NCBI GenBank assembly: GCA_947499725.1
Contig: CANMPK010000001.1
Span: forward strand, 620,001 to 684,000
Source of the DNA: an uncultured Paracoccaceae bacterium
Lineage (GTDB): Bacteria; Pseudomonadota; Alphaproteobacteria; Rhodobacterales; Rhodobacteraceae
Reading direction: 5' to 3'
DNA: 64,000 bases
Shown: positions 1 to 64,000 of the stretch, piece after piece
Layout: each line of letters begins with the position of its first letter
Position numbering within the stretch: position 1 is the stretch's first letter
Made by a program: the position numbers and the translations under genes
Notes under the pieces: model-generated
Database searches by the model: none
The model's input: only the letters and a program-made list of their open reading frames with translations
Told to the model about the DNA's origin: nothing

Positions 1-564
1 TTTCACAAAGCTTTCTTGGCTTTCGCTATAACTCAGCAAAGTCCAGACGCGCCCCCAGTATGTGATTTTCAACGGTCGTAAATCCTGACTGGCACCATGC
101 TTCACTGCGATCCTTAACCGCTGCCGCGCCTTGATGGCGGCCCGTAAGGTGTTCAGGTGCAGCAATCCCTCGGCGGCGCCTGAAAAGGGGTATGCGGCGA
201 AATGCGTCGATTGCACATTGCTCTCCACCGTTTCCGGCAAGGCGTCGTCCAGCTTTTGCGCCAAACTATCCGCTGCAGCCTGAATATCGGCATCCATACT
301 TGTGGCAATTGCAGCGAGGCCAAGGTGCAGCGCTTCCAGCTCGTCTTGGGTCACATGGATTGGTGGAAGGGTTAGTGCGGCTTTGGCGCGATAGCCCCGA
401 CCGCGCGTGCCTTCGATGGCGACGCCGCTGGCCATCAGCGTGTCCATATCCCGATAAACCGTGCGCACAGAGACGTTTAGCTGCTTGGCCAAATCTTCGG
501 CGCGATGCACTGCACCATTCTGCAAAACCTCCATCAAGGACATAAGCCGTGTCTTACGTTTCAT
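1..564 (-). CDS. YafY-type HTH/WYL transcriptional regulator, C-terminus cut by window edge
   Basis: The 188 codons seen run off the left edge of the window, so the C-terminal part is missing. The protein opens MKRKTRLMSLMEVLQNG, followed by a DeoR-type winged helix-turn-helix (about residues 5-60; recognition helix near NVSVRTVYRDMDTL). It then leads into the start of a WYL-type ligand domain (LKITYWGRVWTLLSYSES at the edge). Proteins of this family are DNA-binding regulators that often control a neighbouring gene and themselves. The start at 564 is the first ATG before the HTH. The gene is divergent from tatA, with a perfect inverted repeat between them (603-618) that could be its operator. 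Family assignment is firm; the target is unknown. Confidence 0.85.
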   Translation of the reverse strand, partial: MKRKTRLMSLMEVLQNGAVHRAEDLAKQLNVSVRTVYRDMDTLMASGVAIEGTRGRGYRAKAALTLPPIHVTQDELEALHLGLAAIATSMDADIQAAADSLAQKLDDALPETVESNVQSTHFAAYPFSGAAEGLLHLNTLRAAIKARQRLRIAVKHGASQDLRPLKITYWGRVWTLLSYSESQESFVK

Positions 565-602
565 CGTGATTCCGTAGGTAAAAGTGCCACTGAAGTAGAT
601 AC

Positions 603-618
603 TGACAGAAAACTGTCA
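603..618. promoter_or_regulatory. Inverted repeat TGACAG-N4-CTGTCA, candidate operator
   Basis: A perfect 6-4-6 palindrome (TGACAG AAAA CTGTCA) lies 39 bases upstream of the HTH/WYL regulator start and 127 bases before tatA. Position between divergent genes next to a DNA-binding regulator suggests an autoregulatory operator. This is inference from symmetry and place only. Confidence 0.45.
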
Positions 619-744
619 CAAACATCAAGCGAAACCGATTGAAACCCTGTTTTCTCAAGGATTTGCGCCTTTCACCCGGTGCTGAAATCCCTAAAACTAA
701 GGGCAACATGTAGGGGCGCAATGCGCCGACAAAGGGAGTTTACC

Positions 745-960
745 ATGCTTAACAATATCGGCCTGCCAGGCATTCTTTTGATCGCAGTTGTCGTTTTGGT
801 TCTATTTGGCCGCGGCAAAATCAGCTCGTTGATGGGCGAAGTGGGCAAAGGCATCACGGCCTTCAAAAAAGGCGTGAATGACAGCACGAAAGAGTTGGAA
901 GAAGACGCAGCGGAAGCGGCGCAGGACATTACGCCAGAAGACGAAAAAGATAAGGCCTAA
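745..960 (+). CDS. tatA: Sec-independent translocase subunit TatA
   Basis: TatA is the pore-forming subunit of the twin-arginine system, which exports folded proteins across the inner membrane. The 71-residue protein has the expected plan. A short N-terminal membrane helix (about residues 5-21) ends in the FG hinge of the FGRGK motif. An amphipathic helix ([18 protein letters not shown]) and an acidic tail follow. The ATG at 745 is chosen because the membrane helix begins directly there and a GGAG-like ribosome site (aaagggag) precedes it; an upstream in-frame start at 679 would add an unneeded extension. It is first in the tatABC operon, three bases before tatB. Confidence 0.95.
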
Positions 961-963
961 TCC

Positions 964-1404
964 ATGTTTGATTTGGGCGGGGCTGAACTGCTGGTCATTG
1001 GCGTTGTCGCCTTGATCGTGGTTGGCCCAAAAGATTTGCCGATGCTGTTTCGTCAGGTTGGCCGGTTTGTTGGTAAGGCCAAAGCCATGGCGCGGGAGTT
1101 TTCCTATGCCATGAACCAAGCCGCTGACGAAGCGGGCGTAAAGGAAGCCAAAGACGGATTTCAAAAGGCGACAAGCGGTCTGAATACGATCGCCAACCCT
1201 TTGAAAGCGGCCACGGATTCTGTGCAAGACGTCGTGCGTGATGCAACGCGTTTGGACGGCTCGACCGAAGATAAGCCAAGCGAGCTTGATCCAAAGCGCG
1301 CAGAGGCGGCAAAGAAAATTCAAGAAGCCACAGCTTTGAAAGAAGAACAGCGCCGCGCTGCGGAGGCTGCTGCCAAGGCTGAAGAGGTGAAAGACGCTGA
1401 ATGA
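964..1404 (+). CDS. tatB: Sec-independent translocase subunit TatB
   Basis: TatB pairs with TatC to form the receptor for twin-arginine signal peptides. The 146-residue protein has an N-terminal membrane helix (about residues 5-20, MFDLGGAELLVIGVVALIVV) ending in the GPKDLP hinge typical of TatB. A long amphipathic helix and an Ala/Glu/Lys-rich tail follow. The G-P after the membrane segment and the greater length separate it from TatA. Its last four bases overlap the tatC start (ATGA), indicating translational coupling. Confidence 0.95.
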   Translation: MFDLGGAELLVIGVVALIVVGPKDLPMLFRQVGRFVGKAKAMAREFSYAMNQAADEAGVKEAKDGFQKATSGLNTIANPLKAATDSVQDVVRDATRLDGSTEDKPSELDPKRAEAAKKIQEATALKEEQRRAAEAAAKAEEVKDAE

Positions 1405-2303
1405 GCCACTCAGACGAGTTTCCAGACGAGATTGAAGACAGCACAGCGCCATTGATCGAACATTTGGCCGAGCTGCGAAACCGCTTGATCCACTGCGTTG
1501 CGGCTTTTGTCGTGGGCATGGTGATTTGTTTTACCGTGGCCACGCCGCTGTTTAACTTCCTGACCGCTCCGCTGTGTCAGGTGTTGGCAGAACGCAATCA
1601 GGATTGCGATTTGATCTTCATTAGCCCGCAAGAAGGGTTCTTCGTGGCGATCAAAATCTCCTTCCTTGGGGGGTTCATTCTGGCCTTTCCGTATATCGGA
1701 TTGCAGATGTGGCGTTTCGTGGCGCCGGGGCTGTACAAGAACGAGAAGGGGGCTTTCCTGCCATTCTTGGTTGCCTCGCCTTTCATGTTCATTCTGGGCG
1801 CAAGCTTTGCCTTCTACGTGGTCACACCGCTGGCCTATGACTTCTTCCTAGGGTTCCAGCAGTTTAGCACCGAAGGCGAGGCTGTGGTGGGCGAGGAGGT
1901 CTCTCAGGGGCTCTCTGTGGTCTTCCAAGGCTCAGCGCAGGAATATCTGAACCTGACGATCAAGTTCATCGTGGCCTTTGGTCTGTGCTTCCAATTGCCG
2001 GTTCTGCTGACCCTGATGGGCAAAGCAGGTTTGGTGAGTGCTGAAGGGCTGGGCAACGTGCGTAAGTATGCTGTTGTGGCCATTCTTGTACTGGCTGCAT
2101 TGGTGACGCCACCAGATGTGATCACGCAGGTCATTCTGTTTGTCGTGGTCTATGGGCTTTATGAAATCTCAATCTTCTTGGTGCGCCGCGTGGAACGTAA
2201 ACGCGAGGACAAGCTGCGCGAAGAAGGTTACTTCGACGACGAAGAAGCCGAAGATCTTGCAGATTTGGACGACGCAGAAGGCGATCAGACTGATGGCAAA
2301 TAA
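1401..2303 (+). CDS. tatC: Sec-independent translocase subunit TatC
   Basis: TatC is the polytopic core of the twin-arginine receptor. The 300-residue protein begins with the cytoplasmic motif DSTAPLIEHLAELRNRLIHC, characteristic of TatC, and has six hydrophobic segments between about residues 25 and 255. A conserved glutamate region (YKNEKGAFLPFL) lies in the periplasmic/first-loop area. The C-terminus is an unusually long acidic tail rich in Asp and Glu (about the last 40 residues). The stop overlaps the start of the following DUF815 ATPase gene by 11 bases. Confidence 0.96.
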   Translation: MSHSDEFPDEIEDSTAPLIEHLAELRNRLIHCVAAFVVGMVICFTVATPLFNFLTAPLCQVLAERNQDCDLIFISPQEGFFVAIKISFLGGFILAFPYIGLQMWRFVAPGLYKNEKGAFLPFLVASPFMFILGASFAFYVVTPLAYDFFLGFQQFSTEGEAVVGEEVSQGLSVVFQGSAQEYLNLTIKFIVAFGLCFQLPVLLTLMGKAGLVSAEGLGNVRKYAVVAILVLAALVTPPDVITQVILFVVVYGLYEISIFLVRRVERKREDKLREEGYFDDEEAEDLADLDDAEGDQTDGK

Positions 2304-3138
2304 GGCTCTGAAACGAATTGCCGAGGCGCTGGAGCGTATGTCTCCTGCGCCTTTGGCGGCCCCTGATTTTGATCAAGCAGAAGCTTTCGTTTGGCATGTC
2401 GATCCTGACCGGTTGGAGCCTGTGCCGAATGTTAGCCGTGTCGCTTTAGACTTGCTGATTGGTGTGAACCGCTCGCGCGATACTCTGCTGGAAAACACGC
2501 TGCAATTTGCGCGTGGTTTGCCGGCGAACAACGCACTGCTGTGGGGCGCGCGCGGGATGGGGAAGTCTTCGCTTGTGAAGGCGGTGCATGCCGAGGTGAT
2601 CCGCCAAGCGCTGCCGCTCAAGATCGTTGAGCTGCAACGGGAAGACCTGCCAAGCGTGGCGCGTTTGCTGAACCTGTTGCGCGGGCGAGACGAACGGTTT
2701 GTGCTGTTCTGTGATGATCTGTCATTTTCGCATGATGATCAGCACTACAAAAGCCTGAAAGCCGTGCTGGATGGTGGCATTGAAGGGCGCCCAGAGAATG
2801 TGATTTTCTATGCGACGTCGAACCGTCGTCACCTGATGCCGCGTGATATGATTGAGAATGAACGCTCGTCTTCGATCAACCCATCTGAGGCTGTGGAAGA
2901 GAAGGTGTCTTTGTCGGATCGCTTTGGTCTATGGCTTGGGTTCCACCCCTGTACTCAGGATGAGTTCCTAGAGATGATCAAGGGCTATTGCGATGCTCAT
3001 GGCGTTACGATTGAACCAGATGTGATGCGTGCCGAAGCCATTGAATGGCAGGCAACGCGGGGTGCGCGCTCTGGCCGAGTGGCGTGGCAGTATTTCACAG
3101 ATCTGGCTGGTCGTAAGGGCGTTTCCATTAAGACCTAA
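2293..3138 (+). CDS. DUF815-family AAA+ ATPase
   Basis: The 281-residue protein belongs to the DUF815 family of single-domain P-loop ATPases, whose biological role is not settled. The Walker A motif GARGMGKSS lies at about residues 85-93, Walker B FVLFCDDLSF near 136-146, and a sensor-type ATSNRRHL segment near 178. The start at 2293 is preferred over an in-frame start at 2140 because the latter would read 51 residues out of frame through tatC. The 11-base overlap with tatC implies cotranslation with the Tat operon, but no functional tie to Tat export is known to me. Confidence 0.85.
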   Translation: MANKALKRIAEALERMSPAPLAAPDFDQAEAFVWHVDPDRLEPVPNVSRVALDLLIGVNRSRDTLLENTLQFARGLPANNALLWGARGMGKSSLVKAVHAEVIRQALPLKIVELQREDLPSVARLLNLLRGRDERFVLFCDDLSFSHDDQHYKSLKAVLDGGIEGRPENVIFYATSNRRHLMPRDMIENERSSSINPSEAVEEKVSLSDRFGLWLGFHPCTQDEFLEMIKGYCDAHGVTIEPDVMRAEAIEWQATRGARSGRVAWQYFTDLAGRKGVSIKT

Positions 3139-3164
3139 GCCTCTTAATCGCTTAGTACAAAAGT

Positions 3165-3198
3165 AAAACGCGGCCTTTGATGGGCCGCGTTTTTTGTT
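3165..3198. terminator. Intrinsic terminator between DUF815 ATPase and nlpD
   Basis: An 11-base-pair stem (AAAACGCGGCC / GGCCGCGTTTT) with a 7-base loop is followed by a T-run on the plus strand and an A-run on the other side. It can therefore serve both convergent genes. Confidence 0.85.
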
Positions 3199-3212
3199 TT
3201 TAAGACAAGGCT

Positions 3213-4418
3213 TTAGTTCAAGTATGGAGTAGGGTCGACGCTGTCAAAGCCCTTGCGCACCTCGAAGTGCAGATAGGCGTCTTCGATCGGAACTTCCGCC
3301 AGTTTTTGATTGCGTTTCACTGCGGTGCCTTTGGAAACGTTAATATTTTCAACGTTGTAGTAAACGGTCATGACGTTGTCTGGGTGACGCACCACAAGGA
3401 TGTTCACATCATCTGCGTCGGTCGTAATCGCGGCGACAGTTCCGTCTGCGGCGGCTGATACAGGGCTTCCTGCTGTGGCCGACAGATCGATCCCGTTGTT
3501 CTTGCCCTTGCTATACGCCCGAATGACCTTCCCGCTAACAGGATAAGACATCTTAGTCGTTTTGACAGCGGTTTGTGTCTTGGAAAGATCTTCTGCAACG
3601 GGTTTGGCTACCGGTTCGGAAGGCGTTTCGGCAGGTAGAGGCGTTGCCGCACTCGGCGGAACCGGCGTTGGGCTCCCTTGGCCTGGCGCTGTTGTGTCTG
3701 CTGTCGTCACTGCCACAGTTTCGGTTGCCGGAATTTCACGGCTTGGCGCGCTCGGTTGCGCAGGTGGGATCAGCAGGATTTGATTTTCACGAATTGTGAA
3801 ATCTTTGTCCAAGCCGTTCCATTCTGCCAGCGACCGGACAGGAACATTGTAGAGGCGGGAAATGGTAAAGGCTGTCTCACCGCGTTCTACAGTGTGGCGG
3901 ATTGGTTCAAAACCGACCTGCGCATTTTCCGGAACAGACGCGGCCTCAAGCGGCGCGGTTTCAACCGTCGGTGTTGCGTTATCAATCGCTGTGCCTGCCA
4001 GCGAGGTGATGTCGACTTCGGACGGAGACAAAATCTGACCAGCGCCACCGGTGGTTTCCGATGGTTCAGACACACGGCGTGGCAGCGCGACAATTTCACC
4101 AGCCCTTAGATTGTCTTCGGGTTTGATCGCGTTAAATTCAGCGAGTTCCTGAGCGTCTAAACCAATGCGCTCGGCCACATCAGCCAAAGTATCACCACGG
4201 CGCGCCACTGCGACTTGATAATTCGGATAAGAGATAATGCCACGGTTATCTGGCTGCGGACGGTCCGCCGTTGCACCCTGAGCGGCAGCAGAGGTGTCCA
4301 GTGACTGTCCAAAGCCTCCGCGTAGGTCTAGATCGAAGGGCGTATTACAGCCCGCCAACAAGGCAACAGTAGAAACAGTCAGCGCGGCGGACTTAAGCGA
4401 ACGCAAAGAAGAAAACAT
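3213..4418 (-). CDS. nlpD: NlpD-like lipoprotein: LysM repeats plus degenerate LytM domain
   Basis: NlpD-type lipoproteins activate cell-wall amidases at the division site. The 401-residue protein has a lipoprotein signal with lipobox LLAGC (lipidated Cys24). Two LysM peptidoglycan-binding motifs follow (VARRGDTLADVAERIGL and TVERGETAFTISRLYNV), then a long Pro/Thr/Ala linker and a C-terminal LytM/M23 domain. The zinc ligands are not intact. The HxGxD site reads NNGID, and the HxH site reads YLHFEVR, so the domain is probably catalytically dead, as in known activators. Start 4418 is chosen for the signal peptide and the AGGA-like site upstream. Last gene of surE-pcm-nlpD. Confidence 0.88.
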   Translation of the reverse strand: MFSSLRSLKSAALTVSTVALLAGCNTPFDLDLRGGFGQSLDTSAAAQGATADRPQPDNRGIISYPNYQVAVARRGDTLADVAERIGLDAQELAEFNAIKPEDNLRAGEIVALPRRVSEPSETTGGAGQILSPSEVDITSLAGTAIDNATPTVETAPLEAASVPENAQVGFEPIRHTVERGETAFTISRLYNVPVRSLAEWNGLDKDFTIRENQILLIPPAQPSAPSREIPATETVAVTTADTTAPGQGSPTPVPPSAATPLPAETPSEPVAKPVAEDLSKTQTAVKTTKMSYPVSGKVIRAYSKGKNNGIDLSATAGSPVSAAADGTVAAITTDADDVNILVVRHPDNVMTVYYNVENINVSKGTAVKRNQKLAEVPIEDAYLHFEVRKGFDSVDPTPYLN

Positions 4419-4541
4419 CTCGATATCCTCGTAGAGCCCTTGTTTTTTTAATTGGGTCTCTTTTATGAAGCGTATTTTAGGGGACAACGCCTAATTGCGC
4501 TGATCCATAAAGAATTTGATACAAAATAAGCGAATTTACGC

Positions 4542-5189
4542 CTAGTTGTCACGTGCCAAGCCTTCTAACAGCGGCACAAAACGCACGGGGCGTAACTCTT
4601 CGTAATCGAACCCGGTTTCATGGCGCACAACACGGATCATGCTTTGCACTGTGTCTGATTGTCCAACCGGCAAAACCATGATGCCGCCGACCTTAAGCTG
4701 CGCAAGCAACGGGCTTGGCGCGTCTTCGGCAGCGGCTGTAAGAATGATGCGATCAAAGGGCGCTTGTTCGGGGAGGCCAAAGCTGCCATCTGACAAGAAA
4801 CTTGTCACGTTGGTCAGGTCCAGCTTTTCGAAAACCTCTTTGGCACCCGCCACGAGGCGTCTGTGGCGTTCCACCGTGTACACCCGGCGCGCCAGATGGC
4901 TCAGGATGGCGGCTTGGTAGCCAGAGCCAGTGCCGACCTCTAGAACCTTGTCACGCGGGGTGACGTTCAAAGCCTGCGTCATAAGGCCCACAACAGAGGG
5001 CTGGCTGATGGTTTGCCCACATTCAATGGGCAGAGGTGTGTCTTCATAAGCGCGTTCAGAAAACAGGCCTTTGACGAACAGGCCACGATCCACTTTTTCC
5101 ATGGCCGTCAGAACGTCAGTATCCGTGACGCCCTTGCTGCGCAGGGCGAACATGAATTGCATTTTACGTTCGGCGATAGAATCCGTCAT
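4542..5189 (-). CDS. pcm: Protein-L-isoaspartate O-methyltransferase
   Basis: Pcm methylates abnormal isoaspartyl residues from S-adenosylmethionine so that damaged proteins can be repaired. The 215-residue length fits the bacterial family. Visible motifs are the substrate-binding [15 protein letters not shown] (about residues 59-73), the SAM-binding motif [16 protein letters not shown] (around 82-96) and the later [10 protein letters not shown]. It overlaps the upstream surE by four bases (ATGA) and precedes nlpD, the classic stress-survival cluster. Confidence 0.95.
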
Positions 5190-5968
5190 TCGATGGCTTT
5201 CAAAGCATCCAGCGCGTCATGCGCCGTCAGGTCTGCCCGCATTGGGGTGACCGAGATATAGCCGCTTAGATTGACATTTGCATCAGTATTTGGCGCAGTT
5301 TCTGCTCTTTGGTTACCCGTTTTAGCCCAAAGGAACCGACGACCAGAGGGGCTCATTTGGGGTTCGACACTGAACTGCGTATCCGCGCGGCGCCCTTGTG
5401 GCGCAACGCGGATGCCTTGCACTTGATCGGCAGACACTGGCGGGAAGTTCACATTGTAAAACAACGGGTAGTCTGCGGCTTTGTGCGGCGCTTGGTCCAA
5501 TATCTTGCGAATGACCGTTTCACCATGGTGGGCGGCTGCCTCGAATGGTTGATCTAGATTGGCATTGTCTGGGCCGTAATATTGCGACATCGCAATCGCA
5601 GGCAAACCTTGCATCGAAGCTTCGATCGCTGCGCCAATCGTGCCGGAGTAAATGGTGTTTTCCGCAGAGTTATTGCCACGGTTCACGCCAGACAGCACCA
5701 GATCCGGTAGGCTGTCTTTCATAACGTCATGCACAGCGGCCAAAACACAATCCGCTGGGCTGCCTTCAACGGCGTAGCGGCGCTCGCTCATTTGGGCGAT
5801 CATGGTGGGGTGGGCATAGCTGATGCAATGGGCGACGCCAGACTGTTCAAAAGCGGGTGCAACCACCCAGACTTCGCCTTCAGGCCCTGCAAGCGACAGA
5901 GCGATCTTTTCGAGCACCGCTAGGCCCGGTGCATTGATGCCGTCGTCATTAGTGATGAGAATTCGCAT
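5186..5968 (-). CDS. surE: 5'/3'-nucleotidase SurE
   Basis: SurE is a metal-dependent phosphatase acting on nucleoside 5'- and 3'-monophosphates. The 260-residue protein opens with [16 protein letters not shown], the diagnostic motif carrying the two metal-binding aspartates (Asp8, Asp9). The later [20 protein letters not shown] loop holds the remaining metal and phosphate contacts. It heads the surE-pcm-nlpD unit and overlaps pcm by four bases. About 110 bases upstream separate it from the short-chain dehydrogenase. Confidence 0.96.
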
Positions 5969-6078
5969 AAGCCGCTCGATTTTTGGATGTTACACACTGT
6001 CTATGTGAGACATTCGTAACCAGCAAGGCGCAAGCGCCGCCAAACCGGCAGCGCCGCATTTTTACAACGGGTTTGCTG

Positions 6079-6726
6079 TTATTTCAGGCCAAGCTCTGCC
6101 ACGAGACGTTGCGCCTCGGATTGTGGAGACGCCAAAGTCTCGCGATCTTCCCCTGGGAAGAAACGTGCGCGCGTGCCCGTTGGCATTGGGTTTGGCGACA
6201 GGATGGAAACCTTTGGGCCGGTTGTTTCGGTTTCTTTTTGCCAGCTTCGCGCCAAAGCAATCTGAGCTGCTTTGGTGGCGCCATAAGAACCAAAAAACTT
6301 TTCGCCGCCTTTTGGATCATCAAAGAACACCGCTTGGCCGTCGTGGCCCAGAAGAGGTGTCATGAAGGGGATAAGCTGACCAACCGCAGAAATGTTGCTG
6401 GACACGCTTTTGTCCCAATCTTTTTGGTCGATATGTCCGGCTGGCGTCAAAGGTGCGCCATGAATAGCGGCATGGACCCAAAGATCCACTTTGCCCCAAC
6501 GATCATAGACAGAGCGGCACAGCTGCGCCATTGCGTCTAGGTTGGTGATATCCATCGGGGCCAATGTGGCGTCGCCGCCCTTGGCTTTGATCTTATCGTC
6601 CAGATCTTCCAGCCCACCCACGGTGCGGCCCACTGCAACGATGTGATAGTCAGGCGCAAGCGCCTCTGCGAAAGCAAAACCTAGGCCGCGTGAAGCGCCG
6701 GTCACAAGAGCGATTTTTTCTGTCAT
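6079..6726 (-). CDS. Short-chain dehydrogenase/reductase (SDR)
   Basis: A classical Rossmann-fold NAD(P)-dependent oxidoreductase of 215 residues. The nucleotide-binding motif TGASRGLG is at about residues 9-16 and the catalytic YGATK (YxxxK) near residue 153. The NAG-type motif is replaced by VHAAIHG. The substrate is not predictable. Start 6726 is chosen because the beta strand MTEKIALVTGA begins there; an upstream start at 6795 adds a 23-residue Arg-rich tail encoded over the end of the neighbouring gene. It is 31 bases downstream of the DUF1284 gene and likely cotranscribed with purF. Confidence 0.85.
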   Translation of the reverse strand: MTEKIALVTGASRGLGFAFAEALAPDYHIVAVGRTVGGLEDLDDKIKAKGGDATLAPMDITNLDAMAQLCRSVYDRWGKVDLWVHAAIHGAPLTPAGHIDQKDWDKSVSSNISAVGQLIPFMTPLLGHDGQAVFFDDPKGGEKFFGSYGATKAAQIALARSWQKETETTGPKVSILSPNPMPTGTRARFFPGEDRETLASPQSEAQRLVAELGLK

Positions 6727-6757
6727 ATCTTCCCTTTGACGGGCAGGGCGCGGCGCG

Positions 6758-7210
6758 TCAAGACCCCTCGCGCCCAATCGGCACATCTGACGCATGCAAA
6801 CGTTCTAATGCACCTTCACATGCCCCTAAAGAAAGCCATTGGCAGTTTTTGCAAAGGGTCGACAGGCTGCCCGCAGGCACATTGGCTTTGATGCGTTTTA
6901 GGGCTTCACCCCAAGTGATGCTTTGCCCATCGCGCAGGTTCAATGCCTTGGCATGGCGTTCATCCAGCGCTTTGATCGTATTGATTTTCACGCAGCCCAT
7001 CCCGCGCCGCTCAGGGCAGGGGGTGCAGATGCTGTCTGCAATCATTGTGACGGTGATGCGTGTGTTTTCGCCGCCTTTGCCGCGTAGCTTGCCATCGACG
7101 ATGTCGCTCATGTTGGCAGTGAAGGCGGAGGAATAGCCTGCGCCTTGAAACCCCAAGGCGCAGAGAAAGTGGTGCGGCCGAAATCTAACAGGTGTTTGAT
7201 TTCCGCCCAT
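6758..7210 (-). CDS. DUF1284 domain protein
   Basis: The 150-residue protein matches the DUF1284 family, of unknown function, by the N-terminal VRFRPHHFLCALGFQGAGYS segment. It has Cys clusters CTPCPERRGMGC and CKNCQWLSLGAC that look like metal or Fe-S ligands. This reading of the cysteines is inference. Start 7210 lies only four bases beyond the purF stop, so the gene is translated as part of a purF-DUF1284-SDR unit. A longer reading from 7255 would run back into purF and is not supported. Confidence 0.8.
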   Translation of the reverse strand: MGGNQTPVRFRPHHFLCALGFQGAGYSSAFTANMSDIVDGKLRGKGGENTRITVTMIADSICTPCPERRGMGCVKINTIKALDERHAKALNLRDGQSITWGEALKRIKANVPAGSLSTLCKNCQWLSLGACEGALERLHASDVPIGREGS

Positions 7211-7214
7211 AGAT

Positions 7215-8735
7215 TTAACCGGAAGCCGCGACAGGATCCTTGCCGCGCTTTGCATCTGGGAATTCTTTGATCTTATTAGAAACGCGGTTGCTGCTTTCCA
7301 AAGACGTCAGGTAATCTGCGCTGACGCTGCCGGTGATGTAGTTGCCGTCAAAGCAAGAGCAATCAAAGGCTTCGATTTTTGGGTTGCCTTCTTTGGCAGC
7401 CCAGATCAGATCATCCAGCTTTTGATAGAACAGCGCATCTGCGCCCAGTTCTTCGCGGATTTCTTCCACTGTGCGACCGTCTGCCACCAATTCATGTTTG
7501 GTTGGCATATCGATGCCATAAACGTTCGGATATTTCACCGGAGGAGAGGCGCTTGCGATATAAACCTTTTTCGCGCCGGCTTCGCGGCACATCTGAACGA
7601 TCTTTTTGATCGTGTTGCCACGTACGATAGAGTCATCGATCAACAGCACGTTACGGCCATCAAACTCCAAAGGAACGGCGTTGAGTTTACGGCGTACAGA
7701 TTTCTGGCGCTCTTCCTGACCCGGCATGATGAAGGTCCGGCCCACATAGCGGTTCTTCACCAAGCCTTCGCGGTATTTGATGCCGGTGACATTTGCCACT
7801 TCCAGCGCAACTGGGCGAGCGGAATCTGGCACAGGAATAATGCTGTCGATCTCAAGACCAGCGTCTTGAATTTGCTTGGCCAGTGTTTGCCCCATGCGGA
7901 TCTGGCTTTTGTAGACAGAGATTTCATCGAGCATGGAATCTGGACGCGCCAGATAGACATATTCAAAGATGCACGGAGTCAGCTTGCCTTCAGCCGCTTG
8001 GAACGTGTGCATTTTGCCATCTAGATCGATCAGGATCGCTTCACCTGGCTTCACATCACGCAGCTTTTCAAAGCCGTTGATGCCAAAGGCAACATCTTCA
8101 GAAGCAAAGGCATATTCATCGCCTTCACCTTCAACTTCGCGTTTTGCAACGGAAAGCGGACGAATGCCATTTGGATCGCGGAAAGCCATCAAGCCAACGC
8201 CGGCGATCATTGTAATGACAGAGTAGGCGCCTTGGATGCGCTCCATCGTCATTTTAACGCCACTAAAGACGTTCCGGATCGGCTCGGATGTGCCGTTCAC
8301 TTTGATGGCGTCAGAGATCTTATCGGCCAGAACGTTTAGCAAGATTTCGGAATCAGACGTTGTGCGCAGGTGGCGGCTATATTTCGCGGTCACCTTTTGC
8401 GCTTGTTCTGCTGTGTTGGTGATATTGCCGTTGTGTACCAGATAGATGCCGTAAGGCGCGTTCACAAAGAACGGCTGCGCTTCGGCAGCGCTGAGCGAGC
8501 CAGCCGTTGGGTAACGCACATGACCGATCCCCATCTTGCCGCGCAGCTCATCCGCTTCTTGGGAACCGAACACGTCTTTGACCAGACCGTTGGCTTTACG
8601 CTCACGGAAGAATTCGCCTGTGTATGTCACGATGCCCGAAGCATCCTGACCACGATGCTGTAGCATCAGAAGGCCGTCATACAGCTCGCCAAAGACATCA
8701 ATATTTCGGTTTGAGATGCCTAAAATCCCGCACAT
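7215..8735 (-). CDS. purF: Amidophosphoribosyltransferase
   Basis: PurF makes 5-phosphoribosylamine from PRPP and glutamine, the first committed step of purine synthesis. The 506-residue protein begins MCGILGI, so Cys2 is the N-terminal nucleophile of the glutaminase domain, without a long propeptide. The PRPP-binding loop VLLIDDSIVRGNT is near residue 367. Late cysteines (FDCSCF) resemble the Fe-S ligands of PurF homologues. A GGAG site precedes the ATG. The leader upstream (8736-9100) contains an intrinsic terminator-like hairpin, so transcription may be attenuated. Confidence 0.97.
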   Translation of the reverse strand: MCGILGISNRNIDVFGELYDGLLMLQHRGQDASGIVTYTGEFFRERKANGLVKDVFGSQEADELRGKMGIGHVRYPTAGSLSAAEAQPFFVNAPYGIYLVHNGNITNTAEQAQKVTAKYSRHLRTTSDSEILLNVLADKISDAIKVNGTSEPIRNVFSGVKMTMERIQGAYSVITMIAGVGLMAFRDPNGIRPLSVAKREVEGEGDEYAFASEDVAFGINGFEKLRDVKPGEAILIDLDGKMHTFQAAEGKLTPCIFEYVYLARPDSMLDEISVYKSQIRMGQTLAKQIQDAGLEIDSIIPVPDSARPVALEVANVTGIKYREGLVKNRYVGRTFIMPGQEERQKSVRRKLNAVPLEFDGRNVLLIDDSIVRGNTIKKIVQMCREAGAKKVYIASASPPVKYPNVYGIDMPTKHELVADGRTVEEIREELGADALFYQKLDDLIWAAKEGNPKIEAFDCSCFDGNYITGSVSADYLTSLESSNRVSNKIKEFPDAKRGKDPVAASG

Positions 8736-9100
8736 AGAAGGGCTCCATTTCCACAGGTCGTTTGGTGTGAATTTGCGAAAGTCATATCAGCCACGGCCTT
8801 TCGGCACAAAAAACGCGCCGAAAGCAGGGCGCGTTGAGACAAAAGATCGCAAATTTTTGCAAATAGAAGAGGCGTAAACAATTGCATGTTTATGCGCCGC
8901 ATTACTCGTCGTCATCAGATGCCAAGATACAGTAAAGCCAGCACAGCATAGCAGTGCGAAAACCGCGTAAAGCAACTGCAATTGATGGCTAACCAAGAGG
9001 TGGCTCCGAATCCTAGAGTGGGTTTCGCGCCCCTCATAAGGGGTCACGCAGGATATGTCACGAAAGTAACACAAAACTTTAGCTCTGGGCCAAAGAATAA
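8736..9100 (-). other. Unexplained purF leader / intergenic region
   Basis: The stretch of 424 bases between purF and cvpA has no convincing gene. After the cvpA terminator it holds about 365 bases. On the minus strand these contain a nested hairpin near 9023-9055 (CCCCT/AGGGG inside an ATCCT/AGGAT stem) and, 71 bases before purF, a GC-rich hairpin with a T-run. It may be an attenuated leader or a small RNA gene. I do not recognise a known riboswitch family. Confidence 0.35.
8806..8835 (-). terminator. Terminator-like hairpin in the purF leader
   Basis: On the minus strand the stem AACGCGCC / GGCGCGTT with an 8-base loop is followed by TTTTTTG, a good rho-independent terminator. It lies after the cvpA terminator and before the purF start, so it can only end a transcript that starts within the leader. 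Confidence 0.7.
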
Positions 9101-9130
9101 ATAAAAAACCCAGCGCTTGGCTGGGTTTCT
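9101..9130 (-). terminator. Intrinsic terminator after cvpA
   Basis: A 9-base-pair stem AAACCCAGC / GCTGGGTTT with a five-base loop is followed by a T-rich run on the minus strand, about 30 bases past the cvpA stop. Confidence 0.8.
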
Positions 9131-9159
9131 TTTAGATTTGTAAATTTTTGAGACGTTTC

Positions 9160-9714
9160 TCAGGACTGGCAGGTGCCGACCAGCTCTTCGTATTGTGTTG
9201 TGATCCAACCCAGCGCCTGTGCAGGGTCACGATCTTCGATACGACCGGTGACGCGTGCAAACACAGTGGCAGAGCGGCTGTCGTCAACCATGGCAATGTC
9301 TTGGCTTGTCACAACGGTTTCATACACAAAGAAGGCGATGGCGATCAAAAGGATGCCGCGCAGCACGCCGAACAAAAAGCCTAGGCCCTGATCCAAACCG
9401 CCAAGCGCGGATCGTTGTACAAGCGAAGAGAACAAAGGTGTGAACAAAGACACGATGATTAGGGCTGCTGCAAAAACCGCTGCGAAGGCCGCGATGATCG
9501 CCAACTCACAGCTATCCGCCAAAAATTCGCCAACCACTGGGATTTCTTTCACAAGTGGTTCCACTTGCGGTGCGAACATAAACGCGAGGACCGCAGCTGC
9601 GATCCAGCCAACGATTGCCATACCTTCGCGCACCAAACCGCGTGAATAGGCAAGGAGCGCTGAAAGAATAATGACGCCTGCTACGACGCCGTCGATAATA
9701 GTGAAACCTTCCAT
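9160..9714 (-). CDS. cvpA: CvpA family membrane protein
   Basis: The 184-residue protein belongs to the CvpA (colicin V production) family of inner-membrane proteins, whose exact role is unsettled. Four hydrophobic segments are visible (about residues 5-22, 28-46, 68-92 and 104-126). The typical opening is FTIIDGVVAGVIILSALLAYSRGLVRE, and GLDQGLGFLFGVLRG precedes the last helix. A strong GGAG site precedes the ATG. CvpA often lies next to purF; here it is upstream of purF but separated by a terminator. Confidence 0.9.
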   Translation of the reverse strand: MEGFTIIDGVVAGVIILSALLAYSRGLVREGMAIVGWIAAAVLAFMFAPQVEPLVKEIPVVGEFLADSCELAIIAAFAAVFAAALIIVSLFTPLFSSLVQRSALGGLDQGLGFLFGVLRGILLIAIAFFVYETVVTSQDIAMVDDSRSATVFARVTGRIEDRDPAQALGWITTQYEELVGTCQS

Positions 9715-9741
9715 CTGCTCACCCTGCTCCTTTTGAAGGCG

Positions 9742-11109
9742 CTACCCCGCGCCAAAGATGTCTCCCACGAATTGGGTCAAATCAGCGATCTGATTCTGGG
9801 AGATCCCAGCAACAGAAGGTGATTTGCCACCTTTCGGGGCTATTGCAGACGTGAAACCAAGTTTTTGGGCTTCTTTCAACCTATTTTCTGTTTGGCTGAC
9901 CGGTCTCAGGGCTCCAGATAGAGAAATTTCTCCGAATACGACCGTATCAGCGGGGATGCTCGCGTCCTCGCGGGCTGAAAGTAATGCGGCGGCTACGGCC
10001 AGATCGGCGGCGGGTTCGTTGATCTTCATACCGCCTGCGACGTTCAGGTAAACATCAAGCCCAGTAAACGGAATGCCACAACGTGCTTCGAGAACCGCAA
10101 GGATCATCGCAAGGCGGCTGCTGTCCCACCCAACAACGGCGCGGCGTGGCTGCGCGTGGGGGCTCGGGGCCACCAAAGCTTGTAGCTCGACCAAAACGGG
10201 ACGCGTGCCTTCAATGCCGGCAAAAACCACAGATCCGGGGGCAGGGGTGCCGCGTTCTGATAGGAACAAAGCAGATGGGTTGATGACTTCAGTCAATCCA
10301 CTGCCTGTCATTTCAAAGACGCCAATCTCATCAGCAGCGCCAAATCTGTTTTTCACAGCGCGCAAGACGCGGAACTGATGCCCACGCTCGCCTTCGAAGT
10401 ACAAAACCGTATCCACCATATGTTCAACAACGCGCGGTCCAGCGATCTGGCCATCTTTCGTGACATGGCCCACGATAATCACAGACATGCCTTTGCGTTT
10501 GGCAAAAGACGTCAGCTCATGCGCCGCGGCGCGCACTTGGCTGACCGAACCAGGGGCAGAGCCCACATTGTCGGACCACATGGTTTGGATAGAATCGATA
10601 ATCGCCAGCTGCGGGCGTTCTTGTTCTAGGGTTGTTAGAATATCGCGCAGGTTGGTTTCCGCTGCCAATTGCACCGGAGCGTCGGTCAGGGCCAATCGCT
10701 GCGCGCGCATACGCACTTGCGCCGAAGCCTCTTCGCCAGACACATAGATGGTTTTCAAACCCTGCCGTGCAAATTGCGCAGCCGCTTGCAAAAGCAACGT
10801 TGATTTACCGATCCCCGGATCACCGCCCACCAAAATAGCAGACGCAGGCACCAGCCCACCACCCAACACACGATCCAATTCCGCTAGCCCAGACAAGGTA
10901 CGAGGCGGCGGAGCCTCCTCGGTACGTAGATCGGTTAGGTTAATGTTTTTGCCTTTGTTATTGCCCAGCGTTGCTGCAGAGGGCCCTGTCGACAAAGGGG
11001 TGTCTTCGGAGATCGTATTCCACTCGCCACAAGCATCACAACGGCCGGACCATTTGTTGAAGCTCGCACCACATGCAGAACACGAAAAAACTGTTTTTGC
11101 TTTTGCCAT
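9742..11109 (-). CDS. radA: DNA repair protein RadA
   Basis: RadA is a RecA-like, DnaB-type branch-migration helicase acting in recombination and repair. The 455-residue protein has the N-terminal zinc finger CSACG...CDACG (about residues 9-30), Walker A GGDPGIGKSTL (near 94-104), the RadA-specific KNRFG motif (near 255) and a C-terminal Lon-protease-like domain. The stop is 27 bases upstream of the cvpA start, so radA-cvpA is probably one transcript. Confidence 0.97.
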   Translation of the reverse strand: MAKAKTVFSCSACGASFNKWSGRCDACGEWNTISEDTPLSTGPSAATLGNNKGKNINLTDLRTEEAPPPRTLSGLAELDRVLGGGLVPASAILVGGDPGIGKSTLLLQAAAQFARQGLKTIYVSGEEASAQVRMRAQRLALTDAPVQLAAETNLRDILTTLEQERPQLAIIDSIQTMWSDNVGSAPGSVSQVRAAAHELTSFAKRKGMSVIIVGHVTKDGQIAGPRVVEHMVDTVLYFEGERGHQFRVLRAVKNRFGAADEIGVFEMTGSGLTEVINPSALFLSERGTPAPGSVVFAGIEGTRPVLVELQALVAPSPHAQPRRAVVGWDSSRLAMILAVLEARCGIPFTGLDVYLNVAGGMKINEPAADLAVAAALLSAREDASIPADTVVFGEISLSGALRPVSQTENRLKEAQKLGFTSAIAPKGGKSPSVAGISQNQIADLTQFVGDIFGAG

Positions 11110-11125
11110 GTTCTCGTTTTACCCC

Positions 11126-11551
11126 TTATCGCTTGCGCGTCAAATGACTTATCGCGATTGAGGCCAAAATACAGGCTGTGAACAGGTATAAACCCCAAGC
11201 GGTTTGTACCGTTGCAAGGCCGACGCCTTTCACCACAACCACGTAGAGGGCGATCAGAAAAACATCTGCCATGGCAAGTTTTCCTAGATATTCCAAAGCC
11301 CAAAGGGCCTTGCGGCGCATCAGTCCAAAATGGATCAGCGCCAAAGCGATGGTTTTCATCATCGGTGAGAAAATCGCAAAAAGCGTAACAAGCAGCGCCA
11401 AGAATACATCTGTTTGCCAAAGAGATTGCAGGCCTGAAATGACTGAAATCTCAGAAAGACCAAAGAGCGGCAGCAAACCCGCACGCAAAAGTGGGGCAAA
11501 CCAACTGATTGGAAATAGGATAAGTAGAAGCAAGTTAGCGTAACGCAGCAT
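11126..11551 (-). CDS. Paraquat-inducible protein A (PqiA)-like membrane protein
   Basis: The 141-residue protein resembles a single PqiA domain. It has four hydrophobic helices (about residues 4-28, 46-64, 89-107 and 113-133), with the family motif LFAIFSPMMKTIALALIHFG and the LxxLGKLAMADVFLIAL stretch. PqiA-type proteins partner with MCE lipid transporters in other bacteria; here the nearest lipid-transport genes are mlaEF about 1 kb upstream. It ends 16 bases before the radA start and lacks the cysteine motif of full-length PqiA. Confidence 0.8.
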   Translation of the reverse strand: MLRYANLLLLILFPISWFAPLLRAGLLPLFGLSEISVISGLQSLWQTDVFLALLVTLFAIFSPMMKTIALALIHFGLMRRKALWALEYLGKLAMADVFLIALYVVVVKGVGLATVQTAWGLYLFTACILASIAISHLTRKR

Positions 11552-11625
11552 TTTCGACCTTTCGAACTCTCTGCGTTATCTAAGGTTTCTTTGGCCGAGT
11601 TTCACCCGAAATCTCGGCCATCGAC

Positions 11626-12405
11626 TTAGTTCAAGCTAGATTTCCCAGCTTCACTTTTCTTATGGGACAGCTTCACAACATTCGGATCGCCGTCCAGTTC
11701 GTACCCCAAGGTTGGAAGAATTTCGAGAAGATCTTCTTCAAGACGTTGAAGCTGCGCGTGCATCGCGCGCTCATCAGCTTCTACATCAACCAACCAAAGC
11801 TTAAGATCTGCGCAGGTGTGGCGCGCAGCTTCAATGCGATCCTGCATTTCTTCGACTTCGGCTTGGCGCTGTTCAAGGAAGCCCTTCGCACGCGCGACTT
11901 TCTCTTCGGAATAAACCTGTGCAAGATCACGTGATTGGAAACTCATTTGCGCCGCAGCTTGCAGGATCTCAGGTTCCAGCATCGAGAGCTCTGGATGTTC
12001 GCGCAGATGGATCAAGCGCTCTCGTACGGCATCAAACTCGTCAGACAGTTTGAAAATGCCCTGACGATCTGATTTGTGGCAGATGTGATAAGCACGTGCC
12101 ACGTCGTTCATATTCATTGAGAACTGACGGTGAGACCGTTCAAGCTGCAAAATGCGACCGTGCGTTGGCAGGAAGGCGCATAGGCCAACAACCAACAGCG
12201 TCATACCCACTTGAAAGTAGATGCCTGCATTCGCAACAACGGTGTCGCCAAAGCGCGTTTCCAGACTGATCCAAGGCATTACACCCACGGCGGCCAGCAA
12301 CGTACAGATCACCATTGCGGCTGATAAAATCAGTAATGTAAAAACTGCTACGGTCTGGAGTCCCCTCAACACGACCAGCAGGGATTTGCCAAAATTGGTA
12401 TCCAT
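11626..12405 (-). CDS. Membrane-anchored coiled-coil protein of unknown function
   Basis: I do not recognise a defined family for this 259-residue protein. Two membrane helices are visible (about residues 15-43 and 60-80), followed by a cytoplasmic region of about 170 residues with a strong heptad pattern (VARAKGFLEQRQAEVEEMQD and following). The C-terminus is basic and Ser-rich. Upstream (12406-12540) separates it from mlaF, so it may have its own promoter. Homologues in related bacteria are sometimes labelled DNA repair protein; nothing in the sequence supports that. Confidence 0.7.
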   Translation of the reverse strand: MDTNFGKSLLVVLRGLQTVAVFTLLILSAAMVICTLLAAVGVMPWISLETRFGDTVVANAGIYFQVGMTLLVVGLCAFLPTHGRILQLERSHRQFSMNMNDVARAYHICHKSDRQGIFKLSDEFDAVRERLIHLREHPELSMLEPEILQAAAQMSFQSRDLAQVYSEEKVARAKGFLEQRQAEVEEMQDRIEAARHTCADLKLWLVDVEADERAMHAQLQRLEEDLLEILPTLGYELDGDPNVVKLSHKKSEAGKSSLN

Positions 12406-12540
12406 AAAGTATCCCCTTCGGTCGCTATAATCCCATTCTGGCCAGCTTCGCGCAAGGGGGAAAATGTCTTAGAAACAGTCACTTATGAGGTTTGGCATTG
12501 TTTCCTGTAGGATTACAATGTCATTGATTTTTAACGAATT

Positions 12541-13287
12541 TTAACGAATTGCTTCGATTGGTCCTTCAGCCCGACCGTGGATAAATTGATCCAAATATGG
12601 GTCACCACTGTCGTCTAGTTTTGCAATTGGGCCTGTCCACTGAATCACCCCGTCATGCAGCATCGCAACCTTGTCTGCGATCGCCCGTACACTGCTCATG
12701 TCATGGGTAATGGTCATCGCCGTTGCGCCCATTTCGACAACGATTTCGCGGATCAAATCATTAATCACGCCAGACATGATCGGGTCGAGACCCGTTGTTG
12801 GCTCATCAAAAAAGATGATTTCAGGATCGGCTGCGATTGCGCGTGCCAGACCAACGCGTTTTTGCATGCCACCCGAAAGTTCAGAAGGGAAAAGATCAGC
12901 CACCTCGGCTTTCATGCCAACGCGACGCAGCTTTTCTATCGCGATCGAACGCGCTTCTTCCTTGGGGCGCTTCAGGCTGCCTCTGAGCAACCGAAAGGCG
13001 ACGTTTTGCCAAACCGTTAAGCTGTCAAAGAGCGCGGCGCCTTGAAAGAGCATGCCAAAGCGGGCGAGGAAAGCATCACGATCCGCTTGGAGCACGTCTT
13101 GCCCATCTACAAGAATGCGACCTTGATCTGGGGTCACAAGACCCAGAACAGATTTTAGGGTAACTGACTTACCGGTGCCAGAGCCTCCAATGATGACCAT
13201 GCTTTCGCCCTTGGCGATTGACAGGTCTACACCCTGTAAAACCTTTTTTGCACCAAAGGATTTATGTACATTTTCAAGCTCGATCAT
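12541..13287 (-). CDS. mlaF: Lipid-transport ABC ATPase, MlaF type
   Basis: The ATP-binding subunit of an MCE/Mla-type phospholipid transporter, 248 residues. Walker A GGSGTGKSVTLK is near residues 34-45, the ABC signature ELSGGMQKRVGLARA near 135 and Walker B IIFFDEPTTGLDP near 158. The ELSGGMQKR form is typical of MlaF. It overlaps the upstream permease gene by four bases (ATGA). No MlaD, MlaC or MlaB gene follows, which is unusual; those must be elsewhere. Confidence 0.9.
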   Translation of the reverse strand: MIELENVHKSFGAKKVLQGVDLSIAKGESMVIIGGSGTGKSVTLKSVLGLVTPDQGRILVDGQDVLQADRDAFLARFGMLFQGAALFDSLTVWQNVAFRLLRGSLKRPKEEARSIAIEKLRRVGMKAEVADLFPSELSGGMQKRVGLARAIAADPEIIFFDEPTTGLDPIMSGVINDLIREIVVEMGATAMTITHDMSSVRAIADKVAMLHDGVIQWTGPIAKLDDSGDPYLDQFIHGRAEGPIEAIR

Positions 13288-14066
13288 GTCGTGAAAAACA
13301 CCGAAGTCAGAATGAAGTTTGCTGCCAAGATCAACACCGCCGCGGCTTGAACCGAGGCCTTTGTGGCTTGGCCAACACCCTGCGCGCCGCGACCTGATTG
13401 CATACCGAAATAGCAGCCCATGATCGCAGCGATGCCGCCAAAGGCACAGCCTTTGATCAGTGAGCTAGCGATATCTGCGATCTCAAGGAAATCTGCAGTG
13501 TTCTTAAGGTAAGTGGCTGAGTTGAAGCCAAGTTGCTGTGTGCCAACGATAAATCCGCCGTAGATCCCGATTATGTCGCCAACACCGACAAGAACAGGAA
13601 CAACCAACAGCGCGGCCAAAACGCGTGGGGCAGTGAGGTATTTCATCGGATGCGTGGAAAGCGTCACCAAAGCATCGATCTGTTCTGTCACTTTCATTGT
13701 AGCGATTTCCGCAGCAATTGACGACGTGACACGGGCCGCAATCATCAACCCTACCAAAACAGGCCCAAGCTCTCGCACCATTCCGATCGCAACGATTTGC
13801 GGAACGACGGCCTCAGCACTAAAGCGCGCGCCGCCGGCATAGATTTGCAAAGCCAAAGCACCGCCTGTGAAAAACGCTGTTAGACCCACCACAGGCAGCG
13901 ACAGCCAGCCGATATTCAAAAGCGCAGCAAGAAACTCTCGCCCATAAAAGGGCGGTCGTACGATATGGCTCACGCCGTCGATGGCAAACAATGTCACGCG
14001 ACCTGTCGCCGCTAGAAGGCCAAGCACAGCGCGTCCAATATGCGCCAGAGGTGATAAAAGCCTCAT
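13284..14066 (-). CDS. mlaE: Lipid-transport ABC permease, MlaE type
   Basis: The permease partner of MlaF, 260 residues, with an N-terminal interface helix and about five membrane segments. MlaE-family hallmarks are the [20 protein letters not shown] stretch and the [14 protein letters not shown] motif around residues 95-135. It overlaps both neighbours by four bases (alr upstream, mlaF downstream), so the three are translated from one message. Confidence 0.92.
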
Positions 14067-15097
14067 GAGGAATAGCGCCGCGTGTAGCGTCCGCCCAAAG
14101 ACGTTAGAATTTCATAGCCGATGGTGCCCGCGGCATCGGCAAGCATATCGACAGTTTGGTCTTCCGTCAGAATGTCCAGCTCGCGCGGGTCTTCCCCGAG
14201 ATCGGTGATATCGACACCAATCATATCCATAGAGATACGGCCAATGACTGGGCAGGCCACGCTACCATGGAAGACAGAGACATCAGCACCCATTTTACGG
14301 ATCAGCCCATCCGCATACCCTGCTGCAATTGTAGCAACACGACTTGGGCGCTCGGCTGTCCAAGTGTTTGAATACCCGACAGTTTCCCCTTCATCCAAAT
14401 CACGACATTGGATGACCGGAATGGACACATGCGCCACGGCTTCGGCGTCTTCAAATGGCATGCCGCCATACAGACCCACACCGGGGCGTGTGACGTCAAA
14501 ATGATAGTCAGGACCCAGCAAAATACCGCCCGTTGCAGCCAAGCTGCGTGGCGCGTCGATGCCTTGGGTCATCTCAAGGAAAGATCGAAGTTGGATCGCG
14601 TTCATTGGATGATCTGGTTCATCTGCGCAAGCAAGATGCGACATCACCAAAGTCGGCGTTTGTTTTTCTACGATTTCACGAAGCGCAGCCCATTCGGCAG
14701 GTTCCATGCCAAGACGGTTCATGCCTGTATCAAGTTGAACACCAAAATCATGCCCAGGAAGGCTTTCGACATGACGCAGCATTTGGTCAATGGAATTCAC
14801 CATTGGGGTCAATTGCATATCGTGGATCATATCCGTGTCGCCGCTCATGTGTCCTGAAAACACGTTGATTTCTGGCCCAGGGCCGAGCGCCTGACGCACT
14901 TCGACGCCTTCTTCAACAGCAGCCACAAAGAACTTGCGTACGCCGGCGTTGGCTAAGCTGCGCGCGACGCGTCCAGCGCCAAGCCCATAGCCATTGGCTT
15001 TCACCACGGCTGCGGTTTCGCAGTTGGTTTTTGCGTCCAGCGCTTTCCAGTTTCGGATCAACGCAGCGAGGTCGATTGTAAGTGTTGCAGTAGCCAT
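14063..15097 (-). CDS. alr: Alanine racemase
   Basis: A PLP enzyme interconverting L- and D-alanine for peptidoglycan. The 344-residue protein has the PLP lysine in [10 protein letters not shown] (Lys33) and the second catalytic tyrosine region in the C-terminal beta domain (VGYSNTW, then [11 protein letters not shown]). It is slightly shorter than many homologues (about 360-370), mostly at the N-terminus. It leads an alr-mlaE-mlaF unit with four-base overlaps. The ribosome site is weak. Confidence 0.95.
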
Positions 15098-15196
15098 ACG
15101 AGTTAGTTGAAGGGCAGTGCCTAAGAGGTCAAGGGTTTTTCAGAATTTTCATGTTCAGCCAGTGGCCTAGAAGCCAAAGATGTAGCCTGACTGGAT

Positions 15197-16156
15197 CTAT
15201 CGGGAAAGCGTCAATTGGGCGGCTTTGACTGCTGCCTCTGCCTGATCGCGCCTCATTTTGCGCTGTCGTTTGTTCGGCATAGGATAGGAATCTTCACGAA
15301 ACAGGTCTGATAAATCAAACAGCCCAGGCAAAGCAGCACAGTATGTGGCGCGTACTTCTTCGTTCTCTGCAGCATAGGTCCGCATGATAGATCTGCGCGT
15401 TTCAAGATCCAGACAATCCGAGGATACAACAGTGCCCTCGGGGCGGTGGTGCATAATATGACGGATGATATCTTTTGTGTTGACCTTAGGCGTTTCGCGA
15501 CTGATTTGCCCTAAAAGCTCTGACACTTCGCGGGACAGCGTCGCATTCGCGCTGGGGTGTTGGTATTTTTGTCCAAGTTCCAAAGGAATGCCCGTACTTC
15601 GGCAGAAGTCCTGCAACACGTCACCGCCCGGAAAGAGTGTTCGTTCAAATGGGCGCACAATTAGATTGCGAATACCAAATGCGGTAGCGAAATGAGACAG
15701 TGTTTGCCCGTAATGCAGGTTTACGACAGTCTGCGCATATTCCTCAGGTGATCCCTGATACCGACCGTTTTTCACCCGTTGCTTGTACATGGATTCGGCA
15801 TATTTGTCTTGCCGGCGAATATACACAACAACTCTGGTCTGAAGCCTCAGCGCGGCAGGAAAGATCTTGGCGAAATACTCCGCCATGTCTTTACGGAAAA
15901 ACATTTCAGAAGAGATAATGCAGGTCTTGCCTGAGTTTTCAACTATCTCAGACAGGATTTCCTCAGCAACAGCTTCGCCTTTACCTTTGCGGATCAATTG
16001 AATGATCGAGTTATGCGCGATGTTGGTGCGCCCCGCTTGCACGAAATGAAAACCGGCCTCAGAAAGCGCCTCTGTTTGGGTTTTCAAAAAACCCTGAATC
16101 GACGTGGTACCGGTTTTCTGCGACCCGATGTGCAGAATGACCCGAGGTGCTGCCAT
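15197..16156 (-). CDS. Sulfotransferase-like protein
   Basis: The 319-residue protein shows both PAPS-binding signatures of the sulfotransferase fold. The 5'-phosphosulfate loop IGSQKTGTTSIQ is at about residues 9-20, and a 3'-phosphate-binding VVVYIRRQDKYAESMYKQ lies near 108-125. The acceptor cannot be inferred; such genes often decorate surface glycans. The start at 16156 overlaps the dnaB stop by one base (TAATG). The gene is therefore translated directly after dnaB, an odd companion for a replicative helicase. The tail is very basic (NKRQRKMRRDQ). Confidence 0.75.
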   Translation of the reverse strand: MAAPRVILHIGSQKTGTTSIQGFLKTQTEALSEAGFHFVQAGRTNIAHNSIIQLIRKGKGEAVAEEILSEIVENSGKTCIISSEMFFRKDMAEYFAKIFPAALRLQTRVVVYIRRQDKYAESMYKQRVKNGRYQGSPEEYAQTVVNLHYGQTLSHFATAFGIRNLIVRPFERTLFPGGDVLQDFCRSTGIPLELGQKYQHPSANATLSREVSELLGQISRETPKVNTKDIIRHIMHHRPEGTVVSSDCLDLETRRSIMRTYAAENEEVRATYCAALPGLFDLSDLFREDSYPMPNKRQRKMRRDQAEAAVKAAQLTLSR

Positions 16157-17652
16157 TAGGTGTACCCTTGGTCTTGTTGCCAAGTCTTAGCCAAGTTGCC
16201 AAACCGCGTGAACTGCGCTTCGAACGCTAGATCAACGGTGCCAATTGGGCCGTGACGCTGCTTACCGATAATGACTTCTGCACGGGCATGCAGACGTTCC
16301 ATTTCTTCCTGCCACATGGCCATTTTCTCAAGATCGTGCTCGCCCGGCTTTTCACGCTCTTTGTAATATTCTTCGCGGAACACGAACATGACCACGTCGG
16401 CATCTTGCTCAATCGAACCAGATTCACGAAGGTCTGACAGCTGCGGGCGTTTATCGTCTCGGCTTTCCACCGTACGCGAGAGCTGGGAGAGGGCGATCAC
16501 TGGGATATTCAATTCCTTTGCGATGGCTTTCATACCCATCGAGATTTCACCGATCTCTTGAACACGGTTTTCAGCGGTACCACGGCAAAGCTGCAAGTAG
16601 TCGATGATCAGAACATCCAGACCATGCGTCCGTTTCAGGCGGCGTGCACGGGCGGCCAGCTGGGCAATAGGCAGGGCAGGGGTGTCATCGATGAACAGCG
16701 GGCAGGCTTCCAGCGTTTTCGCAGCATCTACGAAGCGGCGGAATTCTTGTTCTGTCATGTCGCCACGACGGATCTGCTGAGAAGGCACTTCAGAGGCTTC
16801 AGACAGAATACGCGAGGCGAGCTGTTCTGCACTCATTTCGAGTGAGTAAAACCCAACCACGCCGCCTTCGACAGCACCTTCCGTGCCATCTGGGCGAATG
16901 CCCTTCTTGTAGGCTTTGGCAACGTTAAAGGCGATGTTGGTCGCCAAAGAGGTTTTCCCCATCGATGGACGACCCGCAAGGATCAGCAAATCCGATGGGT
17001 GTAAGCCGCCTAGCTTGGCATCTAGGTCAACAAGACCTGTCGACACACCAGCAAGGCCACCGTCACGCTGGTAGGCTGCGTTGGCGGTTTGAACCGCTTC
17101 GGTCACAGCTTTGAGGAAGGACACAAAACCGCTGTCGGTTTTACCTTGCTCAGATAGCTTATAAAGCGCCTGTTCAGCTTGCACGATCTGCTCGCGCGGC
17201 TCTTCGGTGACTTCCATTTTCGTCGCGCGATCCGCAATCGTTTGACCAAGGCCGATCAATTCGCGGCGGATGGCCAGATCATAGATCATCTGAGCATAGT
17301 CTTTGGCGGCGTAGGCAGAGATCGCAGCGCCTGCGAGGCGCGCCAGATAGGCTGGGCCGCCGAGTTCTTTCAGGCCGTCGTCATCTTCCAAAAACGCCTT
17401 TAGCGTGACTGGAGAGGCGAGGTTGTTCTTGGCAATCCGCGCAGCGGCGACTTCGTAAATGCGCGCGTGGACTGGATCGTAGAAATGAGATGAATTGATC
17501 ACCGACGCCACACGATCGAAAATATCATTGTTCGTCAGGATCGCGCCCAGAAGCTGTTGTTCCGCTTCGATGGAATGCGGCATTGGATCGCCGTCTTGCG
17601 CAGAGGACTGAGCCTCGAGGGCACCCGGATTTATTGTCGTTAGCTCGTTCAT
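16156..17652 (-). CDS. dnaB: Replicative DNA helicase DnaB
   Basis: DnaB is the hexameric helicase of the replication fork. The 498-residue protein has the N-terminal primase-interaction domain (PHSIEAEQQLLGAILTNN...), Walker A GRPSMGKTSLA (about residues 225-235) and the C-terminal RecA-like core (VLIIDYLQL, ALSQLSRTVESR). The start at 17652 is chosen for the GGGAG site eight bases upstream; an ATG six codons earlier lacks this. A DnaA-box-like 9-mer lies about 245 bases upstream. Confidence 0.97.
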   Translation of the reverse strand: MNELTTINPGALEAQSSAQDGDPMPHSIEAEQQLLGAILTNNDIFDRVASVINSSHFYDPVHARIYEVAAARIAKNNLASPVTLKAFLEDDDGLKELGGPAYLARLAGAAISAYAAKDYAQMIYDLAIRRELIGLGQTIADRATKMEVTEEPREQIVQAEQALYKLSEQGKTDSGFVSFLKAVTEAVQTANAAYQRDGGLAGVSTGLVDLDAKLGGLHPSDLLILAGRPSMGKTSLATNIAFNVAKAYKKGIRPDGTEGAVEGGVVGFYSLEMSAEQLASRILSEASEVPSQQIRRGDMTEQEFRRFVDAAKTLEACPLFIDDTPALPIAQLAARARRLKRTHGLDVLIIDYLQLCRGTAENRVQEIGEISMGMKAIAKELNIPVIALSQLSRTVESRDDKRPQLSDLRESGSIEQDADVVMFVFREEYYKEREKPGEHDLEKMAMWQEEMERLHARAEVIIGKQRHGPIGTVDLAFEAQFTRFGNLAKTWQQDQGYT

Positions 17653-18002
17653 ACTGCTCTCCCGGTACATGCGCGGGTCTTGTTTTCGCCGTGTGCCCCC
17701 ACGTGTGAAGGTTTAACGGATTTTTGGTTTTCTGAGTATCAGGGTAAATCAGTTGATAACCCATGAATAACTCTGTGGATGCTTTTTAACCCTAGTAGAC
17801 CGTTTTAACGCACTGCCTAGATATTGTGGCACACTCAGGCGCAGACGCCAAATATCTTATAGGTAAACCCGCCCGAATCGTGTTTTCGCGCTGATTTATG
17901 CACATAATTTCCACAGGATAATTTTGTTTTCCATCTGCTGTGGGCGTCATCATCCTTTGCCAAAGAAGGCCTTCGGCAAAGGTATTTAGATCAAGAAAAA
18001 GC
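17653..18002. other. Intergenic region upstream of dnaB
   Basis: 350 bases without a gene between dnaB and the pyrC stop. It should hold the dnaB promoter. It contains a DnaA-box-like site (17896-17904), several CCACA/TGTGG-containing words nearby, and at its far end one copy of a dispersed 36-base repeat (17969-18004). Confidence 0.5.
17896..17904 (+). promoter_or_regulatory. DnaA-box-like 9-mer upstream of dnaB
   Basis: TTATGCACA is a full match to the relaxed DnaA consensus TTATNCACA. Nearby words such as CTGTGGAT (near 17773) and TTCCACAGGATAA (near 17909) are partial matches. One site alone is weak evidence; it may make dnaB transcription DnaA-responsive. Confidence 0.3.
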
Positions 18003-18004
18003 TT
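17969..18004. repeat. Dispersed repeat, copy 1 (partner at 36122-36157)
   Basis: A 36-base element starting GCCTTCGGCAAAGGTATTT and ending AAGAAAAAGCTT matches a second copy at 36122-36157 in the same orientation at 33 of 36 positions. It begins with a CCTTC/GAAGG-type small hairpin (imperfect in this copy). This copy overlaps the last two bases of the pyrC stop codon. Confidence 0.75.
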
Positions 18005-19043
18005 ACTTCACGTCCCAATAGACCGGATAGCCTGGATCAAACACAGTGACAGGACCGTCGCCGCTTTCGATTTTCGCAGGGAAAACAGTTGGTTTGTCAG
18101 ATTTCACCAAGGTGATTTTGTCTTGGTTCACTGGCAAGCCGTAGTGCGCAGGGCCGTTTAGAGAGGCAAAGCCTTCCAGCTTGTCCAATGCGCCTTCTTC
18201 TTCGAAGACATGCGCCAGCAGGGCCATAGTGTTGGTCGCGGTAAAGCAACCCGCGCAACCGCAGCCGCTTTCTTTCGCTGGATCAACGTGTGGCGCAGAG
18301 TCTGTGCCCAAGAAGAAACGTTTGTCGCCGGATGTCGCCGCTTCAACCAATGCCAGACGGTGGTTTTCACGTTTGGCGACGGGCAAGCAGTAGTAATGTG
18401 GCTTGATGCCGCCCGCGAGGATGTGGTTGCGGTTGATGATCAGGTGGTGGGTTGTGATCGTCGCGCTCAGATTCTTTTCATTGGATTTCGCATAGTCCAC
18501 GCCATCTTTGGTGGTGATATGTTCCATCACCACTTTGAGATCTGGGTTTGCTTTGCGGATCGGGTCTAGGACGGTTTCGATAAACACCGCTTCACGATCA
18601 AAGATGTCCACCTCGTGGTTGGTGACTTCGCCATGAATACAAAGGTTTAGGCCGATTTCAGCCATCTTATCCAAAACAGGGCGGACCTTATCAAAGTCCT
18701 TAACGCCAGAGGCTGAGTTTGTCGTGGCGCCCGCTGGATAGAGCTTGACCGCTTTGACCAGACCGCTTGCATGAGCCGCAGCAACATCTTCTGGATCTGT
18801 ATCTTCGGTCAGATAAAGCACCATCAAGGGATCAAAGCTCATGCCGTCCGGCAGAGCTGCCATGATACGGTCTTTGTAAGCTTTGGCTTGCGCGCCGGTT
18901 ACGACGGGCGGCACGAGGTTTGGCATGATGATTGCACGTTGGAAGTGACGCGCGGTTTCAGGCAAAACGGCTTGCAGCATTGCGCCATCGCGCAGGTGCA
19001 AATGCCAGTCGTCGGGGCGGGCAATTGTCAGGCTTTGTGTCAT
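18003..19043 (-). CDS. pyrC: Dihydroorotase (PyrC type)
   Basis: A zinc amidohydrolase of pyrimidine synthesis, cyclising carbamoyl-aspartate to dihydroorotate. The 346-residue length is that of the single-domain class II enzyme. The HLHLRDG metal site is at about residues 14-20, the carboxylated lysine in [13 protein letters not shown] near 100, the histidine ligands at HGEV and HIT, and the catalytic aspartate in FLGTDSAPH near 250. The gene stands alone, convergent with nothing, and ends in the dispersed repeat. Confidence 0.96.
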
Positions 19044-19219
19044 ACTTTGCGATTACACAAGAAGCGCAGGCTGATCCAGAAGATTTGATACAGCGAAGGC
19101 CAAATTTGCTGTGCAAAATTTCTGAAACGGCGGTTTGGTCTCAAGTTGTTACCAAATGTTAACCTTAAAATTGTACGAGTTTCCAATTTTCATGTTACCC
19201 TCCACCTTAAGGAGAGTGA

Positions 19220-19612
19220 ATGGTTCAACGCGTTTTGCAAAGTTTCCGAAAACTACCGATCGCGGCCCAATGTTGGACCGCCGGTTGGGTCTTTCCCATA
19301 AACGTGGCCACGATTGGGCTGCTAGACTTGGGGCCGTATTGCCACAAGGTGATGACCTTCGCTTTGCTTGGCCTCATCGGGGTATTTGCAGTGACCTTGG
19401 CGCAAAAGGGCGTGACGCGTTTGGCTGCGTTGCCAAAGTTGATGTTTTGGACGCCGATGATCTTTTTGATCCTGATGGTCTTACTACGTTATGAACTCGA
19501 CCCGATTTATGCTTCTTTTTTGTTGGCTCTAGCGGTTACGAACCTGATCCAAGTGGTTTGGGCGTACTCTGATTGGCTTGATTGGTGGCGAGGTGATCGC
19601 AGCGTGTTGTAA
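19220..19612 (+). CDS. Small membrane protein of unknown function
   Basis: I do not recognise this 130-residue protein. It has four hydrophobic segments (about residues 20-38, 43-62, 71-88 and 93-114) and ends with a Trp-rich, charged stretch (WAYSDWLDWWRGDRS). A GGAGAG site lies just before the ATG. It is monocistronic, convergent with infC, and followed by a shared terminator. The hydrophobic pattern suggests an inner-membrane protein. Confidence 0.65.
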   Translation: MVQRVLQSFRKLPIAAQCWTAGWVFPINVATIGLLDLGPYCHKVMTFALLGLIGVFAVTLAQKGVTRLAALPKLMFWTPMIFLILMVLLRYELDPIYASFLLALAVTNLIQVVWAYSDWLDWWRGDRSVL

Positions 19613-19632
19613 GCACCAACAACTGAAAAACA

Positions 19633-19666
19633 AAAAGCCCCGGCCAAATTGGCGCGGGGCTTTTCA
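19633..19666. terminator. Bidirectional terminator between the 130-residue gene and infC
   Basis: The stem AAAAGCCCC / GGGGCTTTT with an inner GGCC/GGC(G)C pairing is flanked by A-rich sequence on one side and TTTTC on the other. It can serve both converging genes. Confidence 0.75.
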
Positions 19667-19685
19667 AATGTCATAAAGACAAAGC

Positions 19686-20231
19686 TTACTTTGGAAGAGG
19701 GCCGATCATCATGATCATTTGGCGGCCTTCCATCTTCGGCATGTTCTCTACTTTGCCAAGCTCTTTGGTGTCTTCAGCAACACGTAGCAAGAGTTCACGG
19801 CCCAAGTTCTGGTGAGCCATTTCACGACCGCGGAAGCGCAGGGTAACTTTGACTTTGTCACCTTTTTCCAAGAACTTAACCACGTTACGCATTTTGACCT
19901 CATAGTCGTGCGTATCGGTGTTCGGACGGAATTTGACTTCTTTGACCTGAATTGTTGCCTGCTTTTTACGGGCTTCAGATTCACGTTTCTGCTGTTCGTA
20001 TTTGAACTTACCATAGTCCATAATCTTACAGACAGGCGGTGTGGCATTTGGGGAAATTTCTACAAGATCCAATTCCGCTTCGGCAGCCAAAGACATTGCT
20101 TTGGCAGGCGAGACGACGCCGTGATTTTCACCTTCGGCTCCGATCAAGCGAATTTCAGGTGCACGGATGCGATCGTTGATGCGGGGGCCAGTGTCGCGCT
20201 GTGGTGGCGCGTTGTGCGGTCTGCGGGCTAT
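19686..20231 (-). CDS. infC: Translation initiation factor IF-3, ATA start codon
   Basis: IF-3 checks start-codon selection and keeps ribosomal subunits apart. The 181-residue protein runs from an ATA codon at 20231, giving (I/M)[19 protein letters not shown], the expected N-terminus. A TGA stop lies five codons upstream in frame and an AAGGA site eight bases before the ATA. No ATG, GTG or TTG fits before the conserved N-domain. A TTG at 20147 would cut off 28 conserved residues. A rare AUN start is known for infC in other bacteria and allows IF-3 to repress its own synthesis. The C-domain ends [16 protein letters not shown]. Confidence 0.93.
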
Positions 20232-20427
20232 GGTTTTGATCCTTCAATCGTTAGCAGGTTTAATGCCGTAAACTATAAGCGCCTTTGTATGACTGCAAGC
20301 TGTTAATACCTGAATATGAGCCGAATTTTCCGACTTTCCCCCTAGAAGCTTTGCCGATAGCAGGGCATTTCAAGAAAGCAAAGGGAGGCTCTGCGTTTAG
20401 CGGGCCGGATAACATCGGAGAAGTTCC

Positions 20428-21237
20428 TTGAAAAATATTATTTGGGTTGTGATTGCTGCGGCCGTGGCTGTGGTGGCCTATTTCCAGTTCGGCAAGTCTG
20501 ACGACATGGCAAAAGACGCGGCAGCTGAAATCGAAGCTCCAGCGGCGGTTGTTGAAGAAAAAGCAGAAGAAACAACGACTTCTATCGTTGGCGCTGTGAC
20601 TGACGCTGTTGAAAGCGTGAAAGAAGAAGCTGCGGAAGCGGTTGAAGCTGCGACAGACGCGGCAAGCGAAGCGGTTGAAGCAGCAACAGATGCGGCAGGC
20701 GATGCGGTTGAAGCAGCAACTGACGCAGCGGGTGATGCAGTAGACGCGGCAACTGACGCAGCGGCGGGCGCAGCAGATGCGGCGACGGATGCAGCTGCAA
20801 GTGCAGTAGAAACAGCGACAGACACTGCCGCGGCAGCAACAGATGCAGCAGCGGAAGCTGTTGAAAACGTTGCAGAAACAGCGACTGAAACGGCTGGCGA
20901 TGCAGTTGAAGCAGCAACTGATGTTGCAACAGATGCAGCAGACGCGGTGACTGAAACAGCTACGGATGCAGTTGAAGCGGTGACTGAAGAGGCAACCGAA
21001 ACAGCAACTGAAGCGGCAACTGACGCAGCGGTAGAAGCTGTGACTGAAGACGCCTCTGTTCTGGATCTGCTGTCCACAGACGGTTTTGATCTGGGTAAAG
21101 TCACTGATTTGATTGACAATTCCAGCGTTGGCGATCTGCAAAAAACGGCGCTGAAAGCCGCGATCACAAAGGCACAGGAAAACCCTGAGCTGCTGCAATC
21201 TGCACTAGAGCAGGTGAAGGCGGCACTGGGTCTGTAA
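20428..21237 (+). CDS. Membrane-anchored protein with 11-residue Ala/Thr/Asp/Glu repeats
   Basis: A 269-residue protein with an N-terminal membrane helix (about residues 3-19), then about 150 residues of near-repeats of an 11-residue unit of the kind EAVEAATDAAG. It ends in a 60-residue C-terminal domain (DASVLDLLSTDGFDLGKV... to the end). The repeats form an acidic, amphipathic 11-mer helix pattern like LEA proteins and apolipoproteins. It starts at TTG (20428) with a GGAG site eight bases upstream. Function unknown; membrane-surface or stress-related roles are only analogies. A terminator follows. Confidence 0.75.
   Translation: MKNIIWVVIAAAVAVVAYFQFGKSDDMAKDAAAEIEAPAAVVEEKAEETTTSIVGAVTDAVESVKEEAAEAVEAATDAASEAVEAATDAAGDAVEAATDAAGDAVDAATDAAAGAADAATDAAASAVETATDTAAAATDAAAEAVENVAETATETAGDAVEAATDVATDAADAVTETATDAVEAVTEEATETATEAATDAAVEAVTEDASVLDLLSTDGFDLGKVTDLIDNSSVGDLQKTALKAAITKAQENPELLQSALEQVKAALGL
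20637..20780 (+). repeat. 33-base coding repeats within the Ala/Thr-rich gene
   Basis: Consecutive 33-base units (for example GCGGTTGAAGCAGCAACAGA then GCGGTTGAAGCAGCAACTGA) encode the 11-residue protein repeats. Similarity at DNA level points to recent duplication within the gene. Confidence 0.7.
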
Positions 21238-21261
21238 TTAAAACCCAATCCATTTTAAGAC

Positions 21262-21299
21262 GCCGCGTCCCTGTCCGTGGGGCGCGGCATTTATTTTTT
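21262..21299 (+). terminator. Terminator after the repeat protein gene
   Basis: The stem GCCGCG-T-CCC / GGG-G-CGCGGC around a TGTCCGT loop is followed by ATTTATTTTTT. Confidence 0.8.
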
Positions 21300-21316
21300 G
21301 GTAATGTGACAATTGG

Positions 21317-21340
21317 TACATTTCACCAACTGAAATGTAC
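21317..21340. promoter_or_regulatory. 10-base inverted repeat, candidate operator upstream of the VOC gene
   Basis: GTACATTTCA and TGAAATGTAC form a perfect 10-base-pair inverted repeat with a five-base spacer (CCAAC), flanked by AATTG and AATT. It lies about 104 bases before the VOC gene start and after the upstream terminator. Lack of a following T-run argues against a terminator. Confidence 0.45.
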
Positions 21341-21443
21341 AATTCCCGAAACTCCCCTATAGACCCAGCGCACGTACCTGTTAGGCTTTGTTAAGCCTTA
21401 TGCCGCTAAGTGGTTCACAAGGCGCATTTTTCGGGAGGCTTTG

Positions 21444-21797
21444 ATGAGCGTAAAGCGAATTACCGTTGATATCCAAACCCACGATGTGGCGGCCTTACAA
21501 AGCTTTTACGAAACCGTGTTTGGCTTAAGTTCCGTGATGAACATGGGATGGGTTGCGACCATGGCCAACGGGCAGACCGCGCCTATTCAGGTGACTTTGG
21601 CCGAAGAGGGTGGCTCTGGCGCGCCGATGCCGGACTTGTCGATCGAGGTTGAGGATGTGGACGCCATCCATGCCAAGGTTTTGGCACTGGGGCATGACAT
21701 TGAATATGCGCTGACCGATGAGCCATGGCAGGTGCGCCGGTTCTTTTTGCGCGATCCAGCGGGCAAGTTGATCAATGTGTTGTCGCATGTGGGGTAG
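21444..21797 (+). CDS. VOC-family (glyoxalase/dioxygenase fold) protein
   Basis: The 117-residue protein has the beta-alpha-beta-beta-beta pattern of the vicinal-oxygen-chelate fold: VKRITVDIQTHDVAALQSFY at the start and WQVRRFFLRDPAGKLINVLSH at the end. The typical metal residues are only partly present, and the first position is ITVDIQT instead of a histidine. Substrate not predictable. The start at 21444 has a GGGAGG site eight bases upstream; TTG at 21441 is less likely. A palindrome lies upstream (21317-21340). Confidence 0.8.
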   Translation: MSVKRITVDIQTHDVAALQSFYETVFGLSSVMNMGWVATMANGQTAPIQVTLAEEGGSGAPMPDLSIEVEDVDAIHAKVLALGHDIEYALTDEPWQVRRFFLRDPAGKLINVLSHVG

Positions 21798-21885
21798 GGC
21801 GCAGGTTTAGTGAATGACAACTAGAGCCCAATTTAACCGAAGCGGCAGCATGCTCCAAAGTCTGAAGTACTAGCTCAACTTGAAT

Positions 21886-22257
21886 TCAGGTACCGTTCTT
21901 TTCGTAGGCTTCAAATAGGTCTGTAACGAGCACACCGTTTATCTTCATTCCGGATAGATCGGCATCTTCGATTTCGACGTTGGTTAGCCTGGCTTGCGAA
22001 ATGGATACTCCGGACAAGTTTGCATCGCTGATTGTCGTTCCCGATAGGTTCACATTTTTGAACGTGGAATCTCCGAGATTTACGTCGTCAAAACTTGCCG
22101 CTGCAAGGTTTGTATCTTTGAAGGTGGCATTGCTCAAAACCGCGTAGAAACTCGCTCTTTCAAGATTAACGCCGTCAAACTGCACCGCCACCATATTGGC
22201 ACGTTCATAGCGAGTACCGGATAAATCAGGGCCGTCGAATGGGTTGCTAGAATTCAT
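21886..22257 (-). CDS. Pentapeptide-repeat protein
   Basis: The 123-residue protein consists almost entirely of pentapeptide repeats of the A(D/N)LXX kind (for example FDGVNLERASF, FKNVNLSGTTI, DANLSGVSIS, EDADLSGMKI). These build a right-handed quadrilateral beta helix. No signal peptide or membrane helix is visible. Start 22257 is chosen because of a GGAG site 11 bases upstream; a start at 22431 would add 58 unrelated residues and overlap the divergent gene. Known relatives include DNA-gyrase-protecting proteins, but no function can be assigned. Confidence 0.8.
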   Translation of the reverse strand: MNSSNPFDGPDLSGTRYERANMVAVQFDGVNLERASFYAVLSNATFKDTNLAAASFDDVNLGDSTFKNVNLSGTTISDANLSGVSISQARLTNVEIEDADLSGMKINGVLVTDLFEAYEKNGT

Positions 22258-22475
22258 CGAAAATCTCCAAGCGGATATCACTTTCAGAAAACCTATCACA
22301 CATTTATGGATGTGGAAAAGCGGCGGAGCTGGCATTGGTTCAACCGCAGCGAATTGGTGCTTCGTCCGCAGATCGGCTTTTAAATCTTTAGCATTCTCGT
22401 AAATCACAAACCCATTAGAACTTGTCGACAAACTGCTTTAGAGAGGTCGCATGCGAAAGGATCTGTCCCATCACT

Positions 22476-23045
22476 TTGTTTGACCTAAATACGCTAACGC
22501 CTGCGCATCAAGAGGTGGTTAAAGCGACCCGTCAGTGGCTTGATGAGATGGTGGTGGGCCTTAATCTGTGCCCGTTTTCTTCGAGCGTTATTGCGCGGGA
22601 TCAGGTGGTTTATGCGGTTTGTGATGACGCAGATGATGCTGCGTTTCAGGCGTTTTTTCTGGATGAATTGCAGCGTTTACTGAGCGCGAGTGAAAACGAT
22701 ATTGCCACAAGCTTATTGATGTTTCCCAAGGGGCTTGAGGCGTTTGAGGATTATCTTGATGTGCTGGATTGGTTTCAGCAACTGCTCGAGCAGGCGGAGC
22801 TGACAGAGCAGGTGCAGCTCGCGTCTTTTCATCCGCAGTATCAGTTTGACGGTGTTGAGGCCGATGATCTGAGCCATTTCACCAATCGCGCGCCTTATCC
22901 TACGGTGCATTTGTTGCGGCAGGATCAGATGACCAAGGTGCTGGCGCATGTGGCAGACCCTGATCAAATTTATCTGGATAATATCGAGACATTGAAGAGG
23001 CTTGGCCGCAAAAAGGTAGAGACACTATGCCCCTGGGGGGCATAG
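22476..23045 (+). CDS. DUF1415 family protein
   Basis: The 189-residue reading shows the DUF1415 hallmark WLDEMVVGLNLCPFSSSV near the N-terminus and the later LASFHPQYQFDG and FTNRAPYPTVHLLRQ motifs. Function is unknown. The start is uncertain. TTG at 22476 gives a normal-length N-terminus, with AAGG 15 bases upstream, while a TTG at 22422 would add 18 unsupported residues. No in-frame ATG lies before the conserved region. It is convergent with the ABC exporter gene, whose stop lies 16 bases away. Confidence 0.8.
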   Translation: MFDLNTLTPAHQEVVKATRQWLDEMVVGLNLCPFSSSVIARDQVVYAVCDDADDAAFQAFFLDELQRLLSASENDIATSLLMFPKGLEAFEDYLDVLDWFQQLLEQAELTEQVQLASFHPQYQFDGVEADDLSHFTNRAPYPTVHLLRQDQMTKVLAHVADPDQIYLDNIETLKRLGRKKVETLCPWGA

Positions 23046-23061
23046 GTTTTGTGTTTGCGGA

Positions 23062-24915
23062 TCATTCGCCTTCGGTGTCGATGAAGCCGTCGGATTGGCG
23101 GCTCCAGAAGCTGGCGTAGAGGCCGGAGCGTTTTATCAGCTCTTCGTGGGTGCCTTCTTCGATAATCTTGCCTTGGTCCATGACGATGATGCGGTCCATA
23201 CGGGCGATGGTCGAGAGGCGGTGGGCCACAGCGATCACGGTTTTGTCTTCCATCACATCGATCAGGGATTTCTGGATGTCGGCTTCGACTTCGCTGTCCA
23301 GCGCGCTGGTGGCTTCGTCGAGGATCAGGATCGGGGCGTTTTTCAGGATGACGCGGGCCAGAGCTACGCGTTGGCGTTGGCCACCTGATAGTTTCACGCC
23401 GCGCTCGCCGACGTGGGCGTCGTAGCCGGTGCGGCCTTTGTTGTCTTTCAGGCCGGTGATGAAGTCATGGGCGTGGGCCTTTTGGGTGACGGCTGTGAGG
23501 GCGGCTTCGGAGACATCTGTGCGGCCGAGCAGGATGTTGTCTTTCACAGAGCGGTTCAGCAGCGAGGCTTGTTGGGCGACCATGCCGATGGCGGCGCGCA
23601 GGCTGTCTTGGTCGACTTTGCGGATGTCTTGGCCGTCGATTTCGATGGCGCCGCTCTCGGCTTCGAAGAAGCGCAGGATCAAGTTGACGAGCGTGGATTT
23701 GCCCGCGCCGGAGCGGCCGACGAGGCCGATTTTCTCGCCCGGTTTGATGGTGAGGGAGATGCCATTCAGCCCGCCTGCGCCGTGGCCGTAGTGGTGGGTT
23801 AAGTCTTTGATTTCAATCGCGCCTTCGGAGATTTTCAGCTCTGGCGCGGTTGGGTCAACGGGGATGGCGAGGGGCTGGCCGATGGTTTTCAGCGCTTCTT
23901 TCAAAGAGCCGATGCGGTTGAAGACCCACCAGACGGAATCCAAGATCCAATCGGCCATGGTGGTGATGCGCAGGGCCAAGGCGATGGCGGCAGAGACGAG
24001 GCCGATGGTGGCGGCGTCGACGGACCAGAGCCAGATGCCGTAGCCGATGAAACCGATCATGACGACCGCTTCGAGCAAGACCAGAGATGTGAATAAGCCC
24101 ACGCCGATTTGGCGGGCGATAAACAGGGTCTGGCGGGTGTCTTCGAGGCGGTTTCTTTGTTCGGTGGCGATGTGTTCTTTAGGAGAGAACAGCTTGAGTG
24201 TTTCAAAGTTGCTGAAGCTGTCGACCACTGTGCCGACAAGCGCGGATTTGGCGGCTTGGAAGTTTTGCTGGGCGTTCACCATATGGGGGATCACCATGGT
24301 GAGGATGCCGATGTAGAGCGCGAGCCACAGGAACAGGGGCAGGGCGAGCAGAATGTCGGTGTCGGCCATCAGGATGACGACGCCGATCATATAGACGAGG
24401 CCAAAGGCCACGGCTTTAAGGCCCGCGTGGATGGAGTCTGTGAGGTGGTTGCCGATGTCTACGAGGCGGCCAGAGGTACGGCCTGTCAGGTCTTCTTGGA
24501 ACCAACCCACGGATTGCTTGAGCAGGTGATCGTAAGCACGCCAGCGTACCAGCGTGGCGGTGTTACATTGGAAAGAGATATCGTTGATCGCCATATGCAG
24601 GAAATGGGCGATTGGGCGGATGAATAGGATGATAAAGCCCGCGAAAAGCAGTTTCGGGCCTTGGGCTTGCCAAAACCCTTCGGTGCCGTGGTCGGCCAGC
24701 ATGTCGATGATTTGGCCGGCAAAAGCGATCAGCCAGACCTCGATCGAGGCGGCGAGAACTGTGAAAATCAAGCTGAGGGTGATGACCTTGCGCATCGGGT
24801 AAAGGTGCGAGCGCACATAGGGCCAGACCTCTTTTTCGGGCGGCTTACCGGACAGCGTGTAAGGGTCTGCGGCGTTGAGGAAGAGCTTTGTCACGCGATC
24901 ATATAGGGCATTCAT
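23062..24915 (-). CDS. ABC exporter, fused permease and ATPase
   Basis: A 617-residue half-transporter. Six membrane helices lie in about residues 40-330, then an ATPase domain with Walker A GRSGAGKSTLVN (about 410-421), signature LSGGQRQRVALARV (about 520) and Walker B ILILDEATSALD. It should act as a homodimer or with another half. Substrate is unknown; the family includes lipid and drug exporters. The ATG has a perfect AAGGAGG site eight bases upstream. Confidence 0.92.
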   Translation of the reverse strand: MNALYDRVTKLFLNAADPYTLSGKPPEKEVWPYVRSHLYPMRKVITLSLIFTVLAASIEVWLIAFAGQIIDMLADHGTEGFWQAQGPKLLFAGFIILFIRPIAHFLHMAINDISFQCNTATLVRWRAYDHLLKQSVGWFQEDLTGRTSGRLVDIGNHLTDSIHAGLKAVAFGLVYMIGVVILMADTDILLALPLFLWLALYIGILTMVIPHMVNAQQNFQAAKSALVGTVVDSFSNFETLKLFSPKEHIATEQRNRLEDTRQTLFIARQIGVGLFTSLVLLEAVVMIGFIGYGIWLWSVDAATIGLVSAAIALALRITTMADWILDSVWWVFNRIGSLKEALKTIGQPLAIPVDPTAPELKISEGAIEIKDLTHHYGHGAGGLNGISLTIKPGEKIGLVGRSGAGKSTLVNLILRFFEAESGAIEIDGQDIRKVDQDSLRAAIGMVAQQASLLNRSVKDNILLGRTDVSEAALTAVTQKAHAHDFITGLKDNKGRTGYDAHVGERGVKLSGGQRQRVALARVILKNAPILILDEATSALDSEVEADIQKSLIDVMEDKTVIAVAHRLSTIARMDRIIVMDQGKIIEEGTHEELIKRSGLYASFWSRQSDGFIDTEGE

Positions 24916-24994
24916 AAGCTAACCTCCTTAAATGACTTCAAGGTATAGGCGCATTTTGACAAATGCCAATATGAGATCTGACATATTTGGACAA

Positions 24995-25030
24995 ATAAAA
25001 AGGCCACCTGCGCGGGGCAGATGGCCTTTG
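24995..25030 (-). terminator. Terminator after the ferredoxin-NADP reductase gene
   Basis: On the minus strand AAAGGCCATCTGC / GCAGGTGGCCTTT pairs with one G-T mismatch around a CCCC-like loop and is followed by TTTATTTG. It closes the sulfate assimilation operon. Confidence 0.75.
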
Positions 25031-25050
25031 GACGTGTTATGTATTGAACC

Positions 25051-25893
25051 TTAGTCCAAGAAGGCTTTTTCGACCACGTAATGCGCAGGCTTAGAGTTTG
25101 CGCCTTCTTCCAGACCGTATGTGTTTTCAAATAGGTCTTTCAGTTCGAGGTTGAACGCCATGTTGCCACAGATCATCGCGCGATCTGTATCTGGGTTCAG
25201 TGGTTCTACACCCAAGTCTTCGAAGGCTTCGCCAGAGCGCATCAGGTCTGTGATGCGGCCCATTTTTGGGCTCTCTTCGCGGGTTGTGGTTGGGTAGTAT
25301 TTGATCTTCTTCCAGAAGTCTTCGCCGATCACTTCGTTCAGCAATTCGTCTGTTTTCAGGCTTTCGATGAGTTCTGCACCGTAGACCAGCTCGCCGGCTT
25401 CGCGGCATGTGTGGGTGATGATGATCTCGTCGAACTTTTCGTAAGTTTCTGGCTCGCGCAGCAGGGATGCGAAAGGCGCGAAACCTGTGCCGGTTGCGAA
25501 GAACCAGATGCGTTTGCCTGGGATCAGCGCGTCATGCACCAATGTGCCAACTGGCTTTGGACGCAGGATGATCTGGTCGCCTTCTTTGATGTGCTGCAGC
25601 TTGGAGGTCAGCGGGCCGTCTTGCACTTTGATGGAATAGAACTCCATCTCCTCGTCCCAAGATGGGGAAGCGATAGAGTAGGCGCGCAGCAGTGGCTTTT
25701 GCTTACCAGTCTCTGGGTGCGGATCACCCATCAGGCCGATCATAACGAATTCGCCAGAGCGGAAACGCAGGGACGCAGGACGCGTGCAGCGGAAAGAGAA
25801 CAGACGGTCTGTCCAGTGTTTAACTTCGGTCACTGTCTGCGCGTCTGGCAGGACAGGTGTCTTCGGGGCTTCTACAGCAGTTGCTTCAGTCAC
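25051..25893 (-). CDS. fpr: Ferredoxin-NADP(+) reductase
   Basis: A flavoprotein exchanging electrons between NADPH and ferredoxin or flavodoxin, 280 residues. FAD-binding motif LLRAYSIASPSWDEE (about residues 73-87) and the NADP-binding FFATGTGFAPFASLLREPE (about 129-147) are clear. It starts at GTG (25893); a TGA stop four codons upstream in frame excludes alternatives. As last gene of the operon it may feed electrons to the sulfite and APS reductases; that link is inferred from place. Confidence 0.93.
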   Translation of the reverse strand: MTEATAVEAPKTPVLPDAQTVTEVKHWTDRLFSFRCTRPASLRFRSGEFVMIGLMGDPHPETGKQKPLLRAYSIASPSWDEEMEFYSIKVQDGPLTSKLQHIKEGDQIILRPKPVGTLVHDALIPGKRIWFFATGTGFAPFASLLREPETYEKFDEIIITHTCREAGELVYGAELIESLKTDELLNEVIGEDFWKKIKYYPTTTREESPKMGRITDLMRSGEAFEDLGVEPLNPDTDRAMICGNMAFNLELKDLFENTYGLEEGANSKPAHYVVEKAFLD

Positions 25894-26022
25894 AGCGGTT
25901 GCTCATCTCATCAAAAACATGTCGGGCGGAATTGTCCGCCCTTCATGTAACAGTTTCTATACAGTGCGAAAGGGCCAATTTGGTCATGGCTGACATGACC
26001 AAGCTTCATGGCCTCGCGCGGC

Positions 26023-26442
26023 TTAAGCTTTCGCGCGCAGACGCGATTGGTAATCGTGGGCTTTCCAATCTGCGCGGAAAAGCCATTGATCTTCGGGCTG
26101 GCGTGCGGCGAGCTCTTCGGAAATTTCGACTTCGTCAAAACCGCAGCGGCGGGCCATTGCGTATTGATCAGCGATCACGTGACCCTTGGCGCGCAAGCGG
26201 CCTTTGTAGCCCATCAGGCGCAATTGGCGCGCGATGGTGAAGCCACGGCCATCAGAGGCCGCAGGGAAATCCACGCGGATCATTTGCGCGGTTTCCACAA
26301 AGCCTTTCAGCGTGGCTGGGTCTGTGTCAGAGGCCACATCCAAGGATGTGATGTCGTTTGCGGCGTCTGTGTCAAACTCGGCCACGAAACCATGTGTCCA
26401 GTCGTCGGCAGCAAAGCCGGTATCTGTGATAATTACAGTCAT
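26023..26442 (-). CDS. DUF934 family protein of the sulfate assimilation operon
   Basis: The 139-residue protein belongs to DUF934, commonly next to sulfite reductase and cysH in proteobacteria and annotated as an oxidoreductase-associated protein. It has the conserved ASDTDPATLKGFVETAQMIR-type region, IARQLRLMGYKGRLRAKGHV and QYAMARRCGFDEVEIS. The biochemical role is not settled. It overlaps cysH by four bases (ATGA). Confidence 0.85.
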   Translation of the reverse strand: MTVIITDTGFAADDWTHGFVAEFDTDAANDITSLDVASDTDPATLKGFVETAQMIRVDFPAASDGRGFTIARQLRLMGYKGRLRAKGHVIADQYAMARRCGFDEVEISEELAARQPEDQWLFRADWKAHDYQSRLRAKA

Positions 26443-27233
26443 GCGTTCACTCCTTTACGGACCATTTTCCCATCAACGAAATGGATGCCGCATTCGGTTT
26501 TATCTTGTCCGCGCCAGCGGCCGGACCGTGGATCTTCACCCGGTTTCACCGGGCTTGTGCAAGGGGCACAGCCGATAGACGGGTAGCCCTTGGCCACAAG
26601 CGGGTGCTTGGGCAGACGGTTTTCTTCCATATAGGCGCGTACATCTTCCGGCGCCCAATAAGCCAGTGGGTTCACCTTGATGCGGCCTGTGAAATCTTCG
26701 ACTTCGAAGAATTCCAGCTGCGCGCGGGTGCCCGCCTGGAAGCGTTTGCGGCCTGTGATCCAGCCATCATAGCCGCGTAGGGCTTTTTGCAGAGGGCGGG
26801 TTTTGCGCAGGGCGCAGCAGGCGTCGGTGTCACGCTGGTGCAGCGTGCCATCTGGGTCTTCGGCTTCCAGTGTGGCTTGGCTTGCGCGGATGACCTGCAC
26901 GTTGGTGAGGTTCAGACGCTCTGAGATTTCCAGCTGATATTCCAGCGTTTCAGCAAAGAGCATTTCTGTATCCACGAAGAGCACTGGCACATTGCGGTCT
27001 ACAACAGAAACAAGGTGCAAGAGCGCCACGCTTTCTGCGCCAAACGAGCTGACCATGGTCAGCTTGCCGACGTCTGGATCTTTAAGCGCGCGTTCCAACA
27101 CGGCAGTCGCCGAGTGGTGTTTATAGCGCGCGTTGAGCTCTGCGACCTTTTCCTTGAGCGGATCTGCCGGAGCAGAACCACCAAGGTTCAAAGGTGTCAC
27201 AGCGCCTTCGCTTGCTGAGTTATCATGCGGCAT
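26439..27233 (-). CDS. cysH: Phosphoadenylyl/adenylyl-sulfate reductase, Fe-S (APS) type
   Basis: CysH reduces activated sulfate to sulfite. The 264-residue protein has CC (in DACCALRKTRP) and CxxC (in IGCAPCTSPV). These are the four cysteines of the [4Fe-4S] cluster of APS-specific reductases, not the PAPS-specific enterobacterial type. The catalytic cysteine is in the C-terminal KTECGIHF motif. Start 27233 overlaps the preceding sulfite reductase stop by 11 bases; a longer reading from 27281 only covers that gene's coding sequence. Confidence 0.92.
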   Translation of the reverse strand: MPHDNSASEGAVTPLNLGGSAPADPLKEKVAELNARYKHHSATAVLERALKDPDVGKLTMVSSFGAESVALLHLVSVVDRNVPVLFVDTEMLFAETLEYQLEISERLNLTNVQVIRASQATLEAEDPDGTLHQRDTDACCALRKTRPLQKALRGYDGWITGRKRFQAGTRAQLEFFEVEDFTGRIKVNPLAYWAPEDVRAYMEENRLPKHPLVAKGYPSIGCAPCTSPVKPGEDPRSGRWRGQDKTECGIHFVDGKMVRKGVNA

Positions 27234-28893
27234 TAGCCTGCGCCTCTGGATAGATATAGCCTTTGAACGGGGCCAACCCAACGCGGTTATACGTCTCTAG
27301 GAAGGTCTCGTTTTCGTCTTCGCGTAGTTCCAGATACCCTTTGACGGTGCGTTCGATGGCTGGCACGATTTCGTCATAGGCAAAGCCCGGACCCACGCGC
27401 TGGCCAACGGCCGCAGAATTGGTTGCGTCACCGCCCAGAGTGATCTGGTAGTTTTCAACACCGGCGCGGTCTAGGCCCAAGATGCCAATGTGACCGACGT
27501 GGTGGTGACCACAGGCGTTGATGCAGCCCGAGATTTTGATTTGCAGATGACCGATGTCGTGTTCGATCTTCAGCTCGTCAAAGCGGGTTGCAATCTGCTG
27601 TGCCACTGGGATGGAGCGGGCTGTTGCCAGCGCGCAGTAGTCCATGCCCGGGCAGGCGATGATGTCAGAGATCAGGCCGATGTTGGCCGTGTGCAGATCA
27701 TGTTCTTTCAGCGCAGCATAGATGGCTGGCAGGTCTGATTTGTGAACATGCGGCAGGATCACGTTTTGCTCGTGGCTGATGCGCAGCTCGTCGTGGCCGT
27801 ACTGGCGGGCCAGTTCTGCCATTGCGCGCATTTGCTCGGCTGTTGCGTCGCCCGGTGTTTCGCCGTGTTTCTTCAGCGAGATGGTGACGATGCTATAATC
27901 GGCTTGCTTGTGCGCTGTCAGGTTGGCGTCAACCCAGCTGCGGAACATGGTGTCTGCTTCGTAAGCTGCGTCAAACGCGTCTGTTGGCACGTTGCGGAAG
28001 GCCGGTGCTGCGAAGAACTTTTCGATCTCTGCGTAAAGCTCTAGATCAAAGCCTTCGAAGGTTGGGCGGATCATTTGGAAACGCTCTTCAACGCGTTCCA
28101 GAATGTCTTCGATACCGTGCTCGTGCACAGTGATCTTGATACGCGCTTTGTATTTGTTGTCGCGGCGACCGATTTGGTTCCAGACGGATACGGTGGCTTC
28201 CAGATAAGACAGCAGGTCTTCTTGAGAGACGAAGTCTTTCAGAACCTTGCCGATCATTGGCGTACGGCCAAGACCGCCACCCACAACGATTTGGTAGCCC
28301 AATTCGCCTGCATCGTTTTTCACGATGTAGATGCCGATGTCATGCGCTTTGATCACGGCACGGTCGTTTTCAATCGCGCCAGAGACTGCGATTTTGAACT
28401 TACGTGGCATGGATTGGAATTCTGGGTGATCGGTAGACCACTGACGGATCAGTTCCGCCACTGGGCGTGGGTCCGCCACTTCATCGGCTGCCGCGCCAGA
28501 GAAATGGTCGGCGGTCACGTTACGGATGGTGTTCCCAGATGTTTGGATGGCGTGCATGTTCACGTCGCCCAGAGCGTCCAGCATATCTGGCACGTCTTTG
28601 AGCTTTGGCCAGTTGTACTGGATGTTCTGACGTGTGGTGAAGTGGCCGTAGCCTTTGTCCCACTTTTCCGCCAGCAGGGCGAGTGTGTCCATCTGAGCAG
28701 AAGACAGCGTGCCATAAGGAATGGCCACGCGCAGCATGTAAGCGTGCAATTGCAGGTACAGGCCGTTCATCAGGCGCAGAGGACGGAATTCGTCTTCGGT
28801 CAGGGAGCCGTCGATGCGGCGATCTACCTGTGCGCGGAACTGGCGATTGCGTTCCGCCAGAAAGGCGCTGTCAAAGTCGTTGTACTGATACAT
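27223..28893 (-). CDS. Siroheme nitrite/sulfite reductase
   Basis: The 556-residue protein carries the siroheme/[4Fe-4S] signature CPGMDYC (C-x5-C, about residue 416) and CINAC (C-x3-C, about 455), with the duplicated ferredoxin-like half domains (RVAIPYGTLS, NIQYNWPKL). The position between a DUF2849 gene and cysH argues for assimilatory sulfite reductase rather than nitrite reductase. The NADPH flavoprotein CysJ is absent, so electrons probably come by ferredoxin. No siroheme synthase gene is present in the cluster. Confidence 0.93.
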   Translation of the reverse strand: MYQYNDFDSAFLAERNRQFRAQVDRRIDGSLTEDEFRPLRLMNGLYLQLHAYMLRVAIPYGTLSSAQMDTLALLAEKWDKGYGHFTTRQNIQYNWPKLKDVPDMLDALGDVNMHAIQTSGNTIRNVTADHFSGAAADEVADPRPVAELIRQWSTDHPEFQSMPRKFKIAVSGAIENDRAVIKAHDIGIYIVKNDAGELGYQIVVGGGLGRTPMIGKVLKDFVSQEDLLSYLEATVSVWNQIGRRDNKYKARIKITVHEHGIEDILERVEERFQMIRPTFEGFDLELYAEIEKFFAAPAFRNVPTDAFDAAYEADTMFRSWVDANLTAHKQADYSIVTISLKKHGETPGDATAEQMRAMAELARQYGHDELRISHEQNVILPHVHKSDLPAIYAALKEHDLHTANIGLISDIIACPGMDYCALATARSIPVAQQIATRFDELKIEHDIGHLQIKISGCINACGHHHVGHIGILGLDRAGVENYQITLGGDATNSAAVGQRVGPGFAYDEIVPAIERTVKGYLELREDENETFLETYNRVGLAPFKGYIYPEAQANAA

Positions 28894-28895
28894 GA

Positions 28896-29198
28896 TTATG
28901 CCTCTGCCTGTTTGCCGTGGAAATAGTTAGACGGACCGACACGGCGGAACTCTTCACGGAAATGGGTTGGAACGGGTTTGCCATCTTCGCCTTCTTTGGC
29001 ATCTGCCAAATAAGCACCAACGGTGACGGCTGTTTGTTGCTGTGCCTCGATCAGGCGCAGTTCTGCATCTGCCTGTTCAGTCAAAAGCACGGCTTCGGAC
29101 AGCTCACGGCTCCACTCACCGGAGTCTGTCATGTAGATCACATCGCCTTCCAACAGGTGGTTGGCGGTGATGACTTTAGGTGTAAAGGCGCGTGGCAT
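28896..29198 (-). CDS. DUF2849 family protein, first gene of the cys operon
   Basis: A 100-residue protein of the DUF2849 family, regularly first in alphaproteobacterial sulfite reductase operons; function unknown. Key segments are the opening MPRAFTPKVITANHLLEGDVIY and the Ala/Glu-rich middle. Start 29198 has a GAGGAG site about ten bases upstream; a reading from 29315 includes 39 residues of non-conserved leader. It is three bases before the sulfite reductase start and divergent from an Lrp/AsnC regulator. Confidence 0.85.
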   Translation of the reverse strand: MPRAFTPKVITANHLLEGDVIYMTDSGEWSRELSEAVLLTEQADAELRLIEAQQQTAVTVGAYLADAKEGEDGKPVPTHFREEFRRVGPSNYFHGKQAEA

Positions 29199-29263
29199 AT
29201 CCGCGAGCTCCTCTTTTGACGTTAAGCGGGGCGTAAAGACACAGTGGCCCCATAGTGTTTGAC

Positions 29264-29283
29264 TTTCCCTGTAATATAGGAAA
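29264..29283. promoter_or_regulatory. Palindromic site between cys operon and Lrp/AsnC regulator
   Basis: TTTCC-N10-GGAAA (TTTCCCTGTAATATAGGAAA) with an AT-rich centre lies between the divergent genes, 66 bases before the DUF2849 start. Lrp/AsnC proteins bind AT-rich imperfect palindromes of about this size. The site would be a natural operator for the divergent regulator, but that is inference. Confidence 0.4.
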
Positions 29284-29382
29284 TTGTTCCGGTAAAGCGC
29301 TAGATGCTTACGCAAATAGAAACGTTTGTTCTGGTTTGTGTGGGCTTCGGGTGGAACGTTCTAAATTATCGGGAAATATGGA

Positions 29383-29844
29383 ATGGCGTTGCGAATTGAT
29401 GATATGGATCGGAAAATCCTTGATGAGCTGCAACGAGATGCGGCCCTATCGTTGGACGAGATTGCACGACGAGTGGGTTCTTCCAAGACACCGGTCTGGA
29501 ACCGAATCCGCAAGCTGCGCGAGGGTGGTATTATCAAGCAACAGACTGCATTGCTAGATGCAGAAGCGCTTGGATTTGAAGCTTGTTTCTTTGTGCTGAT
29601 CCGCACCAGCGAGCACGAGGCCGATTGGCAGGCTAAGTTCTTGAAAGCCTTGCAGGATCGCCCCGAGGTGCAAGAGGCACATCGCTTGGCCGGAGATATC
29701 GATTATATCCTGAAAGTGCGCGTTGCGAATGCGCGGGCCTATGATCAATTCTATCAAGTTCTGATTTCAGAAGTGCGCGTGCATAATGTGACGGCGCTTT
29801 TGTCGATGGAAGAGATCAAGTCAACGACTTTGTTGCCGCTTTAG
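29383..29844 (+). CDS. Lrp/AsnC family transcriptional regulator
   Basis: A 153-residue regulator. The N-terminal helix-turn-helix (MDRKILDELQRDAALSLDEI then SSKTPVWNRIRKLREGGII) is at about residues 8-55, and the C-terminal RAM ligand-binding domain (residues 65-150) includes the GDIDYILKVRV motif. It is transcribed away from the sulfate assimilation operon, separated by 184 bases with a palindrome, so it likely controls that operon. The effector is not known. Confidence 0.9.
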   Translation: MALRIDDMDRKILDELQRDAALSLDEIARRVGSSKTPVWNRIRKLREGGIIKQQTALLDAEALGFEACFFVLIRTSEHEADWQAKFLKALQDRPEVQEAHRLAGDIDYILKVRVANARAYDQFYQVLISEVRVHNVTALLSMEEIKSTTLLPL

Positions 29845-29876
29845 GGGCTGCTGGGCGTTTCCCAAGTTTGATCTAG

Positions 29877-29914
29877 AAAACCCGCCGGTGCCTTTGGGGC
29901 GCGGCGGGTTTTTT
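29877..29914. terminator. Bidirectional terminator between the Lrp and LysE genes
   Basis: The stem AAAACCCGCCG / CGGCGGGTTTT flanks a 15-base loop with T-run on the plus strand and A-run on the other. It serves converging genes. Confidence 0.85.
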
Positions 29915-29925
29915 GATGTGCGGCT

Positions 29926-30555
29926 TTATTGTGTGCGTTTGAGGGTGGCTGTTGCCACGCCCATCGCGACCAAAGCGCCTCCGCCAAAGCGCGTGAACCA
30001 TGCCATAACACTCGGGCGCGCGATTTTTTGGCGAAGTTTGTCTGCCAATAGCGCGTAGGCCAAAGCGTTGATGGCGGCCAAGGCCACAAAGGTTGTAATC
30101 AAAATCGCGAACTGCGGAAGAAGCGGGCTGTTTACAGCGATGAACTGCGGCACGAAGGCAATGAAGAACACAATGGATTTCGGGTTAAGTGCGGTCACGG
30201 CTGTGGCATGACCAAAGACCCGTGAGGCCTCTGTGTTGGTCACTTTTTCCAAATCCCCCATGGATGCATTCGGCGCGCTTTTGAAGAGTTTGACGCCAAG
30301 GTAGATCAGATAAGCCGCGCCGATCCATTTCAGAGCCACAAAGAGCGTGGCGGATGCCAGCACCAATGCACCCAGCCCAGCTAGGGAGGCAGACATTGCA
30401 ATGAAGTCACCAAGCGCCACGCCTGCAACGGTTGCTAAGGCCACGCGTTTGCCTTGGCTGATGGCATAGCTGAGCACGAGCAAGACTGTTGGGCCAGGAA
30501 TAAGCAGAAGGGCGATCGATGCTGCTACGAAGGCGAGCCAGATTTGAATGTCCAT
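29926..30555 (-). CDS. LysE-family amino acid exporter
   Basis: The 209-residue protein has six hydrophobic segments and the LysE/RhtB hallmark near the start (LLIPGPTVLLVLSYAISQGKR, about residues 17-37). It is expected to export an amino acid or related metabolite through the inner membrane; the substrate is not predictable. Convergent with the Lrp regulator gene and divergent from the SLC13-type permease. Confidence 0.88.
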   Translation of the reverse strand: MDIQIWLAFVAASIALLLIPGPTVLLVLSYAISQGKRVALATVAGVALGDFIAMSASLAGLGALVLASATLFVALKWIGAAYLIYLGVKLFKSAPNASMGDLEKVTNTEASRVFGHATAVTALNPKSIVFFIAFVPQFIAVNSPLLPQFAILITTFVALAAINALAYALLADKLRQKIARPSVMAWFTRFGGGALVAMGVATATLKRTQ

Positions 30556-30723
30556 GAGGGTTCCTTTGTCGAATGTCTTGAGCCAGCCACAGCGCGCGAG
30601 GCTTGTAAAGAAAAATGGGATCAGCTTGGCCGCTGCGGTTTTTGCTTAGAAAAGTGCGATCTGAAAGTTGCGCCCATGTGCGGTGCTGTGCAATAAAATT
30701 ACAAAGAATATTAGGAGGCAGCT

Positions 30724-32607
30724 TTGGACACCATCACACTTACCCTCGAGATGTCCGTTGTTCTTGGCCTGCTTGCTTTCACTGTTTTCTTATTTGTCTC
30801 TGAGATTGTGCGGATCGACTTAGCGGCCATCTTGGTGATGGTGCTGCTTGGGGTGATTTCGCAATTCCCAGCCACGCAGTCGGTGGCGGATGTTTCGCAT
30901 CTGTTTGATGGGTTTGCGTCCAACGCGGTGATTTCGATCATTGCGGTGATGATCATCGGGGCAGGGCTGGATAAGACCGGCATCATGGGCAAGGTGGCCG
31001 CGCTGATCCTGAAACGGGGCGGGAAGACTGAGGGGCGGATTATTCCGATCATCTCGGGCACCGTGGGTGTGATTTCCTCCTTCATGCAAAACGTTGGGGC
31101 GGCGGCGCTGTTTTTGCCGGTGGTCAGCCGGATTTCGGTGCGCACGGAAATTCCCATGGGGCGGCTTTTGATGCCGATGGGCTTTTGCGCGATCTTGGGC
31201 GGAACCATGACGATGGTTGGCTCTTCCCCTTTGATTTTGCTGAATGATTTGATCCTCTCGGCGAATGAAACTCTGCCGGAAGGCCAGAAGATGGAGCCTT
31301 ATGGGCTGTTTTCTGTAACGCCTGTGGGCATTTGTTTGGTTGTCACAGGTATTCTGTATTTCGTGCTGTTTGGGCGTTGGGTTTTGCCCAAGGGGCAGCA
31401 GGATATGGGCGGGGCCTCTGGGCAGACGCTGAAGGAATATCTGCGCCGGATTTACGGGCTGGATACGGATATTGTCGAAATCTCTATTCCTGAACGGCAT
31501 CCGTGCGGGAAGATGAACTTTGATGAGTTGATGCAGAAGTACCATGTTTATGTGATTGGCTCTGCGGTTAGTGGTCAACGTTGGTTTGCGCCGGTTGTGA
31601 CAACGCCGATTGAAACGCCTTGTCGTTTGGCTGTTTTGGGGCCGCTCAAAGAAATTCGTGAAATGGTTCTGAACGAGGATTTCACGCTGCACAAAGATCT
31701 AGAGGTGTTTGCGGAAGATCATGCGCCAACCAAATCTGGTGTGGCGGAATTGGTGATCCCACCGGGGTCTGATCTGATTGGCAAGACGGCGGCAGAGATC
31801 AAGTTCCGCCGCGCATACACAAGCTCTTTGTTGGCCATTCACCGTGATGAAGAAACGCTGAGCTATATTGAAACCGAAGAGCAAGAAGCGACAGCGATTG
31901 CCCATGTGCCATTTCGCGCGGGGGATACGTTGGTTGTGCATACCACGTGGGAGGCTTTGACAGGTCTGACTCGTGACCGCGATTTCGTTGTGGTGACGCA
32001 GGATTTCCCGCGTGAAGAGCTGCGTCCGCGCAAATTGGGCTGGGCCTTGTTCTTTTTCTTAGTCGCGTTGAGCTTGATCCTGTTTTCCGATGTGCGCTTG
32101 TCTTTGTGTTTGTTGACGGGCGCGGTGGGCATGATCCTGACTAAGGTTCTGGATATTGACGAAGCCTATGAGGCGGTCAGTTGGTCGACAGTATTCTTGT
32201 TGGCGAGCCTTATCCCCTTGGGGCAGGCGGTGCAAAGCACGGGCACGGCGGAATGGATCGCGCATCAGATTTTGGCGCTTTTGGATGGCTGGCCGCTTTG
32301 GTCTTTGCAGGCTGGCGTTGCTGTGCTGGCGACGATCTTTACCTTGGTGATGTCTAACGTGGGCGCGACGGTTCTGTTGGTGCCGCTGGCGGTGTCGATT
32401 GCAATGGCTGCGGGGGGCGATCCGGCGATCTTTGCTTTGACGGTGGCGATCTCTACCAGCAATAGTTTCTTGATCCCGACCCATCAGGTGAATGCGCTGA
32501 TCATGGGGCCTGCGGGCTATAAGGTGATGGATTTCGTCAAGAGCGGTGGCGTGATGACGATCTTGTTCTTGGTCGTATCGATGACGATGATGAACGTGGT
32601 GTTCTGA
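30724..32607 (+). CDS. SLC13/DASS-type permease with central TrkA-C domains
   Basis: A 627-residue inner-membrane anion permease. Two sets of about five or six membrane helices flank a central cytoplasmic part (about residues 215-430) containing two TrkA-C/RCK_C-like domains (VAELVIPPGSDLIGKTAAEI, FRAGDTLVVH). The family transports anions such as sulfate or carboxylates with sodium. It starts at TTG (30724) with an AGGAGG site seven bases upstream. It lies near sulfate assimilation genes, but sulfate as substrate is speculation. Confidence 0.88.
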   Translation: MDTITLTLEMSVVLGLLAFTVFLFVSEIVRIDLAAILVMVLLGVISQFPATQSVADVSHLFDGFASNAVISIIAVMIIGAGLDKTGIMGKVAALILKRGGKTEGRIIPIISGTVGVISSFMQNVGAAALFLPVVSRISVRTEIPMGRLLMPMGFCAILGGTMTMVGSSPLILLNDLILSANETLPEGQKMEPYGLFSVTPVGICLVVTGILYFVLFGRWVLPKGQQDMGGASGQTLKEYLRRIYGLDTDIVEISIPERHPCGKMNFDELMQKYHVYVIGSAVSGQRWFAPVVTTPIETPCRLAVLGPLKEIREMVLNEDFTLHKDLEVFAEDHAPTKSGVAELVIPPGSDLIGKTAAEIKFRRAYTSSLLAIHRDEETLSYIETEEQEATAIAHVPFRAGDTLVVHTTWEALTGLTRDRDFVVVTQDFPREELRPRKLGWALFFFLVALSLILFSDVRLSLCLLTGAVGMILTKVLDIDEAYEAVSWSTVFLLASLIPLGQAVQSTGTAEWIAHQILALLDGWPLWSLQAGVAVLATIFTLVMSNVGATVLLVPLAVSIAMAAGGDPAIFALTVAISTSNSFLIPTHQVNALIMGPAGYKVMDFVKSGGVMTILFLVVSMTMMNVVF

Positions 32608-32632
32608 CGGTTTCTTAGCGTCTGAAATGCAT

Positions 32633-32661
32633 AACGCCCGCTGTATCAAGCGGGCGTTTGT
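32633..32661 (+). terminator. Terminator after the SLC13-type permease
   Basis: The stem AACGCCCGCT / AGCGGGCGTT with a six-base loop is followed by TGTTGTTTG, a modest T-run. The inverse strand is converging tpiA. Confidence 0.7.
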
Positions 32662-32684
32662 TGTTTGAAATCAGTGGGTTTTGA

Positions 32685-33431
32685 TCAGCTTGCGTCAAGC
32701 GCCGCGATGATGGCGTTGAAATCGGCAGCCTTCAGGCTGGCGCCGCCCACAAGCGCGCCGTCGACGTTTTCAACGGCGAAAATCTCTGTCGCGTTGCTTG
32801 GTTTGACAGAGCCACCATACAGAATACGAATGCCGTTGGCGTCTTCGCCAAAGTGTTTGATCAGCTCGGCGCGGATGAAGTCATGTACCTCTGCGATCTG
32901 CGCGATGGTTGGCACTTTGCCGGTGCCGATAGCCCAAACAGGTTCATAGGCGATGACGGTGTTGGCGGCGGTGGCCGCATCAGGCGTGGAGCCTTGCAAT
33001 TGCGTGCCGATGACGGCGAGGGTTTCGCCCGCTTCACGCTGCTTTAGGCTTTCGCCGAGGCAGATCACTGCGATCAGATCATTGTCGTAAGCGGCTGTGG
33101 ATTTTGCGGCGACGATGGCGTCTGTTTCGCCATGATCCACGCGGCGTTCAGAGTGGCCGGTGATCACATAGCTCGCGCCCGCGTCTGCGAGCATCGCGCC
33201 AGAAATGTCGCCTGTGTGTGCGCCGGAGGCATTGGCGTGGCAATCTTGGCCGCCAATTGCAATAGGGCTGCCGGAAACTGTATCGCTTGCGCGCGAGATC
33301 AATGTGGCCGGAGGGCAGATCAACACGTCGGTCGCTTGGGTCTTCGCGGCGTCCTTCATGGCTTTGAGTTCGTTCAAAGCGGCAGCGGTGCCGTTCATTT
33401 TCCAATTGCCAGCAGCAAGTTTGCGACGCAT
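32685..33431 (-). CDS. tpiA: Triosephosphate isomerase
   Basis: Interconverts dihydroxyacetone phosphate and glyceraldehyde 3-phosphate. The 248-residue protein has GNWKMNG (catalytic Lys at 11), the electrophilic histidine in VITGHSERR (near 94), the catalytic glutamate in [11 protein letters not shown] (near 165) and the phosphate loop ILYGGSVKP. An AGGAGG site lies seven bases upstream. The region before it holds a long inverted repeat. Confidence 0.97.
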
Positions 33432-33584
33432 TGCTTTCCTCCTAAAGTGTTGTCTGTCTTTTGGGGGGAATGCTGAGGGGCGTCAAGATGTATCCATGTT
33501 GGGGGTAGAAATGCGGGCACAGAGGGTGCTGCCTTTGCGTGGATGCGTAGAATTTGAACGCCTGCGCTTTCGATTGTACTGCCC

Positions 33585-33729
33585 GGCAAAGTCCGGGCAT
33601 CGCCCGACCTCCCCCAGGAGGGCGATTTTGCGAGGTTTCAAGACATGATACGGGATGAAAGCGGCGATGCTTGTGCCGTTTCGAGAGTTGGGCGATGCCC
33701 TCCAGCTCGGGCGATGCCCAGACTTTGCC
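33585..33729. repeat. 23-base inverted repeat pair around a 99-base spacer
   Basis: The arms at 33585-33607 and 33707-33729 are reverse complements at 22 of 23 positions (core GGGCATCGCCC / GGGCGATGCCC). A shortened third copy of the core lies at 33690-33700, and a small CCTCCC/GGAGGG hairpin at 33608-33623. The 313 bases from 33432 to 33744 hold no gene, only this element. It looks like a REP-type palindromic repeat. Confidence 0.75.
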
Positions 33730-33744
33730 TTCGGTTAGAAAGGT

Positions 33745-34095
33745 TTACATGCCTTCGAATTTGATGGATTCTCCGCAGCCGCAGGCTTCACTGACGTTCG
33801 GGTTGTTGAACTTAAAGCTCGCCTCGAGCAGGGAGACTTCGTAGTCGATCTCTGTGCCGAACAGGAACATCTGCGCCATTGGGGCGATCATCACGCGGGC
33901 ACCGTCTTGTTCGACGATTTCATCCGCAGGGTCGGTCTGATCTACATATTCCATGGTGTATTCCATCCCTGCACAGCCGCCTTTCTTGACGCCAATGCGT
34001 AGGCCTTGGTGGCCTTCACGCTCCATCAGCTTCACGATTTGTGATGCGGCTTTTGGAGTAAGGGTAACGGCTTGTTTGCCTGGAATTCCGAACAT
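33745..34095 (-). CDS. A-type Fe-S carrier, IscA/SufA/HesB family
   Basis: The 116-residue protein carries the three cysteines of A-type Fe-S scaffold/carrier proteins: GGCAGMEY (about residue 41) and ACGCGES near the C-terminus. It delivers Fe-S clusters to apoproteins. The length and N-terminus (MFGIPGKQAVTLTPKAASQI) fit the SufA/IscA branch; a second family member (ErpA-like) lies at 55516-55839. A DUF59 gene is nearby (35663). Confidence 0.92.
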   Translation of the reverse strand: MFGIPGKQAVTLTPKAASQIVKLMEREGHQGLRIGVKKGGCAGMEYTMEYVDQTDPADEIVEQDGARVMIAPMAQMFLFGTEIDYEVSLLEASFKFNNPNVSEACGCGESIKFEGM

Positions 34096-34117
34096 TTAGA
34101 TCTCCTTCACTGGCTAT

Positions 34118-34849
34118 TTAGGGTTTTGGTAGGGAAATGCCAAGGTCTGGCAGTTGTAACCATAGTAAAACTGTCGCCATGCTGACGAGAATGGCCCAGC
34201 CAAAGGACGCGAGCGTACCGATGATAACATATTCGGAGCGCTTGCGGTTTTCGGCGGTTTCGCCGTCTTTGCTGGTTTCAAAGCGGAGCACGGATTTGGC
34301 AGCCACGAGGAAGCCGATGCCGATGGGCAGGCCGGCAAGGATGAGGATGTAGATCAGTCCGCGTTCCAGAAAGCCGATCATTTGGCCGCCTTGGGGCAGG
34401 CTATCTTGTGAGAATGTATTTCCATACGGGCGCATGAGGATGCCGATGGCAAAGCCGCCTGCGCGGGTGGCGTAGATGGCGCCTGCGATGATCAGCATGA
34501 TGTGAGAGGCCCAGAAGGGGGCATTGGCCCAAAAGCCGGTTTGCCAAACGTCTGGATACAGATAGGCCGCGCTTGTGAGTGTGATCAGGTGGATCAGTTG
34601 ATCGCCAATGTGGGCCTGAATGGTGTTGGGAAGCTGCGCTTTGATGGCGTCTGTGATCAGGTGCAAGGCGGCAATGGCCAGAACGGGTAGGGCGATGGAA
34701 CCGGTGAGCGTGACGAGCGTTACTGTGACGATCAGCCCGTGCAGCAGCAGGTAGAGCGGCTTACCCTTGTTTTGCGCCATCTTATTGGTTTGAAACACGT
34801 AATCCGCCAGCACATGGGCTGTAAAGTAGGCGATAAGGGTTTCAATCAT
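34118..34849 (-). CDS. DUF3307 membrane protein, partner of the SatD-like gene
   Basis: A 243-residue protein of the DUF3307 family, function unknown. It has about six or seven hydrophobic segments. Conserved polar residues lie within or beside them: AHVLADYVFQ (residues 11-20), LLHGLIVTV, HLITDAIKA and GDQLIHLITL. The repeated His/Asp pattern could form a metal or active site in the membrane; this is inference. The start overlaps the upstream SatD-like gene by eight bases, so the two are translated together. Confidence 0.85.
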   Translation of the reverse strand: MIETLIAYFTAHVLADYVFQTNKMAQNKGKPLYLLLHGLIVTVTLVTLTGSIALPVLAIAALHLITDAIKAQLPNTIQAHIGDQLIHLITLTSAAYLYPDVWQTGFWANAPFWASHIMLIIAGAIYATRAGGFAIGILMRPYGNTFSQDSLPQGGQMIGFLERGLIYILILAGLPIGIGFLVAAKSVLRFETSKDGETAENRKRSEYVIIGTLASFGWAILVSMATVLLWLQLPDLGISLPKP

Positions 34850-35492
34850 GAGGTTGGCCTGCGGTTTCTATGCTCGTTAGGGCCAATTCTAGAGCTGGAT
34901 AGCCTGCGGCGTCTAGCGCTTTGGTGACGACTTGGCGGGATTTGCCAAGCTGCTTTGCGATTTCTGTGAGTGAATAGGATTTCTGGGTTTCCAGAGCCAA
35001 ATTGATCGCTTGGGCTTGGGCTGGGGTCCAGTCTTGCGAGATGTGATCTGCGAGGGCGTAGGCTGCGCTTGTTGCGCCGCCTGTGGCGTGGACGATGCGT
35101 CTTGGGGGCGATTTTTCTTGCGAGATGGTTTGCAAAAGCTGGCCTGAGGTGATGAAGGGCTGGCTGACCTCTTGGTTGAGGTCGGTTTTGATGGGCAGAG
35201 CAACCGTTCCTTCGGCACAAGCCATCCGGCTGTCATGGGCTTTGCCCAGCGCGCGCAGGCTTGCGCGCAGGATCAAGCAGATGCGCAGCGCGGTTTTGGG
35301 ATTGTGCAGAACCACTTGCCATCCATCCCCGCGGTGACGGCTGAAATGCAGATCGCCGCCGCTTTCGACAGCAAGATCCGCAGCGCGGCTTCTTAGCGTG
35401 GTGAAGGCGTGATCCAGCGCGGCTTTGCCCAGCGCTGTGGAGGCGACGATGTCTCCGGTTATGATGGCGATTTGCTTTTGGTCTACTGTCAT
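34842..35492 (-). CDS. SatD-family protein: cyclase-like domain plus C-terminal HTH
   Basis: A 216-residue protein of the SatD type. The N-terminal half has ITGDIVAST (Asp14) and SRHRGDGWQVVL (Asp56), a spacing and wording like the metal-binding aspartates of class III nucleotide cyclases. The C-terminus has a helix-turn-helix (YSLTEIAKQLGKSRQVVTKALDAAGY). So it may sense or bind a nucleotide and bind DNA. Start 35492 is the only ATG just after three 30-base-spaced repeats; a longer start at 35729 would translate those repeats. Overlaps the DUF3307 gene by eight bases. Confidence 0.8.
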   Translation of the reverse strand: MTVDQKQIAIITGDIVASTALGKAALDHAFTTLRSRAADLAVESGGDLHFSRHRGDGWQVVLHNPKTALRICLILRASLRALGKAHDSRMACAEGTVALPIKTDLNQEVSQPFITSGQLLQTISQEKSPPRRIVHATGGATSAAYALADHISQDWTPAQAQAINLALETQKSYSLTEIAKQLGKSRQVVTKALDAAGYPALELALTSIETAGQPHD

Positions 35493-35494
35493 GA

Positions 35495-35573
35495 TGCACC
35501 CATAATAGGGTGCTAATTGAGTAATGCAACTAAAAATGGGTGCTTTTTTAGGTTTGCATCTAAAAATGGGTGC
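35495..35573. promoter_or_regulatory. Three 19-base operator-like repeats at exact 30-base spacing
   Basis: Plus-strand words at 35495-35513 (TGCACCCATAATAGGGTGC), 35525-35543 (TGCAACTAAAAATGGGTGC) and 35555-35573 (TGCATCTAAAAATGGGTGC). The second and third differ at one base; the first is a near-perfect palindrome (GCACCC...GGGTGC). The 30-base step is close to three helix turns. They end three bases before the SatD-like start codon and overlap its promoter, so they are probable operators, perhaps for the encoded HTH protein itself. Confidence 0.7.
35502..35529 (-). promoter_or_regulatory. Promoter for the SatD-DUF3307 unit, apparently leaderless
   Basis: On the minus strand TTGCAT (35529-35524) and TATTAT (35507-35502) are 16 bases apart. 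Transcription would start about at the ATG (35492), leaving no room for a leader or ribosome site. The -10 lies inside repeat one and the -35 overlaps repeat two. Confidence 0.55.
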
Positions 35574-35614
35574 GAGTTTGGCGGCAAATCCGCGTGGCCG
35601 TAGAGGGCGCGCCC

Positions 35615-35640
35615 ACAAAAAAGGCCCCGCGTGGGGGCCT
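35615..35640 (-). terminator. Terminator after the DUF59 gene
   Basis: On the minus strand AGGCCCCC / GGGGCC with an ACGC loop is followed by TTTTTTGTG, 22 bases past the DUF59 stop. Confidence 0.8.
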
Positions 35641-35662
35641 GTTTCGTCGGTATTGGTTGGGT

Positions 35663-36028
35663 TTACATGAAGCCCAATTCGAGGCGGGCCTCGTCGGACA
35701 TCATTTCCATGCCCCATGGTGGCTCCCAAACCAGTTCGACGTCGACGGTTTTCATGCCCGGCACGCCCATGATCGCCTCTTGAACCCAGCCTGGCATTTC
35801 GCCAGCAACAGGGCAGCCTGGGGCTGTGAGGGTCATGATGACTTTGGCTTCGGCTTCGTCGTTGATCAGGATCGTGTAGATCAGGCCAAGGTCATAGATG
35901 TTCACCGGAATTTCCGGATCGAAGACGCTGCGGCATGCTTCGACGGCGGCGTTGAACATGGGGTGGTCAACGTTAGAGGGGGTGATCAGTGGCACGCCTT
36001 CTTCGGTTGGTGTGGAATCCTGTGTCAT
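35663..36028 (-). CDS. DUF59/MIP18-family Fe-S assembly protein
   Basis: A 121-residue protein of the MIP18/SufT family that supports Fe-S cluster maturation. The segment SVFDPEIPVNIYDLGLIYTI (about residues 34-53) and TLTAPGCPVAGEMPGWVQEA (about 66-85, with the conserved Cys) are diagnostic. No other suf genes are in the window apart from two A-type carriers. It has its own terminator. Confidence 0.9.
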   Translation of the reverse strand: MTQDSTPTEEGVPLITPSNVDHPMFNAAVEACRSVFDPEIPVNIYDLGLIYTILINDEAEAKVIMTLTAPGCPVAGEMPGWVQEAIMGVPGMKTVDVELVWEPPWGMEMMSDEARLELGFM

Positions 36029-36121
36029 ATGCGATCCTGCTTAATCCTGAGCGTTGATATAGGGAATAACTTTGGGATCGTCCAGAGGGGCGATGTTTGT
36101 CGGGTGCGGATGGGGTGGGAT

Positions 36122-36157
36122 GCCTTCGGCGAAGGTATTTGGGTCAAGAAAAAGCTT
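36122..36157. repeat. Dispersed repeat, copy 2 (partner at 17969-18004)
   Basis: Same 36-base element as at 17969, 33 of 36 identical, here with a perfect CCTTC-GGC-GAAGG hairpin at its start. It sits between the DUF59 and NfeD genes, downstream of the NfeD stop. Confidence 0.75.
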
Positions 36158-36167
36158 TGGTCAAAAT

Positions 36168-36197
36168 AAAGCGGGCGCCCGTGTGTAGGGCGCCCAT
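36168..36197 (-). terminator. Hairpin after the NfeD gene
   Basis: GGGCGCC / GGCGCCC with a loop of about eight to ten bases is followed on the minus strand by GCTTTATTTTG. A weak but plausible terminator for the SPFH-NfeD operon. Confidence 0.6.
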
Positions 36198-36204
36198 TGT
36201 TTTG

Positions 36205-36480
36205 TTAGTCGTTGATGTCGTGCTCGAAGGTTTTGACTTGGCCCTTGGGGAGGGCGAAGAGTTTTTTGAGCACGAGCCATGCGGCCAGTGAGAGCAGCGC
36301 GAAGATCAAGAAGATCGCGGCAGGAGACAAAAGCGTGAGCGGGCCAAGCAGGGCGAGGCCCACAAGAGCGGCGCCAATGGCGAAACCGAGGAAGATAAAG
36401 CCCGGCAGCACCATTTCCAGAATGCCAAGGATCAGCGCGGCGGCGAGCCAGACCCACCAGATGGAAACGAGATCAACCAT
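36205..36480 (-). CDS. NfeD-like membrane protein
   Basis: The 91-residue protein has membrane helices at about residues 7-27, 32-46 and 49-70. The opening (MVDLVSIWWVWLAAALILGILEMVLPGF) is typical of NfeD-family partners of SPFH proteins. It is the short form without the C-terminal OB domain. Its start overlaps the SPFH gene's stop by one base, and the pairing of the two is conserved in bacteria, probably forming a membrane-microdomain complex. Confidence 0.85.
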   Translation of the reverse strand: MVDLVSIWWVWLAAALILGILEMVLPGFIFLGFAIGAALVGLALLGPLTLLSPAAIFLIFALLSLAAWLVLKKLFALPKGQVKTFEHDIND

Positions 36481-37367
36481 TAAGAGCCGCCTTTCAGCAG
36501 TTTAAACGCATCGCCAAAGGCTTCGAGTGCTGCGGCTGGAAGGACAATGGTTTGCTTGCCTTCGCCTGCGCCCAATGCGTTCAGGGCTTCGACTTGTTTT
36601 AGGGCCACTTGGTATTGTGCTGCCTCGATGCCGTTTTCTTTGATCGCTTTGGCAACCACTTCGGTGGCATAGGCTTCGGCTTCGGCGCTAATGCGGCGGG
36701 CTTTGGCTTTTTGTTCAGCTTCATAGAGTTCTGCATCGGCGTGCAGCTCGACCGAGCGTTTTGCGCCTTCGGCTTCTGTCACCTGCGCGCGGCGGGCGCG
36801 TTCGGCGTTGAGCTGTTGCAGCATCGCGTCGCGCGTGGCTTGATCAAGGTTCACATCCAAGATTTCGGCGCGGGTGACTTCGATACCCCAGTTGTCGACG
36901 GCATCTTCTACAAGGTTTTTGATGGTGGCGATGAGCGCAGCACGGTTGGATTGCACTTCGTCCAAGTCCATTTTACCGATTTCAGCGCGCACGATACCGG
37001 CGACGGTTGTGGAGATCGCGCCATCCACGTCGCGGATGCGGTAGACGGTCTTTTCAGGTTCGGTGATGCGGTAGAAGACAGAGGTGTCGACCTGCACAAG
37101 AACGTTGTCTTTGGTGATCGCGTCTTGGCTGGCGGTTGGCAGTTGGCGTTCCAAAATAGAAATCTGGTGGCGCACCTTATCCAGAAACGGCACGATAAAG
37201 TTGATGCCTGGTCCAAGCACCGCGCGCAGGCGGCCAAAGCGCTCGACCACGTGTTTTTCGGATTGGGGCACGATGCGAATGCCCTTCAAAATGATTGTAA
37301 TGACAAAAATCGCGCCTAAAACCAGCACGATGTTCTGGGCGAGAAGCGATAGAATAAGATCTTCCAT
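36480..37367 (-). CDS. SPFH/band-7 domain membrane protein (stomatin-like)
   Basis: A 295-residue protein with an N-terminal membrane helix (about residues 7-24) and the band-7 domain (IVPQSEKHVVERFGRLRAVL..., residues 32-190). A coiled-coil Glu/Ala-rich region (EAEQKAKARRISAEAEAYAT) precedes a short C-terminal tail. It forms large oligomeric rings at the inner membrane, as QmcA or paraslipin-type proteins. It is first in the SPFH-NfeD unit and divergent from tgt. Confidence 0.92.
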   Translation of the reverse strand: MEDLILSLLAQNIVLVLGAIFVITIILKGIRIVPQSEKHVVERFGRLRAVLGPGINFIVPFLDKVRHQISILERQLPTASQDAITKDNVLVQVDTSVFYRITEPEKTVYRIRDVDGAISTTVAGIVRAEIGKMDLDEVQSNRAALIATIKNLVEDAVDNWGIEVTRAEILDVNLDQATRDAMLQQLNAERARRAQVTEAEGAKRSVELHADAELYEAEQKAKARRISAEAEAYATEVVAKAIKENGIEAAQYQVALKQVEALNALGAGEGKQTIVLPAAALEAFGDAFKLLKGGS

Positions 37368-37491
37368 GTCTGTGTCCCCTTGTTATTAAAGTGTTTTTCG
37401 CAAAGTCATGCCCTGTATGTGGGCAATGTTTGGGTGTTTTACAAGCTTGATAAGGCAGCGTAAGGAATGCGCAAAGTTAAAAAGGTGAGTC

Positions 37492-38622
37492 ATGACAGCC
37501 CGAGTTTCCTTTGAATTGCAGGCCACAGACGGCAAGGCCCGTACTGGTGTGATTTCAACGCCGCGTGGGGAGATCCGCACGCCGGCCTTTATGCCTGTTG
37601 GCACCGCTGCCACGGTGAAGGCGATGATGCCAGAAAGCGTGCGCGCTACGGGGGCGGATATTCTGCTGGGCAATACCTATCATTTGATGCTGCGCCCAAC
37701 GGCGGAGCGCATTGATGCCTTGGGTGGCTTGCACAAGTTCATGAACTGGGAGCGTCCGATCCTGACCGATAGCGGCGGGTTTCAGGTGATGTCTCTGGCT
37801 GGGTTGCGCAAGCTGACCGAAGAGGGCGTGACCTTTAAATCCCATATCGATGGGTCCAAGCACGAGCTGACGCCAGAGCGCTCTATGGAAATTCAGCGCC
37901 TTTTGGGCTCTGACATTGTGATGTGTTTTGACGAATGTCCGGCTTTGCCGGCGGATCGGGATCGCATTGTCGAATCCATGCGCTTGTCGATGCGGTGGGC
38001 GCAGCGGTCTAAGGATGCCTTTGGCGATCGTCCGGGCCATGCACTGTTTGGCATTATGCAAGGCGGGCTAGAGCAAGACTTCCGCGAGGAAAGTGCCAAG
38101 GCTTTGATGGACATCGGCTTTGATGGCTATGCGATTGGTGGTTTGGCCGTGGGCGAGGGGCAAGAGGCGATGTTTGATTGCCTGAACTATGCGCCAGACT
38201 TTTTGCCAGTGGATAAGCCGCGCTATCTTATGGGCGTGGGCAAGCCGGATGATATCGTTGGCGCGGTGAAGCGCGGCGTTGATATGATGGATTGCGTTTT
38301 GCCGAGCCGCTCTGGCCGGACAGGGCAGGCGTTTACGCGCCGCGGTGTGATCAACATCAAGAACGCACGCCATGCGGATGATCCGCGTCCGCTCGATGAG
38401 AGCTGCTCCTGCCCAGCGTGTTCAAATTACTCACGTGCCTATCTGCACCATGTGTTCCGCAGCAATGAGATGATCTCTGGCATGTTGCTGACGTGGCATA
38501 ATCTGCATTACTTCCAACAGATCATGCAGGAAATGCGCGACGCGATTGCAGCGGGCACTTTTGAGGCTTGGGAAGCAGAGTTCCATGCGATGCGCGCGCA
38601 GGGTGATATCGAACCACTGTAA
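37492..38622 (+). CDS. tgt: tRNA-guanine transglycosylase
   Basis: Exchanges guanine-34 for preQ1 in tRNAs with GUN anticodons (queuosine pathway). The 376-residue protein has the substrate-binding [10 protein letters not shown] (about residues 93-102), the nucleophilic aspartate in the [15 protein letters not shown] region (about 263-278), and zinc ligands [16 protein letters not shown] (about 305-320). No queA or queuosine-biosynthesis neighbour is visible here. It is followed by the lon upstream region. Confidence 0.96.
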
Positions 38623-38813
38623 ATCGTGCTTTTACCGCTTTTGATGGGTATTTAGGCGCAATATCACGTTAAATTGTGCCGAATGTGCTGCAATTCGCCT
38701 AAAAAGCTTAAAAGGTGCAAACAAACTTTAATACGCAGTGAATTGCGTGGATTCTCGGCTTGTGGTCCGGTGGTTCTGCGGGCATGCTAGGTCTCAACAA
38801 AGAGGCGCATGGG

Positions 38814-38843
38814 TTGAAACCTATGCCGAGCCGTACCAGATAA
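38814..38843 (+). promoter_or_regulatory. Candidate sigma-70-like promoter of lon
   Basis: TTGAAA (38814-38819) and AGATAA (38838-38843), 18 bases apart, lie 76 bases before the lon ATG. The rest of the 296-base tgt-lon gap shows nothing else firm. Confidence 0.3.
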
Positions 38844-38918
38844 AACACTCGAAAGAGGAGACAGCCAGCGTTGCCGCAAAGCGGGGCCAAGCTGTTTTGC
38901 CAAAGATAAGGACCGAGT

Positions 38919-41321
38919 ATGCAAGAGCCACTCAATTCTTCTTACCCCGTACTGCCGCTGCGCGATATTGTGGTGTTCCCACATATGATTGTGCCGCTGT
39001 TCGTGGGTCGGGAAAAATCTGTCCGTGCCCTCGAAGAGGTGATGCAGGACGATAAACAAATTCTACTTGCCAGCCAGATCGACCCAGCCGAGGACGATCC
39101 AGAGGCGGAAAGCATTTACCGCACAGGCGTGCTGGCGAATGTTCTGCAACTGCTAAAGCTGCCGGACGGTACTGTGAAAGTGCTGGTCGAAGGGCAAGCG
39201 CGTGTTCAGATCAACGATTTCCTTGAGAACGATGTGTTCTTTGAGGCAACCGCTGAATATCTGACGGAAACGCCGGGCGACGTCACCACCATCGAAGCGC
39301 TGCTGCGCACTGTGGGTGATGAATTTGAGCGTTATTCCAAAGTTAAGAAAAACATCCCAGAAGAAGCGCTGAGCGCTGTTTCTGAAACCGAAGAGCCAGC
39401 GCGTTTGGCGGATTTGGTGGCAGGTCATCTGGGTGTTGAGGTGGACCAGAAGCAAGAGCTTTTGGAAACCCTGTCTGTGTCTGAACGCCTAGAGAAGGTC
39501 TTTGGCCTGATGCAGGGCGAAATGTCTGTGTTGCAGGTTGAGAAAAAGATCAAAACCCGCGTGAAATCACAGATGGAGAAAACCCAGCGCGAGTATTACC
39601 TGAATGAGCAAATGAAAGCCATTCAGAAGGAGCTTGGCGATGGGGAAGATGGCTCTGGCGAATTGCAAGAGCTGGAAGAAAAGATCGCGGGCACAAAACT
39701 GTCTAAAGAAGCCAAGGAAAAGGCTGACGCTGAGCTGAAAAAGCTTAAGAACATGTCGCCTATGTCTGCGGAAGCGACGGTTGTGCGCAACTATCTGGAT
39801 TGGATGCTGTCTATTCCGTGGGGCAAGAAGTCTCGCGTGAAGAAAGACCTGAACAAAGCCCAAGAGGTTTTGGATACAGATCACTACGGTCTGGATAAGG
39901 TTAAAGAACGCATCGTTGAATATCTTGCGGTTCAAAAACGTTCTGCCAAGCTGAAAGGCCCGATCTTGTGCCTTGTTGGCCCTCCGGGTGTGGGTAAAAC
40001 TTCGCTGGGTAAATCTGTTGCCAAGGCAACGGGTCGCGAGTTTATCCGTATCTCCCTTGGTGGCGTACGTGATGAAAGCGAAATTCGCGGTCACCGCCGG
40101 ACCTACATCGGCTCTATGCCGGGTAAGATCATTCAAGCGCTGAAGAAGGCGAAAACCACGAACCCGCTGATTTTGCTCGATGAAATCGACAAGATGGGGC
40201 AGGACTTCCGTGGCGATCCAGCCTCTGCGATGCTTGAGGTGCTGGACCCTGAACAGAACGGCACTTTTGTCGATCACTACCTTGAGGTCGAATATGATCT
40301 GTCTGATGTGATGTTCCTGACAACATCCAACAGCTACAACATGCCGGGCCCATTGCTGGACCGCATGGAGATCATCCCGCTGGCGGGCTACACCGAAGAG
40401 GAAAAGGCAGAGATCGCGCATCGTCACCTTATTCCGAAGCAGGTGAAGAACCATGGTCTGAAGGCGAAGGAATTCGCTTTGGAGCCGGAAGCGCTGCAAG
40501 AGATGATCCGCACCTATACCCGTGAAGCGGGCGTGCGGAACCTTGAGCGTGAGATTGGGAAAGTGGCCCGTAAAGCCATCACCAAGATTGTGAAGGGTGA
40601 AGCAGAGACTGTTTCTGTAACACCGGACAATCTGGATGATTTCCTAGGCGTGAAGAAATACCGTTATGGTCTGGCCGAAGGTAAAGATCAGGTCGGTGTT
40701 GTGACTGGTCTGGCTTACACATCTGTTGGCGGTGATCTGTTGCATATTGAAGCGCTGAAATTGCCGGGCAAAGGTCGGATGAAAACCACCGGTAAGCTGG
40801 GCGATGTGATGAAAGAATCCATCGACGCGGCGGCGTCTTATGTGCGGTCTATTGCGCCAGAGATTGGTGTGAAACCTCCGAAGTTCGAGAAGTGGGATAT
40901 CCACGTTCACGTACCGGATGGGGCAACGCCGAAAGATGGCCCATCTGCTGGTTTGGCAATGGTCACCTCTATCGTGTCTGTTCTGACGGGCATTCCGGTG
41001 CGCAAAGACATTGCGATGACCGGCGAAGTGTCCTTGCGTGGGAACGCGATGCCAATTGGTGGTTTGAAAGAAAAACTGCTGGCGGCGCTGCGTGGTGGGA
41101 TCAAAACGGTTCTGATCCCTGAAGAGAACGAAAAAGATCTGGCGGATATTCCTGACAATGTGAAGGAAGGCCTAGAGATCGTTGTTGTCTCTCACGTGTC
41201 CGAAGTTCTGGAACGCGCTTTGGTTGCAAAACCAGAGCCGGTAGAATGGGACGAAGCGGCTGAAGAAGCGGCGGCAGCTGCTTTGAAAGCTGATCAAGGT
41301 GCTGGCGCTGTTGCGCATTAA
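38919..41321 (+). CDS. lon: ATP-dependent Lon protease
   Basis: A heat-shock serine protease degrading misfolded and regulatory proteins. The 800-residue protein has the N-terminal LON substrate domain (PVLPLRDIVVFPHMIVPLFVG...), Walker A GPPGVGKTSLG near residue 352, Walker B LILLDEID near 415 and the C-terminal Ser-Lys protease domain with the catalytic serine in TPKDGPSAGLAM (near 675) and Lys about 43 residues later. Start: MQEPLNSSYPVLPLRD follows a weak AAGGA site. Terminator downstream. Confidence 0.97.
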   Translation: MQEPLNSSYPVLPLRDIVVFPHMIVPLFVGREKSVRALEEVMQDDKQILLASQIDPAEDDPEAESIYRTGVLANVLQLLKLPDGTVKVLVEGQARVQINDFLENDVFFEATAEYLTETPGDVTTIEALLRTVGDEFERYSKVKKNIPEEALSAVSETEEPARLADLVAGHLGVEVDQKQELLETLSVSERLEKVFGLMQGEMSVLQVEKKIKTRVKSQMEKTQREYYLNEQMKAIQKELGDGEDGSGELQELEEKIAGTKLSKEAKEKADAELKKLKNMSPMSAEATVVRNYLDWMLSIPWGKKSRVKKDLNKAQEVLDTDHYGLDKVKERIVEYLAVQKRSAKLKGPILCLVGPPGVGKTSLGKSVAKATGREFIRISLGGVRDESEIRGHRRTYIGSMPGKIIQALKKAKTTNPLILLDEIDKMGQDFRGDPASAMLEVLDPEQNGTFVDHYLEVEYDLSDVMFLTTSNSYNMPGPLLDRMEIIPLAGYTEEEKAEIAHRHLIPKQVKNHGLKAKEFALEPEALQEMIRTYTREAGVRNLEREIGKVARKAITKIVKGEAETVSVTPDNLDDFLGVKKYRYGLAEGKDQVGVVTGLAYTSVGGDLLHIEALKLPGKGRMKTTGKLGDVMKESIDAAASYVRSIAPEIGVKPPKFEKWDIHVHVPDGATPKDGPSAGLAMVTSIVSVLTGIPVRKDIAMTGEVSLRGNAMPIGGLKEKLLAALRGGIKTVLIPEENEKDLADIPDNVKEGLEIVVVSHVSEVLERALVAKPEPVEWDEAAEEAAAAALKADQGAGAVAH

Positions 41322-41334
41322 GTCTATGTGATTC

Positions 41335-41372
41335 AAAAAAGGCGCCTTGGGAAACCAAGGCGCCTTTTTTGT
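41335..41372. terminator. Bidirectional terminator after lon
   Basis: A stem AAAAAAGGCGCCTTGG / CCAAGGCGCCTTTTTT around GAAA is symmetric, with T-runs on both strands, between lon and the converging 60-residue gene. Confidence 0.9.
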
Positions 41373-41394
41373 TGTCCATCAGGTTTTAAGCGGT

Positions 41395-41577
41395 TTAGTC
41401 CAATGCCGCCCAAATGATGGATGTGAACAGGATTGCGAAAGCAACCGTTGTGCCATTGCTGCTAGAGCTTGCGTCCGCCACAACGACAGGCGCTTCGATC
41501 ACAGGGTCTGCAACGCTACCCGCTGTGGCTGTACTGGCGCTGGCCACGAGTGCCAGAGCGATCAATGTTTTTTTCAT
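41395..41577 (-). CDS. Small secreted/membrane-anchored protein of unknown function
   Basis: A 60-residue protein with a clear signal peptide (MKKTLIALALVASASTATAG, cleavage near residue 19-20). A short acidic/valine stretch (VADPVIEAPVVVADASSSS) and a hydrophobic C-terminal segment (about residues 42-57) follow. No family recognised with certainty. The GGGGA site before the ATG at 41577 favours this start over one 15 codons upstream. Convergent with lon; shares its terminator. Confidence 0.65.
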   Translation of the reverse strand: MKKTLIALALVASASTATAGSVADPVIEAPVVVADASSSSNGTTVAFAILFTSIIWAALD

Positions 41578-41781
41578 GGTGTCCCCAAAAAATCTTAAGC
41601 AGTGTTTTCTTGTAAGCACCACAAAAGGGCAGGTTGGGCGGTTCTGTCAATATCAGCGCGATGTCACGTTAACGTTACGGCAGTGTTGTTGCGTGCTTGC
41701 GTCAAAAATTACTGATTTATGTCAGTTTTTTCCTGAACCTCTCTTGCACCCCTGAAACAGGCAGAGTAAGACACAAGGACC

Positions 41782-41857
<76 letters not shown>

Positions 41858-41952
41858 TTCTTTCTTCAAAATCAGTGTCTTAACAAACGAAACGCACGCT
41901 GCCCGTGTTGCTGTGTATTGACCCAGTGTACTTCTGTGGGCATGGTCAATTT

Positions 41953-44739
41953 ATGCGGTTTCTAGACCATATTTCCCGCCTACCTTCGGCCTTTGACACA
42001 GATCGTGCGCAAGAGGCGATTGAGGCTGTTCCTGCCTTGTCCGGTGATCTTGCAAAGCTGATCTTTGGGGTTGGCGGCAGTAGCCCGTATTTGAAAACCT
42101 TGATCGAAAAAGAAGCGGATTGGCTACCCGAAGCGTTTGAAGATTGCGATTTGGCAATGTCTGGCGTGTTTGCAGATGTGCGCGCGGCAATGCCCGATAA
42201 GCTCGGAGGGGTTTTGCGCCAAGCCAAACGGCGCGTTGCGCTGATGACGGCTTTGGCGGATGTAGCTGGGGTTTGGCCCTTGGAAAAGGTCACCGGTGCG
42301 CTGACAGATTTCGCGGATCTTGCTTCAGATGTGGCTTTGAAGTCCATGATAGAAAAGGAAATTTCGCGCGGTAAACTGCCGGGGGCTGAGATGGATGCCT
42401 TGCAAGATGCAGGGGGCATGACGGTTTTGGCCATGGGCAAAATGGGCGCGCATGAGCTGAATTATTCCAGCGATATCGATCTGATCTGCCTCTTTGACGA
42501 AACGCGATTTGATCCGTCTGATTTCTTTGATGCGCGCGCGTCTTTTGTGCGGGCCACGCGTCGGGCGATGGCTTTGCTGAGCGACCTGACTGGTGAGGGG
42601 TATGTGTTCCGCACGGATCTGCGTCTGCGGCCAGACCCAGCGGTGACGCCTGTGTGTATGGCGATGGAAGCGGCAGAGCGGTATTACGAGAGCCTTGGCC
42701 GCACATGGGAGCGCGCGGCTTACATCAAGGCGCGGCCCTGTGCGGGGGATATCGCGGCGGGGGATCGGTTTTTGAAAACCCTGACGCCTTTTGTCTGGCG
42801 CAAGCATTTGGATTTCGCCGCCATTCAAGACGCCCATGATATGCGCCTGCGTATCCGTGAGCATAAGGGCCTCGGCGGCGTGCAGGATGTGCCCGGTCAC
42901 AATATGAAGCTGGGCCGCGGCGGTATTCGCGAAATTGAGTTTTTCACCCAGACACGTCAGCTGATTGCAGGGGGCCGCGATCCGGAATTGCGCGGGCGCG
43001 AGACGGTTAAATCCTTGGCGGACTTGGCCCAAAAGGGCTGGGTGGAAGGTGAGGTGGCTTCGAAACTTACCGATCACTACCGCGCGCATCGCGACTTAGA
43101 GCATCGCATTCAGATGATAAACGATGCGCAGACCCATGATTTGCCGAAGTCACAAGAGGGTTTGGATCGCATTGCCTGTTTGATGGGAACAGATCGCAAT
43201 TCTCTGTTAGAAGACGTGGCTGCGCGGATCGAAGAGGTTCATGCGCTGACCGAAGGGTTCTTTGCGCCAGACGTGCCGGCACCCGAGCAAGTGCGCGAGG
43301 ATCATGGGCTGGATCAGGCGATTTTGGAACGTTGGCAGTCTTATCCTGCTTTGCGATCTGAACGCGCGATCGAGATCTTTGATCGCCTGCGACCAGAGCT
43401 TTTGAAACGTTTGGCCGCCACAGCGCGGCCTGATGAAGCTTTGGTGAGCTTTGATGGGTTCTTGTCTGGGTTGCCTGCTGGGGTGCAAGTGTTTTCTTTG
43501 TTTGAAGCCAATCCGCAACTTGTTGATTTGCTTATAGATATTGTGGGCACCTCTTCGGATTTGGCGCAGTATTTGGCACGTAATTCCGGCGTGTTTGATG
43601 CGGTGATTGGGGGCGCGTTCTTTAGCGACTGGCCGGGTGTTGATGCGCTGACATCGCAATTGGCCACGCAATTGGCCGCTGAACCAGATTATGAACGCAA
43701 GCTTGATACGGCCCGACGTTGGGCCAAGGAATGGCATTTCCGCATTGGGGTGCATCATCTGCGTGGGATTAATTCGGCCAAAGAGACCAGCGCGCAATAT
43801 GCGGATTTGGCAGAGGCCAGTTTGGCAGCGCTTTGGCCTGAAGTCGCCGCGCAATTCGCCAGCAAACATGGCGCCATGCCGGGGCGCGGGGCCATGGTGC
43901 TTGGCATGGGCTCGCTTGGGGCGCGGCGATTGCATGCGGGGTCTGATCTGGATCTGATCGTAATTTATGACGCGGCTGGTGTGGACGCGTCGGATGGGCG
44001 GCGGCCTTTGGCGGCTCGGGCGTATTATGCACGCCTGACGCAGGCTATGGTAACGGCTGTGACAGCGCCTATGGCCGAAGGGCGCCTTTATGAGGTGGAT
44101 ATGCGCCTGCGCCCGTCTGGCACGCAGGGGCCGGTGGCGACCTCATTGACATCGTTTAAAGACTATCAAGAAACGCAAGCTTGGACGTGGGAGCATCTGG
44201 CGCTGACACGGGCGCGTTCGGTAGCGGGCACTGCTGAGCTTATGGAAGAAGTCGAAAGCTTCCGGCGGGGTTTGCTGTCACGCGCGTCTGATACGGCGAA
44301 AGTGGCCGCAGATGTTTTAGAGATGCGCGCGCGTATTGCAGAGGCCAAATCTTCCGCTGGCATCTGGGATGCCAAGATCGGCGCGGGCCGGATGCAGGAT
44401 ATTGAATTGACCGCGCAAACCATGGCTTTGCTTGCGGGCAGTCGTAAGCGCGGCGTTGGTAAGGCTTTGAAGGCGGGTGTTGATGCTGGATTGATCGATG
44501 CGGCGCAAAAGGAATTGCTGCAAGATAGCTATAAGGTGTTTCAATGCCTGCAGATGGGCGCGCGGTTGATCGGGGTAGGGCCCGTTGATCCGGATAAGCT
44601 GGCAGAAGGTGGTCGTGCCTTTTTGCTGCGCGATTTGCCGGAACCAGACATGGATCGTTTGGGGTTACGCCTGCAAGATCAAGCTTCCGCAGCTGCGGAT
44701 TGTATCGAAGCCATCCTCGGCAAATTGGCGAAAGCTTAG
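41953..44739 (+). CDS. glnE: Glutamine synthetase adenylyltransferase/adenylyl-removing enzyme
   Basis: GlnE adds and removes AMP on glutamine synthetase in response to PII signalling. The 928-residue protein has the two nucleotidyltransferase domains of the family: the N-terminal adenylyl-removing site with NYSSDIDLICLFDE (about residue 170) and the C-terminal adenylylating site with HAGSDLDLIVIYDA (about residue 661). The start at 41953 (MRFLDHISRLPSAFD) is preferred; an in-frame start at 41905 has no better ribosome site. No glnB neighbour. Confidence 0.94.
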   Translation: MRFLDHISRLPSAFDTDRAQEAIEAVPALSGDLAKLIFGVGGSSPYLKTLIEKEADWLPEAFEDCDLAMSGVFADVRAAMPDKLGGVLRQAKRRVALMTALADVAGVWPLEKVTGALTDFADLASDVALKSMIEKEISRGKLPGAEMDALQDAGGMTVLAMGKMGAHELNYSSDIDLICLFDETRFDPSDFFDARASFVRATRRAMALLSDLTGEGYVFRTDLRLRPDPAVTPVCMAMEAAERYYESLGRTWERAAYIKARPCAGDIAAGDRFLKTLTPFVWRKHLDFAAIQDAHDMRLRIREHKGLGGVQDVPGHNMKLGRGGIREIEFFTQTRQLIAGGRDPELRGRETVKSLADLAQKGWVEGEVASKLTDHYRAHRDLEHRIQMINDAQTHDLPKSQEGLDRIACLMGTDRNSLLEDVAARIEEVHALTEGFFAPDVPAPEQVREDHGLDQAILERWQSYPALRSERAIEIFDRLRPELLKRLAATARPDEALVSFDGFLSGLPAGVQVFSLFEANPQLVDLLIDIVGTSSDLAQYLARNSGVFDAVIGGAFFSDWPGVDALTSQLATQLAAEPDYERKLDTARRWAKEWHFRIGVHHLRGINSAKETSAQYADLAEASLAALWPEVAAQFASKHGAMPGRGAMVLGMGSLGARRLHAGSDLDLIVIYDAAGVDASDGRRPLAARAYYARLTQAMVTAVTAPMAEGRLYEVDMRLRPSGTQGPVATSLTSFKDYQETQAWTWEHLALTRARSVAGTAELMEEVESFRRGLLSRASDTAKVAADVLEMRARIAEAKSSAGIWDAKIGAGRMQDIELTAQTMALLAGSRKRGVGKALKAGVDAGLIDAAQKELLQDSYKVFQCLQMGARLIGVGPVDPDKLAEGGRAFLLRDLPEPDMDRLGLRLQDQASAAADCIEAILGKLAKA

Positions 44740-44792
44740 GCCAAACACGCTATGGGCTTTTCTTGTGCGGCATAAGCCAGTAGGAGGGCGCT

Positions 44793-45983
44793 ATGTCTGA
44801 TTTACCTGTTGTCCGCCTCAAACCAAAAGCCAACGCCCGTGCCGTACGTCATGGGTTCCCTTGGGTTTATGAAAACGAACTTGTCACGGATCGTCGCACG
44901 AAAAGCATCGATGCTGGCACCTTGGCTGTGCTGGAGGATTCCGAGCGTCGCCCTATGGGGCTGGTCGCTGTTAACCCCAACAGCAAGATCATCTGCCGGA
45001 TGCTGGACCGCAATCCAGAGGCTGTGATTGATCAGGCTTGGTTTGCTGCCAACTTTGCCCGTGCTTTGGATATGCGTGCGCGTCTTTACGATCAGCCGTT
45101 CTATCGTTTGGTCCATGCGGAAACAGATGGCTTGCCGGGTGTTGTGATCGACCGATTTGGCGACACATGCGTGGTGCAGCCGAATGCCGCTTGGGCGGAT
45201 GCTTTGCAGGCCCCGATGGCGGCCGCTTTGGCAGACGTTACTGGCGTGACAAACATTTTGAAAAACGGCGCGGGTCGTGCGCGCAGCCTTGAGGGGCTGG
45301 ATGACAGTAATGAAGTGTTGCTGGGCAGCGCACCAGAAGCGCCTGTGCCTGTGGCAATGAATGGCGCGACCTATATGGCGGATCTGACCGGCGGTCAGAA
45401 AACCGGCCTATTTTTTGATCAACGTCCAAACCACGCTTTTGCAGCGCAGCTTTCGAAGGGCTCACGCGTATTGGATGTGTTCTCGCATGTGGGTGGGTTT
45501 TCTTTGGCGGCCTTGGCAGGCGGCGCGGAAAGCGCATTGGCTGTAGATGGCTCTGCACCTGCCTTGGCTTTGGCGGAACAGGGCGCGAAAGCCGCTGGCT
45601 TTGAAGATAAGTTTGCCACCCGTAAGGGCGATGCCTTTGCAACGCTGGAAGCCTTGGCGGAAGAGGGCCAGACCTTTGATGTGGTGGTCTGTGATCCACC
45701 TGCTTTTGCGCCGTCTAAACCTGCGCTGGAAAAAGGTCTGCGGGCCTATGAACGTGTGGCGCGTTTGGCCGCGCCTTTGGTGGCAGAGGGCGGCTATTTG
45801 GTTCTGTGTTCTTGTTCGCATGCTGCAGACTTGTCGCTCTTCCGCAATGCCTCAGCGCGCGGGATTGGGCGTGGGGGCCGTCGGGGTCAATTGATCCATA
45901 CGGGCTTTGCGGGGCCGGATCATCCCCTGATGCCACAACTGGCCGAGAGCGGCTATTTGAAGGCCTTGTTCTTCCGCCTATGA
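44793..45983 (+). CDS. Class I rRNA methyltransferase, RlmI-like (PUA + SAM domain)
   Basis: The 396-residue protein has an N-terminal PUA-like domain (VVRLKPKANARAVRHGFPWV) and a SAM-dependent methyltransferase domain. Motif I is SRVLDVFSHVGGFSLAALAG (about residue 230) and the acceptor-site motif VVCDPPAFAPSK (about 297). CSCSHA near residue 344 resembles RlmI, which makes m5C in 23S rRNA. The exact target base is inferred only. It overlaps the PIN gene by four bases. Confidence 0.88.
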   Translation: MSDLPVVRLKPKANARAVRHGFPWVYENELVTDRRTKSIDAGTLAVLEDSERRPMGLVAVNPNSKIICRMLDRNPEAVIDQAWFAANFARALDMRARLYDQPFYRLVHAETDGLPGVVIDRFGDTCVVQPNAAWADALQAPMAAALADVTGVTNILKNGAGRARSLEGLDDSNEVLLGSAPEAPVPVAMNGATYMADLTGGQKTGLFFDQRPNHAFAAQLSKGSRVLDVFSHVGGFSLAALAGGAESALAVDGSAPALALAEQGAKAAGFEDKFATRKGDAFATLEALAEEGQTFDVVVCDPPAFAPSKPALEKGLRAYERVARLAAPLVAEGGYLVLCSCSHAADLSLFRNASARGIGRGGRRGQLIHTGFAGPDHPLMPQLAESGYLKALFFRL

Positions 45984-46519
45984 AACTGCTTTTGGACACC
46001 TGCGTGATCTACCCGACCGTGATGCGGGAGATGCTGCTTGGGGTGGCCAAGACCGGTTTGTTTGAACCTTTGTGGTCTGCGCGCATTCTAGAAGAATGGG
46101 CGCGGGCGGCACGTAAGATTGGCCCAACAGGCGAGGCGCAGGCGCGGGCAGAGGTTGCTTTGTTGCGGGCAGCTTGGCCGAAGGCTGAGGTGACGTGGCG
46201 GCCTTCACTTGAGGCGCAGCTTTATCTGCCGGACCCTGCGGATATTCACGTGTTGGCCGCGGCGATTGATGGATCGGCTGATATGATCGTCACGGTGAAT
46301 AACAAAGATTTCCCCAAGCATTTGCTTGCCGAACAGGACCTTAAGCGCATTGGGCCGGATGAATTGCTTTGGCAGTTCTGGAATGATCACCCAGATGAGG
46401 TGCGGCGCGTGGCTGAACGTGTTCTGGCCGAGGCCCAGCGCCTATCTGGTGAAGACTGGGAGATGCGTCCTTTGCTGAAAAAAGCGCGCTTGCCACGGAT
46501 CGCGAAGGCTTTGGGCTAA
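45980..46519 (+). CDS. PIN-domain protein
   Basis: A 179-residue protein with the PIN fold: acidic residues Asp6 (KLLLDTCVIYP), Glu near 41 (ILEEWARA), and the C-terminal acidic set LPDPADIHVLAAAIDGSADMIVTVN. PIN domains are usually RNases, often toxins, but no antitoxin gene is adjacent; the overlapping partner is the rRNA methyltransferase. Start 45980 gives the four-base ATGA overlap; a reading from 45806 is an out-of-frame extension. Likely a chromosomal housekeeping PIN protein. Confidence 0.85.
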   Translation: MKLLLDTCVIYPTVMREMLLGVAKTGLFEPLWSARILEEWARAARKIGPTGEAQARAEVALLRAAWPKAEVTWRPSLEAQLYLPDPADIHVLAAAIDGSADMIVTVNNKDFPKHLLAEQDLKRIGPDELLWQFWNDHPDEVRRVAERVLAEAQRLSGEDWEMRPLLKKARLPRIAKALG

Positions 46520-46529
46520 GCTCTAGCGC

Positions 46530-47216
46530 TTAGCTGGTACCCCATTTGCTTTCCAAAGCTTCAATCGCCTTGATGCGCTCTTCGGTTTTCGGGTGAGACA
46601 ACAGCCAAGCTGGCGCTGCGCCTTTTCGCGCGGCTGTCAGTTTTTCTAGCTTTTCAAACAGTGTCTTTTGCGGCTCTGTCCCGATGCCTGCTTTGGTCAG
46701 CAGAGCGGCGGCGTATTCATCTGCCTCGTATTCATCACTGCGCGACAGGCGTGCGGCCAGCAGGCTGGTCAGCATATTGGCAATCCAAGGGCCAACCCAA
46801 AGGATGAAGCGCGACAGAACCATGCCCAGCGCAGTACGCAAAGCGTTTTGGCCGGAGAAATCAATCATCCGGCGGCGGGAATGGCCAAGGGCGACATGGC
46901 CCAGCTCGTGGGCGATCACGCTAGAGAGTTCTTCGGCAGAGACTTCGCCTTGACGATAGCGTTCGTAAAACCCGCGCGTGATGAAGATACGTCCGTCAGG
47001 GGCTGCGAGGCCATTCACCGGTTCGATCTCAAAGATGTGCACGCGTATGCGCTGCAGATCGAGCGCTGCGGCCATACGGTCCACCAGCTTTTTCAGCCCC
47101 ATATCGGCCAGTTCAGTCGATTGTTCGTCCAACATGCGCGCGGTGCGCCACGCAGAGAGGCGGTACATGACCAATCCATAAAGAAGGGCCAGCAGAATAG
47201 GGGTGAACTTCAACAT
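46530..47216 (-). CDS. M48-family zinc metallopeptidase
   Basis: A 228-residue membrane-anchored protease of the Oma1/HtpX/LoiP type. It has an N-terminal hydrophobic helix (about residues 3-16) and the zinc motif SSVIAHELGHVALGHSRRRM (HELGH at about residues 102-106). A further glutamate ligand lies in DEYEADEYAAALL (about 164). The domain faces the periplasm or cytoplasm depending on topology. Convergent with the PIN gene. Confidence 0.9.
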   Translation of the reverse strand: MLKFTPILLALLYGLVMYRLSAWRTARMLDEQSTELADMGLKKLVDRMAAALDLQRIRVHIFEIEPVNGLAAPDGRIFITRGFYERYRQGEVSAEELSSVIAHELGHVALGHSRRRMIDFSGQNALRTALGMVLSRFILWVGPWIANMLTSLLAARLSRSDEYEADEYAAALLTKAGIGTEPQKTLFEKLEKLTAARKGAAPAWLLSHPKTEERIKAIEALESKWGTS

Positions 47217-47261
47217 GGGTTAGATATGGTTCCCCAAGGGCTTTGCGTCAATTGGCAGGGA

Positions 47262-47876
47262 TTAATTTGCTGGCGCAGCTTGGGCGCGTTGCTTTTGGTT
47301 GGCTTTAAACAGCCACCAGCCAAAGCCGATCAACGCAGCCACTGCCACAAGCAAACCCAGCACGCTGCTGGCCAGTTCAGAGGCAACAGTGAGGTTATCG
47401 GCAAATGTATAGCCCAGCCCGATATAGATGCTGACCCAAACGCATTCGCCCAAGATGCCAAACAGCGCAAAGCGCCAGAGCGGCACCGCCGCAGCCCCGC
47501 AGACGAAATTCATGTATGGTCCAAGTGGCGACACCAGCCAGCGGCTGAGGAAAATGCCAACGCCGCCTTTGGTGTCTAGAAATCCATGCGCCTTATCGAT
47601 TAGCTTTTTGCGCTGGGGGGTGCGGTGCATAAAGGCGTTCAAACGCTCGCGCCCTCGGCTGGCCACGAAATACCCGCTGAAATCACCTGCGATGGCGCCT
47701 GTTAAGGCCGCCATGCCAGTCGTCACCAAATCCATATCCCCCGTGGCGATGAAAGCCCCTGCAGAGAGCATCATTAGCGACGTCGGAATAGGCGCGGCCA
47801 TGCAGCTTAGAAAAGTCGCCACAGCCAGTAGGATTGCGCCATAGTCGGCGAGTGATGTGATCAGCCAGTCGCTCAT
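47262..47876 (-). CDS. DedA-family membrane protein
   Basis: A 204-residue inner-membrane protein of the DedA (SNARE-associated/VTT) superfamily. The conserved GDFSGYFVASRGRERL (about residues 64-79) and FLSRWLVSPLGPYMNFVCGAA (about 108-128) motifs and about five membrane segments are present. Family members move lipid carriers or anionic phospholipids across the membrane. It overlaps the following 119-residue gene by four bases (ATGA). Confidence 0.88.
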   Translation of the reverse strand: MSDWLITSLADYGAILLAVATFLSCMAAPIPTSLMMLSAGAFIATGDMDLVTTGMAALTGAIAGDFSGYFVASRGRERLNAFMHRTPQRKKLIDKAHGFLDTKGGVGIFLSRWLVSPLGPYMNFVCGAAAVPLWRFALFGILGECVWVSIYIGLGYTFADNLTVASELASSVLGLLVAVAALIGFGWWLFKANQKQRAQAAPAN

Positions 47877-48232
47877 TCGTCGTCGCCCCGCATATGGCGG
47901 CGTTTGCCGTTGTTGGCCGCGAGATAGGCTTCGACTTCGGTGATCACCTCATCAACCGTAATGCCGCGTGATTTGGCGATATACGACAGGGTGGGGCGTT
48001 CTTTTTCTGGGCGCTCAAAGCTAAGGGCTTCATGCAGCCCTTTCGGCGGTATACCCCAAGAATGCGCGATATAGCGCGGTGTCATCCAAGCCTGTGGGGC
48101 CACATCACGGTGCTTTGGATCCGCCCAATAGATGGCATCCAACGTGAGTTTTCCGCAGAAAAACGTAACCAATACCAGCGCCAGCAAAAAGCCGGGCACA
48201 GCAATAGGATGAGACTTAAACAGTTTTAACAT
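47873..48232 (-). CDS. Single-helix membrane protein of unknown function
   Basis: I do not recognise a family for this 119-residue protein. It has one N-terminal hydrophobic segment (about residues 9-29), then a polar region with AWMTPRYIAHSWGIPPKGL and a short C-terminal helix-rich stretch. It overlaps the downstream DedA gene by four bases, so the two are translated together. The region before it (to 48288) contains the DedA/119 promoter candidate. Confidence 0.7.
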   Translation of the reverse strand: MLKLFKSHPIAVPGFLLALVLVTFFCGKLTLDAIYWADPKHRDVAPQAWMTPRYIAHSWGIPPKGLHEALSFERPEKERPTLSYIAKSRGITVDEVITEVEAYLAANNGKRRHMRGDDE

Positions 48233-48288
48233 GCGCGCGCCTTTGTCGTTTGCCCTATCTGATCAGATTAGGGCGTTAAGACAAGGGT

Positions 48289-49473
48289 TTAACGCACCAA
48301 ATCGCGCATTCCGTCGCCCAGACCTTGCAAGGTCATCGGCACCATGCGGTCTTCGAAGATATCACGGATCATCGAAATGGATTGGGTGTACTGCCAATGA
48401 TCCTGCGGCACAGGGTTGATCCAAAGATGTGAAGGCCATTGATCGCGTGCGCGTTCGAGCCAGACCTGACCGGCCTCTTGGTTCCAATGTTCATTGGCCC
48501 CACCCGCATAGGCGATTTCATAGGGGGACATCGATGCATCCCCAACAAAGATACATTTGTAATCCGAACCGTAGGTGCGCAGCACTTCCATCGTGTCCAT
48601 CTGTTCATCCCAGCGACGGGCATTGTCACGCCAGACGCCTTCGTACAGACAATTGTGGAAGTAGAAATATTCCAGATGTTTGAATTCCGCGCGTGCGGCA
48701 GAGAACAGCTCTTCCACCACCTGAATATGCGGATCCATCGAGCCGCCCACATCCAGAAACAGCAGAACCTTTACAGCATTGCGTTTCTCAGGGCGGGTTT
48801 TCACGTCAAGATAGCCGTTTTCAGCGGTGGCGCGGATTGTGCCATCCAGATCAAGCTCGTCAGCGGCACCATCCCGCGCCCAGCTGCGCAGGCGTTTCAG
48901 CGCGACTTTGATGTTGCGGGTGCCAAGCTCAACACTGTCATCCAGATTGCGAAATTCGCGTTTGTCCCAGACTTTCACCGCCCGTTTATGGCGGCTTTCT
49001 TTCTGGCCAATGCGTACCCCTTCGGGGTTGTAACCATAGGCGCCAAAGGGGCTCGTGCCAGCCGTGCCGATCCACTTGTTGCCGCCTTGGTGGCGACTGT
49101 CCTGTTCTTTCAGACGCTCTTTCAACGTCTCCATCAGCTTATCAAAGCCACCCAACGCCTCGATCTCGGCTTTTTCCTCTTCGCTCAGATGCTTTTCGGC
49201 CATCTTGCGCAGCCAGTCTTCGGGGATATCGACAGCTTCAAGGACCTGATCCGCTGTGACCTGGTTCAGCCCTTCAAAGGTCGCTGCAAAGGCGCGGTCG
49301 AATTTGTCGAGGTTGCGTTCATCTTTCACCATGCTGACGCGGGCGAGATAGTAGAACGCTTCCGTGTCATAGGTGGCCATGCCGGTTTTGACCGCCGCCA
49401 AAAAGCTAAGATATTCACGCAAGCTGACGGGGACGCCAGCGGATCTTAAGTTTTCAAACAGTGGCTGAAACAT
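48289..49473 (-). CDS. VWA-domain protein of CoxE type
   Basis: The 394-residue protein carries a C-terminal von Willebrand A domain with MIDAS motif DVGGSMD (about residue 241) and the CoxE-like wording YFYFHNCLYEGVW. It pairs in many bacteria with a MoxR ATPase; here a MoxR gene lies at 51086-51925, in the same direction, separated by a DUF2927 gene and a 59-residue gene. MoxR-VWA pairs insert metals or fold client proteins; the client here is unknown. Confidence 0.9.
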   Translation of the reverse strand: MFQPLFENLRSAGVPVSLREYLSFLAAVKTGMATYDTEAFYYLARVSMVKDERNLDKFDRAFAATFEGLNQVTADQVLEAVDIPEDWLRKMAEKHLSEEEKAEIEALGGFDKLMETLKERLKEQDSRHQGGNKWIGTAGTSPFGAYGYNPEGVRIGQKESRHKRAVKVWDKREFRNLDDSVELGTRNIKVALKRLRSWARDGAADELDLDGTIRATAENGYLDVKTRPEKRNAVKVLLFLDVGGSMDPHIQVVEELFSAARAEFKHLEYFYFHNCLYEGVWRDNARRWDEQMDTMEVLRTYGSDYKCIFVGDASMSPYEIAYAGGANEHWNQEAGQVWLERARDQWPSHLWINPVPQDHWQYTQSISMIRDIFEDRMVPMTLQGLGDGMRDLVR

Positions 49474-49497
49474 GGCCTATCCTATGTGTGTTCTTGA

Positions 49498-49677
49498 TCA
49501 GTAAACTGGACCAGCCAGCATCTTGTCCAACGTGATCGTAAGGATCACACCAACAAGCGCAAAGGCGATGCCATAACCAACCGCGTATTGCAGGATGTCA
49601 GCGGTTTTGCCGCCACGGCGCTTGGCGGTGAAAGCCCCCAGAAGAATACCAATCAGGGCAGGGATGATAACGATCAT
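49498..49677 (-). CDS. 59-residue conserved-looking membrane protein
   Basis: A short ORF of 59 residues (MIVIIPALIGILLGAFTAKR...). Two hydrophobic segments (about 1-16 and 30-50) flank a basic linker (KRRGGKTADI). It starts five bases after the DUF2927 stop, with AGGAG near that stop giving a good ribosome site, and precedes the VWA gene. It is small enough to escape routine calling. No family recognised. Confidence 0.65.
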   Translation of the reverse strand: MIVIIPALIGILLGAFTAKRRGGKTADILQYAVGYGIAFALVGVILTITLDKMLAGPVY

Positions 49678-49682
49678 TGGGC

Positions 49683-51089
49683 TCAGAAGCTCCTGTTCTT
49701 AGGATTTAGCGAGGCCACTTCGCGCAGTTTTGCACGCACGGCCCATTCGGGGCCAAAGCCGTATCGCGCCCAGCCCAAACTGTCCACCCGTGCTGCCTGC
49801 GCTTCTTGGGCGCGGCCAAGCGCTGTTAAAGCTTCGGACTTCAGCATCAAAAGCGAGGCAAGCTGAACTGCATTTTCATAGCTGCGCGCGGCATCAAGGT
49901 TGGCTTCGATAATGCGCAGGGCTTCGGATGGCTTGCCAACCGCCAATTCATAAGCCGCCAATTGACCAGCGACGATACTGCGGTGCGGTCCATTCGGAGC
50001 GCTGCGGCGGAAGAAGCGATCGGCGACACGATAATGTTGATTGGCCAGATCGCCATCTGTGGATTGTAGCAAGCGGCCCATGGCGTAATGGCTAAAGCCT
50101 CGGCGATGGTCGTTCCAGCCTTCGTTCACAGCGATATTGATGGCGCGCTGCGCTTCATTCAGGCGGCGGTTGCTGGGCACATTCGGGCCAAGGGCAGATT
50201 GAATCGCGTTGATCCACTGTCGATCCGTGCTGGGCTGAGGGTTCCGCGGGGCATTGGCGCCGCGCGGGTTGATGCGGTTCAGGATCGCAGGCAAAGCAGT
50301 GGCGACTTCGGCGCGGCTCATGCCGTTGTGCAGGGCCGGATCGTAATAGGCCCGTAGGATCAGCATATCAAAACCCGTCAGAACCGCGTGAAAGTTATCG
50401 TCGTTAAACACACTGTCATTCAGACGATACAGATCATTCAGCGGTCCAATCGCTTGCGCCAATTCTTCGTGAAGGCAATCGCGCGTATCTTGTGGGCTGG
50501 TGTCATAGGGCAAAAAGATCGCCAGTTTTTCGCGCTTTTGCAGCTGCGCCCAATCGGTGCGCACAGCGCCACGCGCGCGGCGGTATTCAGCCAAAGACTT
50601 TACATTCGGCACCACGAAACAAGCCGCATGGGGCAAGGCGCGTCGGATTTCTTTCTTGGCCACAGATTGGATAATGATATTCGCACTGCCTTCGCGAACC
50701 AACTTGATGTCAATCCGAGCTTCTCGGCGCAGGCGATCAATAAGCTGTGTCAGATCACTGCGCAGGGTCGGCGTTTCGCGACCCTCTACCTTAACCAAAA
50801 TCGGGCCTTTAAATCGGGTCAACCGAGGCAAAGAACGCCCACTTTCCAATGCAAAGCTGAGGTCCAGAAAATCGCGCGCCAGATCGCTATTGGCCCGCGC
50901 TGATGGCGCTGCGGCTGACGCGCGGAAGGTTTTGATTGGCGGCAAACTTGTATCTGAAATCACCGCACGCGTTGGGTGCGAGGGTTCTTCGCTGTCAATC
51001 CCATTGGACGCGCCACAGCCTGCCACTGCCAAAGCAGCGGCCCAGACCGATTGTTTCCATAGCGATTGTTTAAGGTAGCTCAATATCAC
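49683..51089 (-). CDS. DUF2927 lipoprotein-like protein
   Basis: A 468-residue protein with an N-terminal lipobox-like signal (WAAALAVAGCGASNGIDSE, Cys near residue 25) and the DUF2927 core, including an HEELAQAIGPLNDLYRLNDS stretch reminiscent of metalloprotease-type folds. The C-terminal half looks like TPR-type alpha-alpha repeats (EAQRAINIAVNEGWN..., AYELAVGKPSEALRIIEANL). It lies between a MoxR ATPase (overlapping four bases) and a VWA gene, so it may be their client or partner. Function unknown. Confidence 0.8.
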   Translation of the reverse strand: MILSYLKQSLWKQSVWAAALAVAGCGASNGIDSEEPSHPTRAVISDTSLPPIKTFRASAAAPSARANSDLARDFLDLSFALESGRSLPRLTRFKGPILVKVEGRETPTLRSDLTQLIDRLRREARIDIKLVREGSANIIIQSVAKKEIRRALPHAACFVVPNVKSLAEYRRARGAVRTDWAQLQKREKLAIFLPYDTSPQDTRDCLHEELAQAIGPLNDLYRLNDSVFNDDNFHAVLTGFDMLILRAYYDPALHNGMSRAEVATALPAILNRINPRGANAPRNPQPSTDRQWINAIQSALGPNVPSNRRLNEAQRAINIAVNEGWNDHRRGFSHYAMGRLLQSTDGDLANQHYRVADRFFRRSAPNGPHRSIVAGQLAAYELAVGKPSEALRIIEANLDAARSYENAVQLASLLMLKSEALTALGRAQEAQAARVDSLGWARYGFGPEWAVRAKLREVASLNPKNRSF

Positions 51090-51925
51090 CGACCAGACCG
51101 CGCCTTAAAGGCAAGACGTTCAAACAAATGCACATCTTGCTCATTCTTTAGCAAGGCCCCGTGCAATTTCGGCAGGACATTGGCGCCATCTCGCTTGATG
51201 TCTTCCGGCGAAAGATCCTCTGCCAACAGAAGCTTAAGCCAATCAATCACTTCCGAGGTGGATGGCTTTTTCTTCAGACCACGCGTTTCGCGAATGTCAT
51301 AGAATTCGGTCAAAGCTGCGGTCAAAAGGCGATCTTTAATATCGGGATGGTGTACCTTCACAATCGCGCGCATGGTGTCAGCATCGGGGAAGGTGATGTA
51401 GTGAAAGAAACAGCGGCGCAAAAACGCGTCTGGCAGTTCTTTTTCGTTGTTGGATGTAATGATGATAATGGGGCGCTGTTTGGCCGTGATGGTCTCGCCG
51501 GTTTCATAAACATGAAACGCCATCTTATCGAGTTCTTGCAACAAATCGTTCGGGAATTCGATATCGGCCTTGTCGATTTCATCGATCAACAGAACCACTT
51601 TCTCGTCCGCCTCAAAGGCTTCCCAAAGCTTACCTTTGCGAATGTAGTTCTTCACATCCTGCACTTTGGAATCGCCCAATTGGCTGTCGCGCAGACGCGA
51701 TACCGCGTCATACTCGTACAGGCCTTGCTGGGCCTTCGTGGTGGATTTTACGTTCCATTCGATCATGCGCAAACCCAGACCTTCGGCCACTTGCTTGGCC
51801 AACTCGGTTTTACCGGTGCCTGGTTCGCCTTTAACCAATAGAGGTCTTTCAAGTGTGACTGCGGCATTTACGGCAATCGTCAGATCGCCCGTTGCAACAT
51901 AGCTTTCGGTGCCTTGGAATTTCAT
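51086..51925 (-). CDS. MoxR-family AAA+ ATPase
   Basis: A 279-residue AAA+ protein of the MoxR type. Walker A GEPGTGKTELAK is at about residues 36-47, Walker B VVLLIDEIDKAD at about 110-121, and the sensor 1 ITSNNEKELPDAFLRRC near 157. It overlaps the downstream DUF2927 gene by four bases. MoxR proteins act with VWA proteins as chaperones for metal-enzyme maturation. Divergent from dksA. Confidence 0.93.
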   Translation of the reverse strand: MKFQGTESYVATGDLTIAVNAAVTLERPLLVKGEPGTGKTELAKQVAEGLGLRMIEWNVKSTTKAQQGLYEYDAVSRLRDSQLGDSKVQDVKNYIRKGKLWEAFEADEKVVLLIDEIDKADIEFPNDLLQELDKMAFHVYETGETITAKQRPIIIITSNNEKELPDAFLRRCFFHYITFPDADTMRAIVKVHHPDIKDRLLTAALTEFYDIRETRGLKKKPSTSEVIDWLKLLLAEDLSPEDIKRDGANVLPKLHGALLKNEQDVHLFERLAFKARSGR

Positions 51926-52103
51926 AAGTAGCGGTCCTGTTTGCGCCTTTTTCTTGGACCTAGGCTATCCTCATCTGAATTTCACTGCAATGCGACGTAG
52001 AGGGTAGTGACATTAGGTCATCTCTGAGTTAAATGACCGATATTGGGGTGGCACTTGGCCGTATTTCTCAAGTCAGGCCCATCCCTCGCTAAAGGGAGCG
52101 GAA

Positions 52104-52526
52104 ATGAAAGCAGAAGTTTTCCTGCCGGATGACTATCGTCCCGCAGACGACGAAGAGTTCATGAACGAACGCCAAGTCGAGTATTTTCGACGCAAGCTAA
52201 CGGATTGGAAACACGATCTTTTAGCCGATAGCCGTGATACTATCGAAGGCCTTCAGGACAACACTCGCAACATTCCAGATGTGACTGATCGCGCAAGCGA
52301 AGAGACAGATCGTGCGCTAGAACTGCGTACACGTGACCGTCAACGCAAGCTGGTTGCAAAGATCGACTCGGCCCTGCGTCGTATCGATGCGGGTGAGTAT
52401 GGGTATTGCGAAGTGACAGGGGACCCGATTTCCCTGAAACGTTTGGACGCACGCCCAATCGCGACAATGTCTTTGGAAGCCCAAGAACGTCACGAACGCC
52501 GCGAAAAAGTACATCGCGACGATTAA
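52104..52526 (+). CDS. dksA: RNA polymerase-binding protein DksA, single-cysteine type
   Basis: DksA binds the RNA polymerase secondary channel and, with ppGpp, resets rRNA and amino acid promoters. The 140-residue protein has the coiled coil (LTDWKHDLLADSRDTIEGLQ...) and a globular C-domain. At the zinc-finger place it reads YGYCEVTGDPISLKRLDARP followed by MSLEA, so only one of the four zinc-binding cysteines remains. Such Cys-poor DksA forms are known in Rhodobacterales and still work. Followed by a terminator. Confidence 0.94.
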   Translation: MKAEVFLPDDYRPADDEEFMNERQVEYFRRKLTDWKHDLLADSRDTIEGLQDNTRNIPDVTDRASEETDRALELRTRDRQRKLVAKIDSALRRIDAGEYGYCEVTGDPISLKRLDARPIATMSLEAQERHERREKVHRDD

Positions 52527-52550
52527 TCAGTAAGCGTCTTTAAGAAATTA

Positions 52551-52584
52551 AAAACCGCCGGGGCTTTTGCTCCGGCGTTTTTCG
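52551..52584 (+). terminator. Terminator after dksA
   Basis: CGCCGG / CCGGCG around GGCTTTTGCT with a TTTTTCG run after it. Confidence 0.8.
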
Positions 52585-52598
52585 TTTCAAATAGGCGC

Positions 52599-53777
52599 AT
52601 GAGTCTTTTGGGAATGGATATTTGCGTCCTTGGCGGCGGGGTCGGCGGGTTAACCGCCGCTTTGGCTTTAGCGCAGCGGGGCGCGCAGGTGACGGTGCTG
52701 GAGCAGGCCGAAGCGATCAGCGAGGTCGGTGCCGGCATTCAGATCAGCCCGAATGGCATGTGTGTCTTGCGCGCCTTGGGGTTAGAGAACGATTTAACGG
52801 TGAAAGCTGTGCAAGCCCAAGCGGTAGAGCTGCGGGATTATAACGCAGGTCGTTTGGTGACGCGGCTTGATTTGACGCGGCTCGAAGAAGATCAAACCTA
52901 CCTCTTCCTGCACCGTGCTGATTTAATTGATGTTTTGGCAAATGCGTGCCGCGCTTCGGGCGTGAAAATTCGTCTTTTGCAGCAGGTCACAGAGGTATTG
53001 CCCGGCGCGCGCCCTAAGCTGCGCATGGCCTCGCAATCTTGCGTGACGCCTGATTTGATCGTGGCTGCAGATGGTCTGCATTCCATTGCGCGGCCTGCGC
53101 TGAATGGCCCGTCTGATCCGTTCTTTACAGGCCAAGTGGCGTGGCGCGCGACCGTTCCGAATACCTTTAACCACCCAAATTGCGCTCGAGTGCACATGGG
53201 CCCCAAGCGCCATGTGGTTTCATATCCTCTGCGTGGCGGTGATTTGGTGAACCTTGTCGCCGTGCAAGAGCGTGACCTTTGGGCGGAAGAGGGCTGGTCG
53301 CACAAAGACGATCCAGAAAATCTGCGTGCGGCTTTCGCGGATTTCGGGGGCGATGTGCCTCAGATGTTGCAAGGCGTCACGGAAACCGGCCTCTGGGGTC
53401 TGTTCCGCCATGACGTGGCAAAGCTCTGGGGGCGCGAAAACGTGGCTCTGCTGGGCGATGCTGCCCATCCGACATTGCCCTTCATGGCGCAAGGCGCAGT
53501 GATGGCGATCGAGGACGCTTGGGTTTTGGCGGATTGCCTAAGCCATTGTGAAAACACAGAAACCGCTTTGTCCCTGTATCAAAGCCGTCGTTTCGATCGC
53601 GTGTCTAAGATCGTGCAAACCGCAGGTGGCAACGCGCGCAAATACCACCTGTCGTTCCCGCCATTGCGTTGGGCCGCGCACCGCGCGATTGGCGCTATGG
53701 GGGCCTTGATGCCTGCCAAAATGGTTGGGCAGTTTGACTGGATTTACCGCCATGATGTGACGCAAGAGCGGTCTTAA
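52599..53777 (+). CDS. FAD-dependent aromatic-ring monooxygenase
   Basis: A 392-residue flavoprotein hydroxylase. The FAD-binding motif DICVLGGGVGGLTAALALAQRG (GxGxxG) is at about residues 7-28. The substrate-loop-like LVGDAAHP motif reads ALLGDAAHPTLPFMAQGA near 285-302. It resembles salicylate or 3-hydroxybenzoate hydroxylases. The substrate cannot be fixed. The start is uncertain between 52599 and 52614; the former has an AGG-like site. No neighbouring aromatic-degradation gene. Confidence 0.88.
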   Translation: MSLLGMDICVLGGGVGGLTAALALAQRGAQVTVLEQAEAISEVGAGIQISPNGMCVLRALGLENDLTVKAVQAQAVELRDYNAGRLVTRLDLTRLEEDQTYLFLHRADLIDVLANACRASGVKIRLLQQVTEVLPGARPKLRMASQSCVTPDLIVAADGLHSIARPALNGPSDPFFTGQVAWRATVPNTFNHPNCARVHMGPKRHVVSYPLRGGDLVNLVAVQERDLWAEEGWSHKDDPENLRAAFADFGGDVPQMLQGVTETGLWGLFRHDVAKLWGRENVALLGDAAHPTLPFMAQGAVMAIEDAWVLADCLSHCENTETALSLYQSRRFDRVSKIVQTAGGNARKYHLSFPPLRWAAHRAIGAMGALMPAKMVGQFDWIYRHDVTQERS

Positions 53778-54244
53778 TCCGCTTTGCGTATCAAGTGGTA
53801 ATGGGTGTCCGTTTCGTGGGTGTCCTCAAAGCCAAACCGCCGATAAAGCGAGCCAACAGGGTTCCATTTCAGGTACTCTAACCGCAGATCAAGCCTCGCC
53901 GAATTGGTTTGATCAATGCAATGCTGCATGATCCGGCTGCCAAGCCCAATGTTCTGAAAAGACGGAAGAATATAGAATTCACCAATGCGCGCGTGATCGT
54001 CTTTTTGCGTGAAACCAATCGTGCCAATGCGCTGATCTTGATAGGTGATCGCATAGGCCGCCACAGCGCTGTAACGATCTGCGTGCATCTTACGCTGAAA
54101 AGCTTCGTCCCAGTCCCATTTTTCTTCGATATAGGGCCCGAGCGCCGCGCGTTTCACCTCAAACGCAAAATCGCTGTCTGCCGCAGACAGGGTGAGCGCA
54201 GGAAACGCAAAGTCTGGCGGCAGATCAGGCAGGGTCAGGGGCAT
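53774..54244 (-). CDS. GNAT-family N-acetyltransferase
   Basis: A 156-residue GNAT protein. The acetyl-CoA loop is recognisable in FQNIGLGSRIMQHCI (about residues 105-119), with the usual beta strands before (AAYAITYQDQRIGTIGF) and after (LEYLKWNPVGSLYRRFGF). Substrate unknown. Start 54244 abuts the exonuclease III stop; a start at 54295 would lie within that gene. It converges with the monooxygenase gene, overlapping its last four bases. Confidence 0.85.
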   Translation of the reverse strand: MPLTLPDLPPDFAFPALTLSAADSDFAFEVKRAALGPYIEEKWDWDEAFQRKMHADRYSAVAAYAITYQDQRIGTIGFTQKDDHARIGEFYILPSFQNIGLGSRIMQHCIDQTNSARLDLRLEYLKWNPVGSLYRRFGFEDTHETDTHYHLIRKAD

Positions 54245-54245
54245 C

Positions 54246-55025
54246 TTAGGCGGCCAGTTCCACCCAGATCGGCACGTGATCAGATGGCTTTTCACGGCCG
54301 CGTACTTCTTTGTCGATCTGACAATCTGTCAGCAGATCTGCGCATTGCGGCGACAGCAAGAAGTGATCAATCCGGATGCCGTCATCTCGGTTCCACGCGC
54401 CAGCTTGGTAATCCCAGAACGAGTAATGCTCTGGACCAAAGGTGCGCGCCCGAAACGCCTCGGTAAAGCCAAGGTTCAGCAAGCGGCGATATGCAGCGCG
54501 GCTTTCAGGGCGCGCCAGCGCATCTTCTTGCCAAGCTTCAGGGCGGCGTGCGTCCTCGTCTTGCGGAATAATGTTGTAATCTCCGGCCATTAGAAACGGT
54601 TCTTCACGTTCCAAAAGCGTCTGCGCATGGGCGTGCATACGCTCCATCCATGCCAGTTTGTAATCGTATTTCGGCCCCGGACATGGGTTGCCATTTGGCA
54701 AGTAAAGCCCGCAAACCCGCACAGGCACATCACCCATCACAGTGGCCTCGATCCAGCGCGCTTGCTCGTCGCTGTCATCCCCAGGCAGGCCGCGACTGAC
54801 ATCTTCCAACGGCAGTTTGGACAGGATCGCCACGCCGTTGAAGCTCTTTTGCCCATGGGTTTCCACCCGATAGCCGCGATCTTCTAAGATCTCGCGCGGG
54901 AAAGCCTCATCGACTGATTTGATCTCTTGCAGCACCACAACATCCGGCTGCGCTTCGTCCAGCCACTGGGGCAGGGCGTTGATACGGGCTTTGATCCCGT
55001 TGATATTAAAGCTCGCGATTTTCAT
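54246..55025 (-). CDS. xthA: Exodeoxyribonuclease III
   Basis: An AP endonuclease and 3'-5' exonuclease of base excision repair. The 259-residue protein has MKIASFNINGIKARI, metal-binding Glu in VVLQEIKSVDE (about 35), GDYNIIPQDEDARR (about 147-160) and the C-terminal RIDHFLLSPQCADL and SDHVPIWVEL (catalytic His-Asp). Upstream of the GNAT gene. Confidence 0.96.
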   Translation of the reverse strand: MKIASFNINGIKARINALPQWLDEAQPDVVVLQEIKSVDEAFPREILEDRGYRVETHGQKSFNGVAILSKLPLEDVSRGLPGDDSDEQARWIEATVMGDVPVRVCGLYLPNGNPCPGPKYDYKLAWMERMHAHAQTLLEREEPFLMAGDYNIIPQDEDARRPEAWQEDALARPESRAAYRRLLNLGFTEAFRARTFGPEHYSFWDYQAGAWNRDDGIRIDHFLLSPQCADLLTDCQIDKEVRGREKPSDHVPIWVELAA

Positions 55026-55078
55026 GTGGCGACTATGGCGTTATCAAGAGGCACGCTCAACCCGATTCAGGACGTGAA

Positions 55079-55510
55079 ATGAAATACTCTGTCGAAACCG
55101 AAATTGATTTGCACCGTGACGGCGTGGTGGCCCTGCTGACCGACCATGACAAACGCCGGCATTGGCAGGCAGGGTTCAAAGGGGCAGAGGCCTTAGAGGG
55201 CAGCCCAGGCACCGTTGGCGCAACAACCAAGCTGACCTTTCAAGTGGGGCCGCAGGACTTTGACATGATCGAAACGATCCTAATCAAAGATTTGCCATAC
55301 GAATATTGCGTGTCTTACGTGTCCAGCCAATCAGCCAGCATCTCGCGCAGCCAATTCACGGAACTGCCTGACAATCGCACCCTATGGCGTGTGGATATGG
55401 AAATTAAAGTCAGCGGCGCGCAGAAAATCCTCGCGTTTTTCCGCCCTGAGACCTTCCGCCAGCAAACCCAAGCCTCGATGCAGAGTTTTGCAAATTATGC
55501 TGGCAGATAA
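55079..55510 (+). CDS. SRPBCC-family protein
   Basis: The 143-residue protein has the START/polyketide-cyclase-like helix-grip pattern. The N-terminal VETEIDLHRDGVVALLTDHD, the middle FKGAEALEGSPGTVGATTKL and a C-terminal amphipathic helix (FRQQTQASMQSFANYA) fit the hydrophobic-ligand fold. Ligand unknown. It stands alone; its end is five bases from the converging erpA stop. Confidence 0.75.
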   Translation: MKYSVETEIDLHRDGVVALLTDHDKRRHWQAGFKGAEALEGSPGTVGATTKLTFQVGPQDFDMIETILIKDLPYEYCVSYVSSQSASISRSQFTELPDNRTLWRVDMEIKVSGAQKILAFFRPETFRQQTQASMQSFANYAGR

Positions 55511-55515
55511 ATAGC

Positions 55516-55839
55516 TTACATAGAGAAGCTTGTGCCGCAGCCGCAGGCGGATGTGGCATTTGGGTTCTCGATCACGAAACGTGCGCCAATCAGCTCTTCA
55601 GTGAAATCAATCACGGCGTTTTCCAGAAATGGCAAAGACACGCTGTCGACCATGACTTTCTCGCCATTGCTTTCCAGCACCAAATCATCTTCGGCTGGCG
55701 CGTCGAGTTTGATTTCGTATTGAAAGCCAGAACAGCCGCCACCTTCCACGGCAACGCGTAGCCCCTGGCCATTTTCGGCAGCGCCGATTTCAGCCAAACG
55801 TTCATAAGCGCGGTCTGTGACCTTAGGTGGAAGTTGCAT
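55516..55839 (-). CDS. erpA: ErpA/IscA-type Fe-S carrier
   Basis: A 107-residue A-type Fe-S carrier with the three conserved cysteines GGGCSGFQYE (about residue 35) and ACGCGTSF near the C-terminus. It is the essential-carrier-type branch by the N-terminal MQLPPKVTDRAYERLAEIG region. A second family member is at 33745. Divergent from dgt across 109 bases. Confidence 0.9.
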   Translation of the reverse strand: MQLPPKVTDRAYERLAEIGAAENGQGLRVAVEGGGCSGFQYEIKLDAPAEDDLVLESNGEKVMVDSVSLPFLENAVIDFTEELIGARFVIENPNATSACGCGTSFSM

Positions 55840-55948
55840 TTTGGCACTCCAAACAACTGTTTAGCCTGTCGTTGCGTAACGGGCCGTGGTTTTTTTCGTT
55901 CGTTTGCAATATATGGTGCCGTAAGACAGGGGACAAGGACCAGAAGTT

Positions 55949-57100
55949 ATGATTGCGCCATTTGCGTCCGATCCACTTCACGCGCGGGGGCGGCGTGTCG
56001 CGGAAGAGGAAAGCGCGTTTCGATCTTGCTTTCAGCGAGACCGCGACCGGATTATCCACTCCAGTGCCTTTCGCCGGCTCAAGCACAAGACCCAAGTGTT
56101 TGTCGAACATGAGGGCGATTATTTCCGCACGCGTCTAACCCATTCGATCGAGGTCGCGCAGGTCGCCCGCACGATCTCTGGCGCTTTGGGGCTGAACCAA
56201 GAACTGACCGAGGCTGTCGCCTTGGCGCATGATTTGGGCCACACGCCGTTTGGCCATACGGGCGAAGATGCGCTGCATCTGCTGATGGATGGCTATGGCG
56301 GCTTCGATCACAATGCGCAGGCTGTGAAAATCGTCACCTCGCTTGAACGCCATTACGCTGAATTTGACGGGTTGAACCTGACGTGGGAATGCCTTGAAGG
56401 CATCGCCAAACACAACGGACCTGTCACGGGTGATGTGCCCTACGACCTTAAAGAATACAATGTTCTTCACGACTTAGAGCTGCACACCCATGCCAGTGCC
56501 GAGGCGCAAGTGGCCGCTTTGGCCGATGATGTGGCTTACAATAACCACGATCTTCAAGACGGCTTGCGCGCAGGTCTGTTTACCATTGAAGACATCACCA
56601 AGCTGCCAATCGTCGACAAAGCCTTTGCCGAGGTTGATGCGGCTTACCCGTCACTCAGCGAAAACCGCCGCAAGCACGAAGCCCTGCGCCGCGTCTTTGG
56701 GGTGATGGTGGGCGATGTGATCAACACCTCTCGTTTGCTGATCGCGGCCAGTGGCGCGCAGTCTGTCACAGATATTCGCAACCATGGCGCGCCAGTCATT
56801 GCGTTCTCGCCAGTGGTTCTGGAGCAACTCGACGAAATTCGCAATTTCCTGTTCACCCGAATGTATCGCGCAGACTCTGTGATGAAGAAACGGGCGCAGG
56901 TGACCAAAGTGGTCGAGGCCCTGTTTCCTCTGTTCATGAGCCGCACAGAGCTTTTGCCAAGCAACTGGCAGGATGAGCTGCGCCAACTGCCAGATGAAAC
57001 TGCCATTGCCCGCAAAGTCTGCGATTACATCGCCGGCATGACAGATCGCTTTGCGTTAACAGAGTATGAACGGCTAATCGGCGAAAAACTGCCCCTATAG
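55949..57100 (+). CDS. dgt: dGTPase-like HD-domain triphosphohydrolase
   Basis: A 383-residue dNTP triphosphohydrolase of the Dgt type. The HD motif is at HSIEVAQVARTI (about residues 67-78) and LAHDLGHTPFGHTGEDALH (about 92-110). A further DDVAYNNHDLQDGL stretch (about 192-205) contributes the metal site. It balances deoxynucleotide pools. Start 55949 has a GGACAAGGAC site upstream. Followed 54 bases later by a degenerate SDR gene and argS. Confidence 0.93.
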   Translation: MIAPFASDPLHARGRRVAEEESAFRSCFQRDRDRIIHSSAFRRLKHKTQVFVEHEGDYFRTRLTHSIEVAQVARTISGALGLNQELTEAVALAHDLGHTPFGHTGEDALHLLMDGYGGFDHNAQAVKIVTSLERHYAEFDGLNLTWECLEGIAKHNGPVTGDVPYDLKEYNVLHDLELHTHASAEAQVAALADDVAYNNHDLQDGLRAGLFTIEDITKLPIVDKAFAEVDAAYPSLSENRRKHEALRRVFGVMVGDVINTSRLLIAASGAQSVTDIRNHGAPVIAFSPVVLEQLDEIRNFLFTRMYRADSVMKKRAQVTKVVEALFPLFMSRTELLPSNWQDELRQLPDETAIARKVCDYIAGMTDRFALTEYERLIGEKLPL

Positions 57101-57154
57101 ACCTTTATTTATAAGGTTTTTCTTTTCACCTTTGCGCAGGCGCATAAATCGCGT

Positions 57155-57769
57155 ATGCGGCCCGTTATGCACGGGTTTGATGGAAAAATAGTCTTTGTCG
57201 CAGGGGCGGCATGCGCTTTGGGGTGGCAGCTTTTGCCGATCCTCAAAGATGCTGGCGCGCGCGTTGTTTTGATGGATCAAGGCACGGATACATTGTGCGA
57301 AATGGCGTCGATTGCGCCGCATCAATTTGAACCTCTGCCGGTGCCGGACCCTTCTGTAAAATCCTACGCTCAGATCGGGCAAATCTGGGGCGATCAGCCG
57401 CTTGATTATCTGATCGACCTCATGCCTCTGCAAAAGAAAAGCGATCGGCCACAATGGGCGGAAACGAATTCTGCTTTGGTCTGTGGTTTAAAGCCCGGTT
57501 TAGAGCAAACAGGCGGAGCGGTCCTATCGGTGATCCCGCAATCCACACCAGATGACCCGCTGACCTATCAAATGTCCGAAGCAGGCCTGTGCCGCATGGC
57601 AAAGGTTCTCGGGGAACGTTGGCGTAAGGATGGTGTCTTTTACAACGTGCTGCGCCCAACCAAAGACAGCCCAATAGATGAAATTCTAAAGGCCCTCTGC
57701 TACGTTTCGCACGCCGCGTATGTGCAATTGACGGGTCTAAGCGTGCCTTTAACACCTGCATTGGATTGA
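57155..57769 (+). CDS. SDR-fold protein with degenerate active site
   Basis: A 204-residue protein whose fold looks like a short-chain dehydrogenase: [28 protein letters not shown] resembles the N-terminal Rossmann unit. The TGxxxGxG motif is AGAACALG, and the catalytic YxxxK is absent ([10 protein letters not shown] near the expected place). It is therefore probably not a functional oxidoreductase. It shares four bases with the ORF leading into argS and may be cotranscribed with it. Confidence 0.7.
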
Positions 57770-57819
57770 CGCGGGCGCTGGCGATGTTAAACCGCCTGCA
57801 AAGCATAAGGACAAACCCG

Positions 57820-59565
57820 ATGAACCTGTTTTCCGAGATCCGCGCTCTGGTGATCACTCAGCTGACCGCACTGCAGGCCGAAGGCACGCTGCCTGAGGGT
57901 CTGGATTTCACCAATGTTGCTGTCGAGCCACCACGGGATGCGGCGCACGGCGATATGGCCACAAACGCAGCGATGGTGCTGGCAAAACCTGCCAAGATGA
58001 AGCCTCGCGATATTGCCGAAGCGCTGGCTGGCAAGCTGGCCGAAGACGCGCGCGTTGAAACGGCCGAAGTGGCAGGACCGGGCTTTTTGAACCTGCGTTT
58101 GGCCACAGGTCTGTGGCAGGGTCTTGTGAAATCTGTTCTCGATACGGGCGCTGGCTTTGGCCGCTCTGACATGGGGCAGGGCAAGCGCGTGAACATCGAA
58201 TACGTCTCTGCCAACCCAACTGGTCCTTTGCACGTGGGTCACACCCGCGGCGCGGTCTTTGGCGATGCGCTGGCCTCTCTGCTGGATTTCGCAGGCTATG
58301 ACGTCACTCGCGAATATTACATCAACGATGGCGGCGCGCAGGTCGATGTTCTGGCGCGGTCTGTGTACCTGCGTTACCTCGAAGCGCATGGTCAAGAAGT
58401 GGCCTTTGAAGATGGCACATACCCGGGTGATTATCTGATCCCAGTGGGCGAAGCGCTGAAAGACAAAGTGGGCGACGCCTTTGTCGACAAAGGTGAACAG
58501 TTCTGGCTGGCTGAAATCCGTGAATTCGCCACCGAAAAAATGATGGACCTGATCCGCGAAGATCTGAAGGCGCTCAAAATTGAGATGGATGTCTTCTATT
58601 CTGAGAAGTCCCTTTATGGCACTGGCCAAATCGAGGCCGCGCTGAAGTCTTTGGAGGACAAAGGCCTGATCTACGAAGGCGTGCTAGAGCCACCAAAAGG
58701 CAAAACTCCAGAAGATTGGGAACCACGCGAGCAAACCCTGTTTAAATCGTCAGATCATGGCGACGATGTGGATCGTCCGGTCAAGAAGTCAGACGGCTCT
58801 TGGACTTATTTCGCGCCAGACATCGCCTATCACTACGACAAAGTGCAACGCGGCTTTGATCTGCTGATCGATATCTTCGGCGCAGATCACGGCGGCTATG
58901 TGAAACGCATGAAAGCGGCGGTTTCTGCTTTGTCTGATGGCCAAACCGCCATCGACATCAAGCTGACCCAGCTGGTGAAACTGTTCAAGAATGGCGAGCC
59001 ATTCAAGATGTCCAAGCGGGCAGGTACCTTTGTGACCCTGCGCGATGTGGTCGAGCAGGTTGGCCCAGATGTGACCCGTTTTGTGATGCTCACCCGAAAA
59101 AACGATGCGCCGCTGGACTTTGATTTCGACAAAGTGCTGGAGCAATCCAAAGACAACCCTGTCTTCTACGTGCAATACGCCCATGCGCGTGTGTGTTCTG
59201 CGATCAAGAAAGCAACAGACGCAGGCATCGACGTAACAGACGCGACAATCGCAGGCGCAGACCTGACCAAACTGTCTGATCCGGCAGAGCTGACCGTGGC
59301 GCGCAAACTGGCGGAATGGCCACGTTTGGTTGAAATCGCAGGCCGCACAAATGAACCGCACCGCGTGGCCTTCTATCTCTATGAGCTCGCTAGCGATCTG
59401 CACAGCCTGTACCATTCTGGCAAAGACAATGCAGACCTGCGTTTCGTTCAAGAAGACAACGCAGCGGCAACACAGGCGAAAATCGCCCTCGCACGTGCCG
59501 TAGCCATTGTTATTTCTGCAGGTCTTGGTATTCTGGGCGTAACCCCAGCGCAGGAGATGCGTTAA
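57820..59565 (+). CDS. argS: Arginyl-tRNA synthetase
   Basis: Charges tRNA-Arg. The 581-residue class I enzyme has the ArgRS N-terminal domain, the HIGH motif as [20 protein letters not shown] (about residues 130-149) and the KMSKR motif as [14 protein letters not shown] (about 390-403). The C-terminal anticodon-binding domain ends with [19 protein letters not shown]. Start 57820 is chosen for the AAGGAC site before it and the expected N-terminal fold. Confidence 0.96.
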
Positions 59566-59660
59566 AATAAGCACACCGCCGGGGTTGAGGCATAAGGCAA
59601 GAAACCCCGGCGTTGGCACTTCACAAGTCCATCAAGCGCCGGTCTAAAACAGAGGCGAGC

Positions 59661-60647
59661 ATGGCAGAACTCCCTATGAATGGATCGCAGCAAGCGATTG
59701 ATCCCAGTAAAATTGTGGGTCCAATGGCCAATTGGGCAGGGGCCGCAGTGTCCGTTGCTCTGGTGGTTGGGGCCGGCGTTTGGGGCTATAAACTTTTGGT
59801 ACGTGATGTAACCGGTATTCCGGTGGTCCGCGCGATCGAAGGCCCGATGCGTGAACAACCCGCTGATCCCGGCGGCACCCAAGCGGCGCACCAAGGTTTG
59901 GCTGTAAATGATGTGGCCGCTCAAGGCGGGGCAGCAGCACCAGCCGATCGTTTGGTCTTGGCGCCTGCACCAATTGATCTGGCCGCCGAAGATGCGCCAG
60001 TTTCTTTTGCGCAACGTCAGGTCGAACCTATTTCCGTGCCAGAGCCGATCGTGGAAGTCGCGCCAGTAACGGAACAAGCCACCGCGATTGAACCAGCGCC
60101 GCAAGAACCAGCCGCTGAAATTGCTGTTGCAGCAGCGACGCCAGAAGCGCTCAACAATGAACAAATTCGAAGCCTCGTGGATCAGCTTATCGGTGACGCC
60201 GCTCCAATGACTGAACCTCTGGCAGAGGTCCAACCCACCGCAGCGATTGTGACTGGTGGTCTCGGCACGTCATTGCGCCCAAAGCTACGCCCAGTAGGCC
60301 TGAAAGCCTCGGTGACCCAAGCGGCTTCAACGCCAGCCCAATCGTCACAAAACGCTTCGGTCACCACGGCAAGCATTGACCCGTCGGCCATTCCATCCGG
60401 TACTCGTCTTGTGCAGTTGGGGGCCTTTGCCAGCCCTGAAATTGCCCAAGCAGAATGGGGCAAGCTGATTGCCAAATTCCCTGATCAACTGGACGGCAAA
60501 CAACGCGTTGTACAAAAAGCCGAAAGCGGCGGGCGCACCTTCTATCGCCTACGCGCACAGGGCTTTGCTGACCTCAGCGATGCACGCCGTTTGTGCTCTG
60601 CTTTGAAAGCCCAAAACGCAGATTGTATTCCGGTCGTCACGCGATGA
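59661..60647 (+). CDS. SPOR-domain cell-division membrane protein
   Basis: A 328-residue protein with a cytoplasmic start, one membrane helix (about residues 22-43), a long Pro/Ala/Glu-rich periplasmic linker and a C-terminal SPOR domain (TRLVQLGAFASPEIAQAEWG... to FADLSDARRLCSALKAQNADC). SPOR domains bind glycan strands denuded at the division septum. Overlaps nagZ by four bases. It is a FtsN-like protein by architecture. Confidence 0.85.
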   Translation: MAELPMNGSQQAIDPSKIVGPMANWAGAAVSVALVVGAGVWGYKLLVRDVTGIPVVRAIEGPMREQPADPGGTQAAHQGLAVNDVAAQGGAAAPADRLVLAPAPIDLAAEDAPVSFAQRQVEPISVPEPIVEVAPVTEQATAIEPAPQEPAAEIAVAAATPEALNNEQIRSLVDQLIGDAAPMTEPLAEVQPTAAIVTGGLGTSLRPKLRPVGLKASVTQAASTPAQSSQNASVTTASIDPSAIPSGTRLVQLGAFASPEIAQAEWGKLIAKFPDQLDGKQRVVQKAESGGRTFYRLRAQGFADLSDARRLCSALKAQNADCIPVVTR

Positions 60648-61630
60648 TCGGCGCAACAATTCTGGGCTGTGAAGGGCTCGTTCTCTCTGCTGAAGAACGT
60701 GCCTTTTTCAAAGATGTGCAGCCCTTTGCCTTTATTCTGTTCAGCCGCAACATCGAAAGCGCCGACCAAATTCGGCGTCTGTGCAATGACTTACGCGCCA
60801 CAGTTGATCATCACGCCCCGATCTTGATCGATCAAGAAGGTGGCCGTGTGCAACGCTTGCGCGCGCCTTTGGCCACGGAATGGCTGCCGCCTTTGGACCA
60901 GATCCAGCAGGCGGGCGATCAGGCCGCGCGCAGCATGTACATCCGCTCGCGTATCCAAGCGCACGAGCTGATGGACCTTGGCATCGACAGCAACTGCGCG
61001 CCACTCTCCGACGTGGCCACACCTGACACGCACCCATTTTTGCAAAACCGCTGCTATGGGTTCACCGCCGAGGATGTGATTAACATCAGCCGCGCCGTGG
61101 TCGAAGGCCATGAAGACGGCGGCGTGCTGCCGGTGCTCAAACACATCCCAGGCCATGGCCGCGCACAGCTTGATAGCCACCTCGAACTGCCGCGCGTCGC
61201 AGCCACTCAGCAAGAGCTGCAACAAGACTTCGCCCCCTTCAAAGCGCTCAATGATGTGGCTATGGGGATGACAGCCCACTTGGTGTACGAAGCCTATGAC
61301 AACCAGCCGGCCACCATCTCTGACACGATGATGACCCTCATCCGTGACGACATCGGCTTTGACGGTTTGATCATGACAGATGACATTTCCATGCAGGCCC
61401 TCAGCGGCACGATGACGGAACGCTCTGCCGCGTCTATCAAGGCGGGCTGCGATGTGATCTTGCACTGCAATGGCGACATGTCCGAAATGAAAGACGTGAC
61501 CAAAGCCGCAGGTACATTGTCCGGCAAAGCGCTTTCTCGGGCCGAAGCTGCGCTGAATGCGCGGAAATCACCCGTTTCTGTTGACATCGAGGCCCTGAAA
61601 GCCGAGCTTAAAACCCTATTAAACGGGTAG
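60644..61630 (+). CDS. nagZ: Beta-N-acetylhexosaminidase NagZ
   Basis: A cytoplasmic glycosidase removing N-acetylglucosamine from muropeptides during wall recycling. The 328-residue protein has ILIDQEGGRVQRLR (about residues 58-71), the NagZ loop LKHIPGHGRAQLDSH (about 161-175), and the nucleophile region LIMTDDISMQAL (about 241-252). Start 60644 overlaps the SPOR gene by four bases. First of nagZ-scpA-scpB. Confidence 0.95.
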   Translation: MIGATILGCEGLVLSAEERAFFKDVQPFAFILFSRNIESADQIRRLCNDLRATVDHHAPILIDQEGGRVQRLRAPLATEWLPPLDQIQQAGDQAARSMYIRSRIQAHELMDLGIDSNCAPLSDVATPDTHPFLQNRCYGFTAEDVINISRAVVEGHEDGGVLPVLKHIPGHGRAQLDSHLELPRVAATQQELQQDFAPFKALNDVAMGMTAHLVYEAYDNQPATISDTMMTLIRDDIGFDGLIMTDDISMQALSGTMTERSAASIKAGCDVILHCNGDMSEMKDVTKAAGTLSGKALSRAEAALNARKSPVSVDIEALKAELKTLLNG

Positions 61631-61633
61631 GGC

Positions 61634-62428
61634 ATGACCGAAGACTTTATCGAGCAATCCAAGCGGGATGTTGTCGCCGAACGGCTGGCAGCTGAAGCGC
61701 TGATTATCGATGTCGATGGCTTTGAAGGCCCGCTCGATCTGCTGCTGACGCTGTCGCGCACGCAAAAGGTAGACCTGCGGACAATCTCGATCCTGCAACT
61801 GGCCCGCCAGTATTTGGCGTTTGTTGAAAAAGCCAAAGAGCTGCGCCTTGAATTGGCAGCAGACTATCTGGTGATGGCCGCTTGGCTCGCCTTCCTGAAA
61901 TCCCGCCTTCTGTTGCCGCCAGACCCCGAAGAAGAGGGGCCATCCGGCGAAGAACTGGCCGCGCACCTCGCGTTCCAGCTGGAACGCCTGCAAGCCATGC
62001 GCGATTGTGCCGCCAAGCTGATGGCGCGCGACCAACTGGGCAAAGATTTCTTCAAACGCGGCATCCCAGAAGACATCACCAAAACCCGCATCGTCACCTA
62101 TTCCGCCAATCTGATGGACTTGATGCAGGGCTACGCGCGTATGCGCACCAAAGACGAATTCCGCCCCTTCATCCTGGATCGCGACTCTGTCTGGACGATG
62201 GAGCAAGCGCTGGAACGTATGCGCGGCCTCATCGGCTATGCAGGCGCTTGGACCGATATCATCAGCTACCTGCCTGATGGCTGGGGCAACGATCCCAAAA
62301 AACGCCGCTCGGCCACCGCTGCCACTTTTGCCGCCAGTTTGGAATTGGCCAAAGAGGGCAAAGTGGAAATCCGTCAATCCGGCACATTCGAACCTATTCA
62401 ACTCAGAAGCAAAGAGAGGGGCACATGA
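61634..62428 (+). CDS. scpA: Segregation and condensation protein A
   Basis: ScpA is the kleisin that links SMC heads in condensin. The 264-residue protein opens with a 30-residue lead-in and then VDGFEGPLDLLLTLSRTQKVDL (ScpA hallmark), the C-terminal winged-helix segments follow (LSLELAKEGKVEIRQ-like end). It begins three bases after nagZ and overlaps scpB by four bases (ATGA). The ATG has a nearby GGGTAGGG site. Confidence 0.94.
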   Translation: MTEDFIEQSKRDVVAERLAAEALIIDVDGFEGPLDLLLTLSRTQKVDLRTISILQLARQYLAFVEKAKELRLELAADYLVMAAWLAFLKSRLLLPPDPEEEGPSGEELAAHLAFQLERLQAMRDCAAKLMARDQLGKDFFKRGIPEDITKTRIVTYSANLMDLMQGYARMRTKDEFRPFILDRDSVWTMEQALERMRGLIGYAGAWTDIISYLPDGWGNDPKKRRSATAATFAASLELAKEGKVEIRQSGTFEPIQLRSKERGT

Positions 62429-63111
62429 GCGAAGAGACCCTTCCCGAAGACACAGACACACCAGAGGCACCTCAAGAAGAAAGCCTCTTCGAAGCGCCGC
62501 CCATGGGCGAACAAGAACGTATGGTCGAGGCGCTGCTCTTTGCCTCTGCCGAGCCTTTGACGGTCAAAGAACTCAATGGCCGCATGCCCCATGGCGCGGA
62601 TGCTGCCGAGGCGATTGTGCATCTGCGCAAACGCTACGAAGGGCGCGGCGTGCGCGTGAATAAGGTTGGCGACGCTTGGGCCATCCGCACCGCCCCCGAC
62701 CTTGGTTTTTTGATGCAAAAAGAACAGGTTGAGACGCGTAAGTTATCGCGCGCCGCCATCGAAACCTTGGCCATTATCGCCTATCACCAGCCAGTGACAC
62801 GCGCCGAAATCGAAGAAATCCGCGGTGTTTCCGTGTCGCGCGGAACGGTCGACCAACTGCTCGATATGGAATGGATCCGCTTTGGCCGCCGCAAGATGAC
62901 GCCAGGCCGTCCGGTCACTTTTGTGGTCACCCAACAATTCCTCGATCACTTCGCCCTAGAAAGCGCCCGCGATCTTCCAGGCCTAAAAGAGCTGCGCGCG
63001 GCCGGCCTACTGGAAAACCGCCTGCCACCAGGCGCAATGCCAACGGTCAGCGAAGACGAAGATCTGCAAGAAGAAACCAACGAAGGCCAGTCCGAGCTTT
63101 TCGAAGACTAA
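62425..63111 (+). CDS. scpB: Segregation and condensation protein B
   Basis: ScpB is the regulatory partner of ScpA in condensin. The 228-residue protein has two winged helices: MVEALLFASAEPLTVKEL... (about 33-100) and the typical QPVTRAEIEEIRGVSVSRGTVDQLLDMEWIRFGRR (about 123-157). The N- and C-termini are acidic low-complexity tails. It overlaps scpA by four bases. Confidence 0.94.
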   Translation: MSEETLPEDTDTPEAPQEESLFEAPPMGEQERMVEALLFASAEPLTVKELNGRMPHGADAAEAIVHLRKRYEGRGVRVNKVGDAWAIRTAPDLGFLMQKEQVETRKLSRAAIETLAIIAYHQPVTRAEIEEIRGVSVSRGTVDQLLDMEWIRFGRRKMTPGRPVTFVVTQQFLDHFALESARDLPGLKELRAAGLLENRLPPGAMPTVSEDEDLQEETNEGQSELFED

Positions 63112-63183
63112 ACGCCATTTTTTCGGCGCATTCTTAAGGTAAAAGCCACCAAACCCGCGAGAGGTCTCGCGAAGGAGGGTACG

Positions 63184-63363
63184 ATGAATATGAATCGTCT
63201 GATCAATATGGTGATCCGCCAAGTGGTCCGTCAGGTCGTGAACCGTGGCGTGAAAGCTGGCGCGCAAAAGATCGCAGAAAAAGGGGACCGTCCGGCCCCC
63301 CAGCAAGATGCAAAACGCGCAGGCCAAGCCATGAAAGTGCTGCGCCGCGTCTCACGCTTCTGA
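63184..63363 (+). CDS. Small basic protein of unknown function
   Basis: A 59-residue ORF reading MNMNRLINMVIRQVVRQVVN and onward, strongly basic, with an amphipathic N-terminal helix. It has an excellent AAGGAGG site five bases before the ATG (63172-63178) and stops two bases from the converging MFS gene. It lies 72 bases downstream of scpB. No family recognised; the strong ribosome site supports a real gene. Confidence 0.7.
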   Translation: MNMNRLINMVIRQVVRQVVNRGVKAGAQKIAEKGDRPAPQQDAKRAGQAMKVLRRVSRF

Positions 63364-63364
63364 T

Positions 63365-64000
63365 CTAAGCCAGCTTTTGTGGCGCTGGACGGCGCCACAG
63401 GATCGCTTCGCCCATGCCCGCCACGGCAAGGGCCGCGGACACCAAAAGGCACATCATAAGCCCCTGCGCTTCAAACAGCGGGCGATAGGCGATGGTGGAC
63501 ACAAAGACCATCAAATACATCACAAATGAATTCAGCCCCAAGATCGCCCCGCGTTTGCTCGGGTCAATCATGCCAAGCCGCCCCACGGTAACCGTTAGCC
63601 CCATATGCTGAAACGCGCCCCAGCCAGCCATCGACAGCATCAACACATAGTAATGCTGCACAATGCCGGCCATCCCGACGTAATACACGGCTAAGCCCGC
63701 AAAGAGCCCAATCAAAGCCCGCCGCGCGCCAATGCGATCCACAAACGGGTCCAGCAACATCGAGGCGGCAAACCCAAGCCCATAGCTTAGCGTCAGCAAG
63801 CCGCCTGCGCTCACCGGATAACCCAGCTCTTCGACCAGATGCGCGCCCAGATAGTTGTAGGCGCCGTAAAACCCCATGCCCAACATGCCCACAGAAAACA
63901 GCCCCGGCAAAACGCCAGAAATACGAAACGCCCCAATCGGCGAAGTAAACCGTCCAGATTTTGGCGCTGGGGGCAGGGACCAGATCAAAAGCAGCGCCAA
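63365..64000 (-). CDS. MFS transporter, N-terminus cut by window edge
   Basis: The last 211 residues of a major-facilitator protein. About six hydrophobic segments are visible, with an MFS-like loop DPFVDRIGARRALIGLFAGL joining the last membrane pairs. The gene continues beyond position 64000, so the start and first half are missing. Substrate is unknown. It stops at 63365, two bases from the 59-residue gene. Confidence 0.85.
   Translation of the reverse strand: MALLLIWSLPPAPKSGRFTSPIGAFRISGVLPGLFSVGMLGMGFYGAYNYLGAHLVEELGYPVSAGGLLTLSYGLGFAASMLLDPFVDRIGARRALIGLFAGLAVYYVGMAGIVQHYYVLMLSMAGWGAFQHMGLTVTVGRLGMIDPSKRGAILGLNSFVMYLMVFVSTIAYRPLFEAQGLMMCLLVSAALAVAGMGEAILWRRPAPQKLA

Follow-up and report, generated by a model that had tools for sequence, protein, structure and literature searches.

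The SatD-like gene of the window (the whole stretch of 64,000 nucleotides analysed here) is predicted to encode a cyclase-fold regulator that, judging from covariation, very probably binds the tandem repeats before its own gene, and its pairing with a membrane protein recurs across many bacteria. We hold it rather probable that the two proteins make up an autoregulated two-gene module, in which an autorepressor, coupled to a membrane domain, would sense or process a nucleotide. No account of the regulator-membrane pair was found in the open-access literature searched, where SatD, nucleotide cyclases and transcription were never treated together, in keeping with the first-pass annotation of this DNA, which knew of no description of the purpose of the system.

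Gene pair, distribution and fold of the regulator

All features given below are on the minus strand. The regulator has 216 aa, with a class III cyclase-fold domain and a helix-turn-helix (HTH), and occupies 34842..35492 with its ATG at 35492. The membrane partner has 243 aa (34118..34849), with a DUF3307 domain and a C-terminal domain, and the two reading frames share positions 34842-34849, the eight-base overlap that had been described for them.

The loci used for comparison were collected as follows. A single-sequence search matched the regulator in 54 of 248 window-family genomes, two of them doubtful; these two (L061, with no match in the script, and L062, with a partial match at E ~1e-3) were dropped, leaving 52. 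A scan of named genomes by one peptide pattern yielded 266 relatives. The best 80 of these were retained, and from their titles we take them to be mostly Rhodobacteraceae genera or bins. The resulting 132 loci, 124 of them unique, form the window-class set. When 398 genomes of the phylum were searched with a profile, 26 matched: 8 strongly in the window family, 12 strongly outside the class (E <= 1.9e-27), one of SatD type at 9e-17 and five weakly, including L166, which Pfam identifies as a true SatD. Within one family outside the class the regulator was matched in 60 of 147 genomes, 7 weakly. Among the 60 unique loci of the outside-class set one is SatD proper, namely L210, which is identical with L163.

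Six plasmid records, from Vibrio, Salinivibrio, Pseudoalteromonas and Sphingomonas, also match the regulator, and going by such named relatives the outside-class loci would be of gamma affiliation. Carriage by phage or virus was considered and rejected, as there was no relative in the phage or viral sequences searched: tblastn of phage records with either protein gave no match, and of 59 viral stretches that fitted a pattern none encoded a regulator relative. The DUF3307 part of the partner matches the phage families phrog_2470 (membrane protein, moron category) and phrog_6676, and DUF3307 itself therefore occurs in phages; passages of one report name it as the best match of a phage ORF (PMC8504454).

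The AF2 model of the regulator (pLDDT 96.3) was compared with the PDB using Foldseek, and the best 50 of 796 matches (E <= 10) were all class III or GGDEF cyclases; among these 50 the best E was 9.6e-5 and 31 were at E <= 0.001. Searched singly against PDB sequences, the regulator gave a weak match (E 0.037) to Ma1120, a class III cyclase, and the family profile ranked the HTH of the MarR-type protein ZitR first (E 0.001) and Ma1120 next (E 0.0017). In an hhalign comparison with a profile of six cyclases, which come from other loci, are cyclases by our own reading and were retrieved by family-profile searches, so that their similarity to the regulator family is favoured, the probability was 96% over columns 6-104. 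In this alignment D14 and D56 were paired with the metal aspartates D24 and D68, and R52 with the base-selecting Lys. The likeness to class III cyclases that had been proposed from an aspartate pattern was thus recovered as a predicted class III cyclase fold by AF2, Foldseek and profile alignment, with the domain at about residues 5-135 (35088..35480), and both aspartates lie where they had been placed, D14 within ITGDIVAST and D56 within RGDGW. They are invariant in 52/52 window-family sequences, and the metal aspartates are invariant in 16/16 of a further set.

In class III cyclases a Lys selects the base, and an Asn and an Arg are the transition-state residues. N123 and R127 are invariant in the six comparison cyclases, but no conserved Asn column was found in the 52 rows of the regulator family alignment, and R118, in whose place the window protein has Q, is present in 65% of these rows; the hhalign alignment stops before the transition-state residues, and the equivalence of these positions was judged by eye. 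The second half of the cyclases, which holds the invariant Asn and Arg, does not align to the regulator family. Because these residues are not conserved, the domain is best read as cyclase-like in fold and metal site and probably not a normal cyclase, and its sequence makes catalysis doubtful. The term nucleotide-linked, used in the first-pass annotation, has its only basis in the cyclase fold and the two metal aspartates. In fold and in the first and second metal-aspartate motifs the regulator resembles Ma1120, Rv1900c and PycC, but it differs from class III cyclases in having no conserved Asn, no fixed Arg and an Arg for the base-selecting Lys; it also carries a small HTH in the same chain and has operators of its own in front of its gene. 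The mycobacterial proteins Rv0386, Rv1358 and Rv2488c also join a class III cyclase domain to an HTH in one chain, but they are large LuxR-type multidomain proteins, whereas the window regulator has only 216 aa.

The C-terminal HTH (about residues 155-209; 34866..35030) that had been read from the sequence reappeared in the AF2 helices at residues 157-166, 175-182, 186-195 and 198-209, in weak HTH profile matches and in the ZitR match. The third of these helices would be the recognition helix (34908..34937). Otherwise, comparison of the regulator with Pfam, NCBIfam, PHROGs and PADLOC gave weak matches only, mostly to HTH families, and the matches to the PADLOC library of 2023 were weak, at E 0.008 and worse.

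The name SatD-like needs some qualification. The window protein itself has no match to SatD (PF16264) at E <= 1, but homology is reached via an intermediate, L162, which has a DUF3307 partner, scores 33.9 against PF16264 (cut-off 29) and matches the window-family profile at 1.9e-27. L163 bridges the two families as well, with 42.2 bits to PF16264 and 9e-17 to the window-family profile. SatD, like the window regulator, consists of a metal-aspartate domain and a C-terminal HTH region.

Tandem operators and their probable recognition

The three 19-bp repeats reported upstream of the regulator were found exactly as given, with a period of exactly 30: the distal copy, GCACCC-N9-TGCA, at 35555..35573, the middle copy at 35525..35543 and the proximal copy at 35495..35513, each an exact match, the last of them stopping 2 bases before the start codon. 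The 3′ arm of the middle copy merges, by eye, into a poor -35-like TTGCAT, and the proximal copy forms the dyad GCACCC-TATTAT-GGGTGC with a -10-like core. A terminator-like stem-loop lies between the upstream gene and the array (35622..35640); one such structure was found where shuffled sequences give 0.5, which is not above chance.

Autocorrelation of the upstream regions of the 124 unique window-class loci gave z values of 23 at shift 30, 19 at shift 29 and 13 at shift 60. The control values at shift 30 were 2.6 further upstream and 6.9 inside the gene, the latter because codon periodicity yields signal at multiples of 3. A sequence-blind detector, allowing spacings of 27-33, found tandem dyads upstream in 107/124 window-class loci, against 0/122 and 3/124 in the controls, and in 45/60 outside-class loci, where the spacing was 28 (31 loci) or 29 (14 loci). 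Conservation of the repeats across orthologues, which had been named as a check, was therefore seen upstream of most of them; a significant upstream array was absent from 17/124 and 15/60 loci, respectively. At 12 DUF3307 loci without a regulator, with start points placed by eye at or near the DUF3307 match, the same detector found tandem dyads in none.

A palindromic matrix gave a similar picture, with at least two operators in 110/124 window-class loci and, among 197 neighbour spacings, 104 of 30 bp and 82 of 29 bp; inside the gene, none of 124 control windows had two operators and there were 14 single matches. Across loci the half-sites vary (GCACCC, GCAACC, GCAGGC, GCAAGC, TCAAGC, GTAACC, ACAATC and TTAGCC), so that the operator sequence drifts and the spacing is almost fixed. 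Where the gap between the two genes exceeds 25 bp, an extra operator precedes the DUF3307 gene in 25/33 loci, and two or more do so in 17. The description of the operators as phased is correct in that they are evenly spaced, but not in the sense of one helix face: spacings of 28-30 bp correspond to about 2.7-2.9 helical turns and are no multiple of 10.5, so that helical phasing was rejected. A period of 29 as opposed to 30 as a trait of specificity had no clear independent support and was set aside as well.

The proximal operator coincides with promoter-like sequence. When the last operator starts at -18 to -22, it holds a hexamer that matches TATAAT in 5-6 of 6 positions in 47/88 cases, compared with 13/165 for the other operators of the same loci. 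In the window, a promoter scan found no sigma-70 site at the array at the scan threshold; if TATTAT served as the -10 box, transcription would start within about 3 bases of the start codon and the message would be leaderless. Elsewhere in the genome of the window, the paired-repeat pattern without mismatch was found in its own array (two overlapping matches) and at C2:91400, and allowing up to one mismatch raised the counts to 10 and 11, compared with 0 and 1 when the pattern was reversed as a control. No other site was accepted as part of a wider regulon, though weak sites were inseparable from chance matches to G+C-rich sequence.

An indication of what binds the repeats comes from covariation between half-site letters and protein columns. 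The 159 loci compared comprise 110 window-class loci, in which a matrix trained on the window-class set finds two or more operators, and 49 of the 60 outside-class loci, selected by a score >= 17 and A at position 3. Among 197 protein columns, those ranking first for half-site positions 1, 2, 4 and 5 were residues 186, 187, 188 and 191, all within the ten residues of the recognition helix; the chance of this is about 7e-6 when calculated by hand for independent columns, which they are not. In the 110 window-class loci alone, positions 1, 4 and 5 had R186, V188 and K191, respectively, as their top columns; position 2 varies in 5 of these loci only, and its top columns were A81 and D194. The outside-class loci alone gave the same columns for positions 1, 2 and 5, with position 4 moving to residue 185. 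For position 6 the best column was outside the HTH in the 159 loci, and was D87 in the window-class set.

In terms of individual residues, C at position 5 agrees with K/R191 in 110/110 window-class loci and in 147/159 of the pooled loci, G at position 1 agrees with R186 in 154/159, and Q186 accompanies A at position 1 in 6/6 outside-class loci. Shared ancestry is the main caveat to these figures, and switches were counted on quick trees, on which independent switches are few. For position 5 and residue 191, 3.2 of 9 switches were in the same direction, 0 in the opposite one and 5.8 unchanged, and for position 1 and residue 186 the figures were 3, 0 and 3 of 6 (both in the 159 loci). For position 4 and residue 188 in the window-class set they were 1.9, 0.1 and 2.0 of 4. 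Since the half-site letters covary best with its recognition helix, the SatD-like regulator very probably binds the repeats before its own gene. The binding of the HTH protein to the repeats that had been suggested earlier thus receives support from covariation. As far as these analyses approximate them, none of the three outcomes that had been named as refuting was seen.

The membrane partner and its C-terminal domain

Against Pfam, the partner matches DUF3307 (PF11750) with 45 bits (cut-off 23) over residues 5-96 (34562..34837), and H12, D16, H37, H63, D67, D83 and H87 are conserved there. The AF2 model consists of helices only (pLDDT 94.7), with the conserved His/Asp set located in predicted helices. 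A structure search against the PDB gave no match (best E 2.3), and no cyclic-nucleotide-binding or TIR domain was found with Pfam, NCBIfam or PADLOC. Most of the invariant columns of the partner fall in the C-terminal half and not in DUF3307, and this half contains an unnamed membrane domain (about residues 150-218; 34196..34402) with the pattern GxxIGxLERxL..AAKSxxRF..EYxxxGTLxS, which is absent from short regulator-less DUF3307 proteins and is shared with SatD-type partners that have no DUF3307.

The co-occurrence of the two genes, also among the checks that had been named, is nearly complete: the regulator adjoins a DUF3307 gene in 122/124 window-class loci, the remaining two being cut by contig ends, and the pair is present in 58/60 outside-class loci. 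Among 15 loci that are outside-class or SatD, any other neighbour family was common to 4 at most. Nevertheless, the part of the partner that tracks the regulator is the C-terminal domain and not DUF3307. At the SatD-proper loci L163, L166 and L169, the adjoining short membrane protein has this domain, as in the window pair, but no DUF3307; neither L163 nor L166 showed a significant operator array. The partners at L152 and L160 have, by eye, lost DUF3307 residues and kept the C-terminal domain, and at L287 an outside-class regulator has an array and no partner.

In 249 genomes, a profile of the C-terminal domain had 9 strong matches, all with a regulator or SatD, and 2 weak matches without, a co-occurrence that is partly circular, since 5 of the 9 strong-match genomes have sequences in the profile. 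Among 159 window-family genomes, 28 have full-length partners at E <= 7.1e-79 and all of these are regulator-positive, but they are genomes whose partner sequences built the profile, so that this result shares the circularity. Two more are regulator-positive with partners cut by contig ends, and a further 28 have DUF3307-type partial matches only and no regulator match. One genome has a full-length partner (L332, E 3.4e-57) with no regulator in view; this locus starts 386 bp from a contig end. What is informative is that, in the genomes searched, an intact C-terminal domain was seen in no regulator-less one.

Residue counts were made on 121 window-class, 54 outside-class and 4 regulator-less partners. 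All four regulator-less partners (L332 and L178-L180) preserve ten DUF3307 residues, whereas S186, R189 and Y207 of the C-terminal domain are replaced in 4/4 and E206 in 3/4; E162, R163 and K185 remain. Of the regulator-positive partners, 174/175 retain R189 and 168/175 retain Y207. Because three SatD loci carry the domain without DUF3307 and its motif is lost without the regulator, the true partner of the regulator seems, from these sequences, to be the unnamed C-terminal domain of the membrane protein.

Working model, alternatives and meaning

In the model that we favour, the HTH would bind the tandem dyads before its own gene, a step with good support from sequence, and in many lineages with non-overlapping genes it would also bind dyads before the membrane gene, presumably as one dimer per 18-bp dyad with adjacent dimers 28-30 bp apart. 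The proximal dyad would cover the -10 region of a near-leaderless promoter, and because of this position binding is expected to repress. Like this direction of regulation, the ligand and the function at the membrane are inferred, as follows. From the fold and the invariant residues, the cyclase-fold domain would hold a nucleotide and a divalent metal at D14/D56, with the site probably spanning a dimer interface, and the state of this ligand would set the affinity for DNA; cyclase activity may be little or none, since the class III transition-state Asn and Arg are not conserved. The C-terminal membrane domain may communicate with the regulator via S186, R189, E206 and Y207, as their co-loss suggests, and would either dock the regulator at the membrane or respond to its nucleotide. 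DUF3307 would be a separable membrane activity.

A possible, if tentative, extension by analogy is a widespread guard or addiction module in which the restraint is exerted by SatD-type proteins. In Panoptes, as passages of PMC12657218 describe it, OptS restrains OptE. By the same token the cyclase-fold protein might keep the C-terminal domain harmless via a nucleotide that it makes or holds and also repress the synthesis of that domain, and loss of the protein or of the nucleotide could then free a harmful membrane activity, as in OptS/OptE with a transcriptional feedback added. Such a guard would explain why DUF3307 is kept and the motif of the C-terminal domain is lost in regulator-less genomes, and also why satD of S. 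pyogenes, according to PMC11323703, is essential wherever it was tested and yet present in only 178 of 249 complete genomes of that species. The window pair resembles both OptS-OptE (PMC12657218) and Pycsar (PMC11224242), as far as excerpts of these reports describe them, in being a two-gene unit of a palm- or cyclase-fold protein and a membrane protein, but its partner has no 2TM beta-barrel or cyclic-nucleotide-binding domain and its regulator has an HTH and operators. Neither the mCpol synthase nor the S-2TM-beta effector of Panoptes was found: the regulator is nearest to class III cyclases, the partner is all-helical and there was no PADLOC match (2023 library).

It is unlikely that the protein merely represses a DUF3307 enzyme or transporter in response to a metabolite, with the cyclase fold as a worn-out ligand pocket and the membrane protein as no more than the gene under control. 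The operators directly before DUF3307 genes and the enzyme- or transporter-like appearance of the conserved His/Asp set agree with such a role, but the three SatD-proper loci with no DUF3307, the intact DUF3307 beside a decaying C-terminal motif where the regulator is missing, and the partners of L152 and L160 all argue against it. Rather improbable, too, is that the regulator works as a cyclase and signals to the membrane protein by its cyclic nucleotide, with the HTH merely balancing the two, after the manner of Pycsar, in which, in the passages of PMC11224242 that describe it, a pyrimidine cyclase is paired with a membrane or TIR effector. The class III fold, the invariance of both metal aspartates and the fixed pairing with a membrane protein speak for it. 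Against it stand the missing column for the Asn and Arg of the six cyclases, the Arg at the base-selecting Lys position, the lack of a convincing PADLOC match or of a nucleotide-binding domain match in the partner, and the genomic setting, as in 87 of about 121 readable window-class loci the pair is flanked by the same two neighbour genes, unlike a defence island. Finally, that another regulator binds the repeats and the HTH protein works elsewhere is very improbable, for although array-less loci exist and independent switches are few, the half-site letters covary best with the recognition helix of this very protein and none of the 12 regulator-less DUF3307 loci has an array.

The autoregulated module of a cyclase-fold repressor and a membrane domain, if correct, brings together as one unit SatD, DUF3307 and an unnamed membrane domain, each of them an orphan so far. 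It would also provide a transcription factor of cyclase fold whose operator code can be read, so that swaps of specificity are directly testable, and it turns the essential but accessory satD of streptococci into a testable question, namely whether the regulator there restrains its neighbour.

Putative iron-sulphur genes around the pair

In the window, the pair formed by the SatD-like regulator and its DUF3307 membrane partner is enclosed by two putative iron-sulphur genes, whose motifs suggest the IscA/HesB type (33745-34095, minus strand) and the DUF59/SufT type (35663-36028, minus strand). These two neighbours lie on either side of the pair in 87 of the approximately 121 readable loci. Because the ATG of the IscA-like gene is 22 bases past the stop of the membrane gene, the operator array upstream of the regulator may drive this gene too, by co-transcription.

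Loci with one member missing or decayed

Four loci (L178, L179, L180 and L332) come from genomes that lack the regulator and retain the DUF3307 gene with an adjoining IscA-like gene, and in the first three it is enclosed by both the IscA-like and SufT-like neighbours found in the window. In all four partners the DUF3307 domain is intact and the motif of the C-terminal domain is worn. In the partners of L152 and L160, several conserved His and Asp residues of DUF3307 are gone, with the C-terminal motif intact. At L287, outside the class, an orphan SatD-like gene (1185-1814 of the oriented locus) has no membrane partner; it carries a significant array with 28-bp spacing, and the next gene resembles nadC.

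Unusual operator arrays

The array upstream of 3501 in L121 is mixed, the promoter-proximal operator being G-type and the two distal ones C-type, possibly an operator switch in progress. In L149, no array was found before the regulator, and tandem dyads (ACAGCC) in the intergenic region form a strong array with 29-bp spacing ahead of the membrane gene; therefore, the partner alone can be the regulated gene.
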